A stretch of DNA of 64,000 nt from Actinomyces ruminis (GTDB lineage Bacteria; Actinomycetota; Actinomycetes; Actinomycetales; Actinomycetaceae), in NCBI RefSeq assembly GCF_002154335.2, contig NZ_MTPX02000039.1, positions 1 to 64,000 on the forward strand, read 5' to 3'. The position numbers and the translations under genes were made by a program. Position 1 is the stretch's first letter, and every line of letters starts with the position of its first letter. Of the stretch, positions 1 through 64,000 are shown one piece after another. The notes under the pieces are model-generated. The model searched no databases and had not been told where the DNA came from. It worked only from the letters and a program-made list of their open reading frames with translations.

Positions 1-959
1 CGCCCTGCTGCGGCCCGCACGCGCCGCCGACCGGCCATCCCCTGGGCGGCGCAGCTCGACCGGCCTGACGGCGCCGGCCCGGCGGCCGCCGACACCACCG
101 AGGTGCTGGTGGTGGACCGGATCGGCTTGCAACGGGCCAACGCCGCCTTCCTGCGCGCCCTCATGGAGCGAGTGCCCGACCGTCCGCGGCGCGCCCCGGA
201 CCGTCCGCGGCCGCCGGCCGTGCCGCGGTGTCCTCGGCCATTGCCGGTCTGCTCGGTGTGATCTCCACCCGCGTGCTCGGCCAGATACTGCCCGCCGGTG
301 CCGGAGACCGGGGTGCCCGCATGTTGTTGGTAGCCCCCAATGTCGTGCAGCTGCAGCGGTACCGAGATCTGGACCGGATCGACCTGTCCGCCTGGGTGGC
401 GCTGCATGAGGCCACCCACGTGCTGCAGCTCGCCGCCGCCCCCTGGCTGACCGCGCATCTGACCGGGCAGGTGGAGCAGGTGGCCACCGCCCTCATGCGT
501 CCACCCGCACCCGGTGAGCCGGCCGGGCTGACCCGCCTGGCCCGGGCCGTGCGCGAGGGAACGACGGCGCACCCGGGCGCGCCCTCCCCACTGTTGACCG
601 ACCGCCTCGGTCCGGCCGAGCGCGCGCAGCTGGCGGCCATCACCGCCACCATGGCGCTGCTGGAGGGGCATGCCGAGGCGGTTCTCGACGCCGTCGAGCC
701 CAGCCACATGCCCTCGGTGCACCGGCTACGCGCGGTGCTGGGGCACTCCCGCGGCGGGGCCGCCGGCACACTGTTGGAGCGTCTGCTGGGCGTGGAAGCC
801 AAGCAAACGCAGTACGTCGACGGCGCGGCCTTCGTGCGCGGCGTCGTCGGCCGGGTGGGGCATGCGGGGCTGAACGCGGTGTGGCGGGAGCCGGCGAACC
901 TGCCTCGCCCCGAGGAGATCGGCAGGCCGGAGGCGTGGATCGACCGCATGGGGCTGTAG
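1..959 (+). CDS. DUF2342 family zinc metallopeptidase-like protein (5' partial, frameshifted)
   Basis: The 5' end lies outside the window. The readable part starts in frame 1 (a segment with EVLVVDRIG and an alanine-rich helix) and continues after about position 180 in the frame that reads [15 protein letters not shown] and [12 protein letters not shown]. The HExxH-like HEATH motif preceded by an LLVAPN segment is the hallmark of the actinobacterial DUF2342 / TIGR03624 'putative hydrolase' family, of unknown substrate. The change from frame 1 to frame 3 equals one missing base and is probably a sequence error. In many actinobacteria this gene is followed by tilS and hpt; here hpt follows directly after 188 bases and tilS is absent. 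Family call is fairly safe; function is not known. Confidence 0.7.
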
Positions 960-1147
960 CGCGAGCCTGGCGGGCGCGGTGGTGCTCGGGACGACGGGGT
1001 GCAACGTGCAGAACCAGGGCCGACGGCCCGCGTCGGGCCCCCGCGGGTGTGAAAGGATCCAGGTGGGACCGGAGCGTGCGCCTTCCCCGACGTCGCCCCA
1101 GCCGCCAAGTGCTTGCCGGACACTCACCGCGAAACAGGAGCTCATTC

Positions 1148-1702
1148 ATGGACGCCGCGGACATGGGACAGGACCTGCAGCAGGTTCTCATCACCGAGGA
1201 GGAGATCAACCAGCGGCTGGACGAGATGGCCGCCCAGATAGACGCCGACTATGCCGGCCGCGACCTGCTGCTGGTGGGCGTGCTCAAGGGCGCCGTCTAC
1301 GTGATGGCGGACCTGTCCCGGCGGCTGCACCGCTCGGTGCCCATGGACTGGATGGCGGTGTCCTCCTACGGGTCGGGCACCAAGTCCAGCGGGGTGGTGC
1401 GCATCCTGAAGGACCTGGACGCGGACGTGACCGGCCGGCACGTGCTGGTGGTGGAGGACATCATCGACTCCGGCCTGACCCTGTCCTGGCTGTTGGGGAA
1501 CCTGTCCAGCCGCGGCGCCGCCAGCGTGGAGATTGCCACCCTGCTGCGCAAGCCGGAGGCTGCGAAGGTGGAGGTGGACGTCAAGTACGTCGGCTTCGAC
1601 ATCCCCACCGAGTTCGTGGTCGGCTACGGGCTGGACTACGCCGAGCGCTACCGTAACCTGCCCTTCATCGGCACCCTGCGCCCCGAGGTCTACGGCGGCT
1701 GA
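1148..1702 (+). CDS. hpt: Hypoxanthine (guanine) phosphoribosyltransferase
   Basis: This 184-residue protein of purine salvage transfers phosphoribose from PRPP to hypoxanthine or guanine in the cytoplasm. The PRPP-binding loop reads [14 protein letters not shown] (about residues 98-111), and the GVLKGA flap and [16 protein letters not shown]-terminal region are typical for the family and length. The ATG at 1148 was chosen because AGGAG lies 8-12 bases upstream and the family's N-terminus (LITEEEI) starts shortly after. In related actinobacteria hpt is followed directly by ftsH. Here about 19.7 kb carrying the CRISPR-Cas island and accessory genes separate the two. Confidence 0.95.
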
Positions 1703-1730
1703 TTGAGTCGCGCCGAGGGCGGGGCGCGGT

Positions 1731-2536
1731 TCAGGACTCGGCGACGACGTCGAGCGTGCCCATGCCGTAGGCGGCGTGGGAGCCGACGTTGGTGAAGCGG
1801 GCCAGCGACATCAGCCGGGAGAAGACACGGGTAGTGGCAGCGCCGGCGACGCCGCTGATGCGCAGTGAACCCTCCGTGGCGAGGATGGAGCGGCTGGTCA
1901 GGCGTCCGCGCCGGTCGGCACGCGGCATGCCGAGGCTCACCCGCACCGACTCGGTGTGGTCCTGCATGGTGAGCACGCCGAGGTCGTCTCGGCGGAGCTG
2001 CGGCGGCTGGGTCTCGGGGGACCAGGCGTGCCAGCGGGCGTGCAGGCTCGTGGCGAGCTGTGCGGGAGTGACTCCGGGGATGTGGCGGCCGTGAGAGGTG
2101 AACACGGTGGGGCTCAGCAGAGTGATGTTCCAGGTGGTGGAGGCGTCGTCCGCGGCCAGTTCTGCCCAGGAGACGCGCTCCAGGATCTGCGCCTCGGTGG
2201 CGACGACCAGTGTGGTGCCCTCCGGGCTGCCGTCGCCGAGTGGGAGGACGCCGCCCCAGGCCAGCCAGCCGTCGAGGTTGTCCAGCAGACGGTCGTCGAG
2301 CAGGCGCAGTTCCGCGCCGAACATGCCGGGTTGCTCGGTCATCTGGCCGACGCTGTAGGCTTGGGGCCGTGCAGATTGTGCGGTGGCCTGGCCGCGAGGG
2401 AGGGGAGTTGGGCCGCGCGTTCGGAGGAGATGCCCTCGGGGAGTTCGAGCACGCGGCCCCAGGCGGCGTGCAGGCGGCGCGGCGTCAAGGAGAACCCATC
2501 GGGGGCGTCGAATTGGAGGAAGACGGTGCTGGGCAT
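1731..2536 (-). CDS. cas6: Cas6 pre-crRNA processing endoribonuclease (frameshifted)
   Basis: Cas6 cuts the repeat RNA of the array transcript to release crRNAs. The N-terminal part (MPSTVFLQFDAPDGF, then RRLHAAWGRVLE with a candidate catalytic His) and the C-terminal part (RPQAYSVGQM; ending FTNVGSHAAYGMGTLDV, the glycine-rich loop typical of Cas6) lie in two frames. They join near 2366 by one missing base, giving about 268 residues, normal for Cas6. The ATG at 2536 has GAGGAG upstream. The gene is transcribed away from the array, and the 286 bases between them hold the array leader. The frame change is probably a sequence error, because both halves are well conserved. Confidence 0.82.
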
Positions 2537-2822
2537 GCCTCGCTCCTCGGGGTGTGCGGGTGGGATGGGTTGGTGGCGGGGCGGGTGGCGCCGCCACGGG
2601 TTCAACTGTGTCACACGTGCTCGGGGCGGGGCGAGAAATCGGCTTAAACGCGTTGGCGGCCGCACGGGCAGGAGCCGGTAATGGGAATCGGCGGCGAATG
2701 GCGGTATCGCGGCGAAATGTGGTACTTTGCAGCCGGTGCCAGCCGACGACGTGGGGTGCTTGCGGAGCCGGTGGCGATCCAGGGCCTGGAAGTGGCGTCA
2801 TCACGCGGCTCTCAGCGCCAGG
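2537..2822 (+). promoter_or_regulatory. CRISPR leader / divergent promoter region
   Basis: This 286-base gene-free stretch separates the cas6 start (minus) from the first perfect repeat (plus). Its position at the end with intact repeats, opposite the degenerate terminal repeat, marks it as the leader. It must also carry the cas6 promoter. No strong -10/-35 pair could be assigned with confidence. Confidence 0.55.
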
Positions 2823-4303
2823 GTCAGAAAGCACCTCGCACCTGAAGGTGCATTAAGACTGGTCTCACCGTCCGCACTGGTCAGATTGCCGTTCGTCAGA
2901 AAGCACCTCGCACCTGAAGGTGCATTAAGACGGATTGTTTTTTCCAGTGTGAGTACCGAAGCGGCTGTGGTCAGAAAGCACCTCGCACCTGAAGGTGCAT
3001 TAAGACTCCTGCGCGAGGCCGTGACTGCGAACCCGGTCGAGCGTCAGAAAGCACCTCGCACCTGAAGGTGCATTAAGACGTCCGGGCGTGGCTTGCCGCC
3101 GGGACGCTTCAGCGTCAGAAAGCACCTCGCACCTGAAGGTGCATTAAGACTTGGAGGCCGCCGCATCAACCATCTTGTACCAGGTCAGAAAGCACCTCGC
3201 ACCTGAAGGTGCATTAAGACCGTACGCTCCGCGCATTCCCACTGCAGCTCCTCGTGTCAGAAAGCACCTCGCACCTGAAGGTGCATTAAGACCCCATCGA
3301 GCCCGAGGACGTCTTCCTGATCTCCAAGTCAGAAAGCACCTCGCACCTGAAGGTGCATTAAGACGTATAGGGGCGGATCTGGTACTGGCAGAACCGGGTC
3401 AGAAAGCACCTCGCACCTGAAGGTGCATTAAGACCTCGAAGCGGTCGTGACGGATCGTCGGGGCCTCGTGGAGGTCAGAAAGCACCTCGCACCTGAAGGT
3501 GCATTAAGACCCTCGGCCTCTTGCTCGCTCATCTCCCTATCCACGGTCAGAAAGCACCTCGCACCTGAAGGTGCATTAAGACGAAAGCAATAATGTCGCC
3601 CTTCTGCAACCCCTCAAGTCAGAAAGCACCTCGCACCTGAAGGTGCATTAAGACCGGTTCTGCGGTTCGCTGTGATACCGGTTGTCTGTCAGAAAGCACC
3701 TCGCACCTGAAGGTGCATTAAGACCCGATGCGGGTGCCTGTGTCGGTCCAGTCGATGGTCAGAAAGCACCTCGCACCTGAAGGTGCATTAAGACCAGAAC
3801 GAGCGGACACCGACTAGTACAGCGTGGTCAGGTCAGAAAGCACCTCGCACCTGAAGGTGCATTAAGACCCTCGCACTCGTCGGCTACGATCTCGGCATTG
3901 ATCGTCAGAAAGCACCTCGCACCTGAAGGTGCATTAAGACGTTGAGAGTGCTTCTTCTTCCAGTGCGAGTCCCGCAGGTCAGAAAGCACCTCGCACCTGA
4001 AGGTGCATTAAGACGCGGTGAATGACGCCAGAATGGGCTGAATCGGTTCAAGTCAGAAAGCACCTCGCACCTGAAGGTGCATTAAGACGCGGGCCAGGTC
4101 GCGAGGCAGGTCTTCTCCACGTCGAGTCAGAAAGCACCTCGCACCTGAAGGTGCATTAAGACGATGACGCCGCATCTCGTTGCGGGTAACGTCCGCGTCA
4201 GAAAGCACCTCGCACCTGAAGGTGCATTAAGACCAGTAGCGGCGCGTGCCAGTATGTCAGGGCCTCGTCAGAAAGCACCTCGCACCTGAAGGTGCATGGA
4301 CGG
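2823..4303 (+). CRISPR. CRISPR array, 21 repeats, 20 spacers
   Basis: A 37-base repeat begins GTCAGAAAGCACC and ends GGTGCATTAAGAC. Repeat starts are 2823, 2895, 2971, 3043, 3114, 3184, 3256, 3328, 3398, 3474, 3546, 3618, 3688, 3758, 3832, 3904, 3978, 4052, 4126, 4197 and 4267. The first 20 copies look identical; the last keeps 31 bases and diverges after GGTGCAT. Spacers are 33-39 bases, typical of type III. The repeat contains the hairpin GCACCT-GA-AGGTGC and ends in ATTAAGAC, a plausible 8-base 5' crRNA handle resembling ATTGAAAC/G. So the plus strand is the crRNA strand, the leader is at the cas6 side and the trailer faces RT-cas1. Spacers 2 and 16 share a related 20-base segment. Confidence 0.98.
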
Positions 4304-4319
4304 TCCAGCAGCGAGGTGC
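4275..4319 (+). terminator. Hairpin capping the array trailer
   Basis: The GCACCTCGC inside the last, degenerate repeat (4275-4283) is followed by its perfect reverse complement GCGAGGTGC at 4311-4319. A transcript leaving the array could form a 9-bp stem enclosing the repeat's own small hairpin. No T-run follows, so termination is only a guess. It could also be a remnant of an inverted repeat copy. Confidence 0.35.
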
Positions 4320-4733
4320 CAGGCATCGCGGGTCAAGGTGCTAGCGTCTGAGGTTGTCAGCGCTGCCGGAACTCCCGCGCCTCGGTCGTCGCCTCGGCGA
4401 TACCTCGCTGTCCGGGGTCCTCGGTATCCCTGCATGGCCCTCCGGGGAATCGATTGGGCATCGCTCTCAGCGTGCTACGACTCGATCCCTGCCCATTGCG
4501 GCTGCTGCAGGATTCGAGCGCGCCGCGCGGTGACGTACACAGGACAGCACACGGTGTCAGAACAGCTGAGTGATCAAACCCTCAGGCTACACGCGCACGG
4601 CCAGGTTCGTTGAGTTATGTTGCTCATTATGCAAGTTCCAGGGTTGGACTTGCTTTTCCCGCAGTTTTGCTTGCGCGGTCGAGAACTCGGCGCCATACTC
4701 GATCGCGGCAGCAAATCTGAAGAGAGGTTCAGA
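4320..4733. other. Gene-free stretch between array and RT-cas1
   Basis: About 410 bases with no convincing coding sequence. It must hold the promoter of RT-cas1-cas2; TTGAGT near 4611 followed by CATTATG near 4625 is a weak candidate. An in-frame upstream TTG/ATG extension from 4617 exists, but lacks a ribosome-binding site and adds 39 residues without resemblance to the family, so it is left out. Confidence 0.5.
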
Positions 4734-6686
4734 ATGACTCTCCGCTCGGGGCGCTACAAGCGTCCACGTGCACGCTCCGTTGCTTTCGATAACGTCGACA
4801 CATATGCCGATGTAGATGTGTTTGAATCGATCGTTTCCATCGAGTCTCTCCGCTCGGCCTGGAAGGCGGTGGCCCGTGACAAGCCAACCACGCTCCGCGC
4901 GCAGGACACGGAGATGACCGGCTTTACGGACGAGTTCCTGCACGCGCTTCGCGACGATCTTATCTCCGGCAGATACCGGCCAATGTGCTACGCGGGACGA
5001 GAGTCCGGAAGTTCAGGAGCTGCGTCCCTGACGGAGGTGGGTCTGCGCGATCGCGTGGTTGAGCGGGCCGTAGTCACCGCCGTCGCGCATCGAGCGGATG
5101 CAGTTCAAACGTCATGTTCCTTCGCCAATCGGCCCGGCCTCGGCGTTGAGGACGCGGTTGAACAGGTCGTAGCCATGCGCGACGCGGGAGCCGTGCACGT
5201 GATGCTAGCGCGCATCAAGGTTCCTGCGCCGGGTGAACTCGTCGACGCCGCTCTTACCGTGCTGTCGGAGTCGGTCAACAGTCCACGCACACATGCCGTG
5301 ATCCGCGAACTGGCGCGTGCTGGCGCATTGCAAGCCGCCGCCGACGGCACGGATTCGCCGTCGAGCCCGTGCCTTGCGCACCTGCTTATAAACCTCGCGC
5401 TGACTCCCATCGACCGGGAGATGTGCGACGCCGGCTTCGGCTATGTCAGGTACGCCGGAGACGTCGTCGTCTGCACCGAAGGCGAGTCCGACCAGCGCGA
5501 CGCGCTCGCGCTGCTGAACCGCTCGCTCACCGACCAAGGCCTTCAACTCGAACAGGACGCCATCACCATGATCACCTTCGACGAGGGCTTCTGTTACCTC
5601 GGGACCGACTTCACCGTCCGCCTGCCGGAGGACGGTTCACTTCGGCAGAGCCACGACTCCGTGGCGGATCAGGTTGTCTACGTGGGGCGCAACGGCTCGC
5701 GCGTCCATGTGAGTGAAGGCAGACTGATCGTGGACAGCGTCGACGGCATCCCGCAGATGTCCATCCCGCAACGCGCAGTTAGCCGGCTCGTGCTAACCGG
5801 GCACGTGAGCCTCTCGGCCGGTGCGAGGTCCTGGGCACTGGCCAACGGCGTCGAAGTGATCTTCCTGTCGTGGCGGGGTAGTTACCTGGGACAACTGGCA
5901 GGCTCGAGCTCGTCCACGAGTGCCCAACGACTGATCGCACAAGCCGCGCACGCCCAGGACGAGCAGCTGCGACTGCCGCTGGCGCGTGCCATCGTCCGGG
6001 CGAAGATCCGCAACCAGATACATGTTCTGGGGCGAACCGGCAGGCGCGCCCGCGATGACGAAGTCGCCTTCGTATGTCGCCGGCTGCGTTCCACCATCCG
6101 GGAGCTCGACCACGCGCTCACGACCGACGAACTCATGGGGCTGGAGGGCGTGGCCTCCAACGAGTACTTCGCCTGCCTGTCCAGCCTGGTTCCCGACGAC
6201 GTTTCCTTCCCCGGGCGCAGTCGTCGCCCACCCAGGGACCTGGCGAATGCGGCCCTGTCCTACGGCTACGCAATCCTGCAGGGCGAGGCCGTGGGCGCGT
6301 TGCTTGCCGCGGGTCTGGAACCGGCGCTCGGCGTACTGCACGCCTCCACCGACAAGCGTCCCAGCCTCGCCCTGGACCTCATGGAGGAGTTCCGGCCGCT
6401 GCTGGTTGACCGCACGGTTGTTGCCCTGCTGCGCACCCGCCGTCTGCGCCCCGCGCACGCTGCCGTGCACAACGACGGCGTATGGCTCAGCCGCGAAGGC
6501 AAGAAGATCCTGGTGAACGGCTACGAAGAAACCCTGCAACGCCACGTCAAGGGCGCGCTCCCCGGCTTCGCGGGCACATGGCGCCGTCACATCCATCACG
6601 AGGCACAGCTGCTGGCACGCGCCATCATGGAGCCGGATTACGAGTGGGTTGCGTCTCATGGCGGTAGTGGTCATCATCGCCTATGA
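4734..6686 (+). CDS. cas1: Reverse-transcriptase-like / Cas1 fusion with degenerate RT active site
   Basis: The protein has 650 residues. ATG at 4734 follows AGAGAGG by 7 bases. Residues about 30-300 follow the group-II-intron/CRISPR RT order: FESIVSIESLRSAWKAV, SGRYRP, LRDRVVERAVV, FANRPGLGVEDAV, LINLALTPIDREM, GYVRYAGDVVV, YLGTDF. The catalytic positions are lost: motif A Asp is Arg160 (MLARIKVP), motif B PQG is PSS (209-211), motif C YADD is YAGD (240-243), motif D Lys is Ala. Cas1 starts near residue 313 (QVVYVGRNGSRV) and keeps its metal ligands: Glu471 (LEG), His536 (GVLHAS), Asp548/Glu551 (DLMEEFRP). Cas1 integrates spacers; RT-Cas1 partners normally allow uptake from RNA, but here DNA-only uptake or a structural RT role is inferred. 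cas2 overlaps its 3' end. Confidence 0.93.
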   Translation: MTLRSGRYKRPRARSVAFDNVDTYADVDVFESIVSIESLRSAWKAVARDKPTTLRAQDTEMTGFTDEFLHALRDDLISGRYRPMCYAGRESGSSGAASLTEVGLRDRVVERAVVTAVAHRADAVQTSCSFANRPGLGVEDAVEQVVAMRDAGAVHVMLARIKVPAPGELVDAALTVLSESVNSPRTHAVIRELARAGALQAAADGTDSPSSPCLAHLLINLALTPIDREMCDAGFGYVRYAGDVVVCTEGESDQRDALALLNRSLTDQGLQLEQDAITMITFDEGFCYLGTDFTVRLPEDGSLRQSHDSVADQVVYVGRNGSRVHVSEGRLIVDSVDGIPQMSIPQRAVSRLVLTGHVSLSAGARSWALANGVEVIFLSWRGSYLGQLAGSSSSTSAQRLIAQAAHAQDEQLRLPLARAIVRAKIRNQIHVLGRTGRRARDDEVAFVCRRLRSTIRELDHALTTDELMGLEGVASNEYFACLSSLVPDDVSFPGRSRRPPRDLANAALSYGYAILQGEAVGALLAAGLEPALGVLHASTDKRPSLALDLMEEFRPLLVDRTVVALLRTRRLRPAHAAVHNDGVWLSREGKKILVNGYEETLQRHVKGALPGFAGTWRRHIHHEAQLLARAIMEPDYEWVASHGGSGHHRL

Positions 6687-6944
6687 CATCGCCTCCAACC
6701 GACGCCGCAACAAGCTGGCCACCTATCTTAAAGGCTGGGGATACCGGATCCAGGAGTCCGTCTTCCAGCTGCGGCTCAGCGCCGACGACCTCGACGAAGT
6801 ACGTCAGCACATCCTCGGGATCATCAACGACGCCAAGGACGTCGTGCACATCTACCGCTATGCGCCGCCTGTCAGGAGCGATCCGAGGTCTACGGGACGG
6901 CCGCAGCGCTCGACGACGTCGGCCTATACCGCGGGGTGTGGTGA
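6658..6944 (+). CDS. cas2: Cas2 (frameshifted near 6860)
   Basis: Cas2 is the small ferredoxin-fold partner that bridges Cas1 dimers in spacer integration. The N-terminus VVVIIAYDIASNRRRNKLA and SVFQLRLS are typical. The frame then breaks after HIYR near 6860. Restoring one base gives a Cys-x2-Cys segment (CAACQERSEVYG) and the canonical end VGLYRGVW followed by TGA at 6942-6944, about 95 residues. The missing base is probably a C in CGC(C)TATGC. ATG at 6658 lies inside the 3' end of RT-cas1 (29-base overlap), so translation is probably coupled. If the frameshift is real, Cas2 would carry an unrelated tail. Confidence 0.88.
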
Positions 6945-7084
6945 GAACGAGCGCGGTGGTCGGCAGTGAGCATCGGAGGCGAATGGCCATAACGCGTCGT
7001 CGTGCGCGAGAAACGGCGCAACCACCTCCACCGCCTTTGGCCGCTTCAGCTTGATACGGCTGGCCGTGTTCCTACGCCAAGGTA

Positions 7085-9316
7085 TTACCTGCGCCGATCG
7101 CGCCGGGACTTTTGCGGACACTTACGCCCGGAGTTCTGCTTCGGCTTCTCGATGCAGATCGGATCGCACGGGTTGTCCCCAAACATGTCACGGGGACTGA
7201 CCCCCTTGTTCTTGCGCGGGTTGCCGGTGGCGCCGTCGGTCTGGTTGTTCTCCCCGTTCTCCTTGAGGGTCATGTATCGAACCTCGTCCTTGGGATATCC
7301 GTAGGCGGCACGTTGCATGGCCTGCACCCATGGCATTTTGAGTAGACCGGACAGACTCGCTAGCTTGAAGTCTTCTGGGTCAACCATCGGTTCATCCAGG
7401 CCCTGGCACTCACTAAGAGCCGCGTAAGAATTCGCTAACTCGGAGCCTCGGCGCGCACGTAGCCCGTAATCGGCGATGCGCACCTCAAGCACACCAAGAC
7501 CGAAAGGCTTAGCAAGGCCCAACCGTAGATAGCCGCACCTGGGTTGAACGGAGTTCTGGTCGGGCTTACAACCTCCGTCAGGAACTAGGTTCTCTGGGGT
7601 AAGAACCCAAATAAGTGCGGCGAGCTCGTCGTGATTTAAGTTAGTGAACGATACCGTACAGCGCAGCACGCTACCAGGTTTGACCCACGACTTAGCCGTC
7701 AGCCGCACATCCGCATTGTGTTGCTCGCGACCACTCATTACCGCCGGTCTCGTGGCCTGTTTGGGGAATTCTCGCGAGTCGAGCACGGCTCTGTGGACCG
7801 GGTACGCAGCGGTTCCCAGCAGTTGTCCGGGGGAGAAGTACTCGGACCGCTTTAGCGGATCGGTGCCGTTCCGCCCGGTGGGAGTCTTACCAGAGGCATC
7901 GGTCAAGAACCGGCGTGCCGAGCTCGGTTTGGGCTCAAGAAGCGGTGTGAGCATCTTGCGGGCCTGGCTGATGTTAGCTCCGGAGGTATCGACGTGTCCC
8001 ACGCTGATGCGTCCACGCAACGCAATATCGCCTCCCGCAGCGCCCGGCTGGGGGTCGGGCACGACATAGCCGAACAGCCTGTCTGCCGCGGATGCCTCGT
8101 CCGCGGCAGACGCCGGTAGGACGCCTTGCTCAAGGGCAAGTCGATAAGGACTCGTACGGTAGGCGTGTCGCCCGATCATAGTCGGGACAACCTCGCGCAC
8201 AACAGGTCCGGCATTTGTCTCGTCAACGACTGCGAAGGCAAGTGTCTCGGCAGACAACGATGCTGCATCGAAAGTATCACCGCCGTTTCTGCGGGCATTC
8301 TGCACTGCCGCCGTCGCCCGGTTGGGGACATGCTGGTCGTTATCGCGGTTGCTCACATAGCTTTCGACGACAACGCGGTAGGAGTCTTGAATGGGGGCGC
8401 TGATCTTCACCTGAGTGGGGCCGCCTTCGGATACATCAAAGAACACGTGCTCATCATGCTTGCTGGCGAACAGTTTTGTCGGATCATTTCCGGAGGCGGT
8501 TCGGCATACGTAACCGGTGACGGACTCAAGCTGGGACACTTTGGCTACACCTCTGGGTATATGGAACACTTCGCGCATCTGTCCCTGATGCTGGATATGT
8601 GTCACTTGCCAATAGCAGTACTTATTCTTGTCTGGCTTGCCGTTGGTCAGCGGCTTATCTCCGTGTAGGCAGAGGGTGGCGTTGAAGACAATCTTCTCGC
8701 TGTGGGTGGTCAGGCGGTTCAGTTCGTTTAGTGGTATGTCTGCTTGGCCTATGTTTGCGACCCGAAGGCGTGCAGGTCGCACCATTGGGTAGTCATCTCC
8801 TTTGTATTTCCAGTAGTCATAAATGTCGCCGTACATGAGTTCAGCGAGCAGTTGGTCTCCCTCCTGACCTGTGATTCGGATGGGCACCAGGCCCAGGGCG
8901 CTGGCGGCGTCTCCCCGGTATGTCAGCGGCTTGGTGTCGGCCTTGCGGCGGCGTTGGCCCGGGACCTCGTCGGGGATGTCGCCGAACACGCGGAAACGCG
9001 AACAGGTCAGCGTTTCGTAGGCGCGGGAGATCATGCCTTTGACCATGGTCGGCGGCACCCGAAGCGTCTTTCCGTCGTCCTCAAGCGGAACCGTGACCAC
9101 GGAGCACTTCTGCTCGCCGAACACCAAGGGGGTGCGCGCCGTCATCTCCAGGTCGATCGAGCCCGACCATAGATCGGGCGCGAGGTGGTCGTGCCCAATC
9201 GCTCGGACGTCACGGAACAGGTTCGGCAACTTTCCAGCTTTCGCGAGGCGTTGAGCCGACTTACGTGGCACTGGAATACGGTTGACGGCGGAATGGAAAG
9301 GCTCAAACTCTGCCAT
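7085..9316 (-). CDS. TIGR03986-like RAMP (Cas7 with large insertion), type III-D effector subunit
   Basis: This 743-residue RAMP protein is the last gene of the cas10 operon. N-terminal RAMP features are LEMTARTPLVFG, then LRVPPTMVKGMISRAYETL in the position of the usual IPGSSLKG loop. C-terminal features are YLRLGLAKPFGLGVLEV, the glycine-rich loop of RAMPs. Its size and position match the TIGR03986 family and the 'Cas7-insertion' subunit recalled from the Synechocystis type III-Dv complex. It should be a backbone subunit contacting crRNA and target. Its start overlaps the csx19 stop by 14 bases. Codon use is less GC-rich than that of the flanking housekeeping genes, which suggests transfer. 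The C-terminus is basic (SGRKCPQKSRRDRRR). Confidence 0.75.
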   Translation of the reverse strand: MAEFEPFHSAVNRIPVPRKSAQRLAKAGKLPNLFRDVRAIGHDHLAPDLWSGSIDLEMTARTPLVFGEQKCSVVTVPLEDDGKTLRVPPTMVKGMISRAYETLTCSRFRVFGDIPDEVPGQRRRKADTKPLTYRGDAASALGLVPIRITGQEGDQLLAELMYGDIYDYWKYKGDDYPMVRPARLRVANIGQADIPLNELNRLTTHSEKIVFNATLCLHGDKPLTNGKPDKNKYCYWQVTHIQHQGQMREVFHIPRGVAKVSQLESVTGYVCRTASGNDPTKLFASKHDEHVFFDVSEGGPTQVKISAPIQDSYRVVVESYVSNRDNDQHVPNRATAAVQNARRNGGDTFDAASLSAETLAFAVVDETNAGPVVREVVPTMIGRHAYRTSPYRLALEQGVLPASAADEASAADRLFGYVVPDPQPGAAGGDIALRGRISVGHVDTSGANISQARKMLTPLLEPKPSSARRFLTDASGKTPTGRNGTDPLKRSEYFSPGQLLGTAAYPVHRAVLDSREFPKQATRPAVMSGREQHNADVRLTAKSWVKPGSVLRCTVSFTNLNHDELAALIWVLTPENLVPDGGCKPDQNSVQPRCGYLRLGLAKPFGLGVLEVRIADYGLRARRGSELANSYAALSECQGLDEPMVDPEDFKLASLSGLLKMPWVQAMQRAAYGYPKDEVRYMTLKENGENNQTDGATGNPRKNKGVSPRDMFGDNPCDPICIEKPKQNSGRKCPQKSRRDRRR

Positions 9317-9866
9317 TGTTTCCCCACCTTCCTGTGAAGAGCTCGTCCGTGAATACTGTGTTGCCGTAGACCGGTTCCTCGGCGAACACCTCGATACAGG
9401 TCATCACTTGAGGTTTTTGCGACGGGAGCGTCGCCCCGTGTTGGAGGTACTGGTTGTGCAGAACCAAGCACTCTTTGGAGCCTTCGGCTCGCGCGCCGTC
9501 TGGGTGGAAGACCCGTACCTCCGCCGATCCGCAGCCGTTCACCCACCTGATCTCGTGAGCCAGGACACGCTCGGCGGTTGTGGAATCAGAGTCGGATTGT
9601 TCAGCCGGGACAGCGGTCCACAATCGCAGTTCGTAGACCGTCTCGAGCGGAACTCGTCTCTGCTGGCCATCATCGAGAGTAAGCAGCGCGGCGTCCTCCC
9701 CGAGACCCGTGACCGAGTACGCCTTCGACGTCGTGTAGGCGATTCCTTGAGCGTTGCGGAGATGAGCGCGTGCATGCGACAACACCTCGGGGAGCGTTGC
9801 GCTCTCCAGGGTACGCACAGCCCAAAAGGCTCCCTGCAGCTCGGGCATTTTCAGCACTTCAGGCAT
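9303..9866 (-). CDS. csx19: Csx19-like type III-D protein
   Basis: A 187-residue soluble protein lying between two RAMP genes, overlapping both by a few bases, so it is in the effector operon. Visible segments are MPELQGAFWAVRTLESATL, EIRWVNGCGSAEVRVFH and NQYLQHGATLPSQKPQVM. I do not recognise a catalytic motif. The Csx19 (TIGR03984) call rests on length, the W/G-rich beta-strand pattern and operon position: in type III-D/Dv loci a protein of this size sits beside csx10 and the Cas7 fusions. It is probably a structural subunit of the complex. A profile search would settle it. Confidence 0.55.
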   Translation of the reverse strand: MPEVLKMPELQGAFWAVRTLESATLPEVLSHARAHLRNAQGIAYTTSKAYSVTGLGEDAALLTLDDGQQRRVPLETVYELRLWTAVPAEQSDSDSTTAERVLAHEIRWVNGCGSAEVRVFHPDGARAEGSKECLVLHNQYLQHGATLPSQKPQVMTCIEVFAEEPVYGNTVFTDELFTGRWGNNGRV

Positions 9867-11759
9867 CGGCGTCCTCCTTGACCGACTCGACTAGATAGGT
9901 CGACCATCCGGTTATGTCAGTGACTCCGCCAGCTTCGTTATCAGTGATCGATGCGTTGACCTCTTGTAGCCAGGTCAGCAGGTCGCGGGCAACCGCCTGC
10001 CCCGACGCAGGACTGTCACTCCGCTTGCGGAACTCCCGTCCGCCCCGCCCATCCTCGGTGCCAAGCCAGTCGATGCCGGAGATCCGGATCTTGCTGACCT
10101 CTACCTGACCGAGGCCGCGCGTACCCCGGCTTCCCAACGGCAGGGTGCCTGTGGCGAGTTCCGCCAGGACCAGCCCGAGTAGGCACCAGGCGGCCTTCGC
10201 CCGGTCGAGGGAGCGTTCGGGCGAGTGAGCACCGGTCGAGAGCAAGCGTTTGGAATCCAGTTCAATGACGATCGGCTCCCATGCCTGATCCCACAGCTCC
10301 TCTCCGTATAGGGCCCCCTCAGCGGCACCGCCGGTCCAGCGGTCCCCGGCGTTGTGGGTGACCCTACGCGGGTTCTTCCTAACGCGTCTGGTTACGGTGT
10401 CGAGCACGGTTAGGGCCCCGCGGTGCTCGGTGGTGCCGAACAGGTCCCGGACCAGGGAGGGATCGCTGGCGAGTTGATCGTGCACGCCGACCGTCGGATC
10501 GGACCAGTCCTCAAGCTCTTGACCCAGCGCTCCGACCAGCACGGTTCGTGCGATCCTGGACGCACGTGTGCGTAGGGCGCCACGCACCGAGCTGCCGGGG
10601 AGGACCAACTGAGAGCGGGCGGACGCGTTTGCTCGTTCTTTGGCTTCCTCAGGCCATTTGGTGCCGTCTGCGCGCAGTGGGACACTCGGCGTGTACTGCT
10701 GGTCTTTGCCCTCCGTAATTGTCTCCGGCGAGTTGCGCCGAGCGTTCCGCTCAGCTTGCTGCTTCTTGCTCAGGCCCGGCTCGGCAACAAAAACACCCGT
10801 GGGGGTGCTCCAAGTAATCGTGATACGAGTCGGGGCATATCCGGAGCAGTCAAGAGGCTGGATATCCGCCTGATCGGCTTGCCCCTCGCCCAGCCAGGAC
10901 TTGAGGGCTGCCGCATCATCGGGCGCAAAGGACTTCAGGGACCAGAAGTGCTCGCCATCGGGAACTACACGGCCCCATCCGGCGCCCTGCCGGGCACCGA
11001 GCCTGATGGCTCCGCTCCTGAACAGTCCGAGGATCAGAGAAAAGAGCTGCTCAACCTGCGCGGTGGTTGCCTGCGCGGGTGGGTGGGGGCTTCTGGCGTC
11101 TCCAACCCACCCGCGTCAGAGGGAGGCACTTGCGTGTCGGTGTATTCAGGGCGAGTGGCGTCCTCATCTGCAACTCGTCCCTCGGCCTTGATCACGAGTG
11201 TCAGACTGTTCCCGGCGGGAAGGAACTCGTGTTCGAAGAGCGCGCCGTCGCCGACGGCACCCCAGTAGCGGTCGATGGCGTTGCCGACTCTCAGTGGCAG
11301 GGCGCCATCCCGCGATGCCTGTCCCTCGGGAAGTGTGTTCTCCTCGGAATCTGTGGCCCGTTCGCCGTCGGTGTGCTCTGCGTTGCCGGTATCGGCGTCG
11401 CGCACTGCGGGCAGGCGAATGGCCTGAAAGGTAAGTGCGGAGGCACGTAAGGGCGAACCGTCTTGCTGTCCGTCCCCCTGGTCCCCCCACAGGCTTTGCA
11501 GCGCCTGGCAGCTCAACGCCGGAGCGAGCTGCTCGGCGTCATGCTCCTGGAGGAAGCGCTTGCAGGCGGAACGCACGGCACCTTTGATCGAGCGTCCCGT
11601 CAGGATTGGGCGGTCGTGGGCATCGCGGGCGAACCTCCTGGCCACCGCCTCACGGTCGAGCCCGGCTCGCTCCGGATCGACGACCTCGTCCACCCCGCCG
11701 GAGTGCAATGGGGAATCGGTTTTAAGCATGATGCTCAGTTCATAGCGCTTCACAGTCAC
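9859..11759 (-). CDS. Double-RAMP protein (Cas7-2x-like), frameshifted
   Basis: Two RAMP modules are encoded in one gene of about 633 residues after restoring one base near 11087, where the plus strand has a run of five G. Module 1 (from GTG at 11759) has DSPLHSGG, RDAHDRPILTGRSIKGAV and, in the second frame, FRSGAIRLGARQGAGWGRV. Module 2 has TWSTPTGVFVAE, VPLRADGTKW, QLVLPGSSVRGALRTRAS and GTRGLGQVEV. Each module keeps an Asp in the loop that cuts target RNA in Csm3/Cas7 (RDAHDRP; RADGTKW), so target RNA cleavage at two sites is plausible. It overlaps csx10 by 4 bases (GTGA) and csx19 by 8. It resembles the Cas7-2x subunit of type III-Dv. Confidence 0.75.
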
Positions 11760-13767
11760 GAGTGCCCTCCTGCGAGCCGTGTGGTGTGGGTGCCGATGAA
11801 GTCCTGCTGACTGAGCGAGCCGAGGGCGAACTCTGACATGTTCAAGAGCTCATGCCCGACGACGAAACGCCCAAAGCCCTGTGCGGTGAGATCACCGATG
11901 CCCGTTACGGCAAGTCGGTTGAGTGCTTTCCCGGACGCCGCGTCGGGGATTGCAACGTTGAGGACGGAGCCGGCTTGAATGGCCGTGCGCGTGGCTCTGG
12001 GTTGGCGGGTGGCTGCGGACCAAGAGTCCACCCGGCGATGCCGAATGCCCGCCTGGAACCGTCCCTCGGTGGGTAGGGGTAGCTCTAGGTCGACGTGATG
12101 CCGTTTGAACGCATTCACTAGATCTTGCAGGCTCCCTCCCGGGCCGAGTGCGCGCGACCGCACGAGGACGTCGGAGGTGAACCACAGGGTTGTGCGCCCG
12201 GATGCAACCGCCTCGGTCTTCGCCTCTCGCAGCGATGAGAACCGGCAATGGGCGCGGCCGTAGGTACCGCTGAGACGGCGTGCTCCCAGCCGGCGTCGAG
12301 CGGATCTGTGGCGGTCGTCAACTCGTTTAGATAGTCCGCCACCGAAGTGGCGTTCCTCAGCCTTTCGGACATCGTTACGGTGGCCTGCAGTCTGAGCCCC
12401 GTGGGCAGTGCACGCACAAGGAACAGCTGCCCGTCCTTGGCGGCGCCGGTGGCGGCGTCGTGAGCGGTCGCCTGACGACCGGTGAGCGATGGCGCACCCA
12501 TGCCGCCAATCAGTTCATTGCCGTCTTCGGGCATTAAGGGTTCTATACCGTCCTCCGACCTGGGCGGGTTCGCCGCCAGGCCATGGAACAGGAAACCGCC
12601 GCGCAACGGCGAGTGGACTTTGTCCGGTTCCCCGCACAGGAGACGGTTGGTAACGTCACTCCACCACTGGTCCGGCGGACGATTCTTCGGTATGGACAAC
12701 ACTAGCGGCATGGGTTTGCCGACGTGTCCGGCGACTACCGGAAGCGCGTCGGAAACCAACAGGTCACCATTGACGACGGCGTCGCGGACAAGATCACCGG
12801 CGCAGTGCCGGCGCAGCAGCCTATGTACCCAGGGCAGCAGCACGGTGCCGCGTAGGAAGTCCAGGGAACGAACTTCGTTAGACATGGGTACTTCGTAGGA
12901 GACCACGGGGGTAAGCAGGTCGATGGTCAAAGTCATCGTGTACCAGCTCTGTGCGTCTTCGGGCAGCCGTGCCGTCGGACCGGCCTGCGGGGTGTCCGTC
13001 GGACCGAAACCCTGCAGTCGGGGGGCCGGTGAAGGATGATCGGCGCCGGCATGCGGCACGGAAGGGTCGAGTTCAACCTCTTGTTCGATCTCCTGACCGT
13101 CATCTCGTTTCGGGCCAGGCATGTTCTTTAGGCACCACTTGCGCACTGCGCACTCGAGCGTCTCGTCGCCCTGGTGCTCAGAAGGACTGACGCCAATCAG
13201 GACGTCACAGTCGCCGTCGCCGTCGGACCGATTGGAGCCGATGCCCTTGACCAACAGTCCGGAGAGAGCCAGCACCAGCCGGGCTGCCGTCTGCTGCGAT
13301 TCGCTCCAGACCAGCGCTCTCCCCTCGGTGTCAACGTCCGCCAGCGTGGCCTCTCCGATCAGGCGGCAGGCTCCGGCCCGCTCAAATACCCGCAGGAAGT
13401 CCTCGCGGGCGGTTCCCGTCTTGTCATCTATGGACAGCGAGACGACCTCATGAATTGGGACCGCGGTGCCTTCAGGTGTGCGGGCATCGGAGAAGAAGAC
13501 GTGGCGCTGGTGCTCCGCCGTGCCGAAAAGAGCATCAACGAAGGCATGCCATATCCCGCCGTCGCCATGGTCCAGCGCCCGCGCCACCAGCGCTGCCTGT
13601 TCTCGTACCACGCCACTGAGCACGGTGCCGCGTACCACGGGCTGTCCGCGCTCGTCCTTCTCCACGACCGCGTTCACCCCGCCGGCTACGCCCGCACCGG
13701 TCGCCACGCCCCAGTCAGAATAAAAGTCGACGGTCACGGGTAAGGAGATGGGAGTGGTGTCGTTCAT
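11756..13767 (-). CDS. csx10: Csx10-like RAMP fusion, type III-D signature (frameshifted)
   Basis: About 670 residues after restoring one base near 12268. The N-terminus (LPVTVDFYSDWGVATGAGV, then DERGQPVVRGTVLSGVVRE) is the Csx10-type first RAMP module with its conserved Asp. A second module follows (LTIDLLTPVVSYEVP, VRSLDFLRGTVLLPWVHRLL). The end, in the other frame, reads TYGRAHCRF, then FGRFVVGHELL. Csx10 marks subtype III-D and in III-Dv complexes corresponds to a Cas7-Cas5-Cas11 fusion that grips the crRNA 5' handle. That assignment here is inference. ATG overlaps the cas10 stop (ATGA), and the stop overlaps the next GTG, so the operon is tightly coupled. Confidence 0.75.
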
Positions 13768-15848
13768 GGCCGGGCCTCCTTGTGCTTCGGCTGATTCATG
13801 CCGGTGACCTCCCGCAAGTAGGAGTCGGGTAGGAGTTCCGCCAACTCAAGCAGGTCGAACATGGCTTCTGGTCCACCGAGCAGAGCGCTGATGTCGGAAC
13901 GGGTCTCTTTACGGGCGTCATTCCAGTGCTTGGTGGCCTGCGTGCGTAGCGCGGAGCGCTGTTCTGGAGTATCCGCTTGTGCTGCGTCGGACAGGAGTTT
14001 GCGAATACGGGTGGCGCGAGTGCGCGGGAAGGGAACCGCCTCACGGCCGTCCCCAGAGTCGCGGAATCCCTTGAAGCACGCGACACGCCGACAGGTCGCT
14101 TCCCACTGCTCATGTTTAGGCGGGTCGGCCGCCGCGCGATCGTCGTCGCCGTCGACGGCGGGTGTCTCGGGGTTGGAGGTGCCCGCGTGCAGCGGCATAG
14201 GACCGACCAGTCTGAAGGGGCGGGTCGTGAATGCGGCGTAACTGCTAAGAGCCTCGGCGGCATCGAGGACGGTGGTGTCGAATAAGACGTGGAAGTCCAA
14301 GGTGGAGCACGGCGGGGCCTCGTGCTTGCCAATGTTCTTGGCGCGACTTACGAGCCGCTCGGCGAGCTCGTAGGCGATGTGGAAGGGGAAGTTGCGCCGC
14401 ACGACAGCGACGCCAGCAGCCGCCGTCATTGGTCCGGGGGTAACGTTTGGGTGTTCATCACCCGAAGTCGCAGCTTTCTGGACTCCGTGCAGGTATTTCA
14501 GGAGCGGATCGGCGGCCGTCTTCTCTTCGAAGTGGTTCAGGAAAGAGGCTGCGAAGGGGATCGCATAGTCGCCGCTGGTAATGACCGTGACGTCGTCGCC
14601 GCCGAGAATCACGGGAACCACCGGAACGACCGTGAAGTCGATCTGTCGACTCTGGTGATCTTTCTGGGCCCAACGGGCGACGTCGTACCAGGCGGCTGCG
14701 AAGGCGTCGGTGACAACAGAGTCCAACTGCGTGCTCACGGCAAGGACGAAGCGGCGCAAGGCGTCGGCGTCGTCAGGTTGGCAGCCGACCGCCGCTTGGA
14801 AGTCATCGCCGTTTACACATGCCTTGGCAAGATCCAGGTAACGCATGATGGCGCCGACACCGTTGCCGTCAATATGGATCACCGCAACCTTTGAGAGCCT
14901 GGTGACCTTAGGAAGCCCGCCCGGTTCCTGCACGGTGCCCCCGGTGAGCTGGCGGTCTTGAAAGGCCTGTTCGACGGCGTCCAGCGCCCTCTCCGCTTCC
15001 GCGAGTTCGCCGTCTCCTTCGCGCTGTTCGACAGCAGCGTCCGGTGTGTCTGCCGTACCGGTCAGGAACGCCTGCATGAGTTCCTGCCGGATCTGAGCCT
15101 CGTCGTCGTACTTGTCTGCAAGCTTGGTGGGGTCGCGGACGAGACGGCCTTCGTCCTGGTGAGGTTTCAGCCCGCGGTTGGCGCCGACGGCGCGGTCAAT
15201 CAACGCCCGACGGGACCAATAGGCCTCATAGCGCTTGACCCGGGAGGGGAGCGAGTGCGCCGTAGCGAGATCGTCCTTGGCTTCATCTTTGAGCCCGTCT
15301 GGGAGGAAGTTGCCCAGGGGAGGCGCAGCCGGTAGCACCGAGTCCTGCGAGCGGGCGAGAAAAGGCAGCTGGGAGAAGCGGGAATTCGCCGGCGTGCGCC
15401 CAAGCGCATACTCACTGGCCTTGGCATGGACGGCCTTGAGCAACTCCTCGGTAACCTGCTGCGCATCGCCCATGTCGACGAAGACTCCAGAGACATCGAT
15501 CCCGGGTGCCTGGGCGAGTGCAGTGCGGGTTACGCGGCCGATGACGTCTTTCGCCTGGTCGGGTGTGTCGACCATGAAAATGACCTTGCCTGAAGCGCGG
15601 GAGACCCACAGAGCGCTGAACCGGGTGGGACTGAGGTCATCCGGGGTGGGCGTGGTCCTCTGCATTACTTGATTCGCGGAGTCATGTGCCTTGGTCCAGG
15701 CATCCGTGATCCCTGCGGACTGCAGAGCGGTGTCCGTCCACTCCTTGAGCCGTACCAGCTGTGCCGATGCCCCGATGTTCTCCCGCAGGCGGGGTGAGGA
15801 GAAGATGTAGTTCTGGTTCCCGTTGGTCTCGATCATGACGAGCTGCAT
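13764..15848 (-). CDS. cas10: Cas10 (Csm1-like) type III-D, cyclase palm intact
   Basis: A 694-residue large subunit. Start ATG at 15848 was chosen because it has GAGAGG upstream and gives the III-D Cas10 N-terminus MIETNGNQNYIFSSPRLREN; a longer reading to 16091 lacks this support. The first palm has VIHIDGNGVGAIM (Asp near residue 327) and the second has ILGGDDVTVI (GGDD at 416-419), so cyclic oligoadenylate synthesis on target RNA binding is predicted. No convincing N-terminal HD nuclease motif is seen, so single-strand DNA cutting is doubtful. It is first in the five-gene operon cas10-csx10-RAMP-csx19-RAMP and divergent from the CARF/HEPN-like gene. Confidence 0.92.
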   Translation of the reverse strand: MQLVMIETNGNQNYIFSSPRLRENIGASAQLVRLKEWTDTALQSAGITDAWTKAHDSANQVMQRTTPTPDDLSPTRFSALWVSRASGKVIFMVDTPDQAKDVIGRVTRTALAQAPGIDVSGVFVDMGDAQQVTEELLKAVHAKASEYALGRTPANSRFSQLPFLARSQDSVLPAAPPLGNFLPDGLKDEAKDDLATAHSLPSRVKRYEAYWSRRALIDRAVGANRGLKPHQDEGRLVRDPTKLADKYDDEAQIRQELMQAFLTGTADTPDAAVEQREGDGELAEAERALDAVEQAFQDRQLTGGTVQEPGGLPKVTRLSKVAVIHIDGNGVGAIMRYLDLAKACVNGDDFQAAVGCQPDDADALRRFVLAVSTQLDSVVTDAFAAAWYDVARWAQKDHQSRQIDFTVVPVVPVILGGDDVTVITSGDYAIPFAASFLNHFEEKTAADPLLKYLHGVQKAATSGDEHPNVTPGPMTAAAGVAVVRRNFPFHIAYELAERLVSRAKNIGKHEAPPCSTLDFHVLFDTTVLDAAEALSSYAAFTTRPFRLVGPMPLHAGTSNPETPAVDGDDDRAAADPPKHEQWEATCRRVACFKGFRDSGDGREAVPFPRTRATRIRKLLSDAAQADTPEQRSALRTQATKHWNDARKETRSDISALLGGPEAMFDLLELAELLPDSYLREVTGMNQPKHKEARP

Positions 15849-16211
15849 GGGGATCCTCTCGGAGCGGGACGGGACTGGCGTCGGGACGTGTGTAGTCTGC
15901 CACTCGATCGTGAGCGGTGCCACGCGCTTGGTGGTAGCGTCCCACCACACGGGACAGGCGACCGGCGTCGCGAGCGTGTCGATCCGCCCGGCTCGCGCGA
16001 CCGCCCTGCTCACTGTCTGGAGAGGACCTGACATGACCCTGCCCGTGCATCTTGCTGGTGAAGCGAAGTCCGTCGGGTGCGTACAAGCCACCGGCCGCGC
16101 ACAGCTTTGCAGTAGAGCGGTGCCGCGAGCACGAGTCGGCTCTAGCGTGGGAATTGCGTGTGTGCCTGTTGTATTCGCTGCGTTTAGGTACTAACCGAAA
16201 GGAATCGCAAG
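15849..16211. promoter_or_regulatory. Divergent promoter region between cas10 operon and CARF/HEPN-like gene
   Basis: 363 bases separate the starts of two divergent transcription units. The plus gene has AAAGGAA 9 bases before its ATG; the minus gene has GAGAGG. An open frame extending cas10 upstream runs through most of it but carries no family resemblance. No clear operator dyad was found. Confidence 0.5.
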
Positions 16212-18713
16212 ATGACAACGATAACCGTCATCCACCCGGTGGGGCAGGGAGACCTCGGTAACGACATCGTCGAAATGCAAAAAGAGGAACGTCTGAATGC
16301 GCAGGCGGCTCGACAGAAGGAGCTGCAGCGGCAGCTGACTGAAGCTGACGCCGAGGTGTTGTTCAATAGGCTGTTGAACATTCCCCCGGATGACCGCGGG
16401 CGCCCGGGCCGCTTCGAACGCACCCCGCTAGCGCTGGTGCTGGAGGCGCTGCGCGGTGAGGGCACTGCCGTGCGGGTGATTCTCCTGGGCACGGCCAGTG
16501 GCAGTGAGGGCACCGAGACCGACGTCGTGGCCATGTTGCTGGAGCAGGCCTACAACCGCCCTGACGTGAAGGCCAGACTTGAGGAGCATTTCGGGCTGGC
16601 GCTACAGGTCGAGGCCTATCAGAATGGCAATCTCCTCGAGCGGGAGTGCGTCGACGGACTGCGTGGGTGGCTGGACGCCGATGACGGGCTCAAGAATGGG
16701 AAGGTCATCGTCTCTGGGATTGCTGGGGCAAGCACGATCGTGTTTGCCGCCATGGGGATGGCCGACCAGATGGGGTTGGACTGGCGACTCGCCGTCGCCC
16801 CGGAGGAGGGAGAGAAGCGGGCCGTGTTCCTGGACCGCGCCGCCAACCGGGTCGCCCCGTTCTACTGGCTGCGATCCCTCGGATACCCCAAGCAGGCCTC
16901 GGACTGGGCCGAGACCGCGGGGGCGGCGTCCGCGGTGCCGGAGGGGGAGCAACAGGCGACGGAGACGTTCGCCGCCGCTCTGGATCGCGCCCGAAACGGG
17001 GATGACAGGGAGCCGGGAGCACTTGCCGCATTGGTGGTCACCGACATGGCGCGCGCCGACCACGGTGCCGGTCTGGCGCTGCGGGCGTGGGCGGAACGGC
17101 GCTACTGGAGTCTGTATGAGGACGAAAGGGATCACGCCAAGACGCATGGACGCCAGCCGCGATCTCCGTTGTGTTTCGTGAAGGAGGACGGTCGGTCGAA
17201 GAAGCTCGGTGAGGTCATAGACGATGCTGAGAGCGATCTAGCCCTCTTAGGCGACGGCTGCCCCGGGTCGACTGTATGGCTCGCCTCCGCCGGGCCGCTC
17301 AACGACCTGGCTAAGCGCACCGTTCACGACGGTGAGGCGCCACGCGCCGAGGACTGGGATGTGGTTAAGGGCCAGCCGGAGCTCAGTCAGGTGCTGCCGG
17401 AGTGGGTAACACGGCCGAGCCGACGCCCGGTCTTGTACGTGTTCGGTTGCGGAACGCGCTTCCATCGGCCAGCCATCCCGGAGCGTGTGCTGCATGCCGA
17501 GCCCGATCGCGAGCTACGGCGGGCGGTTCCCGGGGCCTTGTTGGATCGGGGCGCGCCGACTGCGGGACCGGCCGAACACCCCGCCCTGCCGGTCGAGTTC
17601 GTCATCCTGCACTCCGCCCACCCCGACTCCAAGAACACAGCCGAACTCAACTGGCAGACCGTCGTTGCCGACGGTGCAAACCAGGAATGGGAACTGACCG
17701 ATCCTGGCTGGAGTCTCCTGGACTACGGCGAGGGGGACTCTGGGCATCGGGCGGTGCCCGAGGCGATGCGAAGAGTTCGCAAGCGTGTAAGCGCAGTTCT
17801 GGAGCAGCGGATGCCATCCGCGGTGGTGATTGTGGGAACCGGAGAGAAGTCTGCGGCCTATGGCGCGCTCGAGGCAGCGCAAGAGTGGTGCGCGGTCAAC
17901 GCTGTGCCGTTGTTTCTCCAGACTTTCGTCGATGAGACCCAGGACAACAAAGAGCCGGCATCGCAGTTTCACCGGATCGCCCTGCGCGACGACGCCGAGG
18001 AGGCCTTGCGGCGCGCCGCGGCCATCAGCCTGCGCAGCCTCAACCTGCTCAGCGCCGTGCGGGTGCTGGCCGCCGGTGACCGGGGCATGGACGAGCTGGC
18101 GGATCGCTGCGAGGAGCTGCGCCGGGCATACGCCGAGGCGCGGCAGGCGGAAAGGCTCGACGACCACGCTGGAGTGATTGTGGATGTGCTGCGCACGGTA
18201 CGCCTCCTATTCGACGGAGCGGACTGGCTGACGCAGGCGCGGCTGGTGGTGGCTGTGGCAGAGGCCGTGCATACGCGGTGGCTTTCTAAGAGGGGCCAGA
18301 GCCTGCTTCAGGAGCCCGACACGCTGCTGAATAAAGAGGAGGTAGCCGAGCGGAAGAATACGAACACTAAAGCCGCGGTGGCATGTCTAAAACGGGGAGA
18401 TCTCTTGCGTCTTCCCTACGAGGTGCGCGACAGGCTGGTGATCACCCATGGGCGTTCCACCGTTCAGGAAGCGTTGGATCGTGCTTTGGATGAGCTGCGG
18501 GTGGACGCTTCCGAGGGATTCACCTTCGCTGAGTTGCTGGATGCGCTTATCGCGCGCTTGGAATGTGACGCCAAGGGGAAGGCGAAGAGTGGCGACGAGA
18601 GGGGGAAGAAGAGCTGCGGCGAGAGTAAGGACAGCTTCGGCACGCTGGACATCGGTGCGTCCTGGGCCGCTAGGTTCGCGCAATTGCTGCGAGAGGTCGA
18701 GGCGCGCTCGTAG
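16212..18713 (+). CDS. CARF/HEPN-like CRISPR ancillary effector (Csm6/Csx1-like candidate)
   Basis: An 833-residue protein divergent from cas10. Two Rossmann-like blocks are visible. The first is near residues 85-190 (AVRVILLGTASGSEGTETD, then GKVIVSGIAGASTIVFAAMG); the second is near 400-620 (PVEFVILHSAHPDSKNTAEL, then SAVVIVGTGEKSAAYGALEA). Both resemble CARF domains that bind cyclic oligoadenylate. The C-terminal third is helical and contains YEVRDRLVITHGRS with Arg739-Asp-x5-His746, matching the R-x4-6-H RNase motif of HEPN domains (second residue polar, Gly after His). A Csm6/Csx1-type RNase switched on by Cas10 product is the natural inference. I do not recognise a named family of this length. 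The tail is Lys/Gly/Ser rich. Confidence 0.6.
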   Translation: MTTITVIHPVGQGDLGNDIVEMQKEERLNAQAARQKELQRQLTEADAEVLFNRLLNIPPDDRGRPGRFERTPLALVLEALRGEGTAVRVILLGTASGSEGTETDVVAMLLEQAYNRPDVKARLEEHFGLALQVEAYQNGNLLERECVDGLRGWLDADDGLKNGKVIVSGIAGASTIVFAAMGMADQMGLDWRLAVAPEEGEKRAVFLDRAANRVAPFYWLRSLGYPKQASDWAETAGAASAVPEGEQQATETFAAALDRARNGDDREPGALAALVVTDMARADHGAGLALRAWAERRYWSLYEDERDHAKTHGRQPRSPLCFVKEDGRSKKLGEVIDDAESDLALLGDGCPGSTVWLASAGPLNDLAKRTVHDGEAPRAEDWDVVKGQPELSQVLPEWVTRPSRRPVLYVFGCGTRFHRPAIPERVLHAEPDRELRRAVPGALLDRGAPTAGPAEHPALPVEFVILHSAHPDSKNTAELNWQTVVADGANQEWELTDPGWSLLDYGEGDSGHRAVPEAMRRVRKRVSAVLEQRMPSAVVIVGTGEKSAAYGALEAAQEWCAVNAVPLFLQTFVDETQDNKEPASQFHRIALRDDAEEALRRAAAISLRSLNLLSAVRVLAAGDRGMDELADRCEELRRAYAEARQAERLDDHAGVIVDVLRTVRLLFDGADWLTQARLVVAVAEAVHTRWLSKRGQSLLQEPDTLLNKEEVAERKNTNTKAAVACLKRGDLLRLPYEVRDRLVITHGRSTVQEALDRALDELRVDASEGFTFAELLDALIARLECDAKGKAKSGDERGKKSCGESKDSFGTLDIGASWAARFAQLLREVEARS

Positions 18714-18785
18714 GTCCGGGGTGTGCGTGCGGTATTGGTGGGCGGGTGCGCGACCGGCTGCCTCGGTGGTGGAGGTGCCTGAAAG

Positions 18786-18822
18786 GTCAGGAAGCACCTC
18801 GCACCTTTAGGCGCATTAATGC
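18786..18822 (+). repeat. Orphan degenerate CRISPR repeat
   Basis: Positions 18786-18822 match the array repeat at 31 of 37 bases. The first half is intact (GCACCTCGCACCT), with changes at repeat positions 6, 22, 23, 27, 35 and 36, and the end reads GCGCATTAATGC. It has the same orientation as the array and lies 73 bases after the stop of the CARF/HEPN-like gene. A GAGGTGC at 18772-18778 pairs with GCACCTC at 18794-18800, placing half of the repeat in a hairpin. No second repeat copy follows. It may be the relic of a second array or of an insertion event. Confidence 0.85.
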
Positions 18823-19225
18823 GGCTTCGGCGGCACCGTCTGCCGAGCATTTGCTGGCTCTTCGTGCGCGGGAAGTGTGGCGGCTTGCGTGTCGCGGGGT
18901 GAGGGACCCGGTGAGCCTGCCGGTTCACCACGCCGGACTTGACTGCCGCTATCTTCGGGACCGGAAGCGGGGCTGTCTGCTACGCCACTTCGGGGTTAAC
19001 AACGCCGGTTAACGGTCTACTGAAGGGCCCGAAGGTATACAGCAGAACGTTAAGTAGCGTTGTTAACGTCTAACCGGCGCAGCAGACTGCCTCGGCCTGC
19101 CGCGCGAGGAGACTGCGCCTAGAGACTCGACCGGGCACCGCCACCCGCGTAACAGTCGCAGCCCGAACCGCCGCACCCACAGACTAGACGAGCCGCTCGG
19201 ATGCTCCGCCCCTGCTGCATGCCGC
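18823..19225. other. Gene-free stretch beyond the CRISPR island
   Basis: About 400 bases with no supported gene. It contains the large imperfect palindrome listed separately (18975-19087); nothing else was recognised. Confidence 0.6.
18975..19087. repeat. 113-base imperfect palindrome
   Basis: Left arm 18975-19022 and right arm 19040-19087 are reverse complements at 37 of 48 positions. Matching blocks are GTCTGCT, CGCC, an 11-base GTTAACAACGC and TTAACG. A 17-base centre contains GGGCCC. Within each arm an ACGCC-like motif recurs at 20-base spacing (18982 and 19002). It could be an RNA hairpin, a site-specific recombination site or a miniature element. No adjacent recombinase is visible. Confidence 0.75.
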
Positions 19226-19676
19226 TCAGTGTGCTACCAACTCAAGCAGAGCACAGGCCTCCCGAGAGGCGGCGTCCTGCTTGGTAATCCGGGTCTGACC
19301 AGCAGGGTTCCACTGAACGCCGTCGAAGATGGCCCAGCACTCGAAGGGGCCGAGCTTCGACATGTACCGAACGCCGCCGTACGCCGGCTCACCGGACGCC
19401 GATGAGGCGAGATATGCCAACGCGCCAGCAGGCGAGTCACCAGTCGGTTGGAGCCTCGGACGGTGCTGACGTCAATATGTGACACGCCGAGCAGGCTCAA
19501 CTCAGGAGCCAGCGCGTCTTCAAGTACCGGCCAGGCGTCGGCACTCTCTACGTCGATGAACGGGCTCGGTTCCTCCAGTGTTAACCGTGCGAGCCGACGC
19601 CGTTCGCGCCAGTCCCGGGGCACTGATCTCGGCCGATTCGGTACAGCGGTCCCGTCGGCTTGCACAGCATGGCCAT
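19226..19676 (-). pseudogene. RES-domain toxin remnant
   Basis: Three pieces in three frames resemble an RES-domain (NAD-degrading ParT/MbcT-type) toxin. They are an N-terminal GPLYRIGRD, a middle with RLARLTLEEPSPFIDV and SHIDVSTVRGSNRLVTRLLA, and a C-terminal YGGVRYMSKLGPFECWAIFDGV. Total length is about 150 residues, short for RES toxins, and the segment normally holding the central Tyr/Glu region seems missing. So besides two frame changes that could be sequence errors, the gene appears internally deleted. It follows the antitoxin remnant by 12 bases, as in a toxin-antitoxin operon. Confidence 0.5.
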
Positions 19677-19687
19677 CTACGAAGCCA

Positions 19688-19810
19688 CTATGCCTGGAAG
19701 GAGCGAGCTGCGGCGAAGACCTCCTTGAAGCGGTCCTCCGACAGCGCCTCCGCGGGGGAGTCGTTCCCGAGCTCGGGGTTCGAGCCCATGAACCACGCGC
19801 GTACGGTGTG
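19688..19810 (-). pseudogene. Xre/MbcA/ParS-type antitoxin C-terminal remnant
   Basis: A short stretch reads TVRAWFMGSNPELGNDSPAE and then FKEVFAAARSFQA before a stop. It resembles the toxin-binding DUF2384 C-terminus of antitoxins paired with RES toxins (pattern W-x-gsNpeLgg-sPae-L). The N-terminal DNA-binding part is absent: upstream lies a GC-rich terminator hairpin of the next gene. Partner placement directly before the RES remnant supports the call. Confidence 0.5.
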
Positions 19811-19829
19811 TGGTGAGTCCGTAAGACCT

Positions 19830-19863
19830 GCGGCGCCCGACCGAACACTCGGCCGGGCGCCGC
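19830..19863 (-). terminator. Hairpin terminator downstream of the NlpC/P60-like gene
   Basis: Perfect 10-bp arms GCGGCGCCCG (19830-19839) and CGGGCGCCGC (19854-19863) with a 14-base loop lie 44 bases past the stop of the minus-strand NlpC/P60-like gene. There is no T-run, as is common for high-GC actinobacteria. Confidence 0.6.
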
Positions 19864-19906
19864 AGAACCGGGCACTATCCAAGGGCGCTATCTACTACTG
19901 GCGTCA

Positions 19907-21092
19907 TCACCCGTAGAAGACCCAGCTGCGGAACTTCGTCGTCGCAGTGGCAGTCGCCGTCACAGTGGTGTAGTTCCCGGGGGAGTGCCGTTGGAACCAG
20001 GTGTACAGGAGCGTCTCGGTACCGGCCTGCTGCTGACCGTCCTGCGCCTGCTGCGCGCCGGACGTGTCTGCAGATATGCCGGGGTTGGCGTCATCCCCGG
20101 ATGCGCCGGTGGTATCGCCGGTCGTGGCGGCGGGGGCGCCCGCACTGCCCGTGCCGGCGGGGGCGGACTGGCTGTTGTTGACGGTGGTGGCGGTCAACTC
20201 CGGGCGGGCGACAAAGGACAGGTCCGCCTTCAGCAGGGGGTTGAGCGTGGTGATGTTTACGCCGGTGCCGGTGCCTGTGGAGTGCAGCAGCAAGCCGTCT
20301 CCCAGGTAGATGGCGGCGTGGTAGACGTTGCGAAGTAGGTGGCCTCTTCGCCGCTGCGCACCTCGTCGATGCGTCCCTCGGGGTTCTGCGCCGAGAAGAA
20401 CAGGATGTCCCCGCGTTCGTAGTTGTCGTTCGTCTCCAGCCACAGGTCGCCGTGGGCGTAGAACCAGCTGGCCAGGTTGTTCGCCCGCCAGATCTTGGAG
20501 GTGCTGGGATCCACCCCGAAGTCGACGGCGTATCCCACCTGGGTGTTGGTATCGGCCGTGTAGGTGGTGTGCGCGTAGTCCCAGCCCAGCAGCACCATGC
20601 TCACGAAGGTGGAGCAGGTGACCCCGTAGGGCGCCGTCGTGGCACTGTGTACACGGTGCCGGTCAGCGGTGTGGGCCGGCTGGAGTCCCACACCAGGGCG
20701 GTGCCGGCGTCATAGAAGCTCTCGCCCCGGGCGATGAGGTCCTCGACCTGGGTGGAATTGGATGCGCGCGTCGGGGCGGTGGGCAGACCCTGTGGCACCG
20801 CCCAGGTGCCATCCGCCAGCGGCACGGCGATGTTGCCCTCAATGCCGTCCGGAAGGGTGTCTGTGATGGTGTAGCTCATGCCTGCGCCGTCGTCGGCGGT
20901 CTCATCGCCCGTGGTGTAAACGGTGCCGGACAGGTTGGATGCGGCCATGAGCTCAGCGGTGGTGGCGAACTCGGTGCCTGAAGTGGCGGGGGTGGCTTGC
21001 GCCGCGGCGGCGGGCAGGGCGACGGCCAGGGCGGCGGCCGCGGCTGCTCGTACGGCGGTGGATGCACATCGGCGCATAGATTTGATCGACAA
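19907..21092 (-). CDS. Secreted NlpC/P60-like cell-wall hydrolase (two frameshifts)
   Basis: About 395 residues after restoring one base near 20648 and one near 20328. The N-terminus has a Sec signal (basic MSIKSMRRC, then an Ala/Leu-rich stretch ending AAAAQATPA). The papain-like domain shows a candidate catalytic Cys in [12 protein letters not shown], the segment [11 protein letters not shown] and a candidate His in [12 protein letters not shown] followed by LHSTG. A low-complexity Thr/Ala/Gly region precedes the C-terminal FRSWVFYG. It probably cleaves peptidoglycan peptides outside the cell. Family membership rests on the Cys/His motif spacing; the substrate is unknown. Both frame changes equal one missing base. 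Confidence 0.65.
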
Positions 21093-21445
21093 GTCAGGGT
21101 CTCCTGTGCTCGTTTAGCGAGGGGCGGTGCTGCGGTGCGGGCCATTCCTTGAGAGTCAGGGACCGAACCGAGGCAACTCGGGAACGCGCGCAACCGGTCT
21201 CAGGGATGAGCGCCGGCGCGCACGTTACCGACACGTTAGTTGAAATGGCCCGGCCTGCGTCAAGTGGGTACGGTGCGCGCCGACGACGACTCGGACACAT
21301 TGACAACACACAGGTTGTTCCCCGTGCGCGGCATCCGCCGCTTCCCGCCCACGCCCGGCGCGAACAGGAGGCGGCCCGGGGCGAAACCCGGCGGCGGTTT
21401 CCGCTAGCGTCGGAGGGGTTAGACGTGCGAAGGGACCAAACGCCG
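21093..21445. promoter_or_regulatory. Divergent promoter region upstream of ftsH
   Basis: 353 bases between the divergent NlpC/P60-like gene and ftsH. An open frame extends ftsH upstream through it, but shows no FtsH similarity. No regulatory motif was assigned. Confidence 0.45.
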
Positions 21446-23674
21446 ATGAACGATTCCGGTCAGATCCGCGTGGCCGAGCGCTCCAGTAAGCCGAGCGGCC
21501 GCGGCGGTGACAAGGGCGGCTCCAAGCCGGGGAACGGGCGGCGCCGAGCGGCGCTGGGCAACCCCCTGCTGTGGATCGCTCCCTTTGTGTTGCTCATCCT
21601 GCTGGGATGGGCCCTGTTCAGCTCCGCCAGCGGATACCGCTCCATCGACACCTCCGAAGGGCTGGCGATCCTCCAGGACAGCGCCGACACCGTCGAATCC
21701 GTCACCGTGATCGACGGCACTCAGCGCGTGGAGCTCGACCTCACCGAGGACTACACCAGCCAGGCCAACCGGCAGGGCGAGAGCTCCCAGAACCTGGGCC
21801 GCCGGGTCCAGTTCACCTACACCGAGGCGCAGGCCGGGCAGGTCAACCGACTCGTCCAGGCCGCTAACCCCTCCGGCGGCTACAACTCGGTCGTGCCCAC
21901 CACTACCTGGTGGTCCTCCATGCTGCAGTTGCTGCTGCCTATGGTGATCTTCGTGGCCTTCATGTGGTGGTTCATCGGCCGCATGGGCGCCGGTCGCAAC
22001 GGCGCCATGGGCTTCGGCCGCTCCAAGGCGAAGGTGGGCAGCAAGGAGATGCCCGACGTCACCTTCGACGACGTCGCCGGGGAGGACGAGGCCGTCGAGG
22101 AGCTGGAGGAGATCCGCGAATTCCTGTCCGAGCCGGAGAAGTTCCAGGCCGTCGGCGCCAAGATCCCCAAGGGCGTGCTGCTGTACGGCCCTCCCGGCAC
22201 CGGCAAGACGCTGCTGGCCCGAGCCGTGGCCGGCGAGGCCGGCGTGCCCTTCTTCTCCATGTCCGGCTCGGAGTTCGTGGAGATGTTCGTCGGCGTGGGC
22301 GCCTCTCGGGTACGCGACCTGTTCGACCAGGCCAAGGAGAATGCCCCCGCCATCATCTTCGTCGATGAGATCGACGCCGTCGGCCGCCACCGCGGGTCCG
22401 GTATGGGCGGCGGACACGACGAGCGCGAGCAGACCCTCAACCAGCTGCTGGTGGAGATGGACGGCTTCGACGCCACCACCAACGTCATCCTCATCGCGGC
22501 CACCAACCGGCCCGACGTGCTCGACCCCGCCCTGCTGCGCCCGGGCCGCTTCGACCGGCAGGTGTCCGTGGAGGCTCCAGACATGGCCGGCCGTGCCGCC
22601 ATTTTGCGGGTACACGCCAAGGGCAAGCCCATGACCCGCGACGTCGACCTCGACCAGGTGGCCAAGCGCACCCCCGGCTTCACCGGCGCCGACCTGGCCA
22701 ACGTGCTCAACGAGGCGGCGCTGCTGACGGCCCGTTCCAACGCGCAGCTGATCGACAACCGGGCCCTGGACGAGGCCATCGACCGCGTCATCGCCGGCCC
22801 GCAGAAGCGCACCCGCGTCATGAATGACCACGAGAAGGCCATCACCGCCTACCACGAGGCCGGCCACGCCCTGTGTGCGGCGGCCAGCGCCTACTCCGAC
22901 CCGGTTACCAAGGTCACCATCCTCCCGCGCGGCAAGGCCCTGGGTTACACCATGGTCATGCCCGCGGACGACAAGTACTCCACCACTCGCAACGAGCTGC
23001 TGGACCAGCTGGTCTACGCCATGGGTGGGCGCGCCGCGGAGGAGATCGTCTTCCGCGACCCCACAACCGGCGCCTCCAACGACATTGAGAAGGCCACCGA
23101 GACGGCCCGCAAGATGGTCACCGACTACGGCATGACCCGTTCCGTGGGCGCCGTCCGCCTGGGTACCACGGAGAACGAGACCGTGCTGGGCCTGAACGCC
23201 ACCAGCCGCGACTTCTCGGAGGACGTCGCCGCCACCGTCGACGCCGAGGTGCGCGCCCTGATGGACGCCGCCCACCGCGAGGCCTGGGAGATTCTGGTGC
23301 GCAACCGGGACATCCTGGAGGAATTGGCCGCTCAACTGCTGGAGAAGGAGACGCTGCTGGAGAAGGACCTGGAGCGGATCTTCGCCCCCGTGATCAAGCA
23401 GCCGCAGCGCCCACTGTGGCACTCCGACGACGCCCTGGTCCTGACCGACGACGTCTCCACCACCTTTGTGGCCGCCGCCCAGGCCCCCAGCCGTCACGCC
23501 GCCAAGGCCGCCGCGGCGCTCGGCTCCGCCACCGGGGCCGGAGATGCCGCCGTCGGCGCCCCCGACTCGGGCACCGCCACGCCCGTACCCGCCGATTCTG
23601 CACCCGAGCCGCGTTCCGACGCCGACCCCGGCCACGACTCCTCCGACCGGCACGATGACTGGAGGCAGTGGTGA
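21446..23674 (+). CDS. ftsH: ATP-dependent zinc metalloprotease FtsH
   Basis: A 742-residue membrane AAA+ protease that degrades misfolded and regulatory proteins. ATG at 21446 follows AAGGGA and gives a short cytoplasmic start. Two membrane segments are present ([20 protein letters not shown] near 35-55; [20 protein letters not shown] near 160-180). Walker A GPPGTGKT lies near residue 248, Walker [11 protein letters not shown], the SRH region [20 protein letters not shown], and the zinc site HEAGH near 470. The C-terminus is an Ala/Pro-rich disordered tail typical of actinobacterial FtsH. It overlaps folE by 4 bases. Confidence 0.97.
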
Positions 23675-24243
23675 GCTACGACGCCGACGGCGTGCGCCGC
23701 GCCATCCGCGACCTGCTGACCGCCGTCGGGGAGGACCCGGACCGCGACGGGCTGCGCGATACCCCCGACCGGATCGCGCGCGCCCTGGCGGAGATGTTCT
23801 CGGGCCTGGAAGAGGACCCGGCCCGTCACCTGGAGACGGTCTTCGACGCCGACCATCAGGAAATGGTGCTGGTGCGGGACATCCCCCTGTACTCGGTGTG
23901 CGAGCACCACCTGCTGCCCTTCCACGGGGTGGCTCACGTCGGTTACATCCCCGGCGAGGACGGTCGCGTGACCGGATTGAGCAAACTCGCCCGCCTGGTG
24001 GAGGGTTACGCCCGCCGTCCACAGGTGCAGGAGCGGCTCACCTCCCAGATTGCCGACGCCATGGTGGAGCGGCTGGGGGTGCGCGGCGTGATCGTGGTGA
24101 TCGAGGCCGAGCACCTGTGCATGTCCATGCGCGGCGTGCACAAGCCCGGTGCCAACACCGTCACCAGCGCGGTGCGCGGCGTCATGCACAATGCCGCAAC
24201 CCGCTCCGAGGCCATGAGCCTGGTGCTGGGCCGTCGCGCCTGA
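23671..24243 (+). CDS. folE: GTP cyclohydrolase I
   Basis: This enzyme converts GTP to dihydroneopterin triphosphate, the first step of folate synthesis. It has about 190 residues with zinc ligands in VCEHHLLPF and EHLCM, and the motifs [15 protein letters not shown] and [14 protein letters not shown] at 23671 overlaps the ftsH stop (GTGA) and has GGAGG upstream; GTG at 23668 is an alternative. It heads the folate genes folE-folP-folBK, which run in one direction with little spacing. Confidence 0.95.
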
Positions 24244-24341
24244 CCCCGACACAGCGCCCCACCGGGGTGAGACGTGCGGGCCGTGGCGGGGTTGTGCCCG
24301 CGAAATCCTGGGGAAACGGGCGGCGTCCGATAGCTGGGGGC

Positions 24342-25223
24342 GTGAACGCGATCCCCATCACGGCCCCGGCGCCGCTACCGCAGCCGCTCACGGCCGCCTC
24401 CGCCGCCGGCCGGACCCTGGTGATGGGCATTATCAACGTCACGCCGGACTCCTTCTCCGACGGCGGCCGCTGGGACACCACCGAGCTCGCCGTCGCCCAC
24501 GGCCGTCAGCTGCTGGCCCAGGGCGCCGACATCCTTGACATCGGCGGCGAGTCCACCCGACCCGGCGCCGTCCCGGTAACGGTGGCGCAGGAGCAGGACC
24601 GGGTACTGCCGGTCATCCGCGCGCTCGTGGCCGCCGGCGCCGTTGTCTCCGTCGATACCCTGCACGCCGAAACCGCTGCCGCCGCCGTCGGGGCCGGAGC
24701 GCACATCATTAACGACGTCTCCGGCGGGCTCGCCGACCCCGACATGCATCGCGTCGTCGCCGCGGCGGGCGTCGTCTATATCTGCCAGCACTGGCGCGGC
24801 ACCCCCGAGACGATGGACACCCTGACCGACTACGGGCCGGACGGCGTCGTCGTCGGGGTGGAGGCGGAACTGCGTGCACGGCTGGACGAACTCGCCGCCG
24901 CCGGGGTGCGCTCGGAGCAGATCGTGCTTGACCCGGGCCTGGGCTTCGCCAAGACTCACTCACAGTCCTGGGAGCTGTTGTCCGCGACCGGGCGGCTCGT
25001 GGCCGACCTGGGCCACCCGGTCCTGATCGGCACTTCCCGCAAGCGCTTCCTGGCCGCCGCCACCGTACCCGAGGCCGCCCCCGACCCGCTGGCGCGCGAC
25101 GCCGCCACCGTCGCCACCACCGCCCTGGCCGCCGCCGCCGGCGCCTGGGCCGTCAGAGTCCACGAGGTCCCGGCCAACCGGGACGCCGTCCGCACTGCTT
25201 CCCTCTGGAAGGAAAACCGATGA
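24342..25223 (+). CDS. folP: Dihydropteroate synthase
   Basis: A 293-residue TIM-barrel enzyme joining p-aminobenzoate to the pterin pyrophosphate; the sulfonamide target. Diagnostic segments are MGIINVTPDSFSDGG, DIGGESTRPGA, IINDVSGG, LDPGLGFAKT and GTSRKRF. GTG at 24342 was chosen because the family N-terminus begins about 25 residues later and no nearer start has a better site. The stop overlaps the ATG of folB (ATGA). Confidence 0.95.
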   Translation: MNAIPITAPAPLPQPLTAASAAGRTLVMGIINVTPDSFSDGGRWDTTELAVAHGRQLLAQGADILDIGGESTRPGAVPVTVAQEQDRVLPVIRALVAAGAVVSVDTLHAETAAAAVGAGAHIINDVSGGLADPDMHRVVAAAGVVYICQHWRGTPETMDTLTDYGPDGVVVGVEAELRARLDELAAAGVRSEQIVLDPGLGFAKTHSQSWELLSATGRLVADLGHPVLIGTSRKRFLAAATVPEAAPDPLARDAATVATTALAAAAGAWAVRVHEVPANRDAVRTASLWKENR

Positions 25224-26992
25224 GCACCAACCAAGCCACCCCCGACAGGATCGTGCTGACGGGCCTGTCCGCCCGCGGCTACCACGGGCTCCTTCCCTTC
25301 GAGCGCACCGAGGGGCAGCTGTTCACCGCCGACGTCACCGTCTTCCTGGGGGAGCGCGGCACGGCGGTAGCCGCCGTCACCGACTCGCTCGACGACGCCG
25401 TCAACTATGTGGACATCGCCCGCGCCGTCGTCGGCGTCATCGAGGGGGAGCCGGTCGGGCTGCTGGAGACGCTCGCCGAGCGCATCAGCGACGCCGTGCT
25501 CACCCTCCCGCGCGTGAGCTCCGTGGCGGTCACCGTCCACAAGCCCCAGGCGCCCCTGGACGTCGCCTTCGACGACGTGTCCGTGAGCATTACCCGCGAC
25601 GCCGACTCGGCCACGGCGGCACCGGTGGGGGAGCATGCCGCGGCCGCATTCGCTGCGATCCCGGCCGCGGACGTGGCCTCGCCGCCGGAGGCCGCCCCGA
25701 CTGCGGAGCCGGTCGTCGCCGATGGCGGTGAGATGGTCCCCGAACCCGTCGTGCCCCCGGTTGCGGAGCCCGTCGCCCCGGCCGCCGTGCAGGCGGAGGC
25801 GCCCGTCGCCCCCGAGTTGCCCGAGGTGCCCGACCTCGCCGCCGGGGCGTCGCTGCCCCCCATGCCCGCAGCTCCCCTTGCCGCACCGGTAGGTGAGGCG
25901 GCTGTGCAGCCGGAGGCCGCCGTCGCCCAGCCGCCGGCGGTGGCGCCGACCGACACCCCGGAGCGCCCGCCGTCGTGGCGGCCCGGTACCGAGGGGCTCC
26001 GTCGGCCCCGCAGCCCCCGGTCGACCCACTCACCGTGCGCCCACAGGCACCCGCGCAACTGGTCATCGCCCTGGGCGGTAACGTCGGCGGTGTCGTACCT
26101 TCGCTGCGCACCGCGGTGAACACGCTGCGTCAGACCGACGGCATTACCGTCAGCACCATCGCCCCACTGGCCCGTACGGCGGCGGTCGTCACCGACGGCG
26201 TGGAGCAGCCCGACTACCTCAACACCGTGGTGCTGGCGACCACCACCCTCTCTCCGCGCGAGGTGCTGGCCGTCTGCCAGGATCTGGAGGCCGCTGCCGG
26301 GCGTGTGCGCACCCGGCCCCAGGGCCCCGCACCCTCGACGCCGACATCATTACCTACGAGGGCGTCACCTCCGCCGACCCCGAACTCACCCTGCCGCACC
26401 CGCGTGCCGCGCAGCGTGCGTTTGTTCTGGTGCCCTGGGCGCAGGCCGACCCCTTCGCCGAGATCGGCGACCAGTCCGTGGCCGCACTGGCCGAGTCCGC
26501 CCCCGATCGCGGCGGCGTGCGCTGGCTCGCCCTTGACTGGCTCGACTCCGACCACCTGCCGGCCCTGCCCACCGGGCAGTACGTTGCCCCGCCGGAGCCG
26601 GAAGCCGAGCCTGAGCCTGAGGCGGCGGTGGAGCCTGAGGCGCAGGCTGTAGCCGCAAGCGCAGCACCGGTGGAACCCGCGGCGTCGGCCGAGCCCGAAG
26701 CGGTGGCGCCGGCGGCCGCGGATGCGGCTCCGGCGGAACCCGCCCGGCCAGTTCCGGCTGAGCCGGAAGCGGCTGTCCAGCAGCAGCCGGTGATGCCCGT
26801 CGCGCGGCGGAGCCGGCCCCGGTTGCGCCCGCCCGGGCGGAGCCGGTTGTGCCCCCGCAGCCAGACCAGGAGTCCGTGTCGCCCTCCTCCCCCCGGTTCT
26901 CGGGCGGGAGTGATGCCGGCGCCGACGCGGGTGAATGGGCGGCCCCACCGGCCTGGAACGACGTCATCGGCCGCAACGGCCGGGAGCTGTGA
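25220..26992 (+). CDS. folBK: FolB-FolK fusion: dihydroneopterin aldolase / HPPK (three frameshifts)
   Basis: Residues about 1-120 are FolB (LTGLSARGYHGLLPFER, NYVDIARAV, LLETLAERI, TVHKP). A long Ala/Pro/Glu/Val-rich linker of about 150 residues follows, then FolK (LVIALGGNVGG, VVTDGVEQPDYLNTVV, LDADIITYEG, LPHPRAAQRAFVLVPWAQ). A second acidic Pro/Ala/Glu tail of about 140 residues ends EWAAPPAWNDVIGRNGREL. Reading changes near 25970, 26325 and 26808 each equal one missing base; at 26325 it is a C in GGCCCC(C)GC. FolB-FolK fusions are known in actinobacteria, but tails this long are unusual. The two activities are consecutive in folate synthesis apart from side-chain steps. Confidence 0.85.
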
Positions 26993-27476
26993 TGCGGCGC
27001 ACGCGCTGGACGACCGTCCTCGCGTGCTTCGCCGGCCCGGCGGTCCTCGCCTGGGCGGCCTCCGACCTCATGCTGCGTCACCGCGGCTGGGCCGCGTCGT
27101 TGACGCCATGGGGAGCCGCCATCGCCGTCGTGATCGCGGCAATTGTGTTGCTCGCCGGCCTGGCGGTGCGCCGCCTGCGCGCGCATGAGCCACCTGGATG
27201 ACCCCCACCGGCGCTGCCCTGACCGCGGCGGCCGCACAGGCGTCGTCCCGGGTCGGGGCGGTGGTTGGCGGAGTCTACGGCGGCGGACTCGTCGTCGCGC
27301 TGATGCACCTGGATTCGCCGGCCATGACGTCCCTTGCCTGGTCGGCCGCCGCCTGCCTGGCCGCATGCGTGCTGTGGGCCGGCGTCGGCCTGCTCGTCGA
27401 GCACTGGTGCGCCATCGGCGAGGATGACGACGATGACCTGCACTCCGGCTCTACTCCAAGCGGCAGCGCCGCCTAG
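26992..27476 (+). CDS. DUF3180 membrane protein (frameshifted)
   Basis: About 161 residues with four hydrophobic segments: TTVLACFAGPAVLAW, AAIAVVIAAIVLLAGLAV, VGAVVGGVYGGGLVVAL, and AAACLAACVLWAGVGLL. ATG at 26992 overlaps the folBK stop. After RRLRAHEPPG the frame shifts near 27190, where one G seems lost in CTGG(G)ATGAC, and the second half (QASSRVGAVVGGVYGG) continues. DUF3180 proteins of unknown function sit after folK in many actinobacteria. The tail is acidic (EDDDDD). Confidence 0.75.
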
Positions 27477-27511
27477 GCCGGTGCTTGGGCGCGTCGTGAG
27501 AGCATCGCGTC

Positions 27512-28472
27512 ATGTCCACCACCCCTGGCGCGCCCGCCGACCCCGAACCGACCCCTAACCCATCGACCCGACCGCCGCGCCCCGGCAGGCTGGGAGTTGG
27601 CATCATCAGCGCCGGACGAGTCGGTGCCGTACTCGGTTCCGCGCTGCGCTCGGTCGACCATCAAATCATCGGCGTGCACGCCGTGTCCGAGGCCTCGCGC
27701 GAACGTGCCGAGTTGCTCCTGCCCGGTGTGCCCCTGCTGGAGGTGGAGGACATCGTCGAGCGGGCCGAGCTCGTACTGCTGGCGGTTCCCGACGACGCCC
27801 TGGCCGGACTGGTCAAGGGCCTGGCCGACCTGAACCGGTGGCAGCCCGGCCAGCTGGTGGTTCACACCTCGGGCGCCTACGGCACCGGGGTGCTTGAGCC
27901 CGCCCGCCGCTGCGGTGCCATCCCACTGGCCATCCACCCGGCCATGACCTTCGGCGGTTTCTCCACCGACGTCGCCCGCCTGGTCGGCTGCCCCATGGCC
28001 GTGACCGCCCCCGCGGCGGTGCTGCCGATCGGGCAGGCACTGGCCGTTGAACTGGGCGGGGAGCCCTTCGTGCTGCCGGAACAGTCCCGCTCCGCCTACC
28101 ACGCGGCCCTCGCCCACGGCGCCAACCACCTGGTAACGCTGGTCAACCAGGCCGTGCGCATTCTGGCCGCCGCCGGTGTCGAGGATGGGGCCACCACCCT
28201 CGCCCCGCTGTTGTCCACCGCACTCGACCGCGCTGCGGGAGGGCGAGTCCGGGCTGACCGGGCCGGTCGCGCGCGGCGACGCCGGCACGGTGCACGCCCA
28301 CCTGGAGGCGTTGGCCGAGCTGCGCGACGCGGATGACCAGCCGCTGGAAGACGTTGTCGCCACCTACCGGGCGCTGGCGGAGGCGACGGTGCAGCGCTGC
28401 GAGGCCACCGGGGCGCTAGGCGAGCAGCAGGTGCGGGCGCTGCGCGAGGTGCTCGGCCGGGACGCCGAGTAG
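27512..28472 (+). CDS. Rossmann-like / DUF2520 domain protein (frameshifted)
   Basis: About 320 residues. The N-terminal NAD(P)-binding fold starts [18 protein letters not shown] and contains [14 protein letters not shown]. The C-terminal DUF2520 region contains [16 protein letters not shown] and, after the break, [13 protein letters not shown]. The frame change near 28232 fits loss of two bases (CG within CGCGCG) or gain of one, and is the only break that is not a simple one-base loss. This family precedes panC in many actinobacteria and is suspected, not proven, to act in pantothenate synthesis as an oxidoreductase. Confidence 0.8.
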
Positions 28473-28552
28473 TCCCACCCCTTCGCCGAGGTCGGTCGAA
28501 TAGGCGGGGACCAATGTCGTACCAGCGAAACGGATCACCTAGCGTTGGTCCC

Positions 28553-29523
28553 ATGACCGTTTCGACCGACATTCCCACCCCCACCACCCTGGCACGCACC
28601 CGCGCGGAACTCGCCTCCGCCCTGGCCGGTGATGACGCCCCGCGCGCCGTCGTCATGACCATGGGGGCGCTCCACGAGGGCCACTTCGACCTCGTGCGTG
28701 AGGCCGCCCGCCGTGTCGGGGCAGATGGCACGGTCGTGGTCACTATCTTCGTCAACCCGCTCCAGTTCGCGCCGGGGGAGGACCTGGACGCTACCCCCGC
28801 ACCTTGGAGGCCGACCTGGACGGACTGGCCGCCGTCCTGACGGGCGCTGACGGCGCGCTCGCGGTGGGGCGCCTGGTGGTCTTCGCCCCCACCCCGGAGG
28901 TCATGTACCCCCACGGCGAGCCGCAGGTGCGCATCGACCCCGGCCCCCTGGCCACCGTCCTGGAGGGGCGCACCCGCCCCACCCACTTCGCCGGCGTGTG
29001 CCAGGTGGTGCTCTCCCTGCTGCACCTGACCGGGCCGCGCTGGGCCATGTTCGGCCGCAAGGACGCCCAACAGCTCGCGATCGTGAAGGCGATGGTGCGC
29101 GACCTCGCGGTTCCGGTGGAGATCGTCCCCGTCGACATCCGCCGCGAGGCCGACGGCCTGGCCATGAGCTCGCGCAACTCCTACCTGTCCGACGCCGAGC
29201 GCGGGCGTGCCCTGGCCCTGTCCCGGGCGCTGGAAGCGGGGCGTGCCGCCGCCCGTGCGGGTGCCGACCCGGCTGCGATCCGTGCGGCGGCCGAGCAGGT
29301 GCTCGCGGCCGAGACGGGCGTGGAGGTCGACTACGTGGCCCTCGTGGACCCGGACTCCTTCTGGGATCTGGCCGGGGCGGGGCTCGGCCTGGAATCCCAG
29401 GTGGCGCACGGCCGGGGGCGTGAGTCGGACGGTGCCGTCCGGCCGGCCCGGGGACTGCTCGCCGTCGCCGCCCGCGTGGGCACCACCCGCCTGATTGACA
29501 ACACGCTCATCGACCTGGCCTGA
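28553..29523 (+). CDS. panC: Pantothenate synthetase (frameshifted)
   Basis: It joins pantoate and beta-alanine with ATP. The N-terminal part has the nucleotide motif [17 protein letters not shown] and [16 protein letters not shown]. The rest lies in another frame with [33 protein letters not shown] and MSSRNSYLS. The break near 28793 is best explained by loss of one C in GAC(C)GCTAC. Full length is about 323 residues. ATG at 28553 is where the family begins. Its substrate beta-alanine would come from PanD, encoded 2.6 kb downstream. Confidence 0.92.
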
Positions 29524-29668
29524 GCCCGCTGGGCCCGAGGCACCCCGGTGCGGGACATGGGGCATGCGGCCGGCCGAGGGCGCCGTCGCGCCTGAGGCTC
29601 CTCCCACAGGAGGATGCAGGAGGGCCGCGGTTCTGCGATTGTCGGTGCCCCCACCGTAAGGAGAACCT

Positions 29669-30190
29669 ATGGCCCTCCCGCATGCGCTCGAGCAATCCCC
29701 TCGATCGGCGGCCGATCCCTTCGCCCCCGACGGAGTCGACTTCCGTCCCGTCTCCCCGCGGTTGGTGACCGCGCGTTTGGTACCCAACCTGATTGTCGAC
29801 GTCGTGTGTCTGATCGCCTTCGTGGCGGCGGGGGTGTGGGTGAGCCCGTGGCTCCACATCGGCGCTGTGGTGATGGTGATATGCATGCTGTGGGAGCTGT
29901 GGCTGATTCCCCGGCAGGTGCGGGCCATGGGGTACGCCATGGCCGAGGACCACCTCCTGTGGCGCAAGGGCATTATGTTCCGCCGGATCAGTGTGGTCCC
30001 CTACGGACGCATGCAGTTCGTGGACACCTCCCAGGGCCCGTTGGGCCGTCACCTGGGCATCGCCGAGGTCAAGCTGCACACGGCGTCGGCCTCCACGGAC
30101 GCGACCATCAACGGGCTGCCCGTAGCCGAGGCCGAGACCCTGCGGAGAGTGCTGTCCGAGCGCGGCGAGCAGAGGATGGCCGGGCTATGA
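29669..30190 (+). CDS. PH domain (bPH_2, YdbS-like) membrane protein
   Basis: A 173-residue protein with two hydrophobic helices (LIVDVVCLIAFVAAGVWV; HIGAVVMVICMLWELWL) followed by a bacterial PH domain (YAMAEDHLLWRKGIMFRR, SVVPYGRMQFVDTSQGPLGR, VKLHTAS). AGGAGA stands before the ATG. It overlaps the next gene, the three-PH-domain partner, by 4 bases. Such YdbS/YdbT pairs are common in Gram-positives; a role in envelope stress or secretion has been suggested, but is not established. Confidence 0.8.
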   Translation: MALPHALEQSPRSAADPFAPDGVDFRPVSPRLVTARLVPNLIVDVVCLIAFVAAGVWVSPWLHIGAVVMVICMLWELWLIPRQVRAMGYAMAEDHLLWRKGIMFRRISVVPYGRMQFVDTSQGPLGRHLGIAEVKLHTASASTDATINGLPVAEAETLRRVLSERGEQRMAGL

Positions 30191-31943
30191 GCGTGCCTTC
30201 GGTCCCGCAGCGCGGTGCTGGTCGGCCGTCGGCAGACACCGGGAGGCCGGGCGGCGCTGTGGCCCCGGCCAGCACCGGGAGGCCGGGCAGGGGCTCCCGC
30301 CGCTCACCCGCCCCGGACCGGGGCATCACCCTGCCCCCAGACGTGCAGTGGCGGCGCGTCCACCCCATTACTCCGCTGCTGGAGGGGTGGAAGGGCATCA
30401 CCGCAGTGCTGGCCTTCCTGCTCTGGCAGAACGTGGAATACGTCATGGACGCGTACTCGGCCATTCAGGACTACCAGGGGCATGTGACAGCACAGGTGGT
30501 CCTGACCGCGGGGCTGGGCGTGCTTGGCGTGCTGGTGGCGGTTGGTCTGGTTCTGTGGCTGTCGTGGCGGATGCGGTCCTACGCCGTCGACCGCGACGCC
30601 GTCTACCTGCGCACCGGCATCCTCAACCGACAGCTGCGCACCGCCCGCCTGCCGCGCATCCAGTCCGTAGACATCATTCACCCGCTGCTCGGCCGCATCT
30701 TCGGGCTGGGACGGCTGAAGGTGGAGGTCGCCGGCGGCGGCGACTCGAACGTCACCATCGGTTTCCTGCGCACCCGTGAGCTGGAGACCCTGCGCGATCG
30801 GATACTGTCGCTGGCTGCGGGCGCGCAAGTGCGCGGCGATGCTGCCGATCCGCGCGGGGCGAGTGGACCGGGTGCCAATCCGGCGGCGTCGGCGCCGGTG
30901 CCGTTGGGCATCGAGGATGCCGTGGCTGCGCAGCCGATCACGGGCGGGCGCGTGGGAAGCGGTGAGCACGATCTTTACGAGGTCGACACCCGCGTCCTGA
31001 TCGGCTCGCTGCTGCGCTCGGGTGCGACCCTGACCACCGCCGCCCTACTGCTGGCCTTCCTGGTGATGGCGGTGGAGTGGCTGAATATCAGCGCTCGTGA
31101 GGGTAACGGGGCGTTGGCAGTGTTCTTGACTGTGCTGCCCATGCTGCCCATCCCGCTTGTTTTCGGTGGCTACGTATGGAGCCGCTTCGACAAGGGCTGG
31201 CGTTTTCGCGCCGCGGCCACGCCCGCCGGGATCCGGACGCGTTTCGGACTGACCGCGGAGACCTCCTCCACGCTCCCTCCCGGTCGGGTCCACGGCGTGC
31301 AGCTCGAGCAGGGACTGCTATGGCGGGGCCCGGACTGGTGGCGGGTTGAGGTGAGCGTGGCCGGGCGCAGCGCCGCCGAGGCCAAGTCCTCCGGGGCGGT
31401 GGAGAACACCGGCGCGAATGTGCTGCTGCCCGTCGGGCGACGCGACACGGCCCTACGGGCGCTGTGGCTCGTTGCCCCGGATCTGGGCGTTGCGACCCGG
31501 ATGCATTCCTGGAATCGGCCCTGACGGGGCAGGACCAGGACGGGGTGGGTGACCAGCGCCTGCCGGTCGACGATCCGGGGCGGGGCTTTATCCGCATCAG
31601 CCCGCGCGGGCGGATGTTCTCGCCGCTGGCTTGGCGGCGGGAGGCGATCGCCCTGACCGATACCTGTGTGGTGCTGCGGCTCGGACGTTTGCGGCGGCGC
31701 GTCAGCGTGATCCCCTACGAGCGCATTCAGTCGCTGCGGCTGGTGCAGGGGCCCTTTGCGCGGCGGCGCGGACTGGTGGCGCTGCATCTGGACATGGTGG
31801 ATGCCGAGATCGGCCGTTCCCTGAGCAACCTGGACCTGAGCGATGCCGCCGCCATTGAGCGTGTCATCTCCGAGCGGGCGCTGCGGCGCCGGCAGGAGGA
31901 GCGCCTGGACCGCTGGCTCCAGCGCGCCGCCGAGACCCCCTAA
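30187..31943 (+). CDS. YdbT-like membrane protein with repeated bPH_2 domains (frameshifted)
   Basis: About 585 residues: a disordered N-terminus, paired membrane helices ([36 protein letters not shown]) and a PH domain ([26 protein letters not shown]). Two more helices and a second PH domain ([16 protein letters not shown]) follow. After one missing base near 31500, a third PH domain follows ([20 protein letters not shown]). ATG overlaps the stop of the single-PH gene, so the two are translationally coupled and probably act as a complex. Confidence 0.78.
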
Positions 31944-31950
31944 ACCCCTC

Positions 31951-32007
31951 GCCGAGATCGGTAGATATAACCGCCGAGATCGGTTGAAGGTACGTGCCGA
32001 GGTCGGT
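31951..32007. repeat. Three phased copies of a GCCGAGRTCGG motif
   Basis: GCCGAGATCGG, GCCGAGATCGG and GCCGAGGTCGG start at 31951, 31973 and 31996, spaced 22-23 bases, directly after the YdbT-like stop. The core CCGAGRTCGG is nearly palindromic. Related copies occur at about 28481 and, in reverse orientation as a pair, at 51759-51793. It is probably a dispersed intergenic repeat of this genome. Confidence 0.7.
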
Positions 32008-32130
32008 AGAAGTGGTGGCGGCACTTGGCTGCGTTGTTGCGGGTTGTCCAGGGGCCGTTGTCCTCCTCACGCTGTCTCCTCTGTCACGACGCCCCGGTGG
32101 GGAGGCCCGGGCCGTCTACGCTGGATGCTG

Positions 32131-32586
32131 ATGAGCACTCGCATCCGGACGATGATGACGTCCAAGATTCACCGCGCCACCGTGACGCAGGCCGACCTCG
32201 ACTACGTCGGCTCCATCACCGTGGACGCGGACCTGCTTGACGCTGCGGATCTGCTGCCTGGCGAGCGGGTGGACATCTGCGATTGCACCAACGGCAACCG
32301 TCTTTCCACCTACGTCATCCCCGGCCAGCGCGGCGCGGGCGAGATCTGCATCAACGGTGCCGCTGCCCACCTGGTGAGTCCTGGCGACATCGTGATTCTC
32401 ATCGGCTATTCCCAGCTCTCCGATGAGGAGGCCCGCACATACCTGCCGCACGTGGTGTTCGTCGACGCGGACAACCACATCGTGGAGCGCGGCACTGAGC
32501 CCGGACAGGTCCCCGCAGATTCCGACGTGGCCCGCATGCAGGGACTGCGCCCCTCCGGTCTTTCCTTCGCCGCGGCCCGCGGCTGA
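32131..32586 (+). CDS. panD: Aspartate 1-decarboxylase proenzyme
   Basis: It makes beta-alanine for pantothenate. The self-cleavage site is present in YVGSITVD (Gly-Ser, giving the pyruvoyl group), preceded by [36 protein letters not shown] and [12 protein letters not shown] follow. It has 151 residues from ATG 32131; ATG at 32152 or 32155 would remove a few N-terminal residues and is equally possible. It is part of the pantothenate gene neighbourhood with panC. Confidence 0.93.
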
Positions 32587-32795
32587 GACCCGGTGATCCG
32601 CCTATCTTCAGTTATTCAGCCACGGCAAGGCGCATCGGTGCATGCCTGCGGAGAGCTGAGCGACGCGGCCTAAGAGATGTAAGGCATCGCCGCACACGGG
32701 AGGGCCTGCCCGTTTGCCTTGCACAATCTACGAAACGGCGGAATAGGTGCGAAAGGTCATGTTCCTTCCGAGGTTGACACAGTTGTCTGATGTGT

Positions 32796-32832
32796 CTCCC
32801 GTGTGCGCCCGGACCCTCACCGCACACGGGAG
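32796..32832. terminator. Inverted repeat between panD and the DUF559 gene
   Basis: CTCCCGTGTGCG (32796-32807) is the exact reverse complement of CGCACACGGGAG (32821-32832), a 12-bp stem with a 13-base loop, just past the stop of the minus-strand gene. A third copy of CGCACACGGGAG lies at 32691-32702. It could end both convergent transcripts. The 250 bases between the genes hold nothing else that I recognise. Confidence 0.5.
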
Positions 32833-32837
32833 GGGTG

Positions 32838-33773
32838 TCATGTCAGTGCGGCCTTGCGAAGATTCCGCGTGATTACAGGGTTTCTTGGGAGGGCTACACG
32901 GTTTGAGTGTGCGGCGCCTAGGAACGCACGTGCCACGATCTCCCGAATGTGGTCCTCACCGGCGGCTACGTCTTGCCCGGTTAGCCGTACGGGCACGTAC
33001 CCATGAGCCAGCGCAGCCTGGTCACGGCGGCGGTCCAGCGCAAACTGCTCGTTGGATGAGTGAAACTCCCATCCGTCCGTCTCGACGATCAGCCAGCCCT
33101 CTACGAGCATGTCTACTTCTCCGACATCCTCGATTGCTGCGCCGGTTTCCATCGACAAACCGAGGTCACCTAGTGCTAGCCGAGTGCGTGTCTCCAGGGG
33201 GGACCGTGCGGCGGGATCCGTGCGCTCCAAGCGTTTCCGGGCTTCCGCCTGGTAGCGGCCGGTCAATAGCTCGGCGACGGCCTCCACCGAGGTATCGCCG
33301 CGGTTCAGTGCCGCATCGGCGACGCATACCGCATCAAGTTCATCAAGACACTCTAGGCAACATGCGACTACCTCGGTCGGGTCTACAACGGGGTAATCGT
33401 CGACCGTCATAGGTGTGACCCGGTGCTTTCGGTGCAGCACCACGTCGGTCAGGTCGCGGTGTGCGCTGGAACGCACGCCCCGGTTTCTCGGAATCGCGAG
33501 ATGCAAGGAATCCGGCTTGCTCCACATGGGGTAACCGAGTACCTCAGCGGCGCTCGCGCAGGTCAGGCGGGCTCGAAACTGTCTGCACTTGACGATGCGT
33601 GGATCCGTACCTGGGATCGCAAGGAATCGCGGTATGGGGCGGTAGAGCAGCTCCGCTGCGAGGGCGGCTCCGATGACGCGCTTGTCCTCCGCCCCACGGA
33701 CGACCTCATCGTCGTACGCCGCGCCGTGTAGCTTCGCGACGCGTTCCAGCAATAGCTCGAGCTCGAGGTCCAT
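32838..33773 (-). CDS. DUF559 / PD-(D/E)XK nuclease-like protein
   Basis: About 311 residues. The C-terminal third has the endonuclease-like pattern SPLETRTRLAL, VDMLVEGWLIVETDGWEFHS, FALDRRRDQAALAHGYVPVRL (E...D...ExD...R), as in Vsr-like DUF559 proteins that are frequent in actinobacteria. The N-terminal part resembles AbiEi-type proteins (VVLHRKHRVTPMTVDDYPVV, VVACCLECL), but I cannot see a clear winged helix. ATG at 33773 (MDLELELLLERV) was chosen over an upstream in-frame start, because the intervening residues look random. Cellular role unknown; accessory defence is a guess. Confidence 0.65.
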   Translation of the reverse strand: MDLELELLLERVAKLHGAAYDDEVVRGAEDKRVIGAALAAELLYRPIPRFLAIPGTDPRIVKCRQFRARLTCASAAEVLGYPMWSKPDSLHLAIPRNRGVRSSAHRDLTDVVLHRKHRVTPMTVDDYPVVDPTEVVACCLECLDELDAVCVADAALNRGDTSVEAVAELLTGRYQAEARKRLERTDPAARSPLETRTRLALGDLGLSMETGAAIEDVGEVDMLVEGWLIVETDGWEFHSSNEQFALDRRRDQAALAHGYVPVRLTGQDVAAGEDHIREIVARAFLGAAHSNRVALPRNPVITRNLRKAALT

Positions 33774-33994
33774 GAGCGAATGATGGCCTCGTACCTGTCG
33801 ACTCGTGTAGCCCCAACTGCCTGCCTGTGGATAACTCGTGCGCGGGTGTGACGCCGTGGCAACCCGTGGGGTTAGGTCGGTGAGTGTCTGGCTCAGGGTC
33901 GGGAACGATCTAGGACTGCGCCCGGTCAACGCTGGTGGAGACCGGCAGCCGGCCGGATGTGAGCCCCGCGGAGCCAGCGGTTACACTCGCGCGC

Positions 33995-35667
33995 GTGAGT
34001 GAAGCCCCCGAGAACCAGCAGACTTCCGCGCCTCAGGCCGCCGCCGAGCCCGGCGCATCCCGGCCCGAACCCCGGCAGACCGCCCCGTCATCGGGCGACC
34101 AGTTCCGGATCAGGTCCGACAAGCGCGAGCGCCTGCGCCAGGAGGGCTGGGACCCCTACCCGGTCTCCGTACCGCTGACCACCACCATCGCGGCCGTGCG
34201 GGAGCGCTACGGTCATCTCCAGGCCGGTGAGGAGACGGAGGACGTCGTCGGCGTCGCGGGGCGCGTCGTCTTCCTGCGCAACACCGGACGCCTGTGCTTC
34301 GTCACCCTGCAGGACGGCGCCGGTGCGACTCTCCAGGCGATGCTGTCGGCCAAGTCGCTGCCGGGCGCGGGCCACTCGAGCCTTGCCGCGTTCAAGACCG
34401 ACGTCGATCTTGGCGACCACCTGTTCGTTCACGGACACGTGGGCGCCTCCCGCCGCGGCGAGTTGTCCGTCTTTGCCGAGCCGGGGTTGCGCGAGGGTGC
34501 CGACGCCGCGGACCTGGCCGAGCTGGGCGACGACTCCGTCGCTACCCCCGCCTGGCGCATTGCCTCCAAGGCGCTGCGGCCGCTGCCCAAGACCTGGACG
34601 AATGAGGCCGGAGAGGCGGTGACCCTCTCGGAGGAGCAGCGGGTGCGTCGTCGGGAGCTCGACCTGCTCACCCGTCCGGCGGCGCGCGACATGGTACGTA
34701 CCCGGGCCGCCGTAGTGCGCAGTCTGCGGGAGAACTTCTACGGGCGCGACTACGTCGAGCTGGAGACGCCGGTGCTGCAGGCGATTCACGGTGGCGCCGC
34801 CGCCCGGCCGTTTATCACGCACATGAACGCGCTCGACATGGATCTGTACCTGCGCATCGCCACCGAGATCTACCTCAAGCGGGCCGTGGTCGGCGGCGTG
34901 GACCGGGTGTTCGAGATCGGCCGGATCTTCCGCAACGAGGGTATGGACTCCTCCCACTCCCCGGAGTTCGCCGCGCTGGAGGCGTACGAGGCCTACTCCG
35001 ACTACCACGCATGGCCGAGTTGACCCAGAACCTGGTGCAGCAGGCCGCGCGCGACGCCTTCGACCTGAGCGAGGGCGAGGAGATCGTGCACCTGGCCGAC
35101 GGCACCGAGTATGACCTGTCAGGCCAGTGGCGCAGGCTCGACCTGTACACCTCGGTGTCCGAGGCGGTGGGGGAGGAGATCACCGTTCAGACCCCGCGTG
35201 AGGTGCTGGTCGGGATTGCGGAGCGGCTCGGCCTGGAGGTCGACGACTACGCCGTGGCCGGCAAGATCGTGGAGGACATCTTCGAGGAAACGGTCGGCAA
35301 CGACCTGTGGGAGCCGACCTTCGTCTTCGACTTCCCCGAGGACACCTCCCCGCTGACCCGCTACCACCGCTCCCGGCCGGGACTGACCGAGAAGTGGGAC
35401 CTGTACATCCGCGGCACCGAGACCGCCACCGCCTACTCGGAACTGGCTGACCCGGTGATCCAGCGCGAGCGCTTCGAGGCGCAGGCGCTGGCCGCCGCTA
35501 AGGGGGACCCCGAGGCCATGGTGCTGGACGAGGACTTCCTGGTGGCTATGGAGCAGGGCTTCCCGCCCTGCGGCGGCATGGGCATGGGTGTGGACCGGCT
35601 GCTGATGGCCCTGACCGGCCAGGGCATTCGCGAGACCATCACCTTCCCCCTGGTGCGCCGCGGCTGA
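33995..35667 (+). CDS. lysS: Lysyl-tRNA synthetase, class II (frameshifted)
   Basis: It charges tRNA-Lys. A disordered N-terminus precedes the OB anticodon domain (VVGVAGRVVFLRNTGRLCFV). The class II core follows (motif 2 FEIGRIFRNEGMDSSHSPEF) and, after the break, ends with motif 3 GGMGMGVDRLLMALTG. The frame change near 35012 (SDYH then MAELTQN) equals one missing base. Full length is about 557 residues. GTG at 33995 is the likely start. As an essential gene, its frameshift strongly suggests sequence error rather than mutation. Confidence 0.93.
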
Positions 35668-35674
35668 GTCGGCA

Positions 35675-35697
35675 GGGCGGGTCGGGGCGGCCCGCCC
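35675..35697 (+). terminator. Hairpin after lysS
   Basis: GGGCGGG (35675-35681) and CCCGCCC (35691-35697) can pair across a 9-base loop, 8 bases after the lysS stop. A short stem without a T-run; moderate support. Confidence 0.45.
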
Positions 35698-35750
35698 GAC
35701 GATGCGGACTGGATACCATTTGTCTTGCTGCCGGGCCGCACAATGGTGGT

Positions 35751-36629
35751 GTGCTGACGATCGATCGACCCGAGTACGGGGATCACTTCTCACTCAAGCA
35801 TTTCAGCCTGCTCAACGCGCTGCTCGGCGCATTCAACGCCGCCGAGGTCGGCTCGCCCGGCTATGTGCTGTCCAAATACCTGCTGGAGCACTTCGATGAG
35901 CTGCCTCGATTGAACGTGTACGAGGTGGCAGAGGAATGCGCCATCTCGCGGTCGAGCATTCGCCGGTTCTGTCAGGCGATCGGCTTCGAGACCTTCACCG
36001 GAGTCAAGGCGGCGGCCTACGAGTGGCAGCTGCATTGGCGGTATTTCGTCGACTACGCCAATGAGCCCGGATTCGACGCCTACCTGTCGGCCCGTATCAT
36101 CCGCATGCTCTCCGACATTCGCGACGTCGCGGCCTCCCGTAGGGTGCACGAGTTCGTGGAGGAGCTGCACCGGGCACGCGAAGTGGTCTGCCTCGCCTCC
36201 GACTTCTCCTCCATGAGTGTGCGCGAGTTCCAGCAGGCCATGCTCTATGGGGGCAAGCTCGTCCACATCCTGACGGAGGGCTCCGGGGATCCGGCGGTGC
36301 TCGACGGAGTCACCTCGGAGGACCTGATTGTGGTCGTGTCGGTGACTGGCAACTACGCCAGGGCGGCCTTTAAACAGATGCGGACGTTGCGCGCGCTCCG
36401 CGTGGTGCTGACCACCAACCGGTCGGCGGGATTGGACCGTTTGTTCGACCGGGTCATCTACCTCAGTCAGGAGGACCTGGAGGGGCGCAGGAGCGTTTAC
36501 TCCAAGTACGGGGTGAGCGTCTTCTTCGACCTGGTCTACAGCCAGTACACGCGCCGCTATCTCGCCTCGGAGGCGGTACGGCGCTCGCTCGAACCGGGAT
36601 GGCATCCCGACGACGGCGTCCTCGACTGA
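35751..36629 (+). CDS. MurR/RpiR family transcriptional regulator
   Basis: A 292-residue regulator. The HTH_6 region is near residues 40-85 (VYEVAEECAISRSSIRRFCQAIGF). The SIS sugar-phosphate domain is near 130-260 (REVVCLASDFSSMSVREFQQAML, EDLIVVVSVTGNYARAA). The start is GTG at 35751. It is followed in the same direction by a GH1 phospho-glycosidase and a PTS EIIBC, so it probably controls their expression in response to a phosphorylated sugar. Its candidate operator is the palindrome at 36788-36821. Confidence 0.85.
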   Translation: MLTIDRPEYGDHFSLKHFSLLNALLGAFNAAEVGSPGYVLSKYLLEHFDELPRLNVYEVAEECAISRSSIRRFCQAIGFETFTGVKAAAYEWQLHWRYFVDYANEPGFDAYLSARIIRMLSDIRDVAASRRVHEFVEELHRAREVVCLASDFSSMSVREFQQAMLYGGKLVHILTEGSGDPAVLDGVTSEDLIVVVSVTGNYARAAFKQMRTLRALRVVLTTNRSAGLDRLFDRVIYLSQEDLEGRRSVYSKYGVSVFFDLVYSQYTRRYLASEAVRRSLEPGWHPDDGVLD

Positions 36630-36787
36630 ACGTGGATGCTCACCTCACGATGGTTGCGGGCGAGGAGAAACGGCGGCGGGCAAGAGGAGTGCCGTGGTGG
36701 GCGAAGAAAGGTCGGCCGGGCGCGGCAGGGACGCTATGGCGGCGGGGTTCAGAATGTGAACCCCGCGGTGGGGTTGGCCGCTCCTAG

Positions 36788-36821
36788 CTTTGAAGGACCA
36801 CCACGCTGGTGCACTTCAAAG
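36788..36821 (+). promoter_or_regulatory. Palindrome overlapping the GH1 ribosome-binding site
   Basis: CTTTGAAG (36788-36795) and CTTCAAAG (36814-36821) are perfect inverted arms. Between them CACCA and TGGTG pair around CGC. The right arm runs into the AAAGGAGA ribosome-binding site of the GH1 gene. It may be an operator for the upstream RpiR regulator or an RNA hairpin that hides the ribosome-binding site. Confidence 0.6.
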
Positions 36822-36831
36822 GAGATGGCAC

Positions 36832-38304
36832 ATGCACTACGACTGGAATCCCCGCTTTCCTAAGGGCTTCCTATTCGGCGCTTCCAGCGCCGCCTGGCAG
36901 GTTGAGGGCGCCACCACCGAGGACGGCCGCACGCCGGCGATCATCGACCTCAACTCGCAGAAGAAGGCCCCGTTCGTGGACAATAAGTTCACCGCGGACC
37001 ACTACCACCGCTATGCGGAGGACGTCGCCCTCATGAAGGAGTGCGGGCTGACCAGCTATCGCTTCTCGATCGCCTGGCCCCGAATCATCCCGGCCGCCGA
37101 CGGTGCGGTGAACCCTGCGGGCATCGCCTTCTACAACAACTTGATCGACGAGCTGCTTGCGGCCGGCATCACCCCGATCGTCACCCTGTACCACTACGAC
37201 ATGCCGGTGTGGGCTCAGGAGAAACTGGGCGGATGGCGCTCACGGGAGATCATTCCTGCCTTCGCGCACTACGTGCGCACCTGCTTCGAGGCCTTCGGCG
37301 ACCGCGTCAAGTACTGGCTCAGCATCAATGAGCAGAACATGCAGATCTGCTATGGCGACTGGCTCGGCGTCTCCAAGGGCGTGGAGGACTGGTTCCGCGA
37401 CAAGTGGAAGATCAACCACATCATGAACCTCTGCCACGCCACCGCCGTCAACCTGTGCCACGAAGTCGTCGACGGAGGCAAGATCGGACCGGTGCCCGGC
37501 TACGTGCCCATTTACCCCGAGACCTGCCGGCCCGAGGACCAGATCGCGGCGATGAACGCCGAGGAGTTCACCGAGAAGATCTGGTGCGACACCTACGCCT
37601 ACGGCGACTACTCGCCCTTCCTCTACAACTATTGGCGCAACCACGACATCGATCCGGATATCCGGCCCGGCGACATTGAGACGATGAAACGGGCGAAGAG
37701 CGACTTCCTCGCCGTCAACTGCTACCGGTCGAACACTGCCAGGCACGCCCCCGCCGACGCCGAGGCGCAGGAGTACCTGCTGAACGCGTCTGGGAAGAAG
37801 GGCGAGCTCACCTTTCCGGTGGTTCCCGGCCAGTACGCGCTCACCCGCAACCCGTACGTTGAGTACACGGACTGGGACTGGGAAATAGACCCGGTGGCGA
37901 TGCGTTACGCCCTGCGCTACCTGTGGGATCACTACCGGCTGCCGATGGTGATTACCGAGAACGGCCTCGGCGCGCACGAGTCCAAGAGCCCCGACGGCAA
38001 GGTTCACGATCCGCGGCGCCTGGACTACATCCGGGACAACCTCTACCAGATCGGCCTGGCCATTGAGGACGGCGTCGACGTCTTCGGCTACAACGCCTGG
38101 ACCTTCACCGACCTGCTGTCCACCGGCAATGGCATGGCGAAGCGCTACGGCTTCGTCTTCATCGACACGACCGACGAGGAGCAGAAGGCGACCGACGACG
38201 TCTCGACGCTGGCCCTGACCCGTATTCCCAAGGACTCCTACTACTGGTACCAGTCCTTCATCGCCTCCGGGGCGACTCAGTGGGGCAAGGAGATGAGCGA
38301 CTGA
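36832..38304 (+). CDS. Glycoside hydrolase family 1, probable 6-phospho-beta-glycosidase
   Basis: A 490-residue TIM barrel. N-terminal signature FPKGFLFGASSAAWQVEG; acid/base Glu near residue 167 (SINEQN); nucleophile Glu near 375 (VITENGLG); YNAWTFTDLLSTGNG near the end. Coupling to a PTS EIIBC by a TGATG overlap implies that the substrate arrives phosphorylated, so a 6-phospho-beta-glucosidase or similar is likely. AAAGGAGA precedes the ATG. The exact sugar is not visible. Confidence 0.9.
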   Translation: MHYDWNPRFPKGFLFGASSAAWQVEGATTEDGRTPAIIDLNSQKKAPFVDNKFTADHYHRYAEDVALMKECGLTSYRFSIAWPRIIPAADGAVNPAGIAFYNNLIDELLAAGITPIVTLYHYDMPVWAQEKLGGWRSREIIPAFAHYVRTCFEAFGDRVKYWLSINEQNMQICYGDWLGVSKGVEDWFRDKWKINHIMNLCHATAVNLCHEVVDGGKIGPVPGYVPIYPETCRPEDQIAAMNAEEFTEKIWCDTYAYGDYSPFLYNYWRNHDIDPDIRPGDIETMKRAKSDFLAVNCYRSNTARHAPADAEAQEYLLNASGKKGELTFPVVPGQYALTRNPYVEYTDWDWEIDPVAMRYALRYLWDHYRLPMVITENGLGAHESKSPDGKVHDPRRLDYIRDNLYQIGLAIEDGVDVFGYNAWTFTDLLSTGNGMAKRYGFVFIDTTDEEQKATDDVSTLALTRIPKDSYYWYQSFIASGATQWGKEMSD

Positions 38305-39730
38305 TGGGTGTCAAGGAAGAGCGCATCGCGCTGAGCCGCGACCTGATCGAATACATGGGCGGAGAGGCGAACATTGCGGCGGCGGCGCACTGCTACACCC
38401 GCCTGCGTCTGACGGCTAACGACCCGTCCAAGATAGATGAGGAGGCCATCCAGAAAAGAGACGGCGTGCTCGGCCTGGTGAAGCGCAATGGCCAGTACCA
38501 GATCGTGGTCGGCCCGGAGGCGACTGACCTGTACCACGAGTTCGTGCAACTCGGTGACTTCGAGTCGGCCGGCGGCATCGTCGACGAGCAGGCCGCGGCG
38601 GAGGACGCCGAACGCGCAACCGAGGGCGCAAAGGCCACCGGGCACGCGGCGCCGGGCCGGCGCGGCTGGGTGACCGTCGTCCTCGATTTCATCGGCGGGA
38701 CCTTCTCGCCGGTAATTCCCGTGCTGATCGCCGGCGGACTGACCGGGGCCGTGCTGACGGTGCTGACGAACTTCTTCCACGTCTCCGACACCTCCGGCAC
38801 CTACCAGGTCTTCTACGCCGTCAACCAGGCCGCCTTCTACTTCCTGCCGGTCTTCATCGGATTCAGTGCCGCCCGCAAGCTCAACGTGGACGGCTACCTT
38901 GGGGCCTTCCTCGGTACGGTGCTGCTGTATGAGACGATCAACGGGGCGGAGGGACTGACCTTCGCGGGGCTCCCGGTCGCCCAGGTCACCTACAACACCA
39001 CGGTGTTCCCGATCATTCTGGGCACCTTGTTCATGAGCGTGGTCTACCGGTTCTTCGCGCGAATCCTGCCGGGGGCGCTGCGCGCGGTGTTCCTGCCGCT
39101 GGCGACCATGCTGGTGACCGTACCCGTCACCCTGATCGTCCTGGGGCCGGTCGGTAACGTCGTCGGCGGTTGGCTGGCCACCGGCGTGACCGCCATCTAT
39201 AACGCCGCGCCACCGCTGGCCGTGCTGATCATCGGGGCGACGACGCCGTTCCTGGTGTTCTTCGGCATGAACAATGCCTCTACCCGGTTGTCTTCGCCCT
39301 GCTGGCGTCGGTTGGCGGCGATCCGCTGGTGATGGCCGGCATGCTGGCCGCCAACGTGTCGGTCGGTGCCGCCTGCCTCGCCGTGGGCCTCCGATCCCGG
39401 GAGGCCAAGACCAAGTCGGTGGCGATCTCCGCCGGCGTCACCGGCCTGCTGGGCATCACCGAGCCCGGTGTCTACGGTGTGCTGTTCCCGCTGCGCAGAC
39501 CCCTGATCGCCGCGGTCATCGGTGGCGGTGCGGGGGGACTGCTGGCCGGTGTACTCGGCACCACCCAGTACGTCATCGCCAGCCCGAGCTTCGCCTCGCT
39601 CCCCGCCTACATCCCCGCTGACGGCTCGATGTCGAACTTCTACGGGGCAATCGGCGTGGCCGTGTTCTCGGTGGTGGTCGCCTTCGTCGCCGCGTGGCTG
39701 CTTGGGACCGGGGAGGAACAGCCGAACTGA
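38304..39730 (+). CDS. PTS EIIBC, glucose/beta-glucoside type (frameshifted)
   Basis: It imports and phosphorylates a beta-glucoside-like sugar. The N-terminal EIIB domain has the phospho-Cys in AAAAHCYTRLRL. A charged linker follows, then the EIIC membrane domain (GGTFSPVIPVLIAGGLTGAV, FYFLPVFIGFSAARKL, FFGMNNA) and, after the break near 39278, GLLGITEPGVYGVLFPLRRP. The break fits one lost C in GCC(C)TCTAC. Full length is about 475 residues. No EIIA domain is attached, so a separate EIIA must serve it. A strong hairpin follows. Confidence 0.9.
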
Positions 39731-39746
39731 GGGCGTCCATCCCACC

Positions 39747-39788
39747 GGGGTGTCCGCTCGGCCGCACAGGTGGCCGGGCGGACACCCC
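39747..39788. terminator. Bidirectional terminator hairpin
   Basis: GGGGTGTCCGC (39747-39757) and GCGGACACCCC (39778-39788) form an 11-bp stem, extended inside by CGGCC/GGCCG. It lies between the convergent ends of the PTS gene and the ABC permease gene. Confidence 0.75.
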
Positions 39789-39856
39789 GAGGCGTGCCGA
39801 ATGCGCCGCGCCTTACTCACCGTCACGTGGTTCCGCCTGGAGACAGCGGCGCTCGG

Positions 39857-42058
39857 TCATTCGAAGCGGACCGTCGCGGAGACGACCATACGGGCTGCTG
39901 CCCGCGTACTCGCCGCAACCGCCACCCCGACCATCGCCAAGCACCCACTGAGAACCATGTAGTAGGAGGCCGCGGGCCAACCGACTCCGCGCGAGGAGAC
40001 ACCGGCGATGAGGATCCACGCCGTGTACACCGCCGCGCCGATGCTCAGCGCCAGCACCGTGGCCACGGGCAGCAGCATCTCCCAGGCGACCGCCTGCCGC
40101 AGTGTCTGCCGGGGCATACCCACCAGGCGCAGCAGGGACAGTACCCGCCGCCGTGCCAGCAGCGAGGAGACGGTGGATACCGCCAGCGCCGCCGTCGATA
40201 CTCCTGCGGCGATGAGTATGCCGATGTAGCCCAGGGCCGCGAACTGGTTCTCCGGGGCGGTGGCCGAGGTGGCAACGTTGTCGACCCGCGAGATCGGATA
40301 CTGGTTGATCACTCCCGAGCCCGAATTCACCACGGCGGTGCGCGCCCGCTCCACCGAGGCGGCTTGGCCGTCGGTGGCCACCAGCAGCGTGGCCGCGGCC
40401 TCGTCCGGGGGCGCGGCGAGCGGCCGCGGGTCGGCAACCTCATTGAGGAGCCAGTCCCAGCTGACACTAACCCACTCCGAGTCCGCGGACGTGTCCGGTA
40501 GGGCGCCCAGGGCGCGGGCATCCTCGTTCCGCAGCGCCAGCCGCATTGACGCGTCTCCCGGTGCGTTCCGGGCGACGGCGACGGCGGTTACGCCCTCAAC
40601 CTGTGCGATCCGGGTGGTCGCCTGCTCGACTGCGTCCGCGCCGCCGAGATCGTGCAGCGTGTACAGCGTTGTCGGCGCCAGATACCCGGGGCCCTGGTGT
40701 AGTTCCGGAGTGCCGGACGCAGCGGTGATGGCGACGGCGAACAGTGTCACCGCGTACACGGCGACCACCAGGCCGCCGACCGCGCGGAAGGTCGCCCGGG
40801 GATGTTGGATGAGCCTGCTCAGGCCGATCACCTGCGCCGCCCCGCGGGCCCGGCCCTGCACCAGGCGGGCGCACCACCAGGTCAGTAGCGGACCTGCCCA
40901 CAGCAGCCCCAGCATGGTCAGCACGAATGAAGCCACCAGCAGGGGAACCACGGGAATACTGTCGGCGATCCCGGAGCCGGCTTCGGTCTCGCCGGTGAGA
41001 ACGCGCACGACCGTCAGCCCCGCCAACCCCAGCAGCAGGGGCAGGAGAGAGAGCAGTCGGGGCGGGTGCTCGCGGCGCTCGCGGGAGGCGCCCAGGGGGC
41101 CGACGTCGGCCCGCAGCGTGGTCCACCAGGTCACCGCCGCCGCCACCAGGGGGACGGCGACGATGGTTATGCCGATGACTGTAGGCGAGGTCAGCAGATC
41201 GCGTGGGAAGAAGGTCGAGGAGCCGATCTCGATGCGTGCCGCCAGCGGGATGAGGACGAGATAGAGGACGACGCCGAACAGCGCTCCCACAAGGGTCGTC
41301 ACGCCGGTCTCCGTAGCGGCGATCCGCGCCACCCGTCCGGGGGTGGCACCGATCAGCCGCAGCGTGGCGAAGCGCTCGGCACGCTGCGCGGCACCGAGGC
41401 CGGTGACGATGGCAATCAGCAACAGCACCGGCACGAGCACGGCGATAGCGCCTATGATCGCGACGATTCGGTAGCTCTGGGAGGCGTAGTCGTAGCCGAT
41501 GAACTCGGTGACCACCTGGGGCGTGCTCGAACCCTGCCATCGAAGCACCTGGGCCTGCTCGGCACCGAGAACGAGCACCAGGGAGTCCGGCCCCTCGACG
41601 GCGTCGTCGGCCAGGACGCCGATCTGCTGCCCATAGCGCTCACCCAACTGGTCGGCCGGAACGGCGTCGATGAGCGTGGCGAGCGCCGGGGAGGCGAGGT
41701 ACTGACCGGGGTGGGGGACGACGTCGGAGCCGGGAATGCGCACGCGGGTGTCCGGTGTGGTGGCGACCATCAGCACGGTGATGACCTGGCCCTCATAATG
41801 ATCGAAGGCCGAAACGGCGGCGGCCGTCTCCGGTGTCAGTACGGTGTCCTCCTCCATCTCCTGCATCGCCCCCGGCCGTATCGGCTGTAGATCGGTCCAG
41901 GTGGAGCGCTCGGAGCGCACCCCGAAGGCCTGCCCGGCGGCGACCAGCAACAGGAAGAGCGCGACGCCGATCATGACGCCTGCCGTGATTCCCGCAAGAC
42001 GACGTCGGGAGGAACGGTCGCCGGCAACCACCAGACGGGTCAGGGGAAGTGTGTTCAT
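39857..42058 (-). CDS. ABC exporter permease, FtsX/MacB type
   Basis: A 733-residue membrane protein with FtsX domains. The first membrane helix is LAGITAGVMIGVALFLLLVA. An extracytoplasmic segment follows, then groups of helices (IIGAIAVLVPVLLLIAIVTG; TTLVGALFGVVLYLVLIPLA; VVPLLVASFVLTMLGLLWA) and a C-terminal FtsX block (YIGILIAAGVSTAALAVS, RRRVLSLLRLVGMPRQTLRQ). ATG at 42058 overlaps the stop of the ATPase gene. With the ATPase and the PadR regulator it forms a PadR-controlled exporter operon, often linked to peptide or drug resistance. The substrate is unknown. Confidence 0.85.
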   Translation of the reverse strand: MNTLPLTRLVVAGDRSSRRRLAGITAGVMIGVALFLLLVAAGQAFGVRSERSTWTDLQPIRPGAMQEMEEDTVLTPETAAAVSAFDHYEGQVITVLMVATTPDTRVRIPGSDVVPHPGQYLASPALATLIDAVPADQLGERYGQQIGVLADDAVEGPDSLVLVLGAEQAQVLRWQGSSTPQVVTEFIGYDYASQSYRIVAIIGAIAVLVPVLLLIAIVTGLGAAQRAERFATLRLIGATPGRVARIAATETGVTTLVGALFGVVLYLVLIPLAARIEIGSSTFFPRDLLTSPTVIGITIVAVPLVAAAVTWWTTLRADVGPLGASRERREHPPRLLSLLPLLLGLAGLTVVRVLTGETEAGSGIADSIPVVPLLVASFVLTMLGLLWAGPLLTWWCARLVQGRARGAAQVIGLSRLIQHPRATFRAVGGLVVAVYAVTLFAVAITAASGTPELHQGPGYLAPTTLYTLHDLGGADAVEQATTRIAQVEGVTAVAVARNAPGDASMRLALRNEDARALGALPDTSADSEWVSVSWDWLLNEVADPRPLAAPPDEAAATLLVATDGQAASVERARTAVVNSGSGVINQYPISRVDNVATSATAPENQFAALGYIGILIAAGVSTAALAVSTVSSLLARRRVLSLLRLVGMPRQTLRQAVAWEMLLPVATVLALSIGAAVYTAWILIAGVSSRGVGWPAASYYMVLSGCLAMVGVAVAASTRAAARMVVSATVRFE

Positions 42059-42800
42059 CGTGTCCGCTCCTCGCCGTCGGACCGGGCGCCCTGGAGAGGC
42101 TGACGCGGCCGTCACGGATGATCACCTCGCGGTCGGCGTAGGCGGCGATGCGGGCATCGTGGGTGACGACCACCAGCGTGGAGTGGGCGGTGCGGGCGGC
42201 TTCGAGCAGCGTGCCCATCGTCTGCTCGGCGGCCAGGGAGTCCAGGGAACCGGTCGGCTCATCGGCGAACAGGATGCGCGGCGAGGTGACTAGGGCACGG
42301 GCGACGGCGACCCGTTGGGCCTGCCCGCCCGAGAGCTGGGTGGGTAGTTTGCGCTCGTGCTCGCTCAGGCCGAGGGCATCCAGTTGGGCGTGGGCGCGCT
42401 CCAGTGCCCGGCGACGTGAGACGCCCGCCAGCAGGAGCGGCAGGGTCACGTTGTCCAGCGCCGACAGGTCCGGTAGAAGCTGGCCGAACTGGAAGATGAA
42501 GCCGAACTCGGCCAGGCGCAGGCGGGCGCGGTCGGCCTCTCCCAGGGAGACGACGTTGCGATCGCCGTATTGCACGCTGCCGGCGTCCGGTGTCAGCACG
42601 CCCGCCAGCACGTGCAGGAGGGTGGACTTGCCCGAGCCGGAAGGGCCGGTGACGGCCAGGACCTCGCCCGCGGCGATGTCGATGTCGACGCCGCGCAGGG
42701 CGCGGGTGGTGCCGAAGGCGAGTTCCAGGCCGCGTGCCCGCAGGACTACGTCGGGTGCGGATATTGAGCCCGGGGAGGTGGTGGTTAATGCGGTGCTCAT
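42055..42800 (-). CDS. ABC transporter ATP-binding protein (frameshift near C-terminus)
   Basis: A roughly 248-residue ATPase of the MacB/LolD class. Walker A GPSGSGKST, Q-loop FIFQFGQLLP, signature LSGGQAQRVAVARAL, Walker B ILFADEPTGSLD and H-loop VVVTHDA are all intact. The frame runs on into the permease gene, unless one base is restored near 42095. It would then end SDGEERTR with TGA overlapping the permease ATG (ATGA), which I take as the natural end. Its start overlaps the padR stop. Confidence 0.85.
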
Positions 42801-43321
42801 GCCCGGACCTCCCGGCGCAATTCGTTGAGGCGGGCGGCGGTCAGGTCGATCCAGCGCAGGTCGGCCTCCAGGTGGTACAGGGCATGGTCGGCGATGAGGA
42901 TCGTATGTAGGTCGGCCCCCTCCTTGCGGCGGGTGATCTCGCGCATGCGGGAGGTATGGGCGGCGCGCTGCAGGTCCAGGAGGCGCTCGGCGTCGTCGTC
43001 GAGCAGGAGGGCGATGATGGTCTTGGCGAACAGGTCAGCCTGGATGGAGTCGGAGGGGACCTCGGGGCTGCGGATCCACTCCTCGACGGCACTGCGCCCG
43101 CGCGCGGTGATCTCGTAGCGCTTGCGGTCCGGGCCGGCGCCCGCTTCGGCCCCGGTCTGGACAATCAGGCCGTCGCGTAGCAGGCGGGCGAGCGTGGCGT
43201 AGACCTGGCCGAAGGCGAGCGGCTTGGTGTCGGCGAACCAGCGGTCCCAGTGCGTCTTGAGGTCGTAGCCGTAGCCGGGACCGGTGCCGAGGAGCCCGAG
43301 GAGGGTGAGGCGTGTGTCCAT
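42797..43321 (-). CDS. PadR family transcriptional regulator
   Basis: A 174-residue winged-helix repressor. The PadR domain runs from MDTRLTLLGLLGTGPGYGYDL through FGQVYATLARLLRDGLIV and RKRYEITARGRSAVEEWI. The C-terminal helical dimer domain includes LHTILIADHALYHLEADLRW. The start at 43321 is where the family begins; an upstream in-frame extension overlaps the operator and is rejected. It is the first gene of the exporter operon and probably represses it and itself. Confidence 0.88.
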   Translation of the reverse strand: MDTRLTLLGLLGTGPGYGYDLKTHWDRWFADTKPLAFGQVYATLARLLRDGLIVQTGAEAGAGPDRKRYEITARGRSAVEEWIRSPEVPSDSIQADLFAKTIIALLLDDDAERLLDLQRAAHTSRMREITRRKEGADLHTILIADHALYHLEADLRWIDLTAARLNELRREVRA

Positions 43322-43330
43322 GTGCGGAAC

Positions 43331-43347
43331 TATACACACGATGTATA
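43331..43347. promoter_or_regulatory. Candidate PadR operator
   Basis: TATACA-CACGA-TGTATA is a perfect 6-bp dyad 10 bases upstream of the padR start, in an otherwise GC-rich region. The ATAC/GTAT type of dyad is what PadR repressors bind. Autoregulation is inferred. Confidence 0.6.
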
Positions 43348-44121
43348 CCTGTGGTGTGTAGATGTCGTTGATGCGATCCGGAGCGGCCCTGCTGGGCCCG
43401 TCGACCTTCGAGATGCGCATCAGTGGGTCTGTGCCGGTGGCACGCAACATCGTGAGGCGGCCGGGAGACTGGGGGCGGGGGGCGGTGGAGACTCACGCCC
43501 CGCAGCCCTCGTCGCGTTAACTGGAGTCTCCTTGCACGACGCTAGCCCAAGGCGGACGGCTCGTGCTTAATATCGCCAGGCCTGGCACCTATTTCCAGGA
43601 GATCAATCCGGGCCACATGTGCAAGATCGGTAACACTGGCGATGTTGAGTGTCCAGTCCATGTCGATCATCGCCTCGCACGCGTCGGAGCGTGTTACTCA
43701 GATAGCGGGAGCACAGTAGGGCTGCCAACGTATGCAGGATGGCCGGCGTATCTCGCTACCGTTGTCGCGTCGAGGAATTGACGAGACTCAAGCCTGGTGT
43801 TCGCGGAAGGGGCTCGGTGCCTCATCCAGGTGCTGCCCGCGAAAGTCGCGGATCGTGGTGGGATAACTAGTGCAGGCGCAGTTGGCGCATGATCTACCTG
43901 ACCGTGTCCTCTCGACACGCCCAGCCGGTTCAAGGGCACGGTCATCCTCGGGTACCCGTAGCTACTGTCGGACTGGGTGAATACGGCCTCAGTATGCCCG
44001 GTCAACTCCTTCCCGAGGATGGCGGTGATGGTTTAGGGGAAAGAAAGCCATTGTCAAGTCCGGCAGGGGGTAGCGGGAGCCGTTCAGGGCCTTGTCCGGG
44101 AGGGGGGTAGTTCCGTTGGCG
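43348..44121. other. Gene-poor stretch with an IS remnant
   Basis: About 770 bases between padR and the HAD gene. Apart from the IS3-like fragment listed separately, I see no supported gene. Confidence 0.5.
43868..44008 (-). mobile_element. IS3-family transposase (orfB) remnant
   Basis: The minus strand reads GHTEAVFTQSDSSYGYPRMT, then LNRLGVSRGHG. After a frame change it reads TVR, stop, IMRQLRLH. This matches the N-terminal part of IS3 orfB transposases (sYGyRRm...Lr..Gv.vg..tVrrlMrqlrL), just before the DDE core. A stop codon and a frameshift are present, and no DDE region or terminal repeats were found, so it is a dead fragment. Confidence 0.55.
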
Positions 44122-44805
44122 TCACCGCTTAAGGAGTGCAGGCAGCTCACTTAGCGACTTGATACGCCCTTGGATGTGGTTGGCGTCGAACCGGTCCAGG
44201 AGGATGGCGTGCCAACCAGCGGCGCGTGCACCTAGCACGTCGACTTCGACGTCGTCGCCGATATAGGTGAGTTCCGTGCCTGGTGCATTGAGTGCTTCGG
44301 CTGCCCGGTCGAATGCCTCCCGGTGAGGTTTGGCGGCTCCCAAGGAATCCGAGGTGAGTACGCAGGAGAAGTATTTGCGGACACCGATCCGCTCGAGTTT
44401 CTTGTTTTGCTGCCTGTTGTCTCCGTTGCTGAACACTGCCAGCTCAAAGCCATGATTGAGCAGTTCCTCCAAGCATGGCGACGCGTCGGGGTATGGCCGC
44501 CAGGCGCGTTCGTACTCGGTCAGGTAGGTGTCGAAGAGCCGGTCAAGTTGGGTATCACCGCTGACGGTATTGCCTAGCGTCTTGAGCAGGTCCGCCATGC
44601 GGAGACGTCGCTGCTCGGTGAAGCTAATCTGCCCCTGTCGCCATGCCGTGAAGTGCTCTTGCTCTGCCTGAAACCAGACGTCGCGCAGCGACGGCGTGGG
44701 ATCGGTCCCCATCAGGCGGAGAAAGCTGCCCAGGCCCTCGTCTGCAGCTCTCCTGTGGTCCATGAGTGTCCCGTCGACATCGAAAACGATGACTGCCCCG
44801 GACAT
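44122..44805 (-). CDS. HAD-superfamily hydrolase
   Basis: A 227-residue cytoplasmic phosphatase-like protein. Motif I is VFDVDGTLMD, motif II ELAVFSNGDN, the motif III region AAKPHREAFDRA and motif IV YIGDDVEVDVLGARAAGWHA. The cap lies between motifs I and II, as in the YjjG/phosphoglycolate phosphatase subfamily. ATG at 44805 has GGAGGA upstream. The substrate cannot be read from the sequence. Confidence 0.88.
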   Translation of the reverse strand: MSGAVIVFDVDGTLMDHRRAADEGLGSFLRLMGTDPTPSLRDVWFQAEQEHFTAWRQGQISFTEQRRLRMADLLKTLGNTVSGDTQLDRLFDTYLTEYERAWRPYPDASPCLEELLNHGFELAVFSNGDNRQQNKKLERIGVRKYFSCVLTSDSLGAAKPHREAFDRAAEALNAPGTELTYIGDDVEVDVLGARAAGWHAILLDRFDANHIQGRIKSLSELPALLKR

Positions 44806-44864
44806 AGGGTGATCCTCCAGCTGAGTTATGGCGGAAGTCGCTGCGTGTGCGTTGGATTGTGGTT

Positions 44865-45710
44865 TTAGTGTTGCTGGGTGGTTTCGGCTTGGTCGGTGAG
44901 GTAGGTGGTGGTGCGGAGGATGTTGTAGGGGGTGGTGGTGTTGGTTGTGGTGATGGTGCCGGTGATGGGTTGGGTGGTGCCGCCGTTGGGGGTGTAGGTG
45001 GCTTGCCAGGTGGTGGTGAGGGTGGTGGTGATGTTTGTGGCGGTGTGGGTGTAGTGGTGGGTGATGGTTTGGTTGGGCCAGGGGGCTCCGGGGTCGGTGG
45101 TGGTTGTGGTGGTGCCGTCGCCCCAGTCCCAGGTGTAGTTGGTGGGGGTGGCGTGGATGGTGACTTCGGTGCCGGCGATGGTGGTGGTGAGGGTTTGGGT
45201 GTTGGGGTTGGTGTAGACGATGAAGTCCTTGGTTAGCAGTATTTCTGGGCCTGGGGGTTGGCGGGTGATGCCGGAGCCGTTGGCTAGGAGGGTGGCGGCG
45301 TCGGTGGCGGTGATGGTGATGGTTGTGGTGGTGTCGGTGGTGTTGTTGGTGGTCTGGGTGGTTGTGGTGTCGGTGGTGCATTCCGAGATGGATCTGTTGC
45401 CTCCGATGGTTAATGCGGCCGTGGCTAGCGATTGGAAGCATAGCCGGTAGCGTTCCTGTGCCTTGCGTATCGCGGCCTCGTCGTACACGGCCCGGCTGTT
45501 GTTGCTGGTGGTTGCCGCGGCCGGCCCGCCTGGCGCGAACGAGAACACCTGACGAGACGTGCTACCAGTAACCGTCACCGAACTGCCATAGGCATGAGCG
45601 TCATATTTGTCGGTTGATTGACCGGGTAACATCGCAGCATGTGCAGGAGCGAACAATGTTAGTAGGGCGATTAGTGACGCTATGCGGGAGGTGATGCGAC
45701 CGCGCATCAT
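44865..45710 (-). CDS. Secreted Thr-rich protein with PKD-like segment
   Basis: A 281-residue protein with an N-terminal signal peptide (SRIASLIALLTLFAPAHA) and a middle region with two Cys. A very Thr-rich second half contains YTWDWGDGTTTTTTDPG, the DWGDG core of a PKD-type beta domain. Codon use is dominated by ACC, giving long GGT runs on the plus strand. It starts on an ATGA overlap with the lipoprotein gene, so the two surface proteins are coupled. No enzymatic motif; probably extracellular and possibly glycosylated on Thr (inference). Confidence 0.7.
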   Translation of the reverse strand: MMRGRITSRIASLIALLTLFAPAHAAMLPGQSTDKYDAHAYGSSVTVTGSTSRQVFSFAPGGPAAATTSNNSRAVYDEAAIRKAQERYRLCFQSLATAALTIGGNRSISECTTDTTTTQTTNNTTDTTTTITITATDAATLLANGSGITRQPPGPEILLTKDFIVYTNPNTQTLTTTIAGTEVTIHATPTNYTWDWGDGTTTTTTDPGAPWPNQTITHHYTHTATNITTTLTTTWQATYTPNGGTTQPITGTITTTNTTTPYNILRTTTYLTDQAETTQQH

Positions 45711-46353
45711 TCTTCGTCTCCGTCATCGTCGGTCTGAACGGCTTCAACGGTCCAGTCATTGCCACTCCAATGCATCTGAATTAGGAGTCTATGATCGTAA
45801 GCCTCGGTCTGCTGCGCTGAGCCGTAGGATGTCGAATGCTCGGTATAGCCGTCTGAGGTTACTTGGCTCGTACGACGTAGCGGTTGGGGTCTGTGTCATC
45901 TACCCACCCTTCCAAAGGCATGATCTCCTGCTCCCACCGGTCGATCCAGCCTCCTGCGTCGTGCATCTCGGATGCTTCGTTTCCTACTCCAGTGCAGAAT
46001 TCGCAGTTGTCGTCGCTCATGTTCTGCCAGGCCTCCAGGTCGCCGGTGGCGTACACGTAGGGGACTAGCTCTAGGAAGTATGCGGCTGCGGCGGCGGCGC
46101 CTTCGGGGGTGAATTCTGGGGCGTAGGCCTCCGGGGGCTCCATGGCTAGGGCGGTGGCCCGGGCGGCGGCGTCCTCTGGGGACAGCGTCGGGGTGGGGGA
46201 AGCAGCGGCGGTGGGTGTTGGGGCCCAGGTGGGGGTGTAGGTGGCGCGGCTGCTGGCATTTGAGCAGCCGGTGGCCAGCAGCGCGAGGCCTGTCAGGCAG
46301 GCGGCCAGCGCGGCGGCGCGGTGGCCGCGGCGTGTGTTGGTGTGTGTGGGCAT
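45707..46353 (-). CDS. DUF6318-like lipoprotein (frameshifted)
   Basis: About 215 residues. The lipobox signal reads ALAACLTGLALLATGC (Cys near 30). A Pro/Thr/Ala linker follows, then PEFTPEGAAAAAAYFLELVP, YATGDLEAWQNMSDDNCEFC and GWIDRWEQEI. After YVVRAK the frame stops at 45859. Restoring one G in CAAG(G)TAACC gives VTSDGYTEHS through HWSGNDWTVEAVQ to a TGA overlapping the next gene's ATG. The pattern of a short NTF2-like domain with a CEFC-type pair fits DUF6318 lipoproteins of actinomycetes. Function unknown. Confidence 0.7.
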
Positions 46354-46521
46354 GTTGTGGGTGGCCTCCTCGTTGAGGACCCGGACGGGGGCGGTGTGCC
46401 GGTGTTCCGCAACCGTACCGTGACCCTCGCCGTCGTCGCCACCCGGCCCGCGGCCCCCTGTGGAAAACCCGGAGGGGGGCGGGTGGGGTTGCTTGGTGGG
46501 GCCGGAGGGATGGTCTGTTGA

Positions 46522-46592
46522 CGTTTTACGACCTTGGGGTACGTTGCACGACCACCCCGGGGTCGTGGAATGCACCCCAAGGTCGTAAAACG
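46522..46592. repeat. 71-base nested palindrome with 20-base phased ACGACC motifs
   Basis: The outer arms of 19 bases (46522-46540, starting CGTTTTACGACC; 46574-46592, ending GGTCGTAAAACG) are perfect reverse complements. Inside, CACGA/TCGTG and CCCC/GGGG extend the pairing. ACGACC occurs at 46528 and 46548, GGTCGT at 46561 and 46581: two inverted pairs each spaced 20 bases. It lies between the lipoprotein promoter and the end of the pentapeptide gene. A protein-binding site or a dispersed repeat is more likely than a simple terminator. Confidence 0.8.
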
Positions 46593-46663
46593 CCAGGCGG
46601 CCCCACACGTCACTGGTACCGGCCTCGACGAAGGGGAAGAGCAAGGAGTAACAGGAGTAGGAG

Positions 46664-47323
46664 CTAGACGATCCGTAGGCCCACATGTGCGGCGAGCGCG
46701 GGCGCGAGTTCCACAAGCTGATCGGCACTCACCCAGGCGCCGCGCAGGCTTGCGGCGTCGTCGACCTGGTTAAGTGTGAGGCCCCGCAGATCCACGTCTT
46801 GGAGCCGACTTTCCCGGATCCGCAACTCGCCAATGCGGCAGTCGTCGAAAGCTACCCGGTTGAGCGTGGCAGCAGTCAGATCGAGCGCGTCCAGCGTGCA
46901 GTCGCGCAGGCGGACATCCAGCAGATTGGACCGCCCCAGCCCTAGAAAGCCGATGCGACAGCCCTCAATCAGTACGCTGCGCCACTGTGCGTCGTGGCAT
47001 TCGAAGGCCCCGACCCGCGAGGACTCCCAGGAGACCTCACGCCATACCGACCGCTGTGCATGCAGTTCCGATGCCGCCAACCGGTCCACGCGTGACTCCG
47101 CCAGGCGGAAGTCCTCCAGACGGGTGCGGTCCGCCCGCACGTCCTCCATGACGCACTCGACCAGCTCGAGACCTCGCAGGTCCACCCCGGATACGTCGAT
47201 GCCTCTGAACCACGCCAGATCGGCGTATCCTCCCGCACGCAGGGCGACGGCGGCTACGGGCGCAAGATCCCGCGGCCGGATTGACTTGGCGCGGGGCGGG
47301 CGGGGAAGAGGAACGCGGGACAC
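46664..47323 (-). CDS. Pentapeptide-repeat protein
   Basis: A 219-residue protein with a regular five-residue pattern centred on Leu/Val/Phe (VDLRGLELVECVMEDVRADR; LLDVRLRDCTLDALDLTAAT; LRIRESRLQDVDLRGL), predicted to form a right-handed quadrilateral beta helix. Some such proteins mimic DNA and protect gyrase; most have unknown roles. It ends six bases before the start of the short spacer to the uridine-kinase-like gene and may be cotranscribed with it. Confidence 0.85.
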   Translation of the reverse strand: MSRVPLPRPPRAKSIRPRDLAPVAAVALRAGGYADLAWFRGIDVSGVDLRGLELVECVMEDVRADRTRLEDFRLAESRVDRLAASELHAQRSVWREVSWESSRVGAFECHDAQWRSVLIEGCRIGFLGLGRSNLLDVRLRDCTLDALDLTAATLNRVAFDDCRIGELRIRESRLQDVDLRGLTLNQVDDAASLRGAWVSADQLVELAPALAAHVGLRIV

Positions 47324-47328
47324 AGGAC

Positions 47329-47991
47329 TCAGGCCGCGTCGTCGGCCCGGGAGCGCTGAATGTCAGCGCTGAGGTGTCGAGTGATGATGGCTTCGCACTC
47401 GGCGCGATCGACCGGACGGCAGCCCTTCGCCACCCAGCCGGCGATCTTGGCGGGCTCCTCCCGCGCGAGCCGCAGCCCGCGACGCAGCAACACGTGTACC
47501 GGCTTACGGTGCTCGGCCAGGTCCCGGCGCAGCCGGAACCACCAGGTCTGCAGGCGCGGACGCCGCAGTACGAGCGCGTCGGCCAACACACCGGCCTCCC
47601 GGCAGCGGTCGACGAGTTCCGCGGCGAACACGCCCTCCGCGACGTACACCGGCGGGGAGTCAACATCGAGGGTGGTGTAGTCGACGGTGGCGTTGTCCCG
47701 GATCGAGTAAACGGGCACCGTCGTGGAGCCCTCCGCGCACAATTCCAGAATCGCAGCCATGGCGCGGTCTGCGTCCCAGGAGGCGGGGTTGTCCCAGTCG
47801 ATGGCGCTCTGAGCCTTGGCCCGGGTGACGCCGTCCGCGCCCGAGAAAGTGCCGTCCAGTAGAGGCATGCCCGGCTCGTCGCCGTCGCGATAGAAGTCGT
47901 CGAGTTTGAGACGGTGTGCGCCGCAGCGGCGCAGCAGGGACGTCTTACCGGAGCCGGACGGGCCGGCAAGCAGGATGACGCGGGTGCTCAC
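47329..47991 (-). CDS. Uridine kinase-like P-loop protein
   Basis: A 220-residue protein starting at GTG 47991. Walker A GPSGSGKTSLLRR is followed by KLDDFYRDGDEPGMP, the substrate segment IDWDNPASWDADRA, VPVYSIRDNATVDY and VYVAEGVFAAELV: the order seen in uridine kinase/phosphoribulokinase family members. The C-terminal part has RRDLAEHRKPVHVLLRRG. The substrate is probably a nucleoside, but is not certain. The 5-base gap to the pentapeptide gene suggests one transcript. Confidence 0.8.
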   Translation of the reverse strand: MSTRVILLAGPSGSGKTSLLRRCGAHRLKLDDFYRDGDEPGMPLLDGTFSGADGVTRAKAQSAIDWDNPASWDADRAMAAILELCAEGSTTVPVYSIRDNATVDYTTLDVDSPPVYVAEGVFAAELVDRCREAGVLADALVLRRPRLQTWWFRLRRDLAEHRKPVHVLLRRGLRLAREEPAKIAGWVAKGCRPVDRAECEAIITRHLSADIQRSRADDAA

Positions 47992-48171
47992 GGATCCCAA
48001 GGCTATCCTGCCGGGCGGGTGTAGGCGGACATGGCGGCGGTGTCGGGAGCTGCAAATAGCGAGGCGGAGGGTGTGGAGCGAGATGCGCGGGTGTCCTGGC
48101 CTGCCCGGGGCTGCCATCGAAAGCGGCGAATTGGGTACTATCGCTGAAAGGGGCAAGCATGAGGCGGCGTC

Positions 48172-49383
48172 ATGGGTAACGTGCGAGAGGCTGAGGCGAG
48201 TGAACTCCTCGGGCTGATCCGTCGCGGAGAGGCGACCACCAGGCCCGAGCTTCAGGATCGTCTACAACTGTCGCGGGTTACGCTCGGCAAGCGCCTCGAT
48301 GTGTTGCTGCGTTCGGGGCTTGTGGATGAAGCGGGGCAGGACGCCTCAACCGGCGGCAGACCGCGCACGGTATTCCGGATTCGCCCCGGCTGTGGCGTGC
48401 TGCTGGCCGTCGATATCGGTAGTTCACGCACCAACTTGGCGGTGACGGACTTCGCCGGGACGATTCTCGCGCGCGACGACCGGCTGCTGGACCTCTCCGG
48501 CGGTCCCGGCACGGTGCTCCCCTGGGTGCGGCGCCGTTTGAGGGCAATGCTCCAGGAGATCGGTGCCACGGACAGTGTCCTGGGTGGGGGAGTCTGCGTC
48601 CCTGCTCCGGTCGACCCGCTCTCGGGCCGCCTGGCCCACCCGGCGCTCATGCCCGGCTGGCACGGCGTCGACGTCGCCGCGGAGCTGGCGGGAGAATTCG
48701 ACGGCATCCCGGTGGCCGTGGGCAGTGACGTGCAGGTGGCCGCACTCGGCGAGTACCGGATGCACTGGGCCAACCCCGACGGCATCATCCTGGTCAAGGC
48801 GGGAGAGGGGATTGCCGCAGCCGCAGTGATCAGCGGCGTCGTGCGCACGGGTGCCACCGGAGCGGCCGGAGAGATCGGGCATCTGCAGATTCCAGAGGGG
48901 CGGCAGTGCCGCTGTGGGAGATTCGGTTGCCTGGAGTCGGTTGCCGGCGGCTGGGCCCTGCGGGAGCGCCTGAGCGAGGCCGGCTGGACCGTGGACAGCA
49001 GTGAGGATCTGTCCGGACTCGCTTTGCGCGGGGACTCGCTGAGCATCGAGCTGCTGGAACGCTCGGCGCGACTCGTGGGCCGCGCACTTGCCCCGGTCGT
49101 TGCGGTGCTCAATCCCTCAGCCGTGGTGGTGGCCGGTGCCCTCGCCGACGGCGGAGCGGTGTTCCTGGAACCGCTGCGCGCCGCCTTGGAAGCCGCCGGG
49201 CCGCAGGAGACGACCCGGCAACTCGTCGTTGCGTTGGCGCGGCTGGGGGCTGACGCTGGTGTGGTCGGCTCGGCGCTGCTGGCTCAGGATCTGCTGACAG
49301 CCCCCGCACATTTGGACGCACTATTGGCCCGGGTGGCCTCAAGGCACCCGCATGAGGACAGTTTTGTAAAGCTCTTTACATAA
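48172..49383 (+). CDS. ROK family transcriptional regulator
   Basis: A 403-residue protein. The N-terminal winged helix (LLGLIRRGEATTRPELQDRL, SRVTLGKRLDVLLRSGLV) is followed by the ROK sugar-kinase-like fold (LLAVDIGSSRTNLAVTDFAG; GATGAAGEIGHLQI) and the zinc motif CRCGRFGCLES. It stands 67 bases before the EIIA gene and probably regulates this PTS operon. Whether it still phosphorylates a sugar is unknown. Confidence 0.88.
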   Translation: MGNVREAEASELLGLIRRGEATTRPELQDRLQLSRVTLGKRLDVLLRSGLVDEAGQDASTGGRPRTVFRIRPGCGVLLAVDIGSSRTNLAVTDFAGTILARDDRLLDLSGGPGTVLPWVRRRLRAMLQEIGATDSVLGGGVCVPAPVDPLSGRLAHPALMPGWHGVDVAAELAGEFDGIPVAVGSDVQVAALGEYRMHWANPDGIILVKAGEGIAAAAVISGVVRTGATGAAGEIGHLQIPEGRQCRCGRFGCLESVAGGWALRERLSEAGWTVDSSEDLSGLALRGDSLSIELLERSARLVGRALAPVVAVLNPSAVVVAGALADGGAVFLEPLRAALEAAGPQETTRQLVVALARLGADAGVVGSALLAQDLLTAPAHLDALLARVASRHPHEDSFVKLFT

Positions 49384-49450
49384 CAGGTCTACGGCCGGTA
49401 TCGTCGTTCCCGCCGGAACCCACTGGCCCACATGACGAGAAGAGGCAACG

Positions 49451-49942
49451 ATGGCTGTTCTCACTCTGTCCACCGCTTTACCGGACGCCTCTTTCCGACT
49501 TGATGCAGACGCGGCCGACTGGCGCGAAGCGCTTAGGCTTGCGGGGGAAGGACTTACCGCTTCGGGGGCGGCTACGCCCGAGTACACCGAGGAGATGATC
49601 GCGGCCGTGGAGGAGCACGGTCCCTACATCGTCATTGCCCCCGGGCTCGCTCTGGCGCACTCGCGCCCCTCGCCCGCGGTGCTGCACACCGGCATGAGTT
49701 GGGTGCGGCTGGCGCATCCCGTGGAATTCGGCAGCCCAAATGATCCGGTGCGTCACGTCGTCGGCCTGGCAGCCAAGGACGAGCGAGAGCACCTGGACGT
49801 CATGGCCGCGCTTGCCCGCGCCCTGTCTGACCCCGCCTCGCGTGCCGAGCTGGACCGCGTGCCCACCCCTGCGGCGCTACGTGCGCTGCTCGACCCCGCC
49901 TCTACCGATACCGCCACCTCTACCGGATTGGAAGAACAATGA
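49451..49942 (+). CDS. PTS EIIA, ascorbate/mannitol type
   Basis: A 163-residue phosphocarrier of the EIIA-Man/Fru (type 2) fold, with the phospho-His in LALAHSRPSPAV. It starts the three-gene PTS operon and overlaps the EIIB gene by 4 bases. It passes phosphate from HPr to the EIIB below. Confidence 0.88.
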   Translation: MAVLTLSTALPDASFRLDADAADWREALRLAGEGLTASGAATPEYTEEMIAAVEEHGPYIVIAPGLALAHSRPSPAVLHTGMSWVRLAHPVEFGSPNDPVRHVVGLAAKDEREHLDVMAALARALSDPASRAELDRVPTPAALRALLDPASTDTATSTGLEEQ

Positions 49943-50211
49943 ACATCACCTGCGTCTGCGGCATGGGCATCGGCACCTCGATGCTGCTGAAGATGAACGT
50001 CGAGCAGGCCGCGGCCTCACTCGGCATTGATGCGGACGTCAGCACTTCTGACATCGGTACCGCAAAGGGAGCCGCGCAGAGTGCCGACCTGATCATCACC
50101 TCCGCAGAGCTGGCCGAGGAGCTGACGGGCCTGTCCACCCCGGTCGCCGTGGTCCGCAACTTCACCGACATCTCCGAGATCGAGACCGCCTTGAGGGAGA
50201 AGATCCAATGA
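49939..50211 (+). CDS. ulaB: PTS EIIB, ascorbate/galactitol type
   Basis: A 90-residue protein with phospho-Cys in ITCVCGMGIGTSMLLKMNV and the Rossmann-like remainder (DLIITSAELAEEL). It overlaps both neighbours by 4 bases. It resembles UlaB/SgaB; the true sugar may be ascorbate or a related acid. Confidence 0.85.
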   Translation: MNITCVCGMGIGTSMLLKMNVEQAAASLGIDADVSTSDIGTAKGAAQSADLIITSAELAEELTGLSTPVAVVRNFTDISEIETALREKIQ

Positions 50212-51686
50212 ACGCGCTGGTCGCGGTACTCGACTTCATCAGCCAGGAGATCCTCAACGTTCCCGCCTACCTGATCGGCATCGTCGCCGCCGTCGGACTC
50301 GTCGCCCTGCGCAAGTCTGCCGGACAGGTCATCGGGGGAGGCCTCAAGGCGGCAATGGGATACCTGATTCTCGGCGCCGGTGCCACGGTGGTGACCAATT
50401 CCCTGACACCGTTCGGCGATCTCATCTTCATGGTGACCGGGGCCCACGGCGTTGTTCCCACCAACGAGGTCATCACCGCCCAGGCGGCGAGCGAGTACGG
50501 CGCCACCTCGGCCTACCTCATTGTGCTCAGCTTCCTGATCATGCTGCTGCTGGCCAGATTCACGCCGCTGAAGTACGTATTCCTGACCGGGCACCACATG
50601 GTGTTCATGGCCACGCTGCTGGCCGTCGTCCTGTCGGTGGGATTCGGCCCCGGGCACTCCGTTCTCGTGGTGGCGGTCGGCTCGGTGCTCATGGGCATCA
50701 TCATGGTGGTGATGCCTGCCTTCGCCCAGCCCTACATGAACCGGGTTACCGGCGATGACAAGCTGGCCGTCGGGCACTTCAACACGGTCGGCTACGTGCT
50801 GGCGGGTGCGCTGGGCAGCGCAGTAGGCAAGCGCTCGCGCTCCACCGAGGACATGAAGTTCCCGCAGGGACTGCGCTTCCTGCGCGACTCCATGGTGTCT
50901 ACCACCCTGCTCATGCTGGTCCTGTACCTGGTATTCGCCGTGTGGGGCATCATCGCCGTGCCCCGCGACGAACTCATGGCCGTCTTCGAAGGCACACAGA
51001 CGAACGCCACCTACGGCTCCTACATCATGGCGGCCTTCGCCCAGGCACTACAGTTCGGAATCGGCGTCAGCATCATCCTGTACGGGGTGCGCATCATTCT
51101 TGGTGAGTTGGTGCCGGCCTTCCAGGGGATCGCCAACCGGGTAGTACCAGGTGCCAAGCCCGCGCTCGATATTCCGATCGTCTTCCCCTTTGGCCCCAAC
51201 GCCTCCCTGATCGGCTTCATCGCCTCCTTCGTGGGCGGATTGGCATCCCTGGCACTGATCGCCGTCTGGTTCGGGCCGGCCTGGGGCATGGCATTGATCC
51301 TGCCGGGCATGGTTCCGCACTTCTTCGACGGCGGCGGTGCCGGCGTATTCGGCAACTCCACCGGCGGGCGCCGCGGCGCGATCCTGGGCGGATTCGTCAA
51401 TGGTGTGCTCATTACCTTCCTGCCTGCGGCCCTGTTGACGGTCATGGGCACCCTCGGCCTGGCCAATTCCACCTTCGGTGACGCCGACTTCGGCTGGTTC
51501 GGGTCAATCGTGGGGTTGCTCAGCCGTCTGGGAGCTGTCGGCGGTTCGCTGACCGCACTCGCCTTCGGCGGGCTTCTGTTCGCGGCGGCCTGGTGGTATC
51601 AGGTCCGGCTGGTCAACTCCGGATGGCTCCCCGCTGGTGAGCGGGCGGCACTACAGAAGGACAAGGCGACGGCGACGGCCGGCTGA
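50208..51686 (+). CDS. ulaA: PTS EIIC, ascorbate (UlaA/SgaT) type
   Basis: A 492-residue membrane permease with about ten or eleven helices. It shows the UlaA-type segments FISQEILNVPAYLIGIVAAV, GHHMVFMATLLAVVL, QPYMNRVTGDD, VGHFNTVGYVLAGALG and LPGMVPHFFDGGGAGVFGN. It takes up the sugar acid with phosphorylation by the EIIB. No ula catabolic genes follow; a strong terminator ends the operon. Confidence 0.9.
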   Translation: MNALVAVLDFISQEILNVPAYLIGIVAAVGLVALRKSAGQVIGGGLKAAMGYLILGAGATVVTNSLTPFGDLIFMVTGAHGVVPTNEVITAQAASEYGATSAYLIVLSFLIMLLLARFTPLKYVFLTGHHMVFMATLLAVVLSVGFGPGHSVLVVAVGSVLMGIIMVVMPAFAQPYMNRVTGDDKLAVGHFNTVGYVLAGALGSAVGKRSRSTEDMKFPQGLRFLRDSMVSTTLLMLVLYLVFAVWGIIAVPRDELMAVFEGTQTNATYGSYIMAAFAQALQFGIGVSIILYGVRIILGELVPAFQGIANRVVPGAKPALDIPIVFPFGPNASLIGFIASFVGGLASLALIAVWFGPAWGMALILPGMVPHFFDGGGAGVFGNSTGGRRGAILGGFVNGVLITFLPAALLTVMGTLGLANSTFGDADFGWFGSIVGLLSRLGAVGGSLTALAFGGLLFAAAWWYQVRLVNSGWLPAGERAALQKDKATATAG

Positions 51687-51717
51687 CCGACGGCGGCCGC
51701 CCGAACTCGACGCACCC

Positions 51718-51753
51718 GACGGGCCCGGCGACTCTTAAGTCGCCGGGCCCGTC
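51718..51753 (+). terminator. Strong terminator after the ascorbate-type PTS operon
   Basis: A perfect 16-bp stem, GACGGGCCCGGCGACT and its reverse complement, with a CTTA loop, followed by ATTACT. It lies 31 bases past the EIIC stop, between convergent operons. Confidence 0.85.
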
Positions 51754-51758
51754 ATTAC

Positions 51759-51793
51759 TGCCGGTCTCGTGGTGTTACTTGTGCCGGTCTCGG
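51759..51793. repeat. Pair of phased TGCCGGTCTCG repeats
   Basis: TGCCGGTCTCG starts at 51759 and 51782, spacing 23. On the minus strand each reads CGAGACCGG, close to the CCGAGATCGG units at 31951-32007 with the same spacing and a similar TAAC-containing spacer. It is probably another member of that repeat family. Confidence 0.6.
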
Positions 51794-51814
51794 TGAAGAG
51801 GATCGGGCGAGCAC

Positions 51815-53255
51815 TCAGGCGAGCAGAGCGCGCATGCGGGCACGCGCTCCGTCGCGCTTCAATGCCGCCAGCTCCTCGGCGTAGGCGGAGCGGAAGCGCT
51901 CGTCGTCGGCCAGGTCGCCGAAGATCTCCCGGTTGCCGATGAAGCCGAGCGCGTCACCCGCCTCCTGCTGCTCGGCGAAGGGCCGCAGGTCGTCGGCCAC
52001 CGGGATCGCCTCTCCGTTCTCGTCGGTGCCGAGCACCCCCAGCGACCAGGCGGCGCACATTGCGGCCCCCAGACGCACCGGCCCGCCCGCGGCCAGGTTG
52101 TCGCGCACGGTCGGCAGCACGAACTTCGGCATGCCTGACGGCCCGAACTGCGCCAGTCGCAGCAGCGTGTCCGCGATCGCCTCATTGGTGAAGCGCTCGA
52201 AGAGCGTGTCGATGTACTCGTCCAGGTCGATGCCCGGCACCGGCAGCAGCCGCGGCCGCGCCTCCCGCTCCAGGTAGGCGCGCACCCAGGCGGCGATGTC
52301 GCGTCGGCGGCGGCCGTGTGGGCGAACTCCATGCCCAGCAGCCGCCCCCAGTGCGCCAGGCCCTGGTGGGAGGCGTTCAGCAACCGCAGCTTCATCAGCT
52401 CGTAGGGGACGACATCGTCGACCATTTGCACCCCGACCTCCTCGTACGGCGGCCGCCCCGCAGGGAAGTCGTCCTCCAGCACCCACTGGGTGAAGGGCTC
52501 GGCCACCACCGGCCAGGCGTCCTCGACGCCCAGCTCGGCGCGCACCTCCTCGATGTCGGCGGGGGTGGTCTGCGGGGTGATCCGGTCGACCATGCAGTTG
52601 GGGAAGGCGACGTTGCCGTCGATCCAGTCGGCCAGCTCCGGGTCGGACAGGCGCGCCTGGGCGACGACGGCGGTGCGGGCGATCCTCCGTTGCCGGGGAG
52701 GTTGTCGCAGCTCATCACCGTGAACGGGGCGACGCCGGCCTCGCGGCGCAGGCGCAGCGCCTGAACGATGTAGCCGAAGGAGGTCTCCGGCTCGTGGGGG
52801 TGGGCGGCGTCGTGAGCGGCCCCGGGCGCCTCGGCGCGGAAGGCGCCGGTGGCGTCGTCGATGTTGTAGCCGCCCTCGGTGACGGTCAGGGAGACGATCC
52901 GGGTGGTCGGCGCCGTCATCACCTCCAGCACCCCGGCGCGGTCCTCGGGGGCGAAGCGGTAGTCGCAGATGGAGCCGATGATGGCCGGCTCGTGGTGGCC
53001 GTCGGGGTGCTTGAGGGTCAGGCTGTACAGGAAGTCCTGGCCGGTCAGGGCGTCCCGCATGCGCGCGTCCTGGGGCAGCAGGCCCACCCCGCAGATGCCC
53101 CAGTCCAGGGCCTTGCCCGCCCGCATGAGGCGGTCGAGGTACATGGCCTGGTGGGCGCGATGGAAGCCGCCCACGCCCATGTGCACGATCCCGGTGGTCA
53201 GGGCGGAGCGGTCGTAGGTGGGGGCGAGCGGGGAGGCGGCGAGTGTGGTGGTCAT
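51815..53255 (-). CDS. Mannitol dehydrogenase-family polyol oxidoreductase (two frameshifts)
   Basis: About 480 residues. The NAD-binding start is TGIVHMGVGGFHRAHQAMYL. The middle, in a second frame, has DPELADWIDGNVAFPNCMVD and ELMKLRLLNASHQGLAHWG with the catalytic Lys of the KLRLLN motif. The end, in a third frame, has KFVLPTVRDNL. Breaks near 52684 (GGN AGG ATC) and 52301 (GCN GAC ATC) each equal one missing base. It could act on mannitol, fructuronate or tagaturonate. Coupling to the MFS gene favours a polyol. ATG at 53255 has AAGGA upstream. Confidence 0.85.
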
Positions 53256-53344
53256 GATGGACATCCTTGTCTTTGATGGTGAACCAGTATCTTGTCGGTG
53301 CGTGGGCTTGCAGGGTGACTTTGGTGTGGCGGGCTGCGTGCGGG

Positions 53345-54657
53345 TCAGGCCTTGACCGGCTCCTTACGGGTATCGACGTCGTCGGTGAAGTTCTCCAGGA
53401 TGCGGCGTTGCCGGGGAGCTTGAGGGCGAAACACAGGAAGAAGGAGACGACGTAGATTCCGGCCAGCGCCATGGCCACCCACAGGTAGCCGCCGGCGGTG
53501 GTCTCATCGCCCATGAGCAGGGTGACGATGGCCGGACCCACGAAGGCACCAAGGCCGGCGCCGAGGTTGAGGATGGCCAGTGCGTTGCCGGTCTCCCCGT
53601 GGGCGTGGGCGGTGATCAGCGGTGTGGTCGGCACGTGGGCGCTCAGGCCGATGCCGACGGCGGAGGTGCCCAGGGCGATGAGGAAGAAGTTCGGCCCGGC
53701 GACGATCGGGATCAGGTAGATGTACGCCAGCGCCGCGGCCGTGATCGGGGTGGCGAACCACTGCAGGGTGTTGCGCCAGCCGAGCTTGTCGCCGACCACG
53801 CCCCAGAAGACGTCGCCGAGGATGGCCACGAAGCCGAAGATGGAGAACTCCAGGATCGCCTGGGACTCGGGCATGCCGTAGACCTTGTGCAGGTAGACCA
53901 CGTAGTAGGCCTGCATGCCGTACTGGCCGGAGAGGTTGATGACCTTTACGATGCCGCCAATGGACACCCTGGGGTAGCGCCACAGCACGGATACGGCTGA
54001 GCCGACGGACTCCACCACGGACTTGCCGCGGGTCTGCGCCGAGGAGGGGTGCAGCCGCAGGAACAGCATGCCGATCACGCCGCCCACGGCGGCCAGCGCC
54101 CAACCGAGCCAGAGGGTGGCGATGTGACCGATGTGCGGCAGCAGCAGGCTGGAGAGGTAGGAGCCGAGCAGCTGCATGCCCAGGCTGAAGGCGAACCAGA
54201 ACCAGCCGGAGACCGAGGACTGGCGGGCGGGCGGGGTCACCATCATGGTCCAGGTGAGGAACCCGTACGCGAACATGGGGTAGCCGAAGCCGCGCATGCC
54301 ATAGAACAGGAGTAGCAGCGGCAGATTGTGGCTGGGCAGGCCGACGGCGATGAACAGTGCGTCGAACACCAGGAATGACACCAGGCCGATCAGCATTACC
54401 CGCCGGCAGCCGATTGCATCGCACAGGGCGCCGGACAGGAAGGCCGCAATGGCGACGACCACCCCGTAGGAGGTGACGATCATTGAGGCCTGGGAGACGG
54501 CGAAGCCGACCGAACTGCTGGACAGGTAGTTGGTGATCCACACCGCCTCGATGCCGTCACCGATCACGAAGATGATGACCGCCAGGAATCCGGTGGCGAG
54601 GTTGGTGGGGAATCCAGTCTTCTGTATGGCTGCTATGAGCCTGTTGGAGGAGGGCAT
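53345..54657 (-). CDS. MFS sugar/polyol transporter (frameshift near C-terminus)
   Basis: About 437 residues with twelve predicted helices. Helix 1 is LATGFLAVIIFVIGDGIEAV; the loop 2-3 motif is GALCDAIGCRRVMLIG; DVFWGVVGDKLGWRNTL marks the repeat in the second half. Near 53404 one base is missing (probably C in GCC(C)GCATC). Repair gives the tail ILENFTDDVDTRKEPVKA with TGA at 53345-53347. It belongs to the polyol permease group by neighbourhood with the dehydrogenase. Three GTGACCGTTTCC-like sites lie upstream. Confidence 0.85.
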
Positions 54658-55250
54658 CGTTGCTCGATCACCTTTGGTCGCTGTTTCAGGGGCCGGCGTC
54701 CTTCGCCGGTGGCATCAAGTGTGGGACCGAGCGGTGACCGCCTCGGTGACTGGTTGCGGGCGTGCAGTTTGCCGGTGTCCGACTCCGGAAATGCCCGGAT
54801 GACGCGGCTCAAGGCGACCGAACAGGGCCGGAGTTTACCGAATCCGGACGCGCTGGTGACCGTTTCCTGGCTGGGGATGTGAGTTGGGCGGGTTGAGGAC
54901 GTGGGGTAGCCCGCGCGGCTACCCCGGAGAGCGTTGACGGCGGCTATCCGGCGGCGCCGGTGCCCCTGTCCGGCTCATCCGTCCCGCCTTGCCGAAGCCC
55001 CACCGGTCCCGCATTGTCGCAAACGGTTACAAACGCGCTCGCGGCGCCAATCCGTTACTTGCAAAACGTTGAAATCATGCGGTTGCTCGATTCTGACGAT
55101 CAGGAGAAACCAGCGTTTGTGACCGTTTCCGACAATGTTCACCCCGAGTCACGACCAGAGCGGGGCAGGCTTGCGAGCGGTCGTCGATGCCATGTCGAGT
55201 GTCGGCGGCAGTCGGCCACCGCGCTCCTGAGTCAGACACTCCGCTCCAGT
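54658..55250. promoter_or_regulatory. Regulatory region upstream of the MFS-dehydrogenase operon
   Basis: 593 bases between the deoR stop and the MFS start. Two inverted 21-base sites (55016-55036 and 55113-55133) agree at 19 of 21 positions after reverse complement; the shared core is AAACGGTNACAAACGC. A weaker third copy (GTGACCGTTTCC) lies at 54850-54870. Likely operators of the DeoR regulator encoded next door. No gene seen. Confidence 0.65.
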
Positions 55251-56048
55251 TCAGACTCGGTCGACCTGTGGGCCCAGGGCGCCGAGTCTGCGCGCCGTCG
55301 TGGAACGCAGCTCCCGGCCGGTAATGATCCGCTCCAGGGCGCGCACGTGCCCGAAGCGCACGAAGGTGGAATGGCCGAACTTCGTGTGGTTGCCGACGAA
55401 GATTGCCCGCCGGGAGACGCCCAGCGCCGTCTCCTTGACCGCGGCCACCGCCGGGTCCGGGGTGGTCAGCCAGCCCGCGTCGGTGACGCCGTTGGCGCCG
55501 ATGAAGGCGAGATCCGGCTCCATCCGCTCCAGCATGGCGGTGGCCCAGCTATCGACGGCGCCCAGGGTGGTGGGCCGGATCCGGCCGCCGACGGTGATCA
55601 CGGTGTAGCGCGGTCGCTCGGCCAGCTCGAGCGCCGTGGGCAGGGAGGTGGTCACCACGGTGAGGGGGCGGTCGACGGGAAGCGATCGCCCGACCAACAG
55701 CGGCTGGTTGCCCTCGTCGAGGAACACCGTTTCTGCGTGCCCCAGGCAGGCGGCGGCCGCCCGGGCAATGCGGTCCTTCTCCGCGGCATTGTGGCTGGAG
55801 CGGAAGGCCTGACTGGTCTCGTAGGCGGCCGACTCCGCGGCCGCCACCCGACCATAGGAGCGGATGATGCGGCCGCTCGACTCCAGCTGGCGCAGGTCGC
55901 GGCGGATGGTTTCTACGGACACCCCGAAGCGCGCAGAAAGCTCGGATACCTCCATCTCGCCGCGTTCACGCAGCTCGCGGATGAGCGCCTCCCGGCGCGC
56001 ACGGGTATCCGCGCGCGCCGGGAGCGGATCCGGGGTACTGGCCGTCAT
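55251..56048 (-). CDS. DeoR family transcriptional regulator
   Basis: A 265-residue repressor. The winged helix runs from RREALIRELRERGEMEVSEL through FGVSVETIRRDLRQLESSG. The sugar-phosphate sensor domain has VFLDEGNQPLLVGRSL, VVTTSLPTALEL, GGRIRPTTLGAVDSWA, LAFIGANGV and RAIFVGNHTKFG. It lies 42 bases after lutC and 593 bases before the MFS-dehydrogenase operon, which it probably controls. Confidence 0.9.
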   Translation of the reverse strand: MTASTPDPLPARADTRARREALIRELRERGEMEVSELSARFGVSVETIRRDLRQLESSGRIIRSYGRVAAAESAAYETSQAFRSSHNAAEKDRIARAAAACLGHAETVFLDEGNQPLLVGRSLPVDRPLTVVTTSLPTALELAERPRYTVITVGGRIRPTTLGAVDSWATAMLERMEPDLAFIGANGVTDAGWLTTPDPAVAAVKETALGVSRRAIFVGNHTKFGHSTFVRFGHVRALERIITGRELRSTTARRLGALGPQVDRV

Positions 56049-56090
56049 GACCGCCCTTGCCGTACTGTCCCGCGGCGCGGGACAGTGGAC

Positions 56091-56744
56091 TCAGTGCGCA
56101 ATGACGACGCCGAGGTTGCGCGGGCCGTGCACGCCGTTGACGCGCACCAGCTCGATGTCGGATGTTGCCGAAGGACCGGCGATCCAGGTCATCGGGCGCG
56201 TGGGATGCTGGCCGAGCACATCGACGGCCTGCGGCACCGTCGGCATGATCATCTCGCGCTCCAGCACGATCACGTGCTTGTCCGGCACCAGGGTGATGGC
56301 GCGCCGCCCCTGGTCGGGCTCGCCGTCCAGGCAGATCGTCCCGGACAGGGACACGCCCACCCGGGAGCAGGTGACCACCGCGTCGATGTCGTTGAGCTCG
56401 AGCGTGGGGATCTGCTGCTCGCGGGAGTCCTCGACCACCTTGCGTCCGTTGCGGGCGGCCGCCTCCTTGTATGCGGCGGGCAGCCCGGCGGGGACGACGA
56501 CGCTCTTCGCGTCTCCGAGCAGCTCATCGATGCCGTCTAGGATGGCGGCGTCCTTCGGGGCCTGCACCACCTTGGCGGAGTAGTCCTCGAGCTTCTCCAC
56601 CATGTCCGCCACCACCGGCTCCGAGCCGGGGGCGTCGGCGCCGACGCGAATGTATTCACGGGGGATCTCCCGCACCGGGCGGCCCTGCTGAGAGCGGGAG
56701 ATGGCCTCGCGGGCACGGGCGAGAATGGCGGTCTTGGCATCCAT
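56091..56744 (-). CDS. lutC: LutC-like LUD domain protein
   Basis: A 217-residue LUD-domain subunit of the L-lactate oxidation complex. Segments AAILDGIDELLGDAKSVVVP, DIDAVVTCSRVGVSLSGTI, LVPDKHVIVLEREMIMPTV and IAGPSATSDIELVRVNGVHG match LutC, the last being its most conserved motif. Start overlaps the lutB stop by one base. Confidence 0.9.
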   Translation of the reverse strand: MDAKTAILARAREAISRSQQGRPVREIPREYIRVGADAPGSEPVVADMVEKLEDYSAKVVQAPKDAAILDGIDELLGDAKSVVVPAGLPAAYKEAAARNGRKVVEDSREQQIPTLELNDIDAVVTCSRVGVSLSGTICLDGEPDQGRRAITLVPDKHVIVLEREMIMPTVPQAVDVLGQHPTRPMTWIAGPSATSDIELVRVNGVHGPRNLGVVIAH

Positions 56745-58344
56745 CAGCGGTTCTCCTCGGGGGCGGGCTGGGCGGCGGCGTCGTCAACGGCGGTGGGCGC
56801 CGGGCGCGCGGGGGTGATGCCGTCGGGGTGGGTGCGCTTCCACCAGTGCCGCAACGACTCCTTCGGGGCGACGGGCAGGTCGCGCGAGCGCGTCCACAGC
56901 GAGGCGGGGAACGGCAGAGCACCGATCCGCCCGTCGTGCCCGAGCAACCGGGTGGCCTTGACCCCCTCGGTGGCCGCCAGCCAAGCCTTACCGTTGGACA
57001 TGACCGGCCCGGTAGCGTTCATGGCCACGTCCCACATGTCCGGCACCAGGCGGCGCTTGACGTCCACGCTGCGGGCCCGCAGGTGAATCAGGATGGTGGG
57101 GATGTCGATCTTGACCGGGCAGACCTCCGCGCAGGCCCCGCACAGGGAGGAGGCGAAGGGCAGGGTGTGGACCGGATCGTCGTCGGCGAGTCCCTGCGTG
57201 AGCTGGGGGGTGAGAATCGAGCCGATCGGACCGGGGTAGACCGAACCGTAGGCGTGCCCGCCGGTGTGCTGGTAGACGGGGCAGATGTTCATGCACGAGC
57301 CGCAGCGGATGCAGGCCAGCGCCTGCCGTCCGATCGGGTCGGTGAGCACCTTGGTGCGGCCGTTGTCCATGAGGATCAGGTGGAACTCCTGCGGCCCGTC
57401 GCCGGGGGTGACGCCGGTCCACATGGAGGTGTAGGGGTTCATGCGCTCGCCGGTGGCGGAGCGGGGCAGCAGCTGGCTGAAGATCTCCACGTCCTGGAAA
57501 CGGGGGACCAGCTTCTCAATACCCATCAGCGTGATCAGCGTGTCCGGCAGGGTCAGGCACATGCGGCCGTTGCCCTCGGACTCGAAGATGGAGACGGTGC
57601 CGGTCTCGGCCACCCCCATGTTGGTGCCGGAGACGGCCACCTTGGCGTGCAGGAACTTACGGCGCAGGTGCGCTCGGGCGGCGGCGGTGAGCTCCTGCGG
57701 GTTGTCCGACAGGTCCTCGGGGGCGTCGCCCATGCGGTCCAGGAAGATGCCGCGCACCTCGGAGCGGTTGCGGTGGATGGCCGGAACCACGATGTGGGAG
57801 GCATGTCGTCGGCGAGCTGGACGATCATCTCCGCCAGGTCGGTCTCGTGGGCGGTGATGCCCTCGTCCGCCAGGTATTCGTTGAGGTTGGTTTCCTGGGT
57901 GGCCATCGACTTGATCTTGACGACGTCGTCGACCCCCTTGGACTTGATGATGTCGGCGACGATCCGGTTGGCCTCCGCGGCGTCGCGCGCCCAGTGGACG
58001 ATGCCGCCGTTGGCGGTCACGTTCGCCTCGAACTGCTCCAGCAGTTCCGGCAGGCGGGAGGCGACCTCGAACTTGACGGCCTCCGCCGCGTTGCGCAGGT
58101 CCTCCCAGTCCGGCATCTCGTCCACGCGCATTTGCCGCTTGTTGCGAATGGTGCGGGTGGCGTGGCCCAGGTTGCGGCGCATCTGGGTGTTGGCGAGGGT
58201 CTTGTGGGCGCCCTCGGGGAAGGTGTGGCCCCAGCGCAGCGTGTCCTGTGGGACTTCGACGTTGGTGCGCCAGCCGCCGGTGTGGGGCTGCTCGTCGGGG
58301 GCGGAGGTGGGCATGCCTAGAAATGTCTGGGATGTCTGAGTCAT
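56744..58344 (-). CDS. lutB: LutB-like iron-sulfur LUD protein (frameshifted)
   Basis: About 533 residues after restoring one C near 57799 (ATGCC(C)TCCCAC, giving MPSHIVVPA). The LUD part has IVHWARDAAEANRIV and VSGTNMGVAETGTVSIFESE. Two 4Fe-4S motifs are CIRCGSCMNICPVYQ and CGACAEVCPVKI. It carries electrons from lactate oxidation together with LutA and LutC. One-base overlaps with both neighbours indicate a single operon lutA-lutB-lutC. Confidence 0.92.
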
Positions 58345-59144
58345 TACAGTCGCACCTGGTCCTTGCTGGGCTGGAAGGAGACGTGGCCCTCGAATGGGGC
58401 GTCCTTGGTGGAGGCGAGGATCTCCGCCAGGTGCATTACGCGCACGCCGGAGTTAATACGGGACAGGGCCCCGCCGATGTTCATCAGGCAGGAGTAGTCG
58501 CCGGTGCATAGCACCTCGGCGCCGGTGGACATGACGTTGGCGGCCTTGTCCGCGACCATGGCCGTGGAGGTGTCGGAGTTCTTGATGGAGAAGGTGCCGC
58601 CGAAGCCGCAGCAGACCTTCTCGTCCGGCAAATCGATGAGGGTCAGGCCCTCGACGGCGCGCAGCAGTCGGTAGGGACGGTCCCCGACGTGCGCCACTCG
58701 CATCGAGTGGCAGGTGGGGTGGTAGGTGACCGTGTGCGGGAAGTAAGCGCCCACGTCCTCCAGACCGCACACGTCGATGAGGAACTCGGAGATGTCGTAG
58801 GTGTACTCGCTCAGCGCATCCACCCGCTTGACCAAGGCGGAGTCGCCCACGTGCTCGGCCACCAGCCGCTGCTCGTGGCGGGCGGCCCCCGCGCAGGATC
58901 CGGAGGGCACGACCACCGCGTCCCACTCCCCGTCCAGCACCGGCTCGAAGGTCTTGACGTGGTTCTCCACGATGGCGGCGGCCTGCTTGAAGTAACCGGT
59001 GTTGGCGTGCATTTGGCCGCAGCAGGCCTGCCCCTGGGGGAAGACCACCTCATGGCCGAGGCGCTCGAGAATACTGACGGTGGCCTGTGCGGCCTGAGGG
59101 AACATCGTGTCTGCCAGACACGTAGCGAATAGTGCGACGCGCAC
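58344..59144 (-). CDS. lutA: LutA-like CCG-domain protein
   Basis: A 266-residue protein with two cysteine-rich CCG domains: QACCGQMHANTGY with SGSCAGA, and EKVCCGFGGTFSIK, plus YHPTCHSMRV and LCTGDYSCLMN. It is the first gene of the lut operon. The 500 bases upstream hold its promoter and a GTGGCACCC palindrome that could be the operator. Confidence 0.92.
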   Translation of the reverse strand: MRVALFATCLADTMFPQAAQATVSILERLGHEVVFPQGQACCGQMHANTGYFKQAAAIVENHVKTFEPVLDGEWDAVVVPSGSCAGAARHEQRLVAEHVGDSALVKRVDALSEYTYDISEFLIDVCGLEDVGAYFPHTVTYHPTCHSMRVAHVGDRPYRLLRAVEGLTLIDLPDEKVCCGFGGTFSIKNSDTSTAMVADKAANVMSTGAEVLCTGDYSCLMNIGGALSRINSGVRVMHLAEILASTKDAPFEGHVSFQPSKDQVRL

Positions 59145-59650
59145 GGGGTGAGGTCCTTTCCTCCACGGAATCTACCGACGTGACCGTGATCAGGTTAGGG
59201 CAGCGGCGTCCCCGCCTCCACCGGTCGGTGCGAGCACCTGTAAAACCTCTGATCAAAGCCCGAAATCTCGCGGGAGACTGGGTGCGGTTCGGGGCGGAGC
59301 GTGGCACCCACGGGTGCCACCGAGGGCGCGTCTTGGGTCACATTCCGCAAGCCCTGTCTTCGGTTTTCCTCACCTGTTGCCGCGTGCGGCCGACGATGTC
59401 GTTGGCTGACTCTTCCAGTTCGAGGGTGCGGGTGTGGCGGTCGGGGTGGCGTCCGGGGTGTGCGGCTGTTTGCGGTTGGCCACCTGGCGCCGACGCTTCG
59501 GCACTTCCGACGACGCTTCGGCACTTGGCGTCACCGGAAGGTACGAACCGTCGAGTCAGGGTACGAAGCGTCTCCCCGCCGCTTAAGGGACCCTACGGGA
59601 ATTGCCACCCCACTACGAGCTCCGCACCCCCTGAGCATGGTGTTACGCCG
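59145..59650. promoter_or_regulatory. Intergenic region upstream of lutA
   Basis: 506 bases. They contain a 9-bp-armed palindrome, GTGGCACCC-AC-GGGTGCCAC at 59301-59320, and the phased repeat cluster at 59491-59572. No gene is supported. Confidence 0.55.
59491..59572. repeat. Phased inverted repeat cluster
   Basis: CGACGCTTCGGCACTT occurs at 59491 and 59511. In opposite sense GGTACGAACCGTC and GGTACGAAGCGTC start at 59540 and 59560. Each pair is spaced exactly 20 bases, and GACGCTTCG is the reverse complement of CGAAGCGTC. The A-A-A'-A' layout is the same as in the 46522-46592 element, although the sequence differs. Confidence 0.7.
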
Positions 59651-60205
59651 TCAGGAGTAGTGCCCGGTGCCGACCATGATGACGAGGTTGCACTCGGTGG
59701 ACAGTGCCAGCTCATCCACGGTGAACCGCTCCGAGCCGCCCACGAGGTCGGCGTTCTCGGTGTCGAGAATCCGGTTCGCGTCGGACTCCGGGACGGTGAC
59801 GAAGGTGCAGTCCTGGGGGACGTACTGGTGCAGGTCGGGGTAGATCGGCGGCAGCAGGTCGGGCGTGGTAGTGGCGGCGTCGCCCAGTGCCCGGCTGGTG
59901 GCCTGGTCGACTTCGATGACGGCGTGGAACCAGTAGGGGCGATCGGGCTCCGGCAGCCGGGACTCGTTCTTATTGACCCGGTACTGCCCGACGAAGTGCA
60001 CGCCGGTGGCGCCCATGGCCGGCATGCGGCTGGTGACCGAGCCCAGGGATGTCTGCACGGTCAGTGGGTCAGGAACGTACTGCGTGAACTTGGCGAAACG
60101 CGCATCCTGCACGTTGTCCGGCTGACTGCTTCGTCCTTGGAGGGAAGTTACCGAGCACGCTCCGAGGAGGAGGAACGTGCTCATAGTCAGACAGGCGACT
60201 GCCAT
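59651..60205 (-). CDS. Small lipoprotein of unknown function
   Basis: About 184 residues from ATG 60205. The signal peptide MAVACLTMSTFLLLGACS has a lipobox before Cys17. The mature part (FTQYVPDPLTVQTSLGSVTS, GVHFVGQYRVNKNES, WFHAVIEVDQATSRALG) looks like a single globular exported domain. An alternative ATG at 60277 overlaps the lldP stop (ATGA) and adds 24 mostly basic residues. No family recognised. It lies directly after lldP and may be cotranscribed with it. Confidence 0.65.
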   Translation of the reverse strand: MAVACLTMSTFLLLGACSVTSLQGRSSQPDNVQDARFAKFTQYVPDPLTVQTSLGSVTSRMPAMGATGVHFVGQYRVNKNESRLPEPDRPYWFHAVIEVDQATSRALGDAATTTPDLLPPIYPDLHQYVPQDCTFVTVPESDANRILDTENADLVGGSERFTVDELALSTECNLVIMVGTGHYS

Positions 60206-60273
60206 GCGCAGGCACCTGCGTGGGCGTCGAGTGCAAGCTTGCGGGTTTGCGGACCTCCGGTCCGGCTTGATGA

Positions 60274-61948
60274 TCATGCCGGCATGTAGGCACCGAGCCA
60301 ACCCTGGGAGGCGGCCAGCACCAGGCAGCACAGCACCAGCAGCAGCCCGATGGAGTAGGGGGCGGCCTTCTTGAGGATCTCCGCATCGGTGCCGGGAGCA
60401 TCCACGGCAGTGGTGACAATCGCCAGGTTCTGCGGGGAGACGATCTTGCCCAGGCCGCCGCCGATGGTGTTGGCGGCCAGCAGGATGCGCGGATCGAGTC
60501 CGGCGCCGGCGGCCGCCGTCGCCTGCAGGTTGGCGAATAGGGCGCCCGCACTCGTCGCGGATCCTGCCACCGCCGTGCCGATCCAGCCCAGCACGGGGGA
60601 CAGGAAGGCGAAGGCCGCACCGGTGGTGGCCAGGGCGGCGCCGACGGCGGTGGTCTGGCCTGAGAAGTTCATTACGTAGGCCAGCGCCATCACCGAGGCA
60701 ATGGTGAGGATGGACATGCGCAGCGTGTAGATGGTGCGTGGCAGCACCGCGAACATGGCGCCGACGGAGGTCTGGAAGCGCCCGCCCGAAGAACGAGTGC
60801 CGTACACGATGCACACGATCACCGCCGTCAGCAGGATCCAGGTGCCCGGGTTGGACAGCGTCTGCAGGTTGTAGATCGCGGAGGTTGAGGCCTCGCCGTC
60901 GGCGGTGAGCAGGTTGCCGTACACGCCCGGCCAGGCGATCTTGATGTCGGTGCTGGACAGGACGGCGGACAGATCCACGCCGAACTTCCACAGCTTGGTA
61001 ATGGCGATGATGACCACCACGAGCACGTAGGGCAGCAGCGCCAGGATGACGCGCTCGCGGTCGGGCTTGTCCGCGCCGTCAATCTCCGAGTGGTACTCAT
61101 CGGGCGTCGTCGGCGTCCAGGCCAGCAGGAACAGGTAGCAGGCGGCGAAGGCCAGCAGCGCCCCCACCACCGAGGTCAGCTCGTAGGAGACGCCGGGCGT
61201 AATGAAGTGTCCGGCGCCGGCCGCGATGCCGGCGATCAGGGCCAGCGGCCACAGCTGCCGCACACCGCGGGCGCCGTCGAGGATGAACAGCAGCAGGAAG
61301 GGCACCAGCACGCAGATGATCGAGGTCAGGTGACCCATGTTCTGGGCGACCGACACCGGCTCCTGGCCGCCGAGGTTTCCGGCGGTGGTAACCGGGATGG
61401 ACATGGCGCCGAAGCCACGTAGATGCCGTTGCCCACGATGGTGACGATCGCGGCCTTGATCTTGGGCACCCCCAGGGTCACCAGCATGGCGGCGGTGATC
61501 GCCACGGGTGCGCCGAAACCGGCCAGGCCTTCCAGCAGACCACAGAAGCAGAAGGCGACGATCAGGCCTGGGCGCGCTGGTCACCCTTGCCGATGGCGTT
61601 GAACACGGCCTTCAGATCCTGACTGCGGCCGGAGGTCTCGGTGAGGTTGTACAGCCAGACGGCCGCGATGATGATGTAGATGATCGGCACGAAGCCCATG
61701 GCCAGGCCCTGCGTGGCCGACAGTGCCGTCATCCCCACCGGCATGTGGAAGGCCGCGATCGCGATCACGGCCGACAGCACCAGGGAGATGATCGCGCACC
61801 AGTGGGTGGCGACCTTGAAGGCCCCCATGAGCACGAAGAACGCGATCAGCGGCAGCAGGCCGATGATCGCGGTGAGGAAGACGTTGCCGCCTACCGCCGT
61901 GGTGGACGGGGTGAAGGCCGTTGCGAGCAGGGATGCGGTAAGTGTCAT
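60274..61948 (-). CDS. lldP: L-lactate permease (two frameshifts)
   Basis: About 558 residues with twelve or more membrane helices. The N-terminal frame has FLTAIIGLLPLIAFFVLMGA and VPIIYIIIAAVWLYNLTETS. A middle frame has LIVAFCFCGLLEGLAGFGAP (the LEG-GFG motif of lactate permeases). The third frame has SVAQNMGHLTSIICVLVPF, LSPVLGWIGTAVAGSATSAG and GGLGKIVSPQNLAI. Breaks near 61573 and 61414 each equal one missing base; the second fits GTGGC(C)TTC. With lutABC nearby it makes a lactate uptake and oxidation module. Confidence 0.92.
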
Positions 61949-62030
61949 GAGCTATTCCGGGCGGGGTGGGCGACGACGGTGTCGAGGTCGGTTGGGATCG
62001 TGATGAGGCCGTGCGATGACGGCGACCATT

Positions 62031-62048
62031 GAATTATCACATCAATTC
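62031..62048. promoter_or_regulatory. AT-rich dyad upstream of lldP
   Basis: GAATT-ATCACATC-AATTC, an interrupted dyad in an unusually AT-rich patch 83 bases before the lldP start. A GntR-type (LldR/LutR-like) operator is possible; only weak evidence. Confidence 0.4.
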
Positions 62049-62123
62049 GCTCTCGTCACATGAGGCTTGGGAAACCTGATTGGGAAACCCGATACGGCGC
62101 CCCGGTGCCCGGCCGGGTATGCG

Positions 62124-62158
62124 CTGGGGCCCGGCACCATCGCGGTGCCGGGCCCCAG
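62124..62158 (-). terminator. Terminator downstream of glpK
   Basis: A perfect 15-bp stem, CTGGGGCCCGGCACC and its reverse complement, with loop ATCGC, 80 bases past the glpK stop and before the lldP promoter region. Confidence 0.8.
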
Positions 62159-62237
62159 CCGGTTTCGGTGTGTGGGCGCTTGGGCGACGCTCGCGTCAGC
62201 GGTCTTGGACCTCACGCTGCCGCCCCGACGCCGGCGC

Positions 62238-63776
62238 TCACTTCACGTCGTCGTCCACCCAGTCGAAGGTGCGGGTGACGGCCTTCTTCCACAGCCGGTA
62301 GGTGCGGTCGCGCTCGTCGGCGTCCATGGACGGCGTCCAGCGCTTGCCCTCCTGCCAGTTGGCGACCACGTCCTCGGTGCCGTTCCAGAAGCCGACGGCG
62401 ATGCCGGCCGCGTAGGCCGCCCCCAGCGCGGTGGTCTCGGCCACCACGGGCTGGATCACATCGACGCCGCACAGGTCGGCCTGGAACTGCATGACTAGGT
62501 CGTCGTTGGTCATGCCGCCGTCGACCTTGAGTTCCTTGAGCGGGACGCCGGTGTCGGCGTTGATGGCCTCCAGCAGCTCGGCGGACTGGAAGGCGGTGGA
62601 CTCCTCCACGGCGCGGGCAATGTGGCCCTTGGTGGCGTAGCGGGTTAGTCCCACGATGACGCCGCGGGCGTCGTCGCGCCAGTAGGGGGCGAACAGGCCG
62701 GAGAACGCGGGCACGAAGTAGACCCCGCCGTTGTCCTCCACGGTCTCGGCCAGTGCCTTGATGTCGCTGGACTTCTCGATCAGGCCGAGGCTGTCGCGCA
62801 GCCACTGCACCAGGGAGCCCGCCACCGCGATGGAACCCTCCAGCGCGTAGACCGGCTTGGCGTCGCCGAGTTGGTACAGCACGGTGGTCAACAGGCCGTT
62901 CTTGGAGAACACGGGCTCCTCGCCGGTGTTCATGAGCATGAAGCAGCCGGTGCCGTAGGTGTTCTTCGCGGTGCCGACCTCGAAGCAGGCCTGCCCGAAG
63001 GTGGCCGCCTGCTGGTCTCCGAGGATGCCGGCGATCGGGGTGTCGATCAGCAAGCCGTTCTTGCGGCCGTAGCCGTAGACCTCGGAGGAGGACTTGATCT
63101 CCGGGAGCATCGACATGGGAATGCCGAAGTCGGCACAGATGTCCTCGCGCCACTGCAGGGTGCGCACGTCCATCAGCAGCGTGCGGGAGGCGTTGGTGAC
63201 GTCGGTGACGTGTACGCCGCCGTTGACGCCGCCGGTCAGGTTCCACACCACCCAGGTGTCGGGGGTGCCGAAGAGCAGGTCCCCGGCCTCGGCCTTCTCG
63301 CGGGCTCCGGGCACGTTGTCCAGGATCCACTTGACCTTCGTGGCCGAGGGGTAGGTGGAGATGTTCTCACCGGTGATCTGGCGGTAGCGCTCGGTGCCCA
63401 GCGGGTCGCCCGCGGCGATCTCGCGCACGATCGGGGCGGTGCGGGTGTCCTGCCAGACGATGGCGTTGTAGATGGGCTCGCCGGTGTTCTTGTCCCACAC
63501 GATGGTGGTCTCGCGCTGGTTGGTGATGCCGACGGCGGCCAGCGAGTGGCGGTTGATCTCCGCCTTCTGCAGGGCCTCGGCGACGACGGCGCGCACCGAC
63601 TCCCAGATCTCGATCGGGTCGTGCTCGACCCAGCCGGGGTTCGGGAAGATCTGGGTGAACTCCTGCTGGCCGATAGACACGACCTCGCCGGAGTGGTTGA
63701 AGACGATCGCGCGGGACGAGGTCGTGCCCTGGTCGATCGCCAGGACGAACTTCTCGGTCTCGGTTGCTTCAGTCAT
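62238..63776 (-). CDS. glpK: Glycerol kinase
   Basis: A complete 512-residue kinase that phosphorylates glycerol after facilitated uptake. The N-terminal ATP/phosphate loop is [19 protein letters not shown]. Other signatures are [33 protein letters not shown], the FGIP and [14 protein letters not shown] segments, and [19 protein letters not shown]. It stands directly after glpF on the minus strand, an uptake-phosphorylation pair. Confidence 0.97.
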
Positions 63777-63822
63777 GTACGAGTCCTTTCACTTCACTTC
63801 GTTGTGATTTGCGGGGCCGGCG

Positions 63823-64000
63823 TCAGAACAGTCCGGCCATGTTGGGGATCAGCAGCCCGGCGACGACGCCGCCGATAAGCGGGCCGACCACGGGCACCCA
63901 CGAGTAGGCCCAGTCGGAGGAACCTTACCGGGAATGGGCAGCACGGCGTGCGCGATGCGCGGGCCCAGGTCACGGGCGGGGTTGATGGCGTAGCCGGTGG
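63823..64000 (-). CDS. glpF: Glycerol facilitator (MIP/aquaporin family), 3' part, frameshifted
   Basis: Only the C-terminal part is in the window; it runs off the right edge. It reads [20 protein letters not shown] with the second NPA motif. After one missing G near 63922 (AAGG(G)TTCC) it continues [20 protein letters not shown] to the stop at 63823-63825. Placement before glpK supports a glycerol channel rather than a water channel. Confidence 0.85.

Follow-up and report, generated by a model that had tools for sequence, protein, structure and literature searches.

The closest described relatives of the protein discussed here are fusions of a reverse transcriptase (RT) to Cas1, or Cas1 proteins derived from such fusions. 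In the Cas6-RT-Cas1 of Thiomicrospira (7KFT/7KFU; PMC8102632) the substitutions D540A and K574A are each reported to abolish RT activity, at a cost of 20-33% of DNA ligation and more than 80% of RNA ligation. A Marinomonas Cas1 from which the RT has been deleted still takes up spacers from DNA, according to PMC11014452. Natural loss of the RT from an RT-Cas1 lineage is mentioned, as data not shown and within a Firmicutes set, for the Cas1 of Butyrivibrio sp. YAB3001, of whose RT some residues beyond domain 7 are all that is left (PMC6753606). RT-Cas1 proteins of Actinobacteria form RT-CRISPR clade 10 in Toro 2017 (PMC5541045), which lists RT clades and in whose text a term search found neither inactive or degenerate RTs nor YADD, and CRISPR-associated RT-like sequences of Streptomyces with an altered motif C, WGDD, were set aside by their authors (PMC6013744).

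The protein we describe comes from a stretch of 64,000 nucleotides of Actinomyces ruminis (contig NZ_MTPX02000039.1), referred to below as the window. It resembles clade 10 in being a fusion accompanied by type III effectors, and the likeness is drawn from these features. Its Cas1 catalytic His and the region of the RT-helix align with the Thiomicrospira protein, which, however, has an N-terminal Cas6, an FADD motif and the RT-helix Lys, whereas in the window protein no Cas6 is fused and the first Asp and the Lys are gone. Like the Marinomonas mutant it is a Cas1 seemingly without RT activity, but that mutant is a laboratory deletion and the window protein a natural one in which the dead RT is retained; unlike it, the Streptomyces WGDD sequences keep both Asps of motif C and are distant from group II intron RTs. 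In the openly available papers that we searched, no RT-Cas1 with an intact Cas1 is described as keeping a dead RT, and term searches of the text of PMC5513706, PMC5541045, PMC6013744 and PMC6753606 returned a single mention of RT loss, that of Butyrivibrio.

Results

The fusion gene and its parts are as follows.

4734..6686, + strand: rt-cas1 fusion, 650 codons; RT-like half at residues ~28-300, Cas1 half at 314-632
4815..5633, + strand: degenerate RT domain (residues 28-300), from RVT_1 below cut-off, TIGR04416, PADLOC RT and alignment
5211..5213, + strand: motif A position, R160; Asp in each of the 13 motif-intact rows
5346..5366, + strand: motif B region, GTDSPSS (205-211) replacing G(I/V/L)AQGS or PQG
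5448..5462, + strand: motif C, RYAGD (239-243) replacing R(F/Y)ADD
5559..5561, + strand: motif D position, A276 replacing Lys, counterpart of RT-helix K574 of 7KFT
5673..6629, + strand: Cas1 domain with E471, H536 and E551/E552

The frame is open over the 650 codons from the ATG at 4734 that a preliminary description of this DNA had reported, or over 689 from an ATG at 4617. Pfam Cas_Cas1 matches residues 315-599 with 277 bits. The RT half scores 55 bits with TIGR04416 and 103 bits with PADLOC RT, so that an RT-related domain is fused N-terminal to Cas1, although RVT_1 itself (23.9 bits, residues 209-291) falls under its Pfam cut-off of 29.6. The same profile gives 91-95 bits in three relatives with intact motifs and 83 in the relative G521, and at E 0.01 finds nothing in six relatives with a dead RT or none (G542, G518, G539, G528, G268 and G149); the Cas1 profile stays at 250-280 bits in the relatives scored with RVT_1, including these six.

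We scored seven positions, the Asp and Phe of motif A, the Gln and Gly of motif B, the two Asps of motif C and the Lys of motif D. The motif-intact reference comprised 13 proteins (G419, G406, G420, G424, G415, G400, G438, G401, G470, G417, G563, G457 and G452, with G563 counted as intact despite a Leu at the motif B Gln); a separate MAFFT alignment of 7 loci (8 frames) added further readings of motifs and indels. Against this reference six of the seven positions are altered in the window protein. The preliminary description was right that Arg160 replaces the motif A Asp, that PQG of motif B has become PSS (the alignment used places Ser and Pro at the Gln and Gly), that YADD has become YAGD, with G242 as the first Asp, and that the motif D Lys is now Ala; the Phe at A+5 is also an Ala. 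Its statement that every catalytic position is changed went one too far, as the second Asp of motif C, D243, survives, alone among the seven. The motif A and C Asps and motif D Lys of RNA-acquiring RT-Cas1 proteins are thus not all present. Glu471, His536 and the acids of DLMEEF (548-553) are kept in the Cas1 half by alignment, again as described. Judged by its residues, the RT half is dead and the Cas1 half looks active, and the alignments support both statements.

An AlphaFold2 model of the protein (mean pLDDT 76.8, pTM 0.53; built on an alignment of 18 rows, intact RTs among them) retains an RT-like palm, in which R160 sits in strand 155-162 and A241-G242 lie where strand 236-240 turns into strand 243-248. 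Its best fold match is 7kfu_C, a Cas6-RT-Cas1 chain (E 1.3e-21, TM 0.37 by query). Neither the alignment nor the model offers another placing of the catalytic Asps; profile, alignment and predicted structure together confirm that the residues at motifs A and C are altered. When G521 is aligned to 7KFT, the first Asp of its FADD falls at chain position 543 and its motif D Lys at 577. Allowing for an offset of 3 residues, with which H873 also agrees, these are D540 and K574, and when G521 is in turn aligned with the window protein they correspond to G242 and A276. Given the effects of D540A and K574A, and given that an RT-deleted Marinomonas Cas1 still acquires DNA, we would predict that the window protein integrates prespacers of DNA but not of RNA.

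The genes around the fusion are listed next.

1731..2834, - strand: cas6; match over ORF residues 153-365, true start probably further in
2823..4297, + strand: CRISPR array, 37-nt repeat, 22 repeat positions, the last, nearest rt-cas1, degenerate
6649..6969, + strand: cas2, overlapping the end of rt-cas1; PF09827, 59 bits
7085..9316, - strand: type III-D Cas7-like RAMP protein (TIGR03986/Csm3-like), by profile matches
9303..9866, - strand: csx19; PADLOC Csx19, 157 bits
9859..10608, - strand: Cas7 (III-D), by profile matches
11034..11759, - strand: Cas7-like RAMP protein, by profile matches
12118..13767, - strand: Cas7 (III-D)-like RAMP protein, by profile matches
13764..16091, - strand: cas10 (III-D), by PADLOC; GGDD motif readable in the sequence
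16212..18713, + strand: CARF-HEPN-CARF ancillary effector; PADLOC, 706 bits

With Cas10d, Csx19 and III-D Cas7 proteins (PADLOC) adjoining an array in which we counted 20 spacers of 25-50 nt, the locus is of type III-D. csx19 and Cas7 genes also lie near the RT-Cas1 loci of G542, G518, G528, G268 and G351, and in the 20 kb taken for G539 we found, besides cas2, no more than a partial Cas7-like gene; arrays are present at all seven loci. The CARF-HEPN-CARF gene is divergent from cas10; similar stretches turned up only near G470 and G410, in a comparison where many of the stretches stop short of that place. At four loci (L145, L146, L158 and L164) the gene for the large Cas7-like protein is present twice, as a diverged copy (~24-34% to that of the window) beside a closer one. 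At G351 (L171) an array of ~69 repeats lies beside an RT-Cas1 broken by frameshifts.

A Cas1 match at E 1e-10 was found in 70 of 213 genomes of the family, and reading of score, neighbours and frames assigned 30 genomes to the RT-Cas1 lineage of the window. Thirteen of these have intact RT motifs, among them G417 with a damaged Cas1 end; in six more (G426, G422, G402, G410, G416 and G514) the motifs are intact and the gene has a stop, frameshift or break. G521 differs only by Asn for the motif A Asp. A dead RT is joined to an open Cas1 frame in five (the window, G542, G518, G539 and G528) and to a broken Cas1 in one (G351), three have no RT match (G268, with Cas1 open, and G425 and G531, with Cas1 broken), and G398, in fragments, was left unscored for RT state. 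The window protein is therefore not unique, a point on which the preliminary description had called for a search. Outside the Actinomycetaceae, G149 lacks motifs A and C, and a search of 396 genomes of the phylum added one full-length match, G704, with motifs A, B and C intact and D not seen. At the loci of the best 80 of 567 relatives, among which the named genera Actinomyces, Schaalia, Pauljensenia and Buchananella lead, 18 frames match both RT and Cas1 profiles; a contig scan with the RT half alone as query found no relative.

Several of these proteins show features of their own. The motif A of G521 (L037) reads TNIEDFF, with FADD and motif D intact, and this Asn is possibly a first step of inactivation. 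The dead-RT protein of G542 (L058) has an insertion of ~49 residues inside Cas1, the RT-Cas1 of L074 reads FGDD at motif C where others have FADD or YADD, and G206 (L034/L004), from outside the Actinomycetaceae, has intact motifs and an in-frame TAG between RT and Cas1.

On the Cas1 tree RT inactivation needs four changes, three of them forced by starred branches. AU tests allow the window to join the G518 group (0.148), also with G539 (0.345) and with G542 (0.158) added; the window and G518 have none of nine derived residues in common. At conserved columns 13 of 23 derived residues are common to G528 and G351, against 2.7 expected, so both probably descend from an ancestor that was already dead. 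Inactivation has had at least two origins, counting the distant G149, which stood outside the AU tests, and probably more. With up to five candidates scored per genome, one Cas1 at E 1e-10 was found in each of the window genome, G518, G528, G539 and G268, and one RVT_1 match in the window genome; in that genome (82.6% complete, five of ten Cas1 candidates scored) a second RT or Cas1 may have been overlooked.

We compared 554 spacers from 23 loci, with ~20 kb searched per locus; 264 of them come from seven dead or RT-less loci, a subset that leaves out G425 and G531 and includes G351 with its broken Cas1. At 75% identity or more no pair is shared between any two of the 23 loci, and the arrays have therefore turned over since the loci diverged, also within G518, G528, G268, G351 and G531, which form one starred Cas1 clade. 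This supports the view that loci with a dead RT filled their arrays after they had diverged. No confident protospacer emerged from the phage, plasmid and viral-contig searches: spacers gave weak matches to Gordonia and Microbacterium phages (E 0.5 at best) and to plasmids (E 5), four exact 22-nt spacer cores had no match among viral contigs, and the long G539 array none among phages at E 1. We also considered A-rich spacer ends as a trace of RT activity. An excess in 160 spacers from nine motif-intact loci (P 0.026; P 0.005 against the 264 dead-locus spacers) was uneven between loci and absent from 118 replication spacers (P 1.0), and the signal was rejected.

Discussion

We consider it likely that the window encodes a probably working Cas1 integrase fused to an RT that no longer polymerises, that acquisition is from DNA only, and that this is a path taken recurrently in the Actinomycetaceae. 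RT-Cas1 and Cas2 would insert DNA prespacers into the III-D locus's own array (2823-4297), and acquisition from RNA would have gone with the RT active site. Along the path the active site would be lost first and Cas1 kept, after which the RT would either erode and be removed or persist as a remnant with a non-catalytic, structural part to play, the retained remnant being mainly the C-terminal palm that adjoins Cas1. What we show is the loss of catalytic residues, the intact Cas1 residues, the gene context, relatives at other stages and arrays that have no spacers in common; the lack of RT activity, the DNA-only acquisition and any structural role of the dead RT we infer. Against this account count the protospacer searches without a confident match, the spacer-end signal that did not replicate, the flat codon test for relaxation on the window branch, the chance of an overlooked second RT or Cas1, the few cas genes found at G539, and the fact that G351, G425 and G531, whose RT is dead or absent, have a broken Cas1 as well. 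An error of assembly or sequencing is very improbable. The assembly is fragmented (99 contigs, 82.6% complete), but the frame is open, the neighbouring genes are normal, the catalytic changes are many and separate, and no single read error can yield six changes and about ten in-frame indel events; similar dead RTs also occur in other genomes, one of them on a chromosome record (L067, Pauljensenia hongkongensis).

The preliminary description took the open frame as a sign that the RT half is under selection, and here we part from it: its dead RT and active-looking Cas1 stand, but RT and Cas1 are one polypeptide, a stop or frameshift in the former would also remove the latter, and Cas1 needs the frame. 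An RT that is no longer needed could thus erode unconstrained, its frame held open only by the Cas1 downstream, with RT-less Cas1 proteins such as G268 as later stages, and we give such simple decay close to an even chance. In neutral decay simulations (substitutions only, stops forbidden, 60 runs from each of four relatives, one of which, G521, already has the motif A Asn) the RT-profile score of the window, 225-228 bits, was reached in 34-60 of 60 runs (57 from G521, 34 from G438, 54 from G415 and 60 from G470) and that of G542 in 43, 6, 41 and 56 of 60. Conserved positions other than the catalytic ones are lost about as neutral decay predicts (P 0.06-0.60 for the window, 0.06-0.88 for G542). 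The RT half of the window has had about ten in-frame indel events, an alignment-dependent count, against 0-1 in six relatives and one in its own Cas1 half; G438, motif-intact and outside those six, has one long insert. The terminal-branch ratio of RT to Cas1 is 4.2 in the window against 0-3.4 in all 17 rows that lack multiple catalytic changes (0.8-2.8 if only the ten whose Cas1 branch is 0.1 or longer are taken), and reaches 6.5-19 in G542, G518, G539 and G528. NG86 ratios for the RT half are 1.40 between G518 and G528 and 0.91 between G518 and G351, and in G268 only ~55 alignable residues are left upstream of an intact Cas1. What decay accounts for poorly is where the losses fall. From five starting sequences, with 200 runs each, it takes on average 1.8-3.1 of the seven catalytic positions, where the window has lost six (P 0.000-0.040); G542 has also lost six, against neutral means of 1.4-3.0. 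At the other conserved positions the window has lost 16 of 57, as many as the divergent motif-intact G514 (16) and about as many as G206 (15), both of which carry a stop, either within the RT or behind it; G542 has lost 15 of 57.

The other course, in which the dead RT is kept for Cas1 as a wedge in its structure or as a module for handling prespacers, much as the RT-helix reaches the Cas1 active site in 7KFT, we regard as a serious candidate, if somewhat short of even odds. It draws on the shared dead remnant of G528 and G351 (162 codons), where codon likelihood gives an omega of 0.023 (LRT 100.7 against 1), compared with 0.23-0.92 and an LRT of at most 32.5 in 30 neutral controls, a result that also speaks against simple decay; NG86 is 0.37, and the three codon positions are 76/76/56% identical compared with ~80/77/80% in the controls. 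Between G518 and G528 the C-terminal part of the RT has an omega of 0.025 (LRT 5.6) and the N-terminal part one of 0.535 (LRT 1.7), although that alignment, at 17-22% identity, is saturated and NG86 over the whole RT half is the 1.40 given above. The bias of losses towards catalytic positions (Fisher P 0.0053 in the window, 0.0039 in G542) fits retention too, with the reservation that the positions tested for excess loss are also those by which rows were classed as dead. Residues 211-280 are predicted with block pLDDT values of 80-90 in the window and 77-89 in the strongly eroded G539, but the predicted fold is aided by the intact RTs in the alignment. G268 manages without most of the RT, and as the window and G518 have none of the nine derived residues in common, the G528-G351 result may not carry over to the window. 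We set aside branch-wise codon omegas as support for either relaxation or constraint, because synonymous sites are saturated. With the window and G542 free, the RT half gave an LRT of 9.6 (background 0.022, window 0.068, G542 0.232) and the Cas1 half one of 1.1; relaxation on the window branch alone gave an LRT of 0.0 for the RT half; and the omega below 1 on that branch (LRT 35.8) covers a span that includes time before inactivation.

Selection can, apparently, hold a dead RT remnant in the Actinomycetaceae. We would tentatively propose that the family harbours pseudo-RT-Cas1 proteins in which a dead palm under purifying selection serves a structural or regulatory role in a DNA-only Cas1, a state reached more than once from active RT-Cas1. 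RT-Cas1 is a natural RNA recorder, and the machinery of the window probably still records DNA, with the means to record RNA gone. In this one family, RTs with intact motifs, freshly damaged ones, dead ones and loci that have no RT at all occur together, with III-D effectors that are similar. These coexisting stages amount to a natural experiment on keeping or dropping RNA-derived immunity, and they allow a test of whether Cas1 benefits from the RT palm in some way other than polymerisation.
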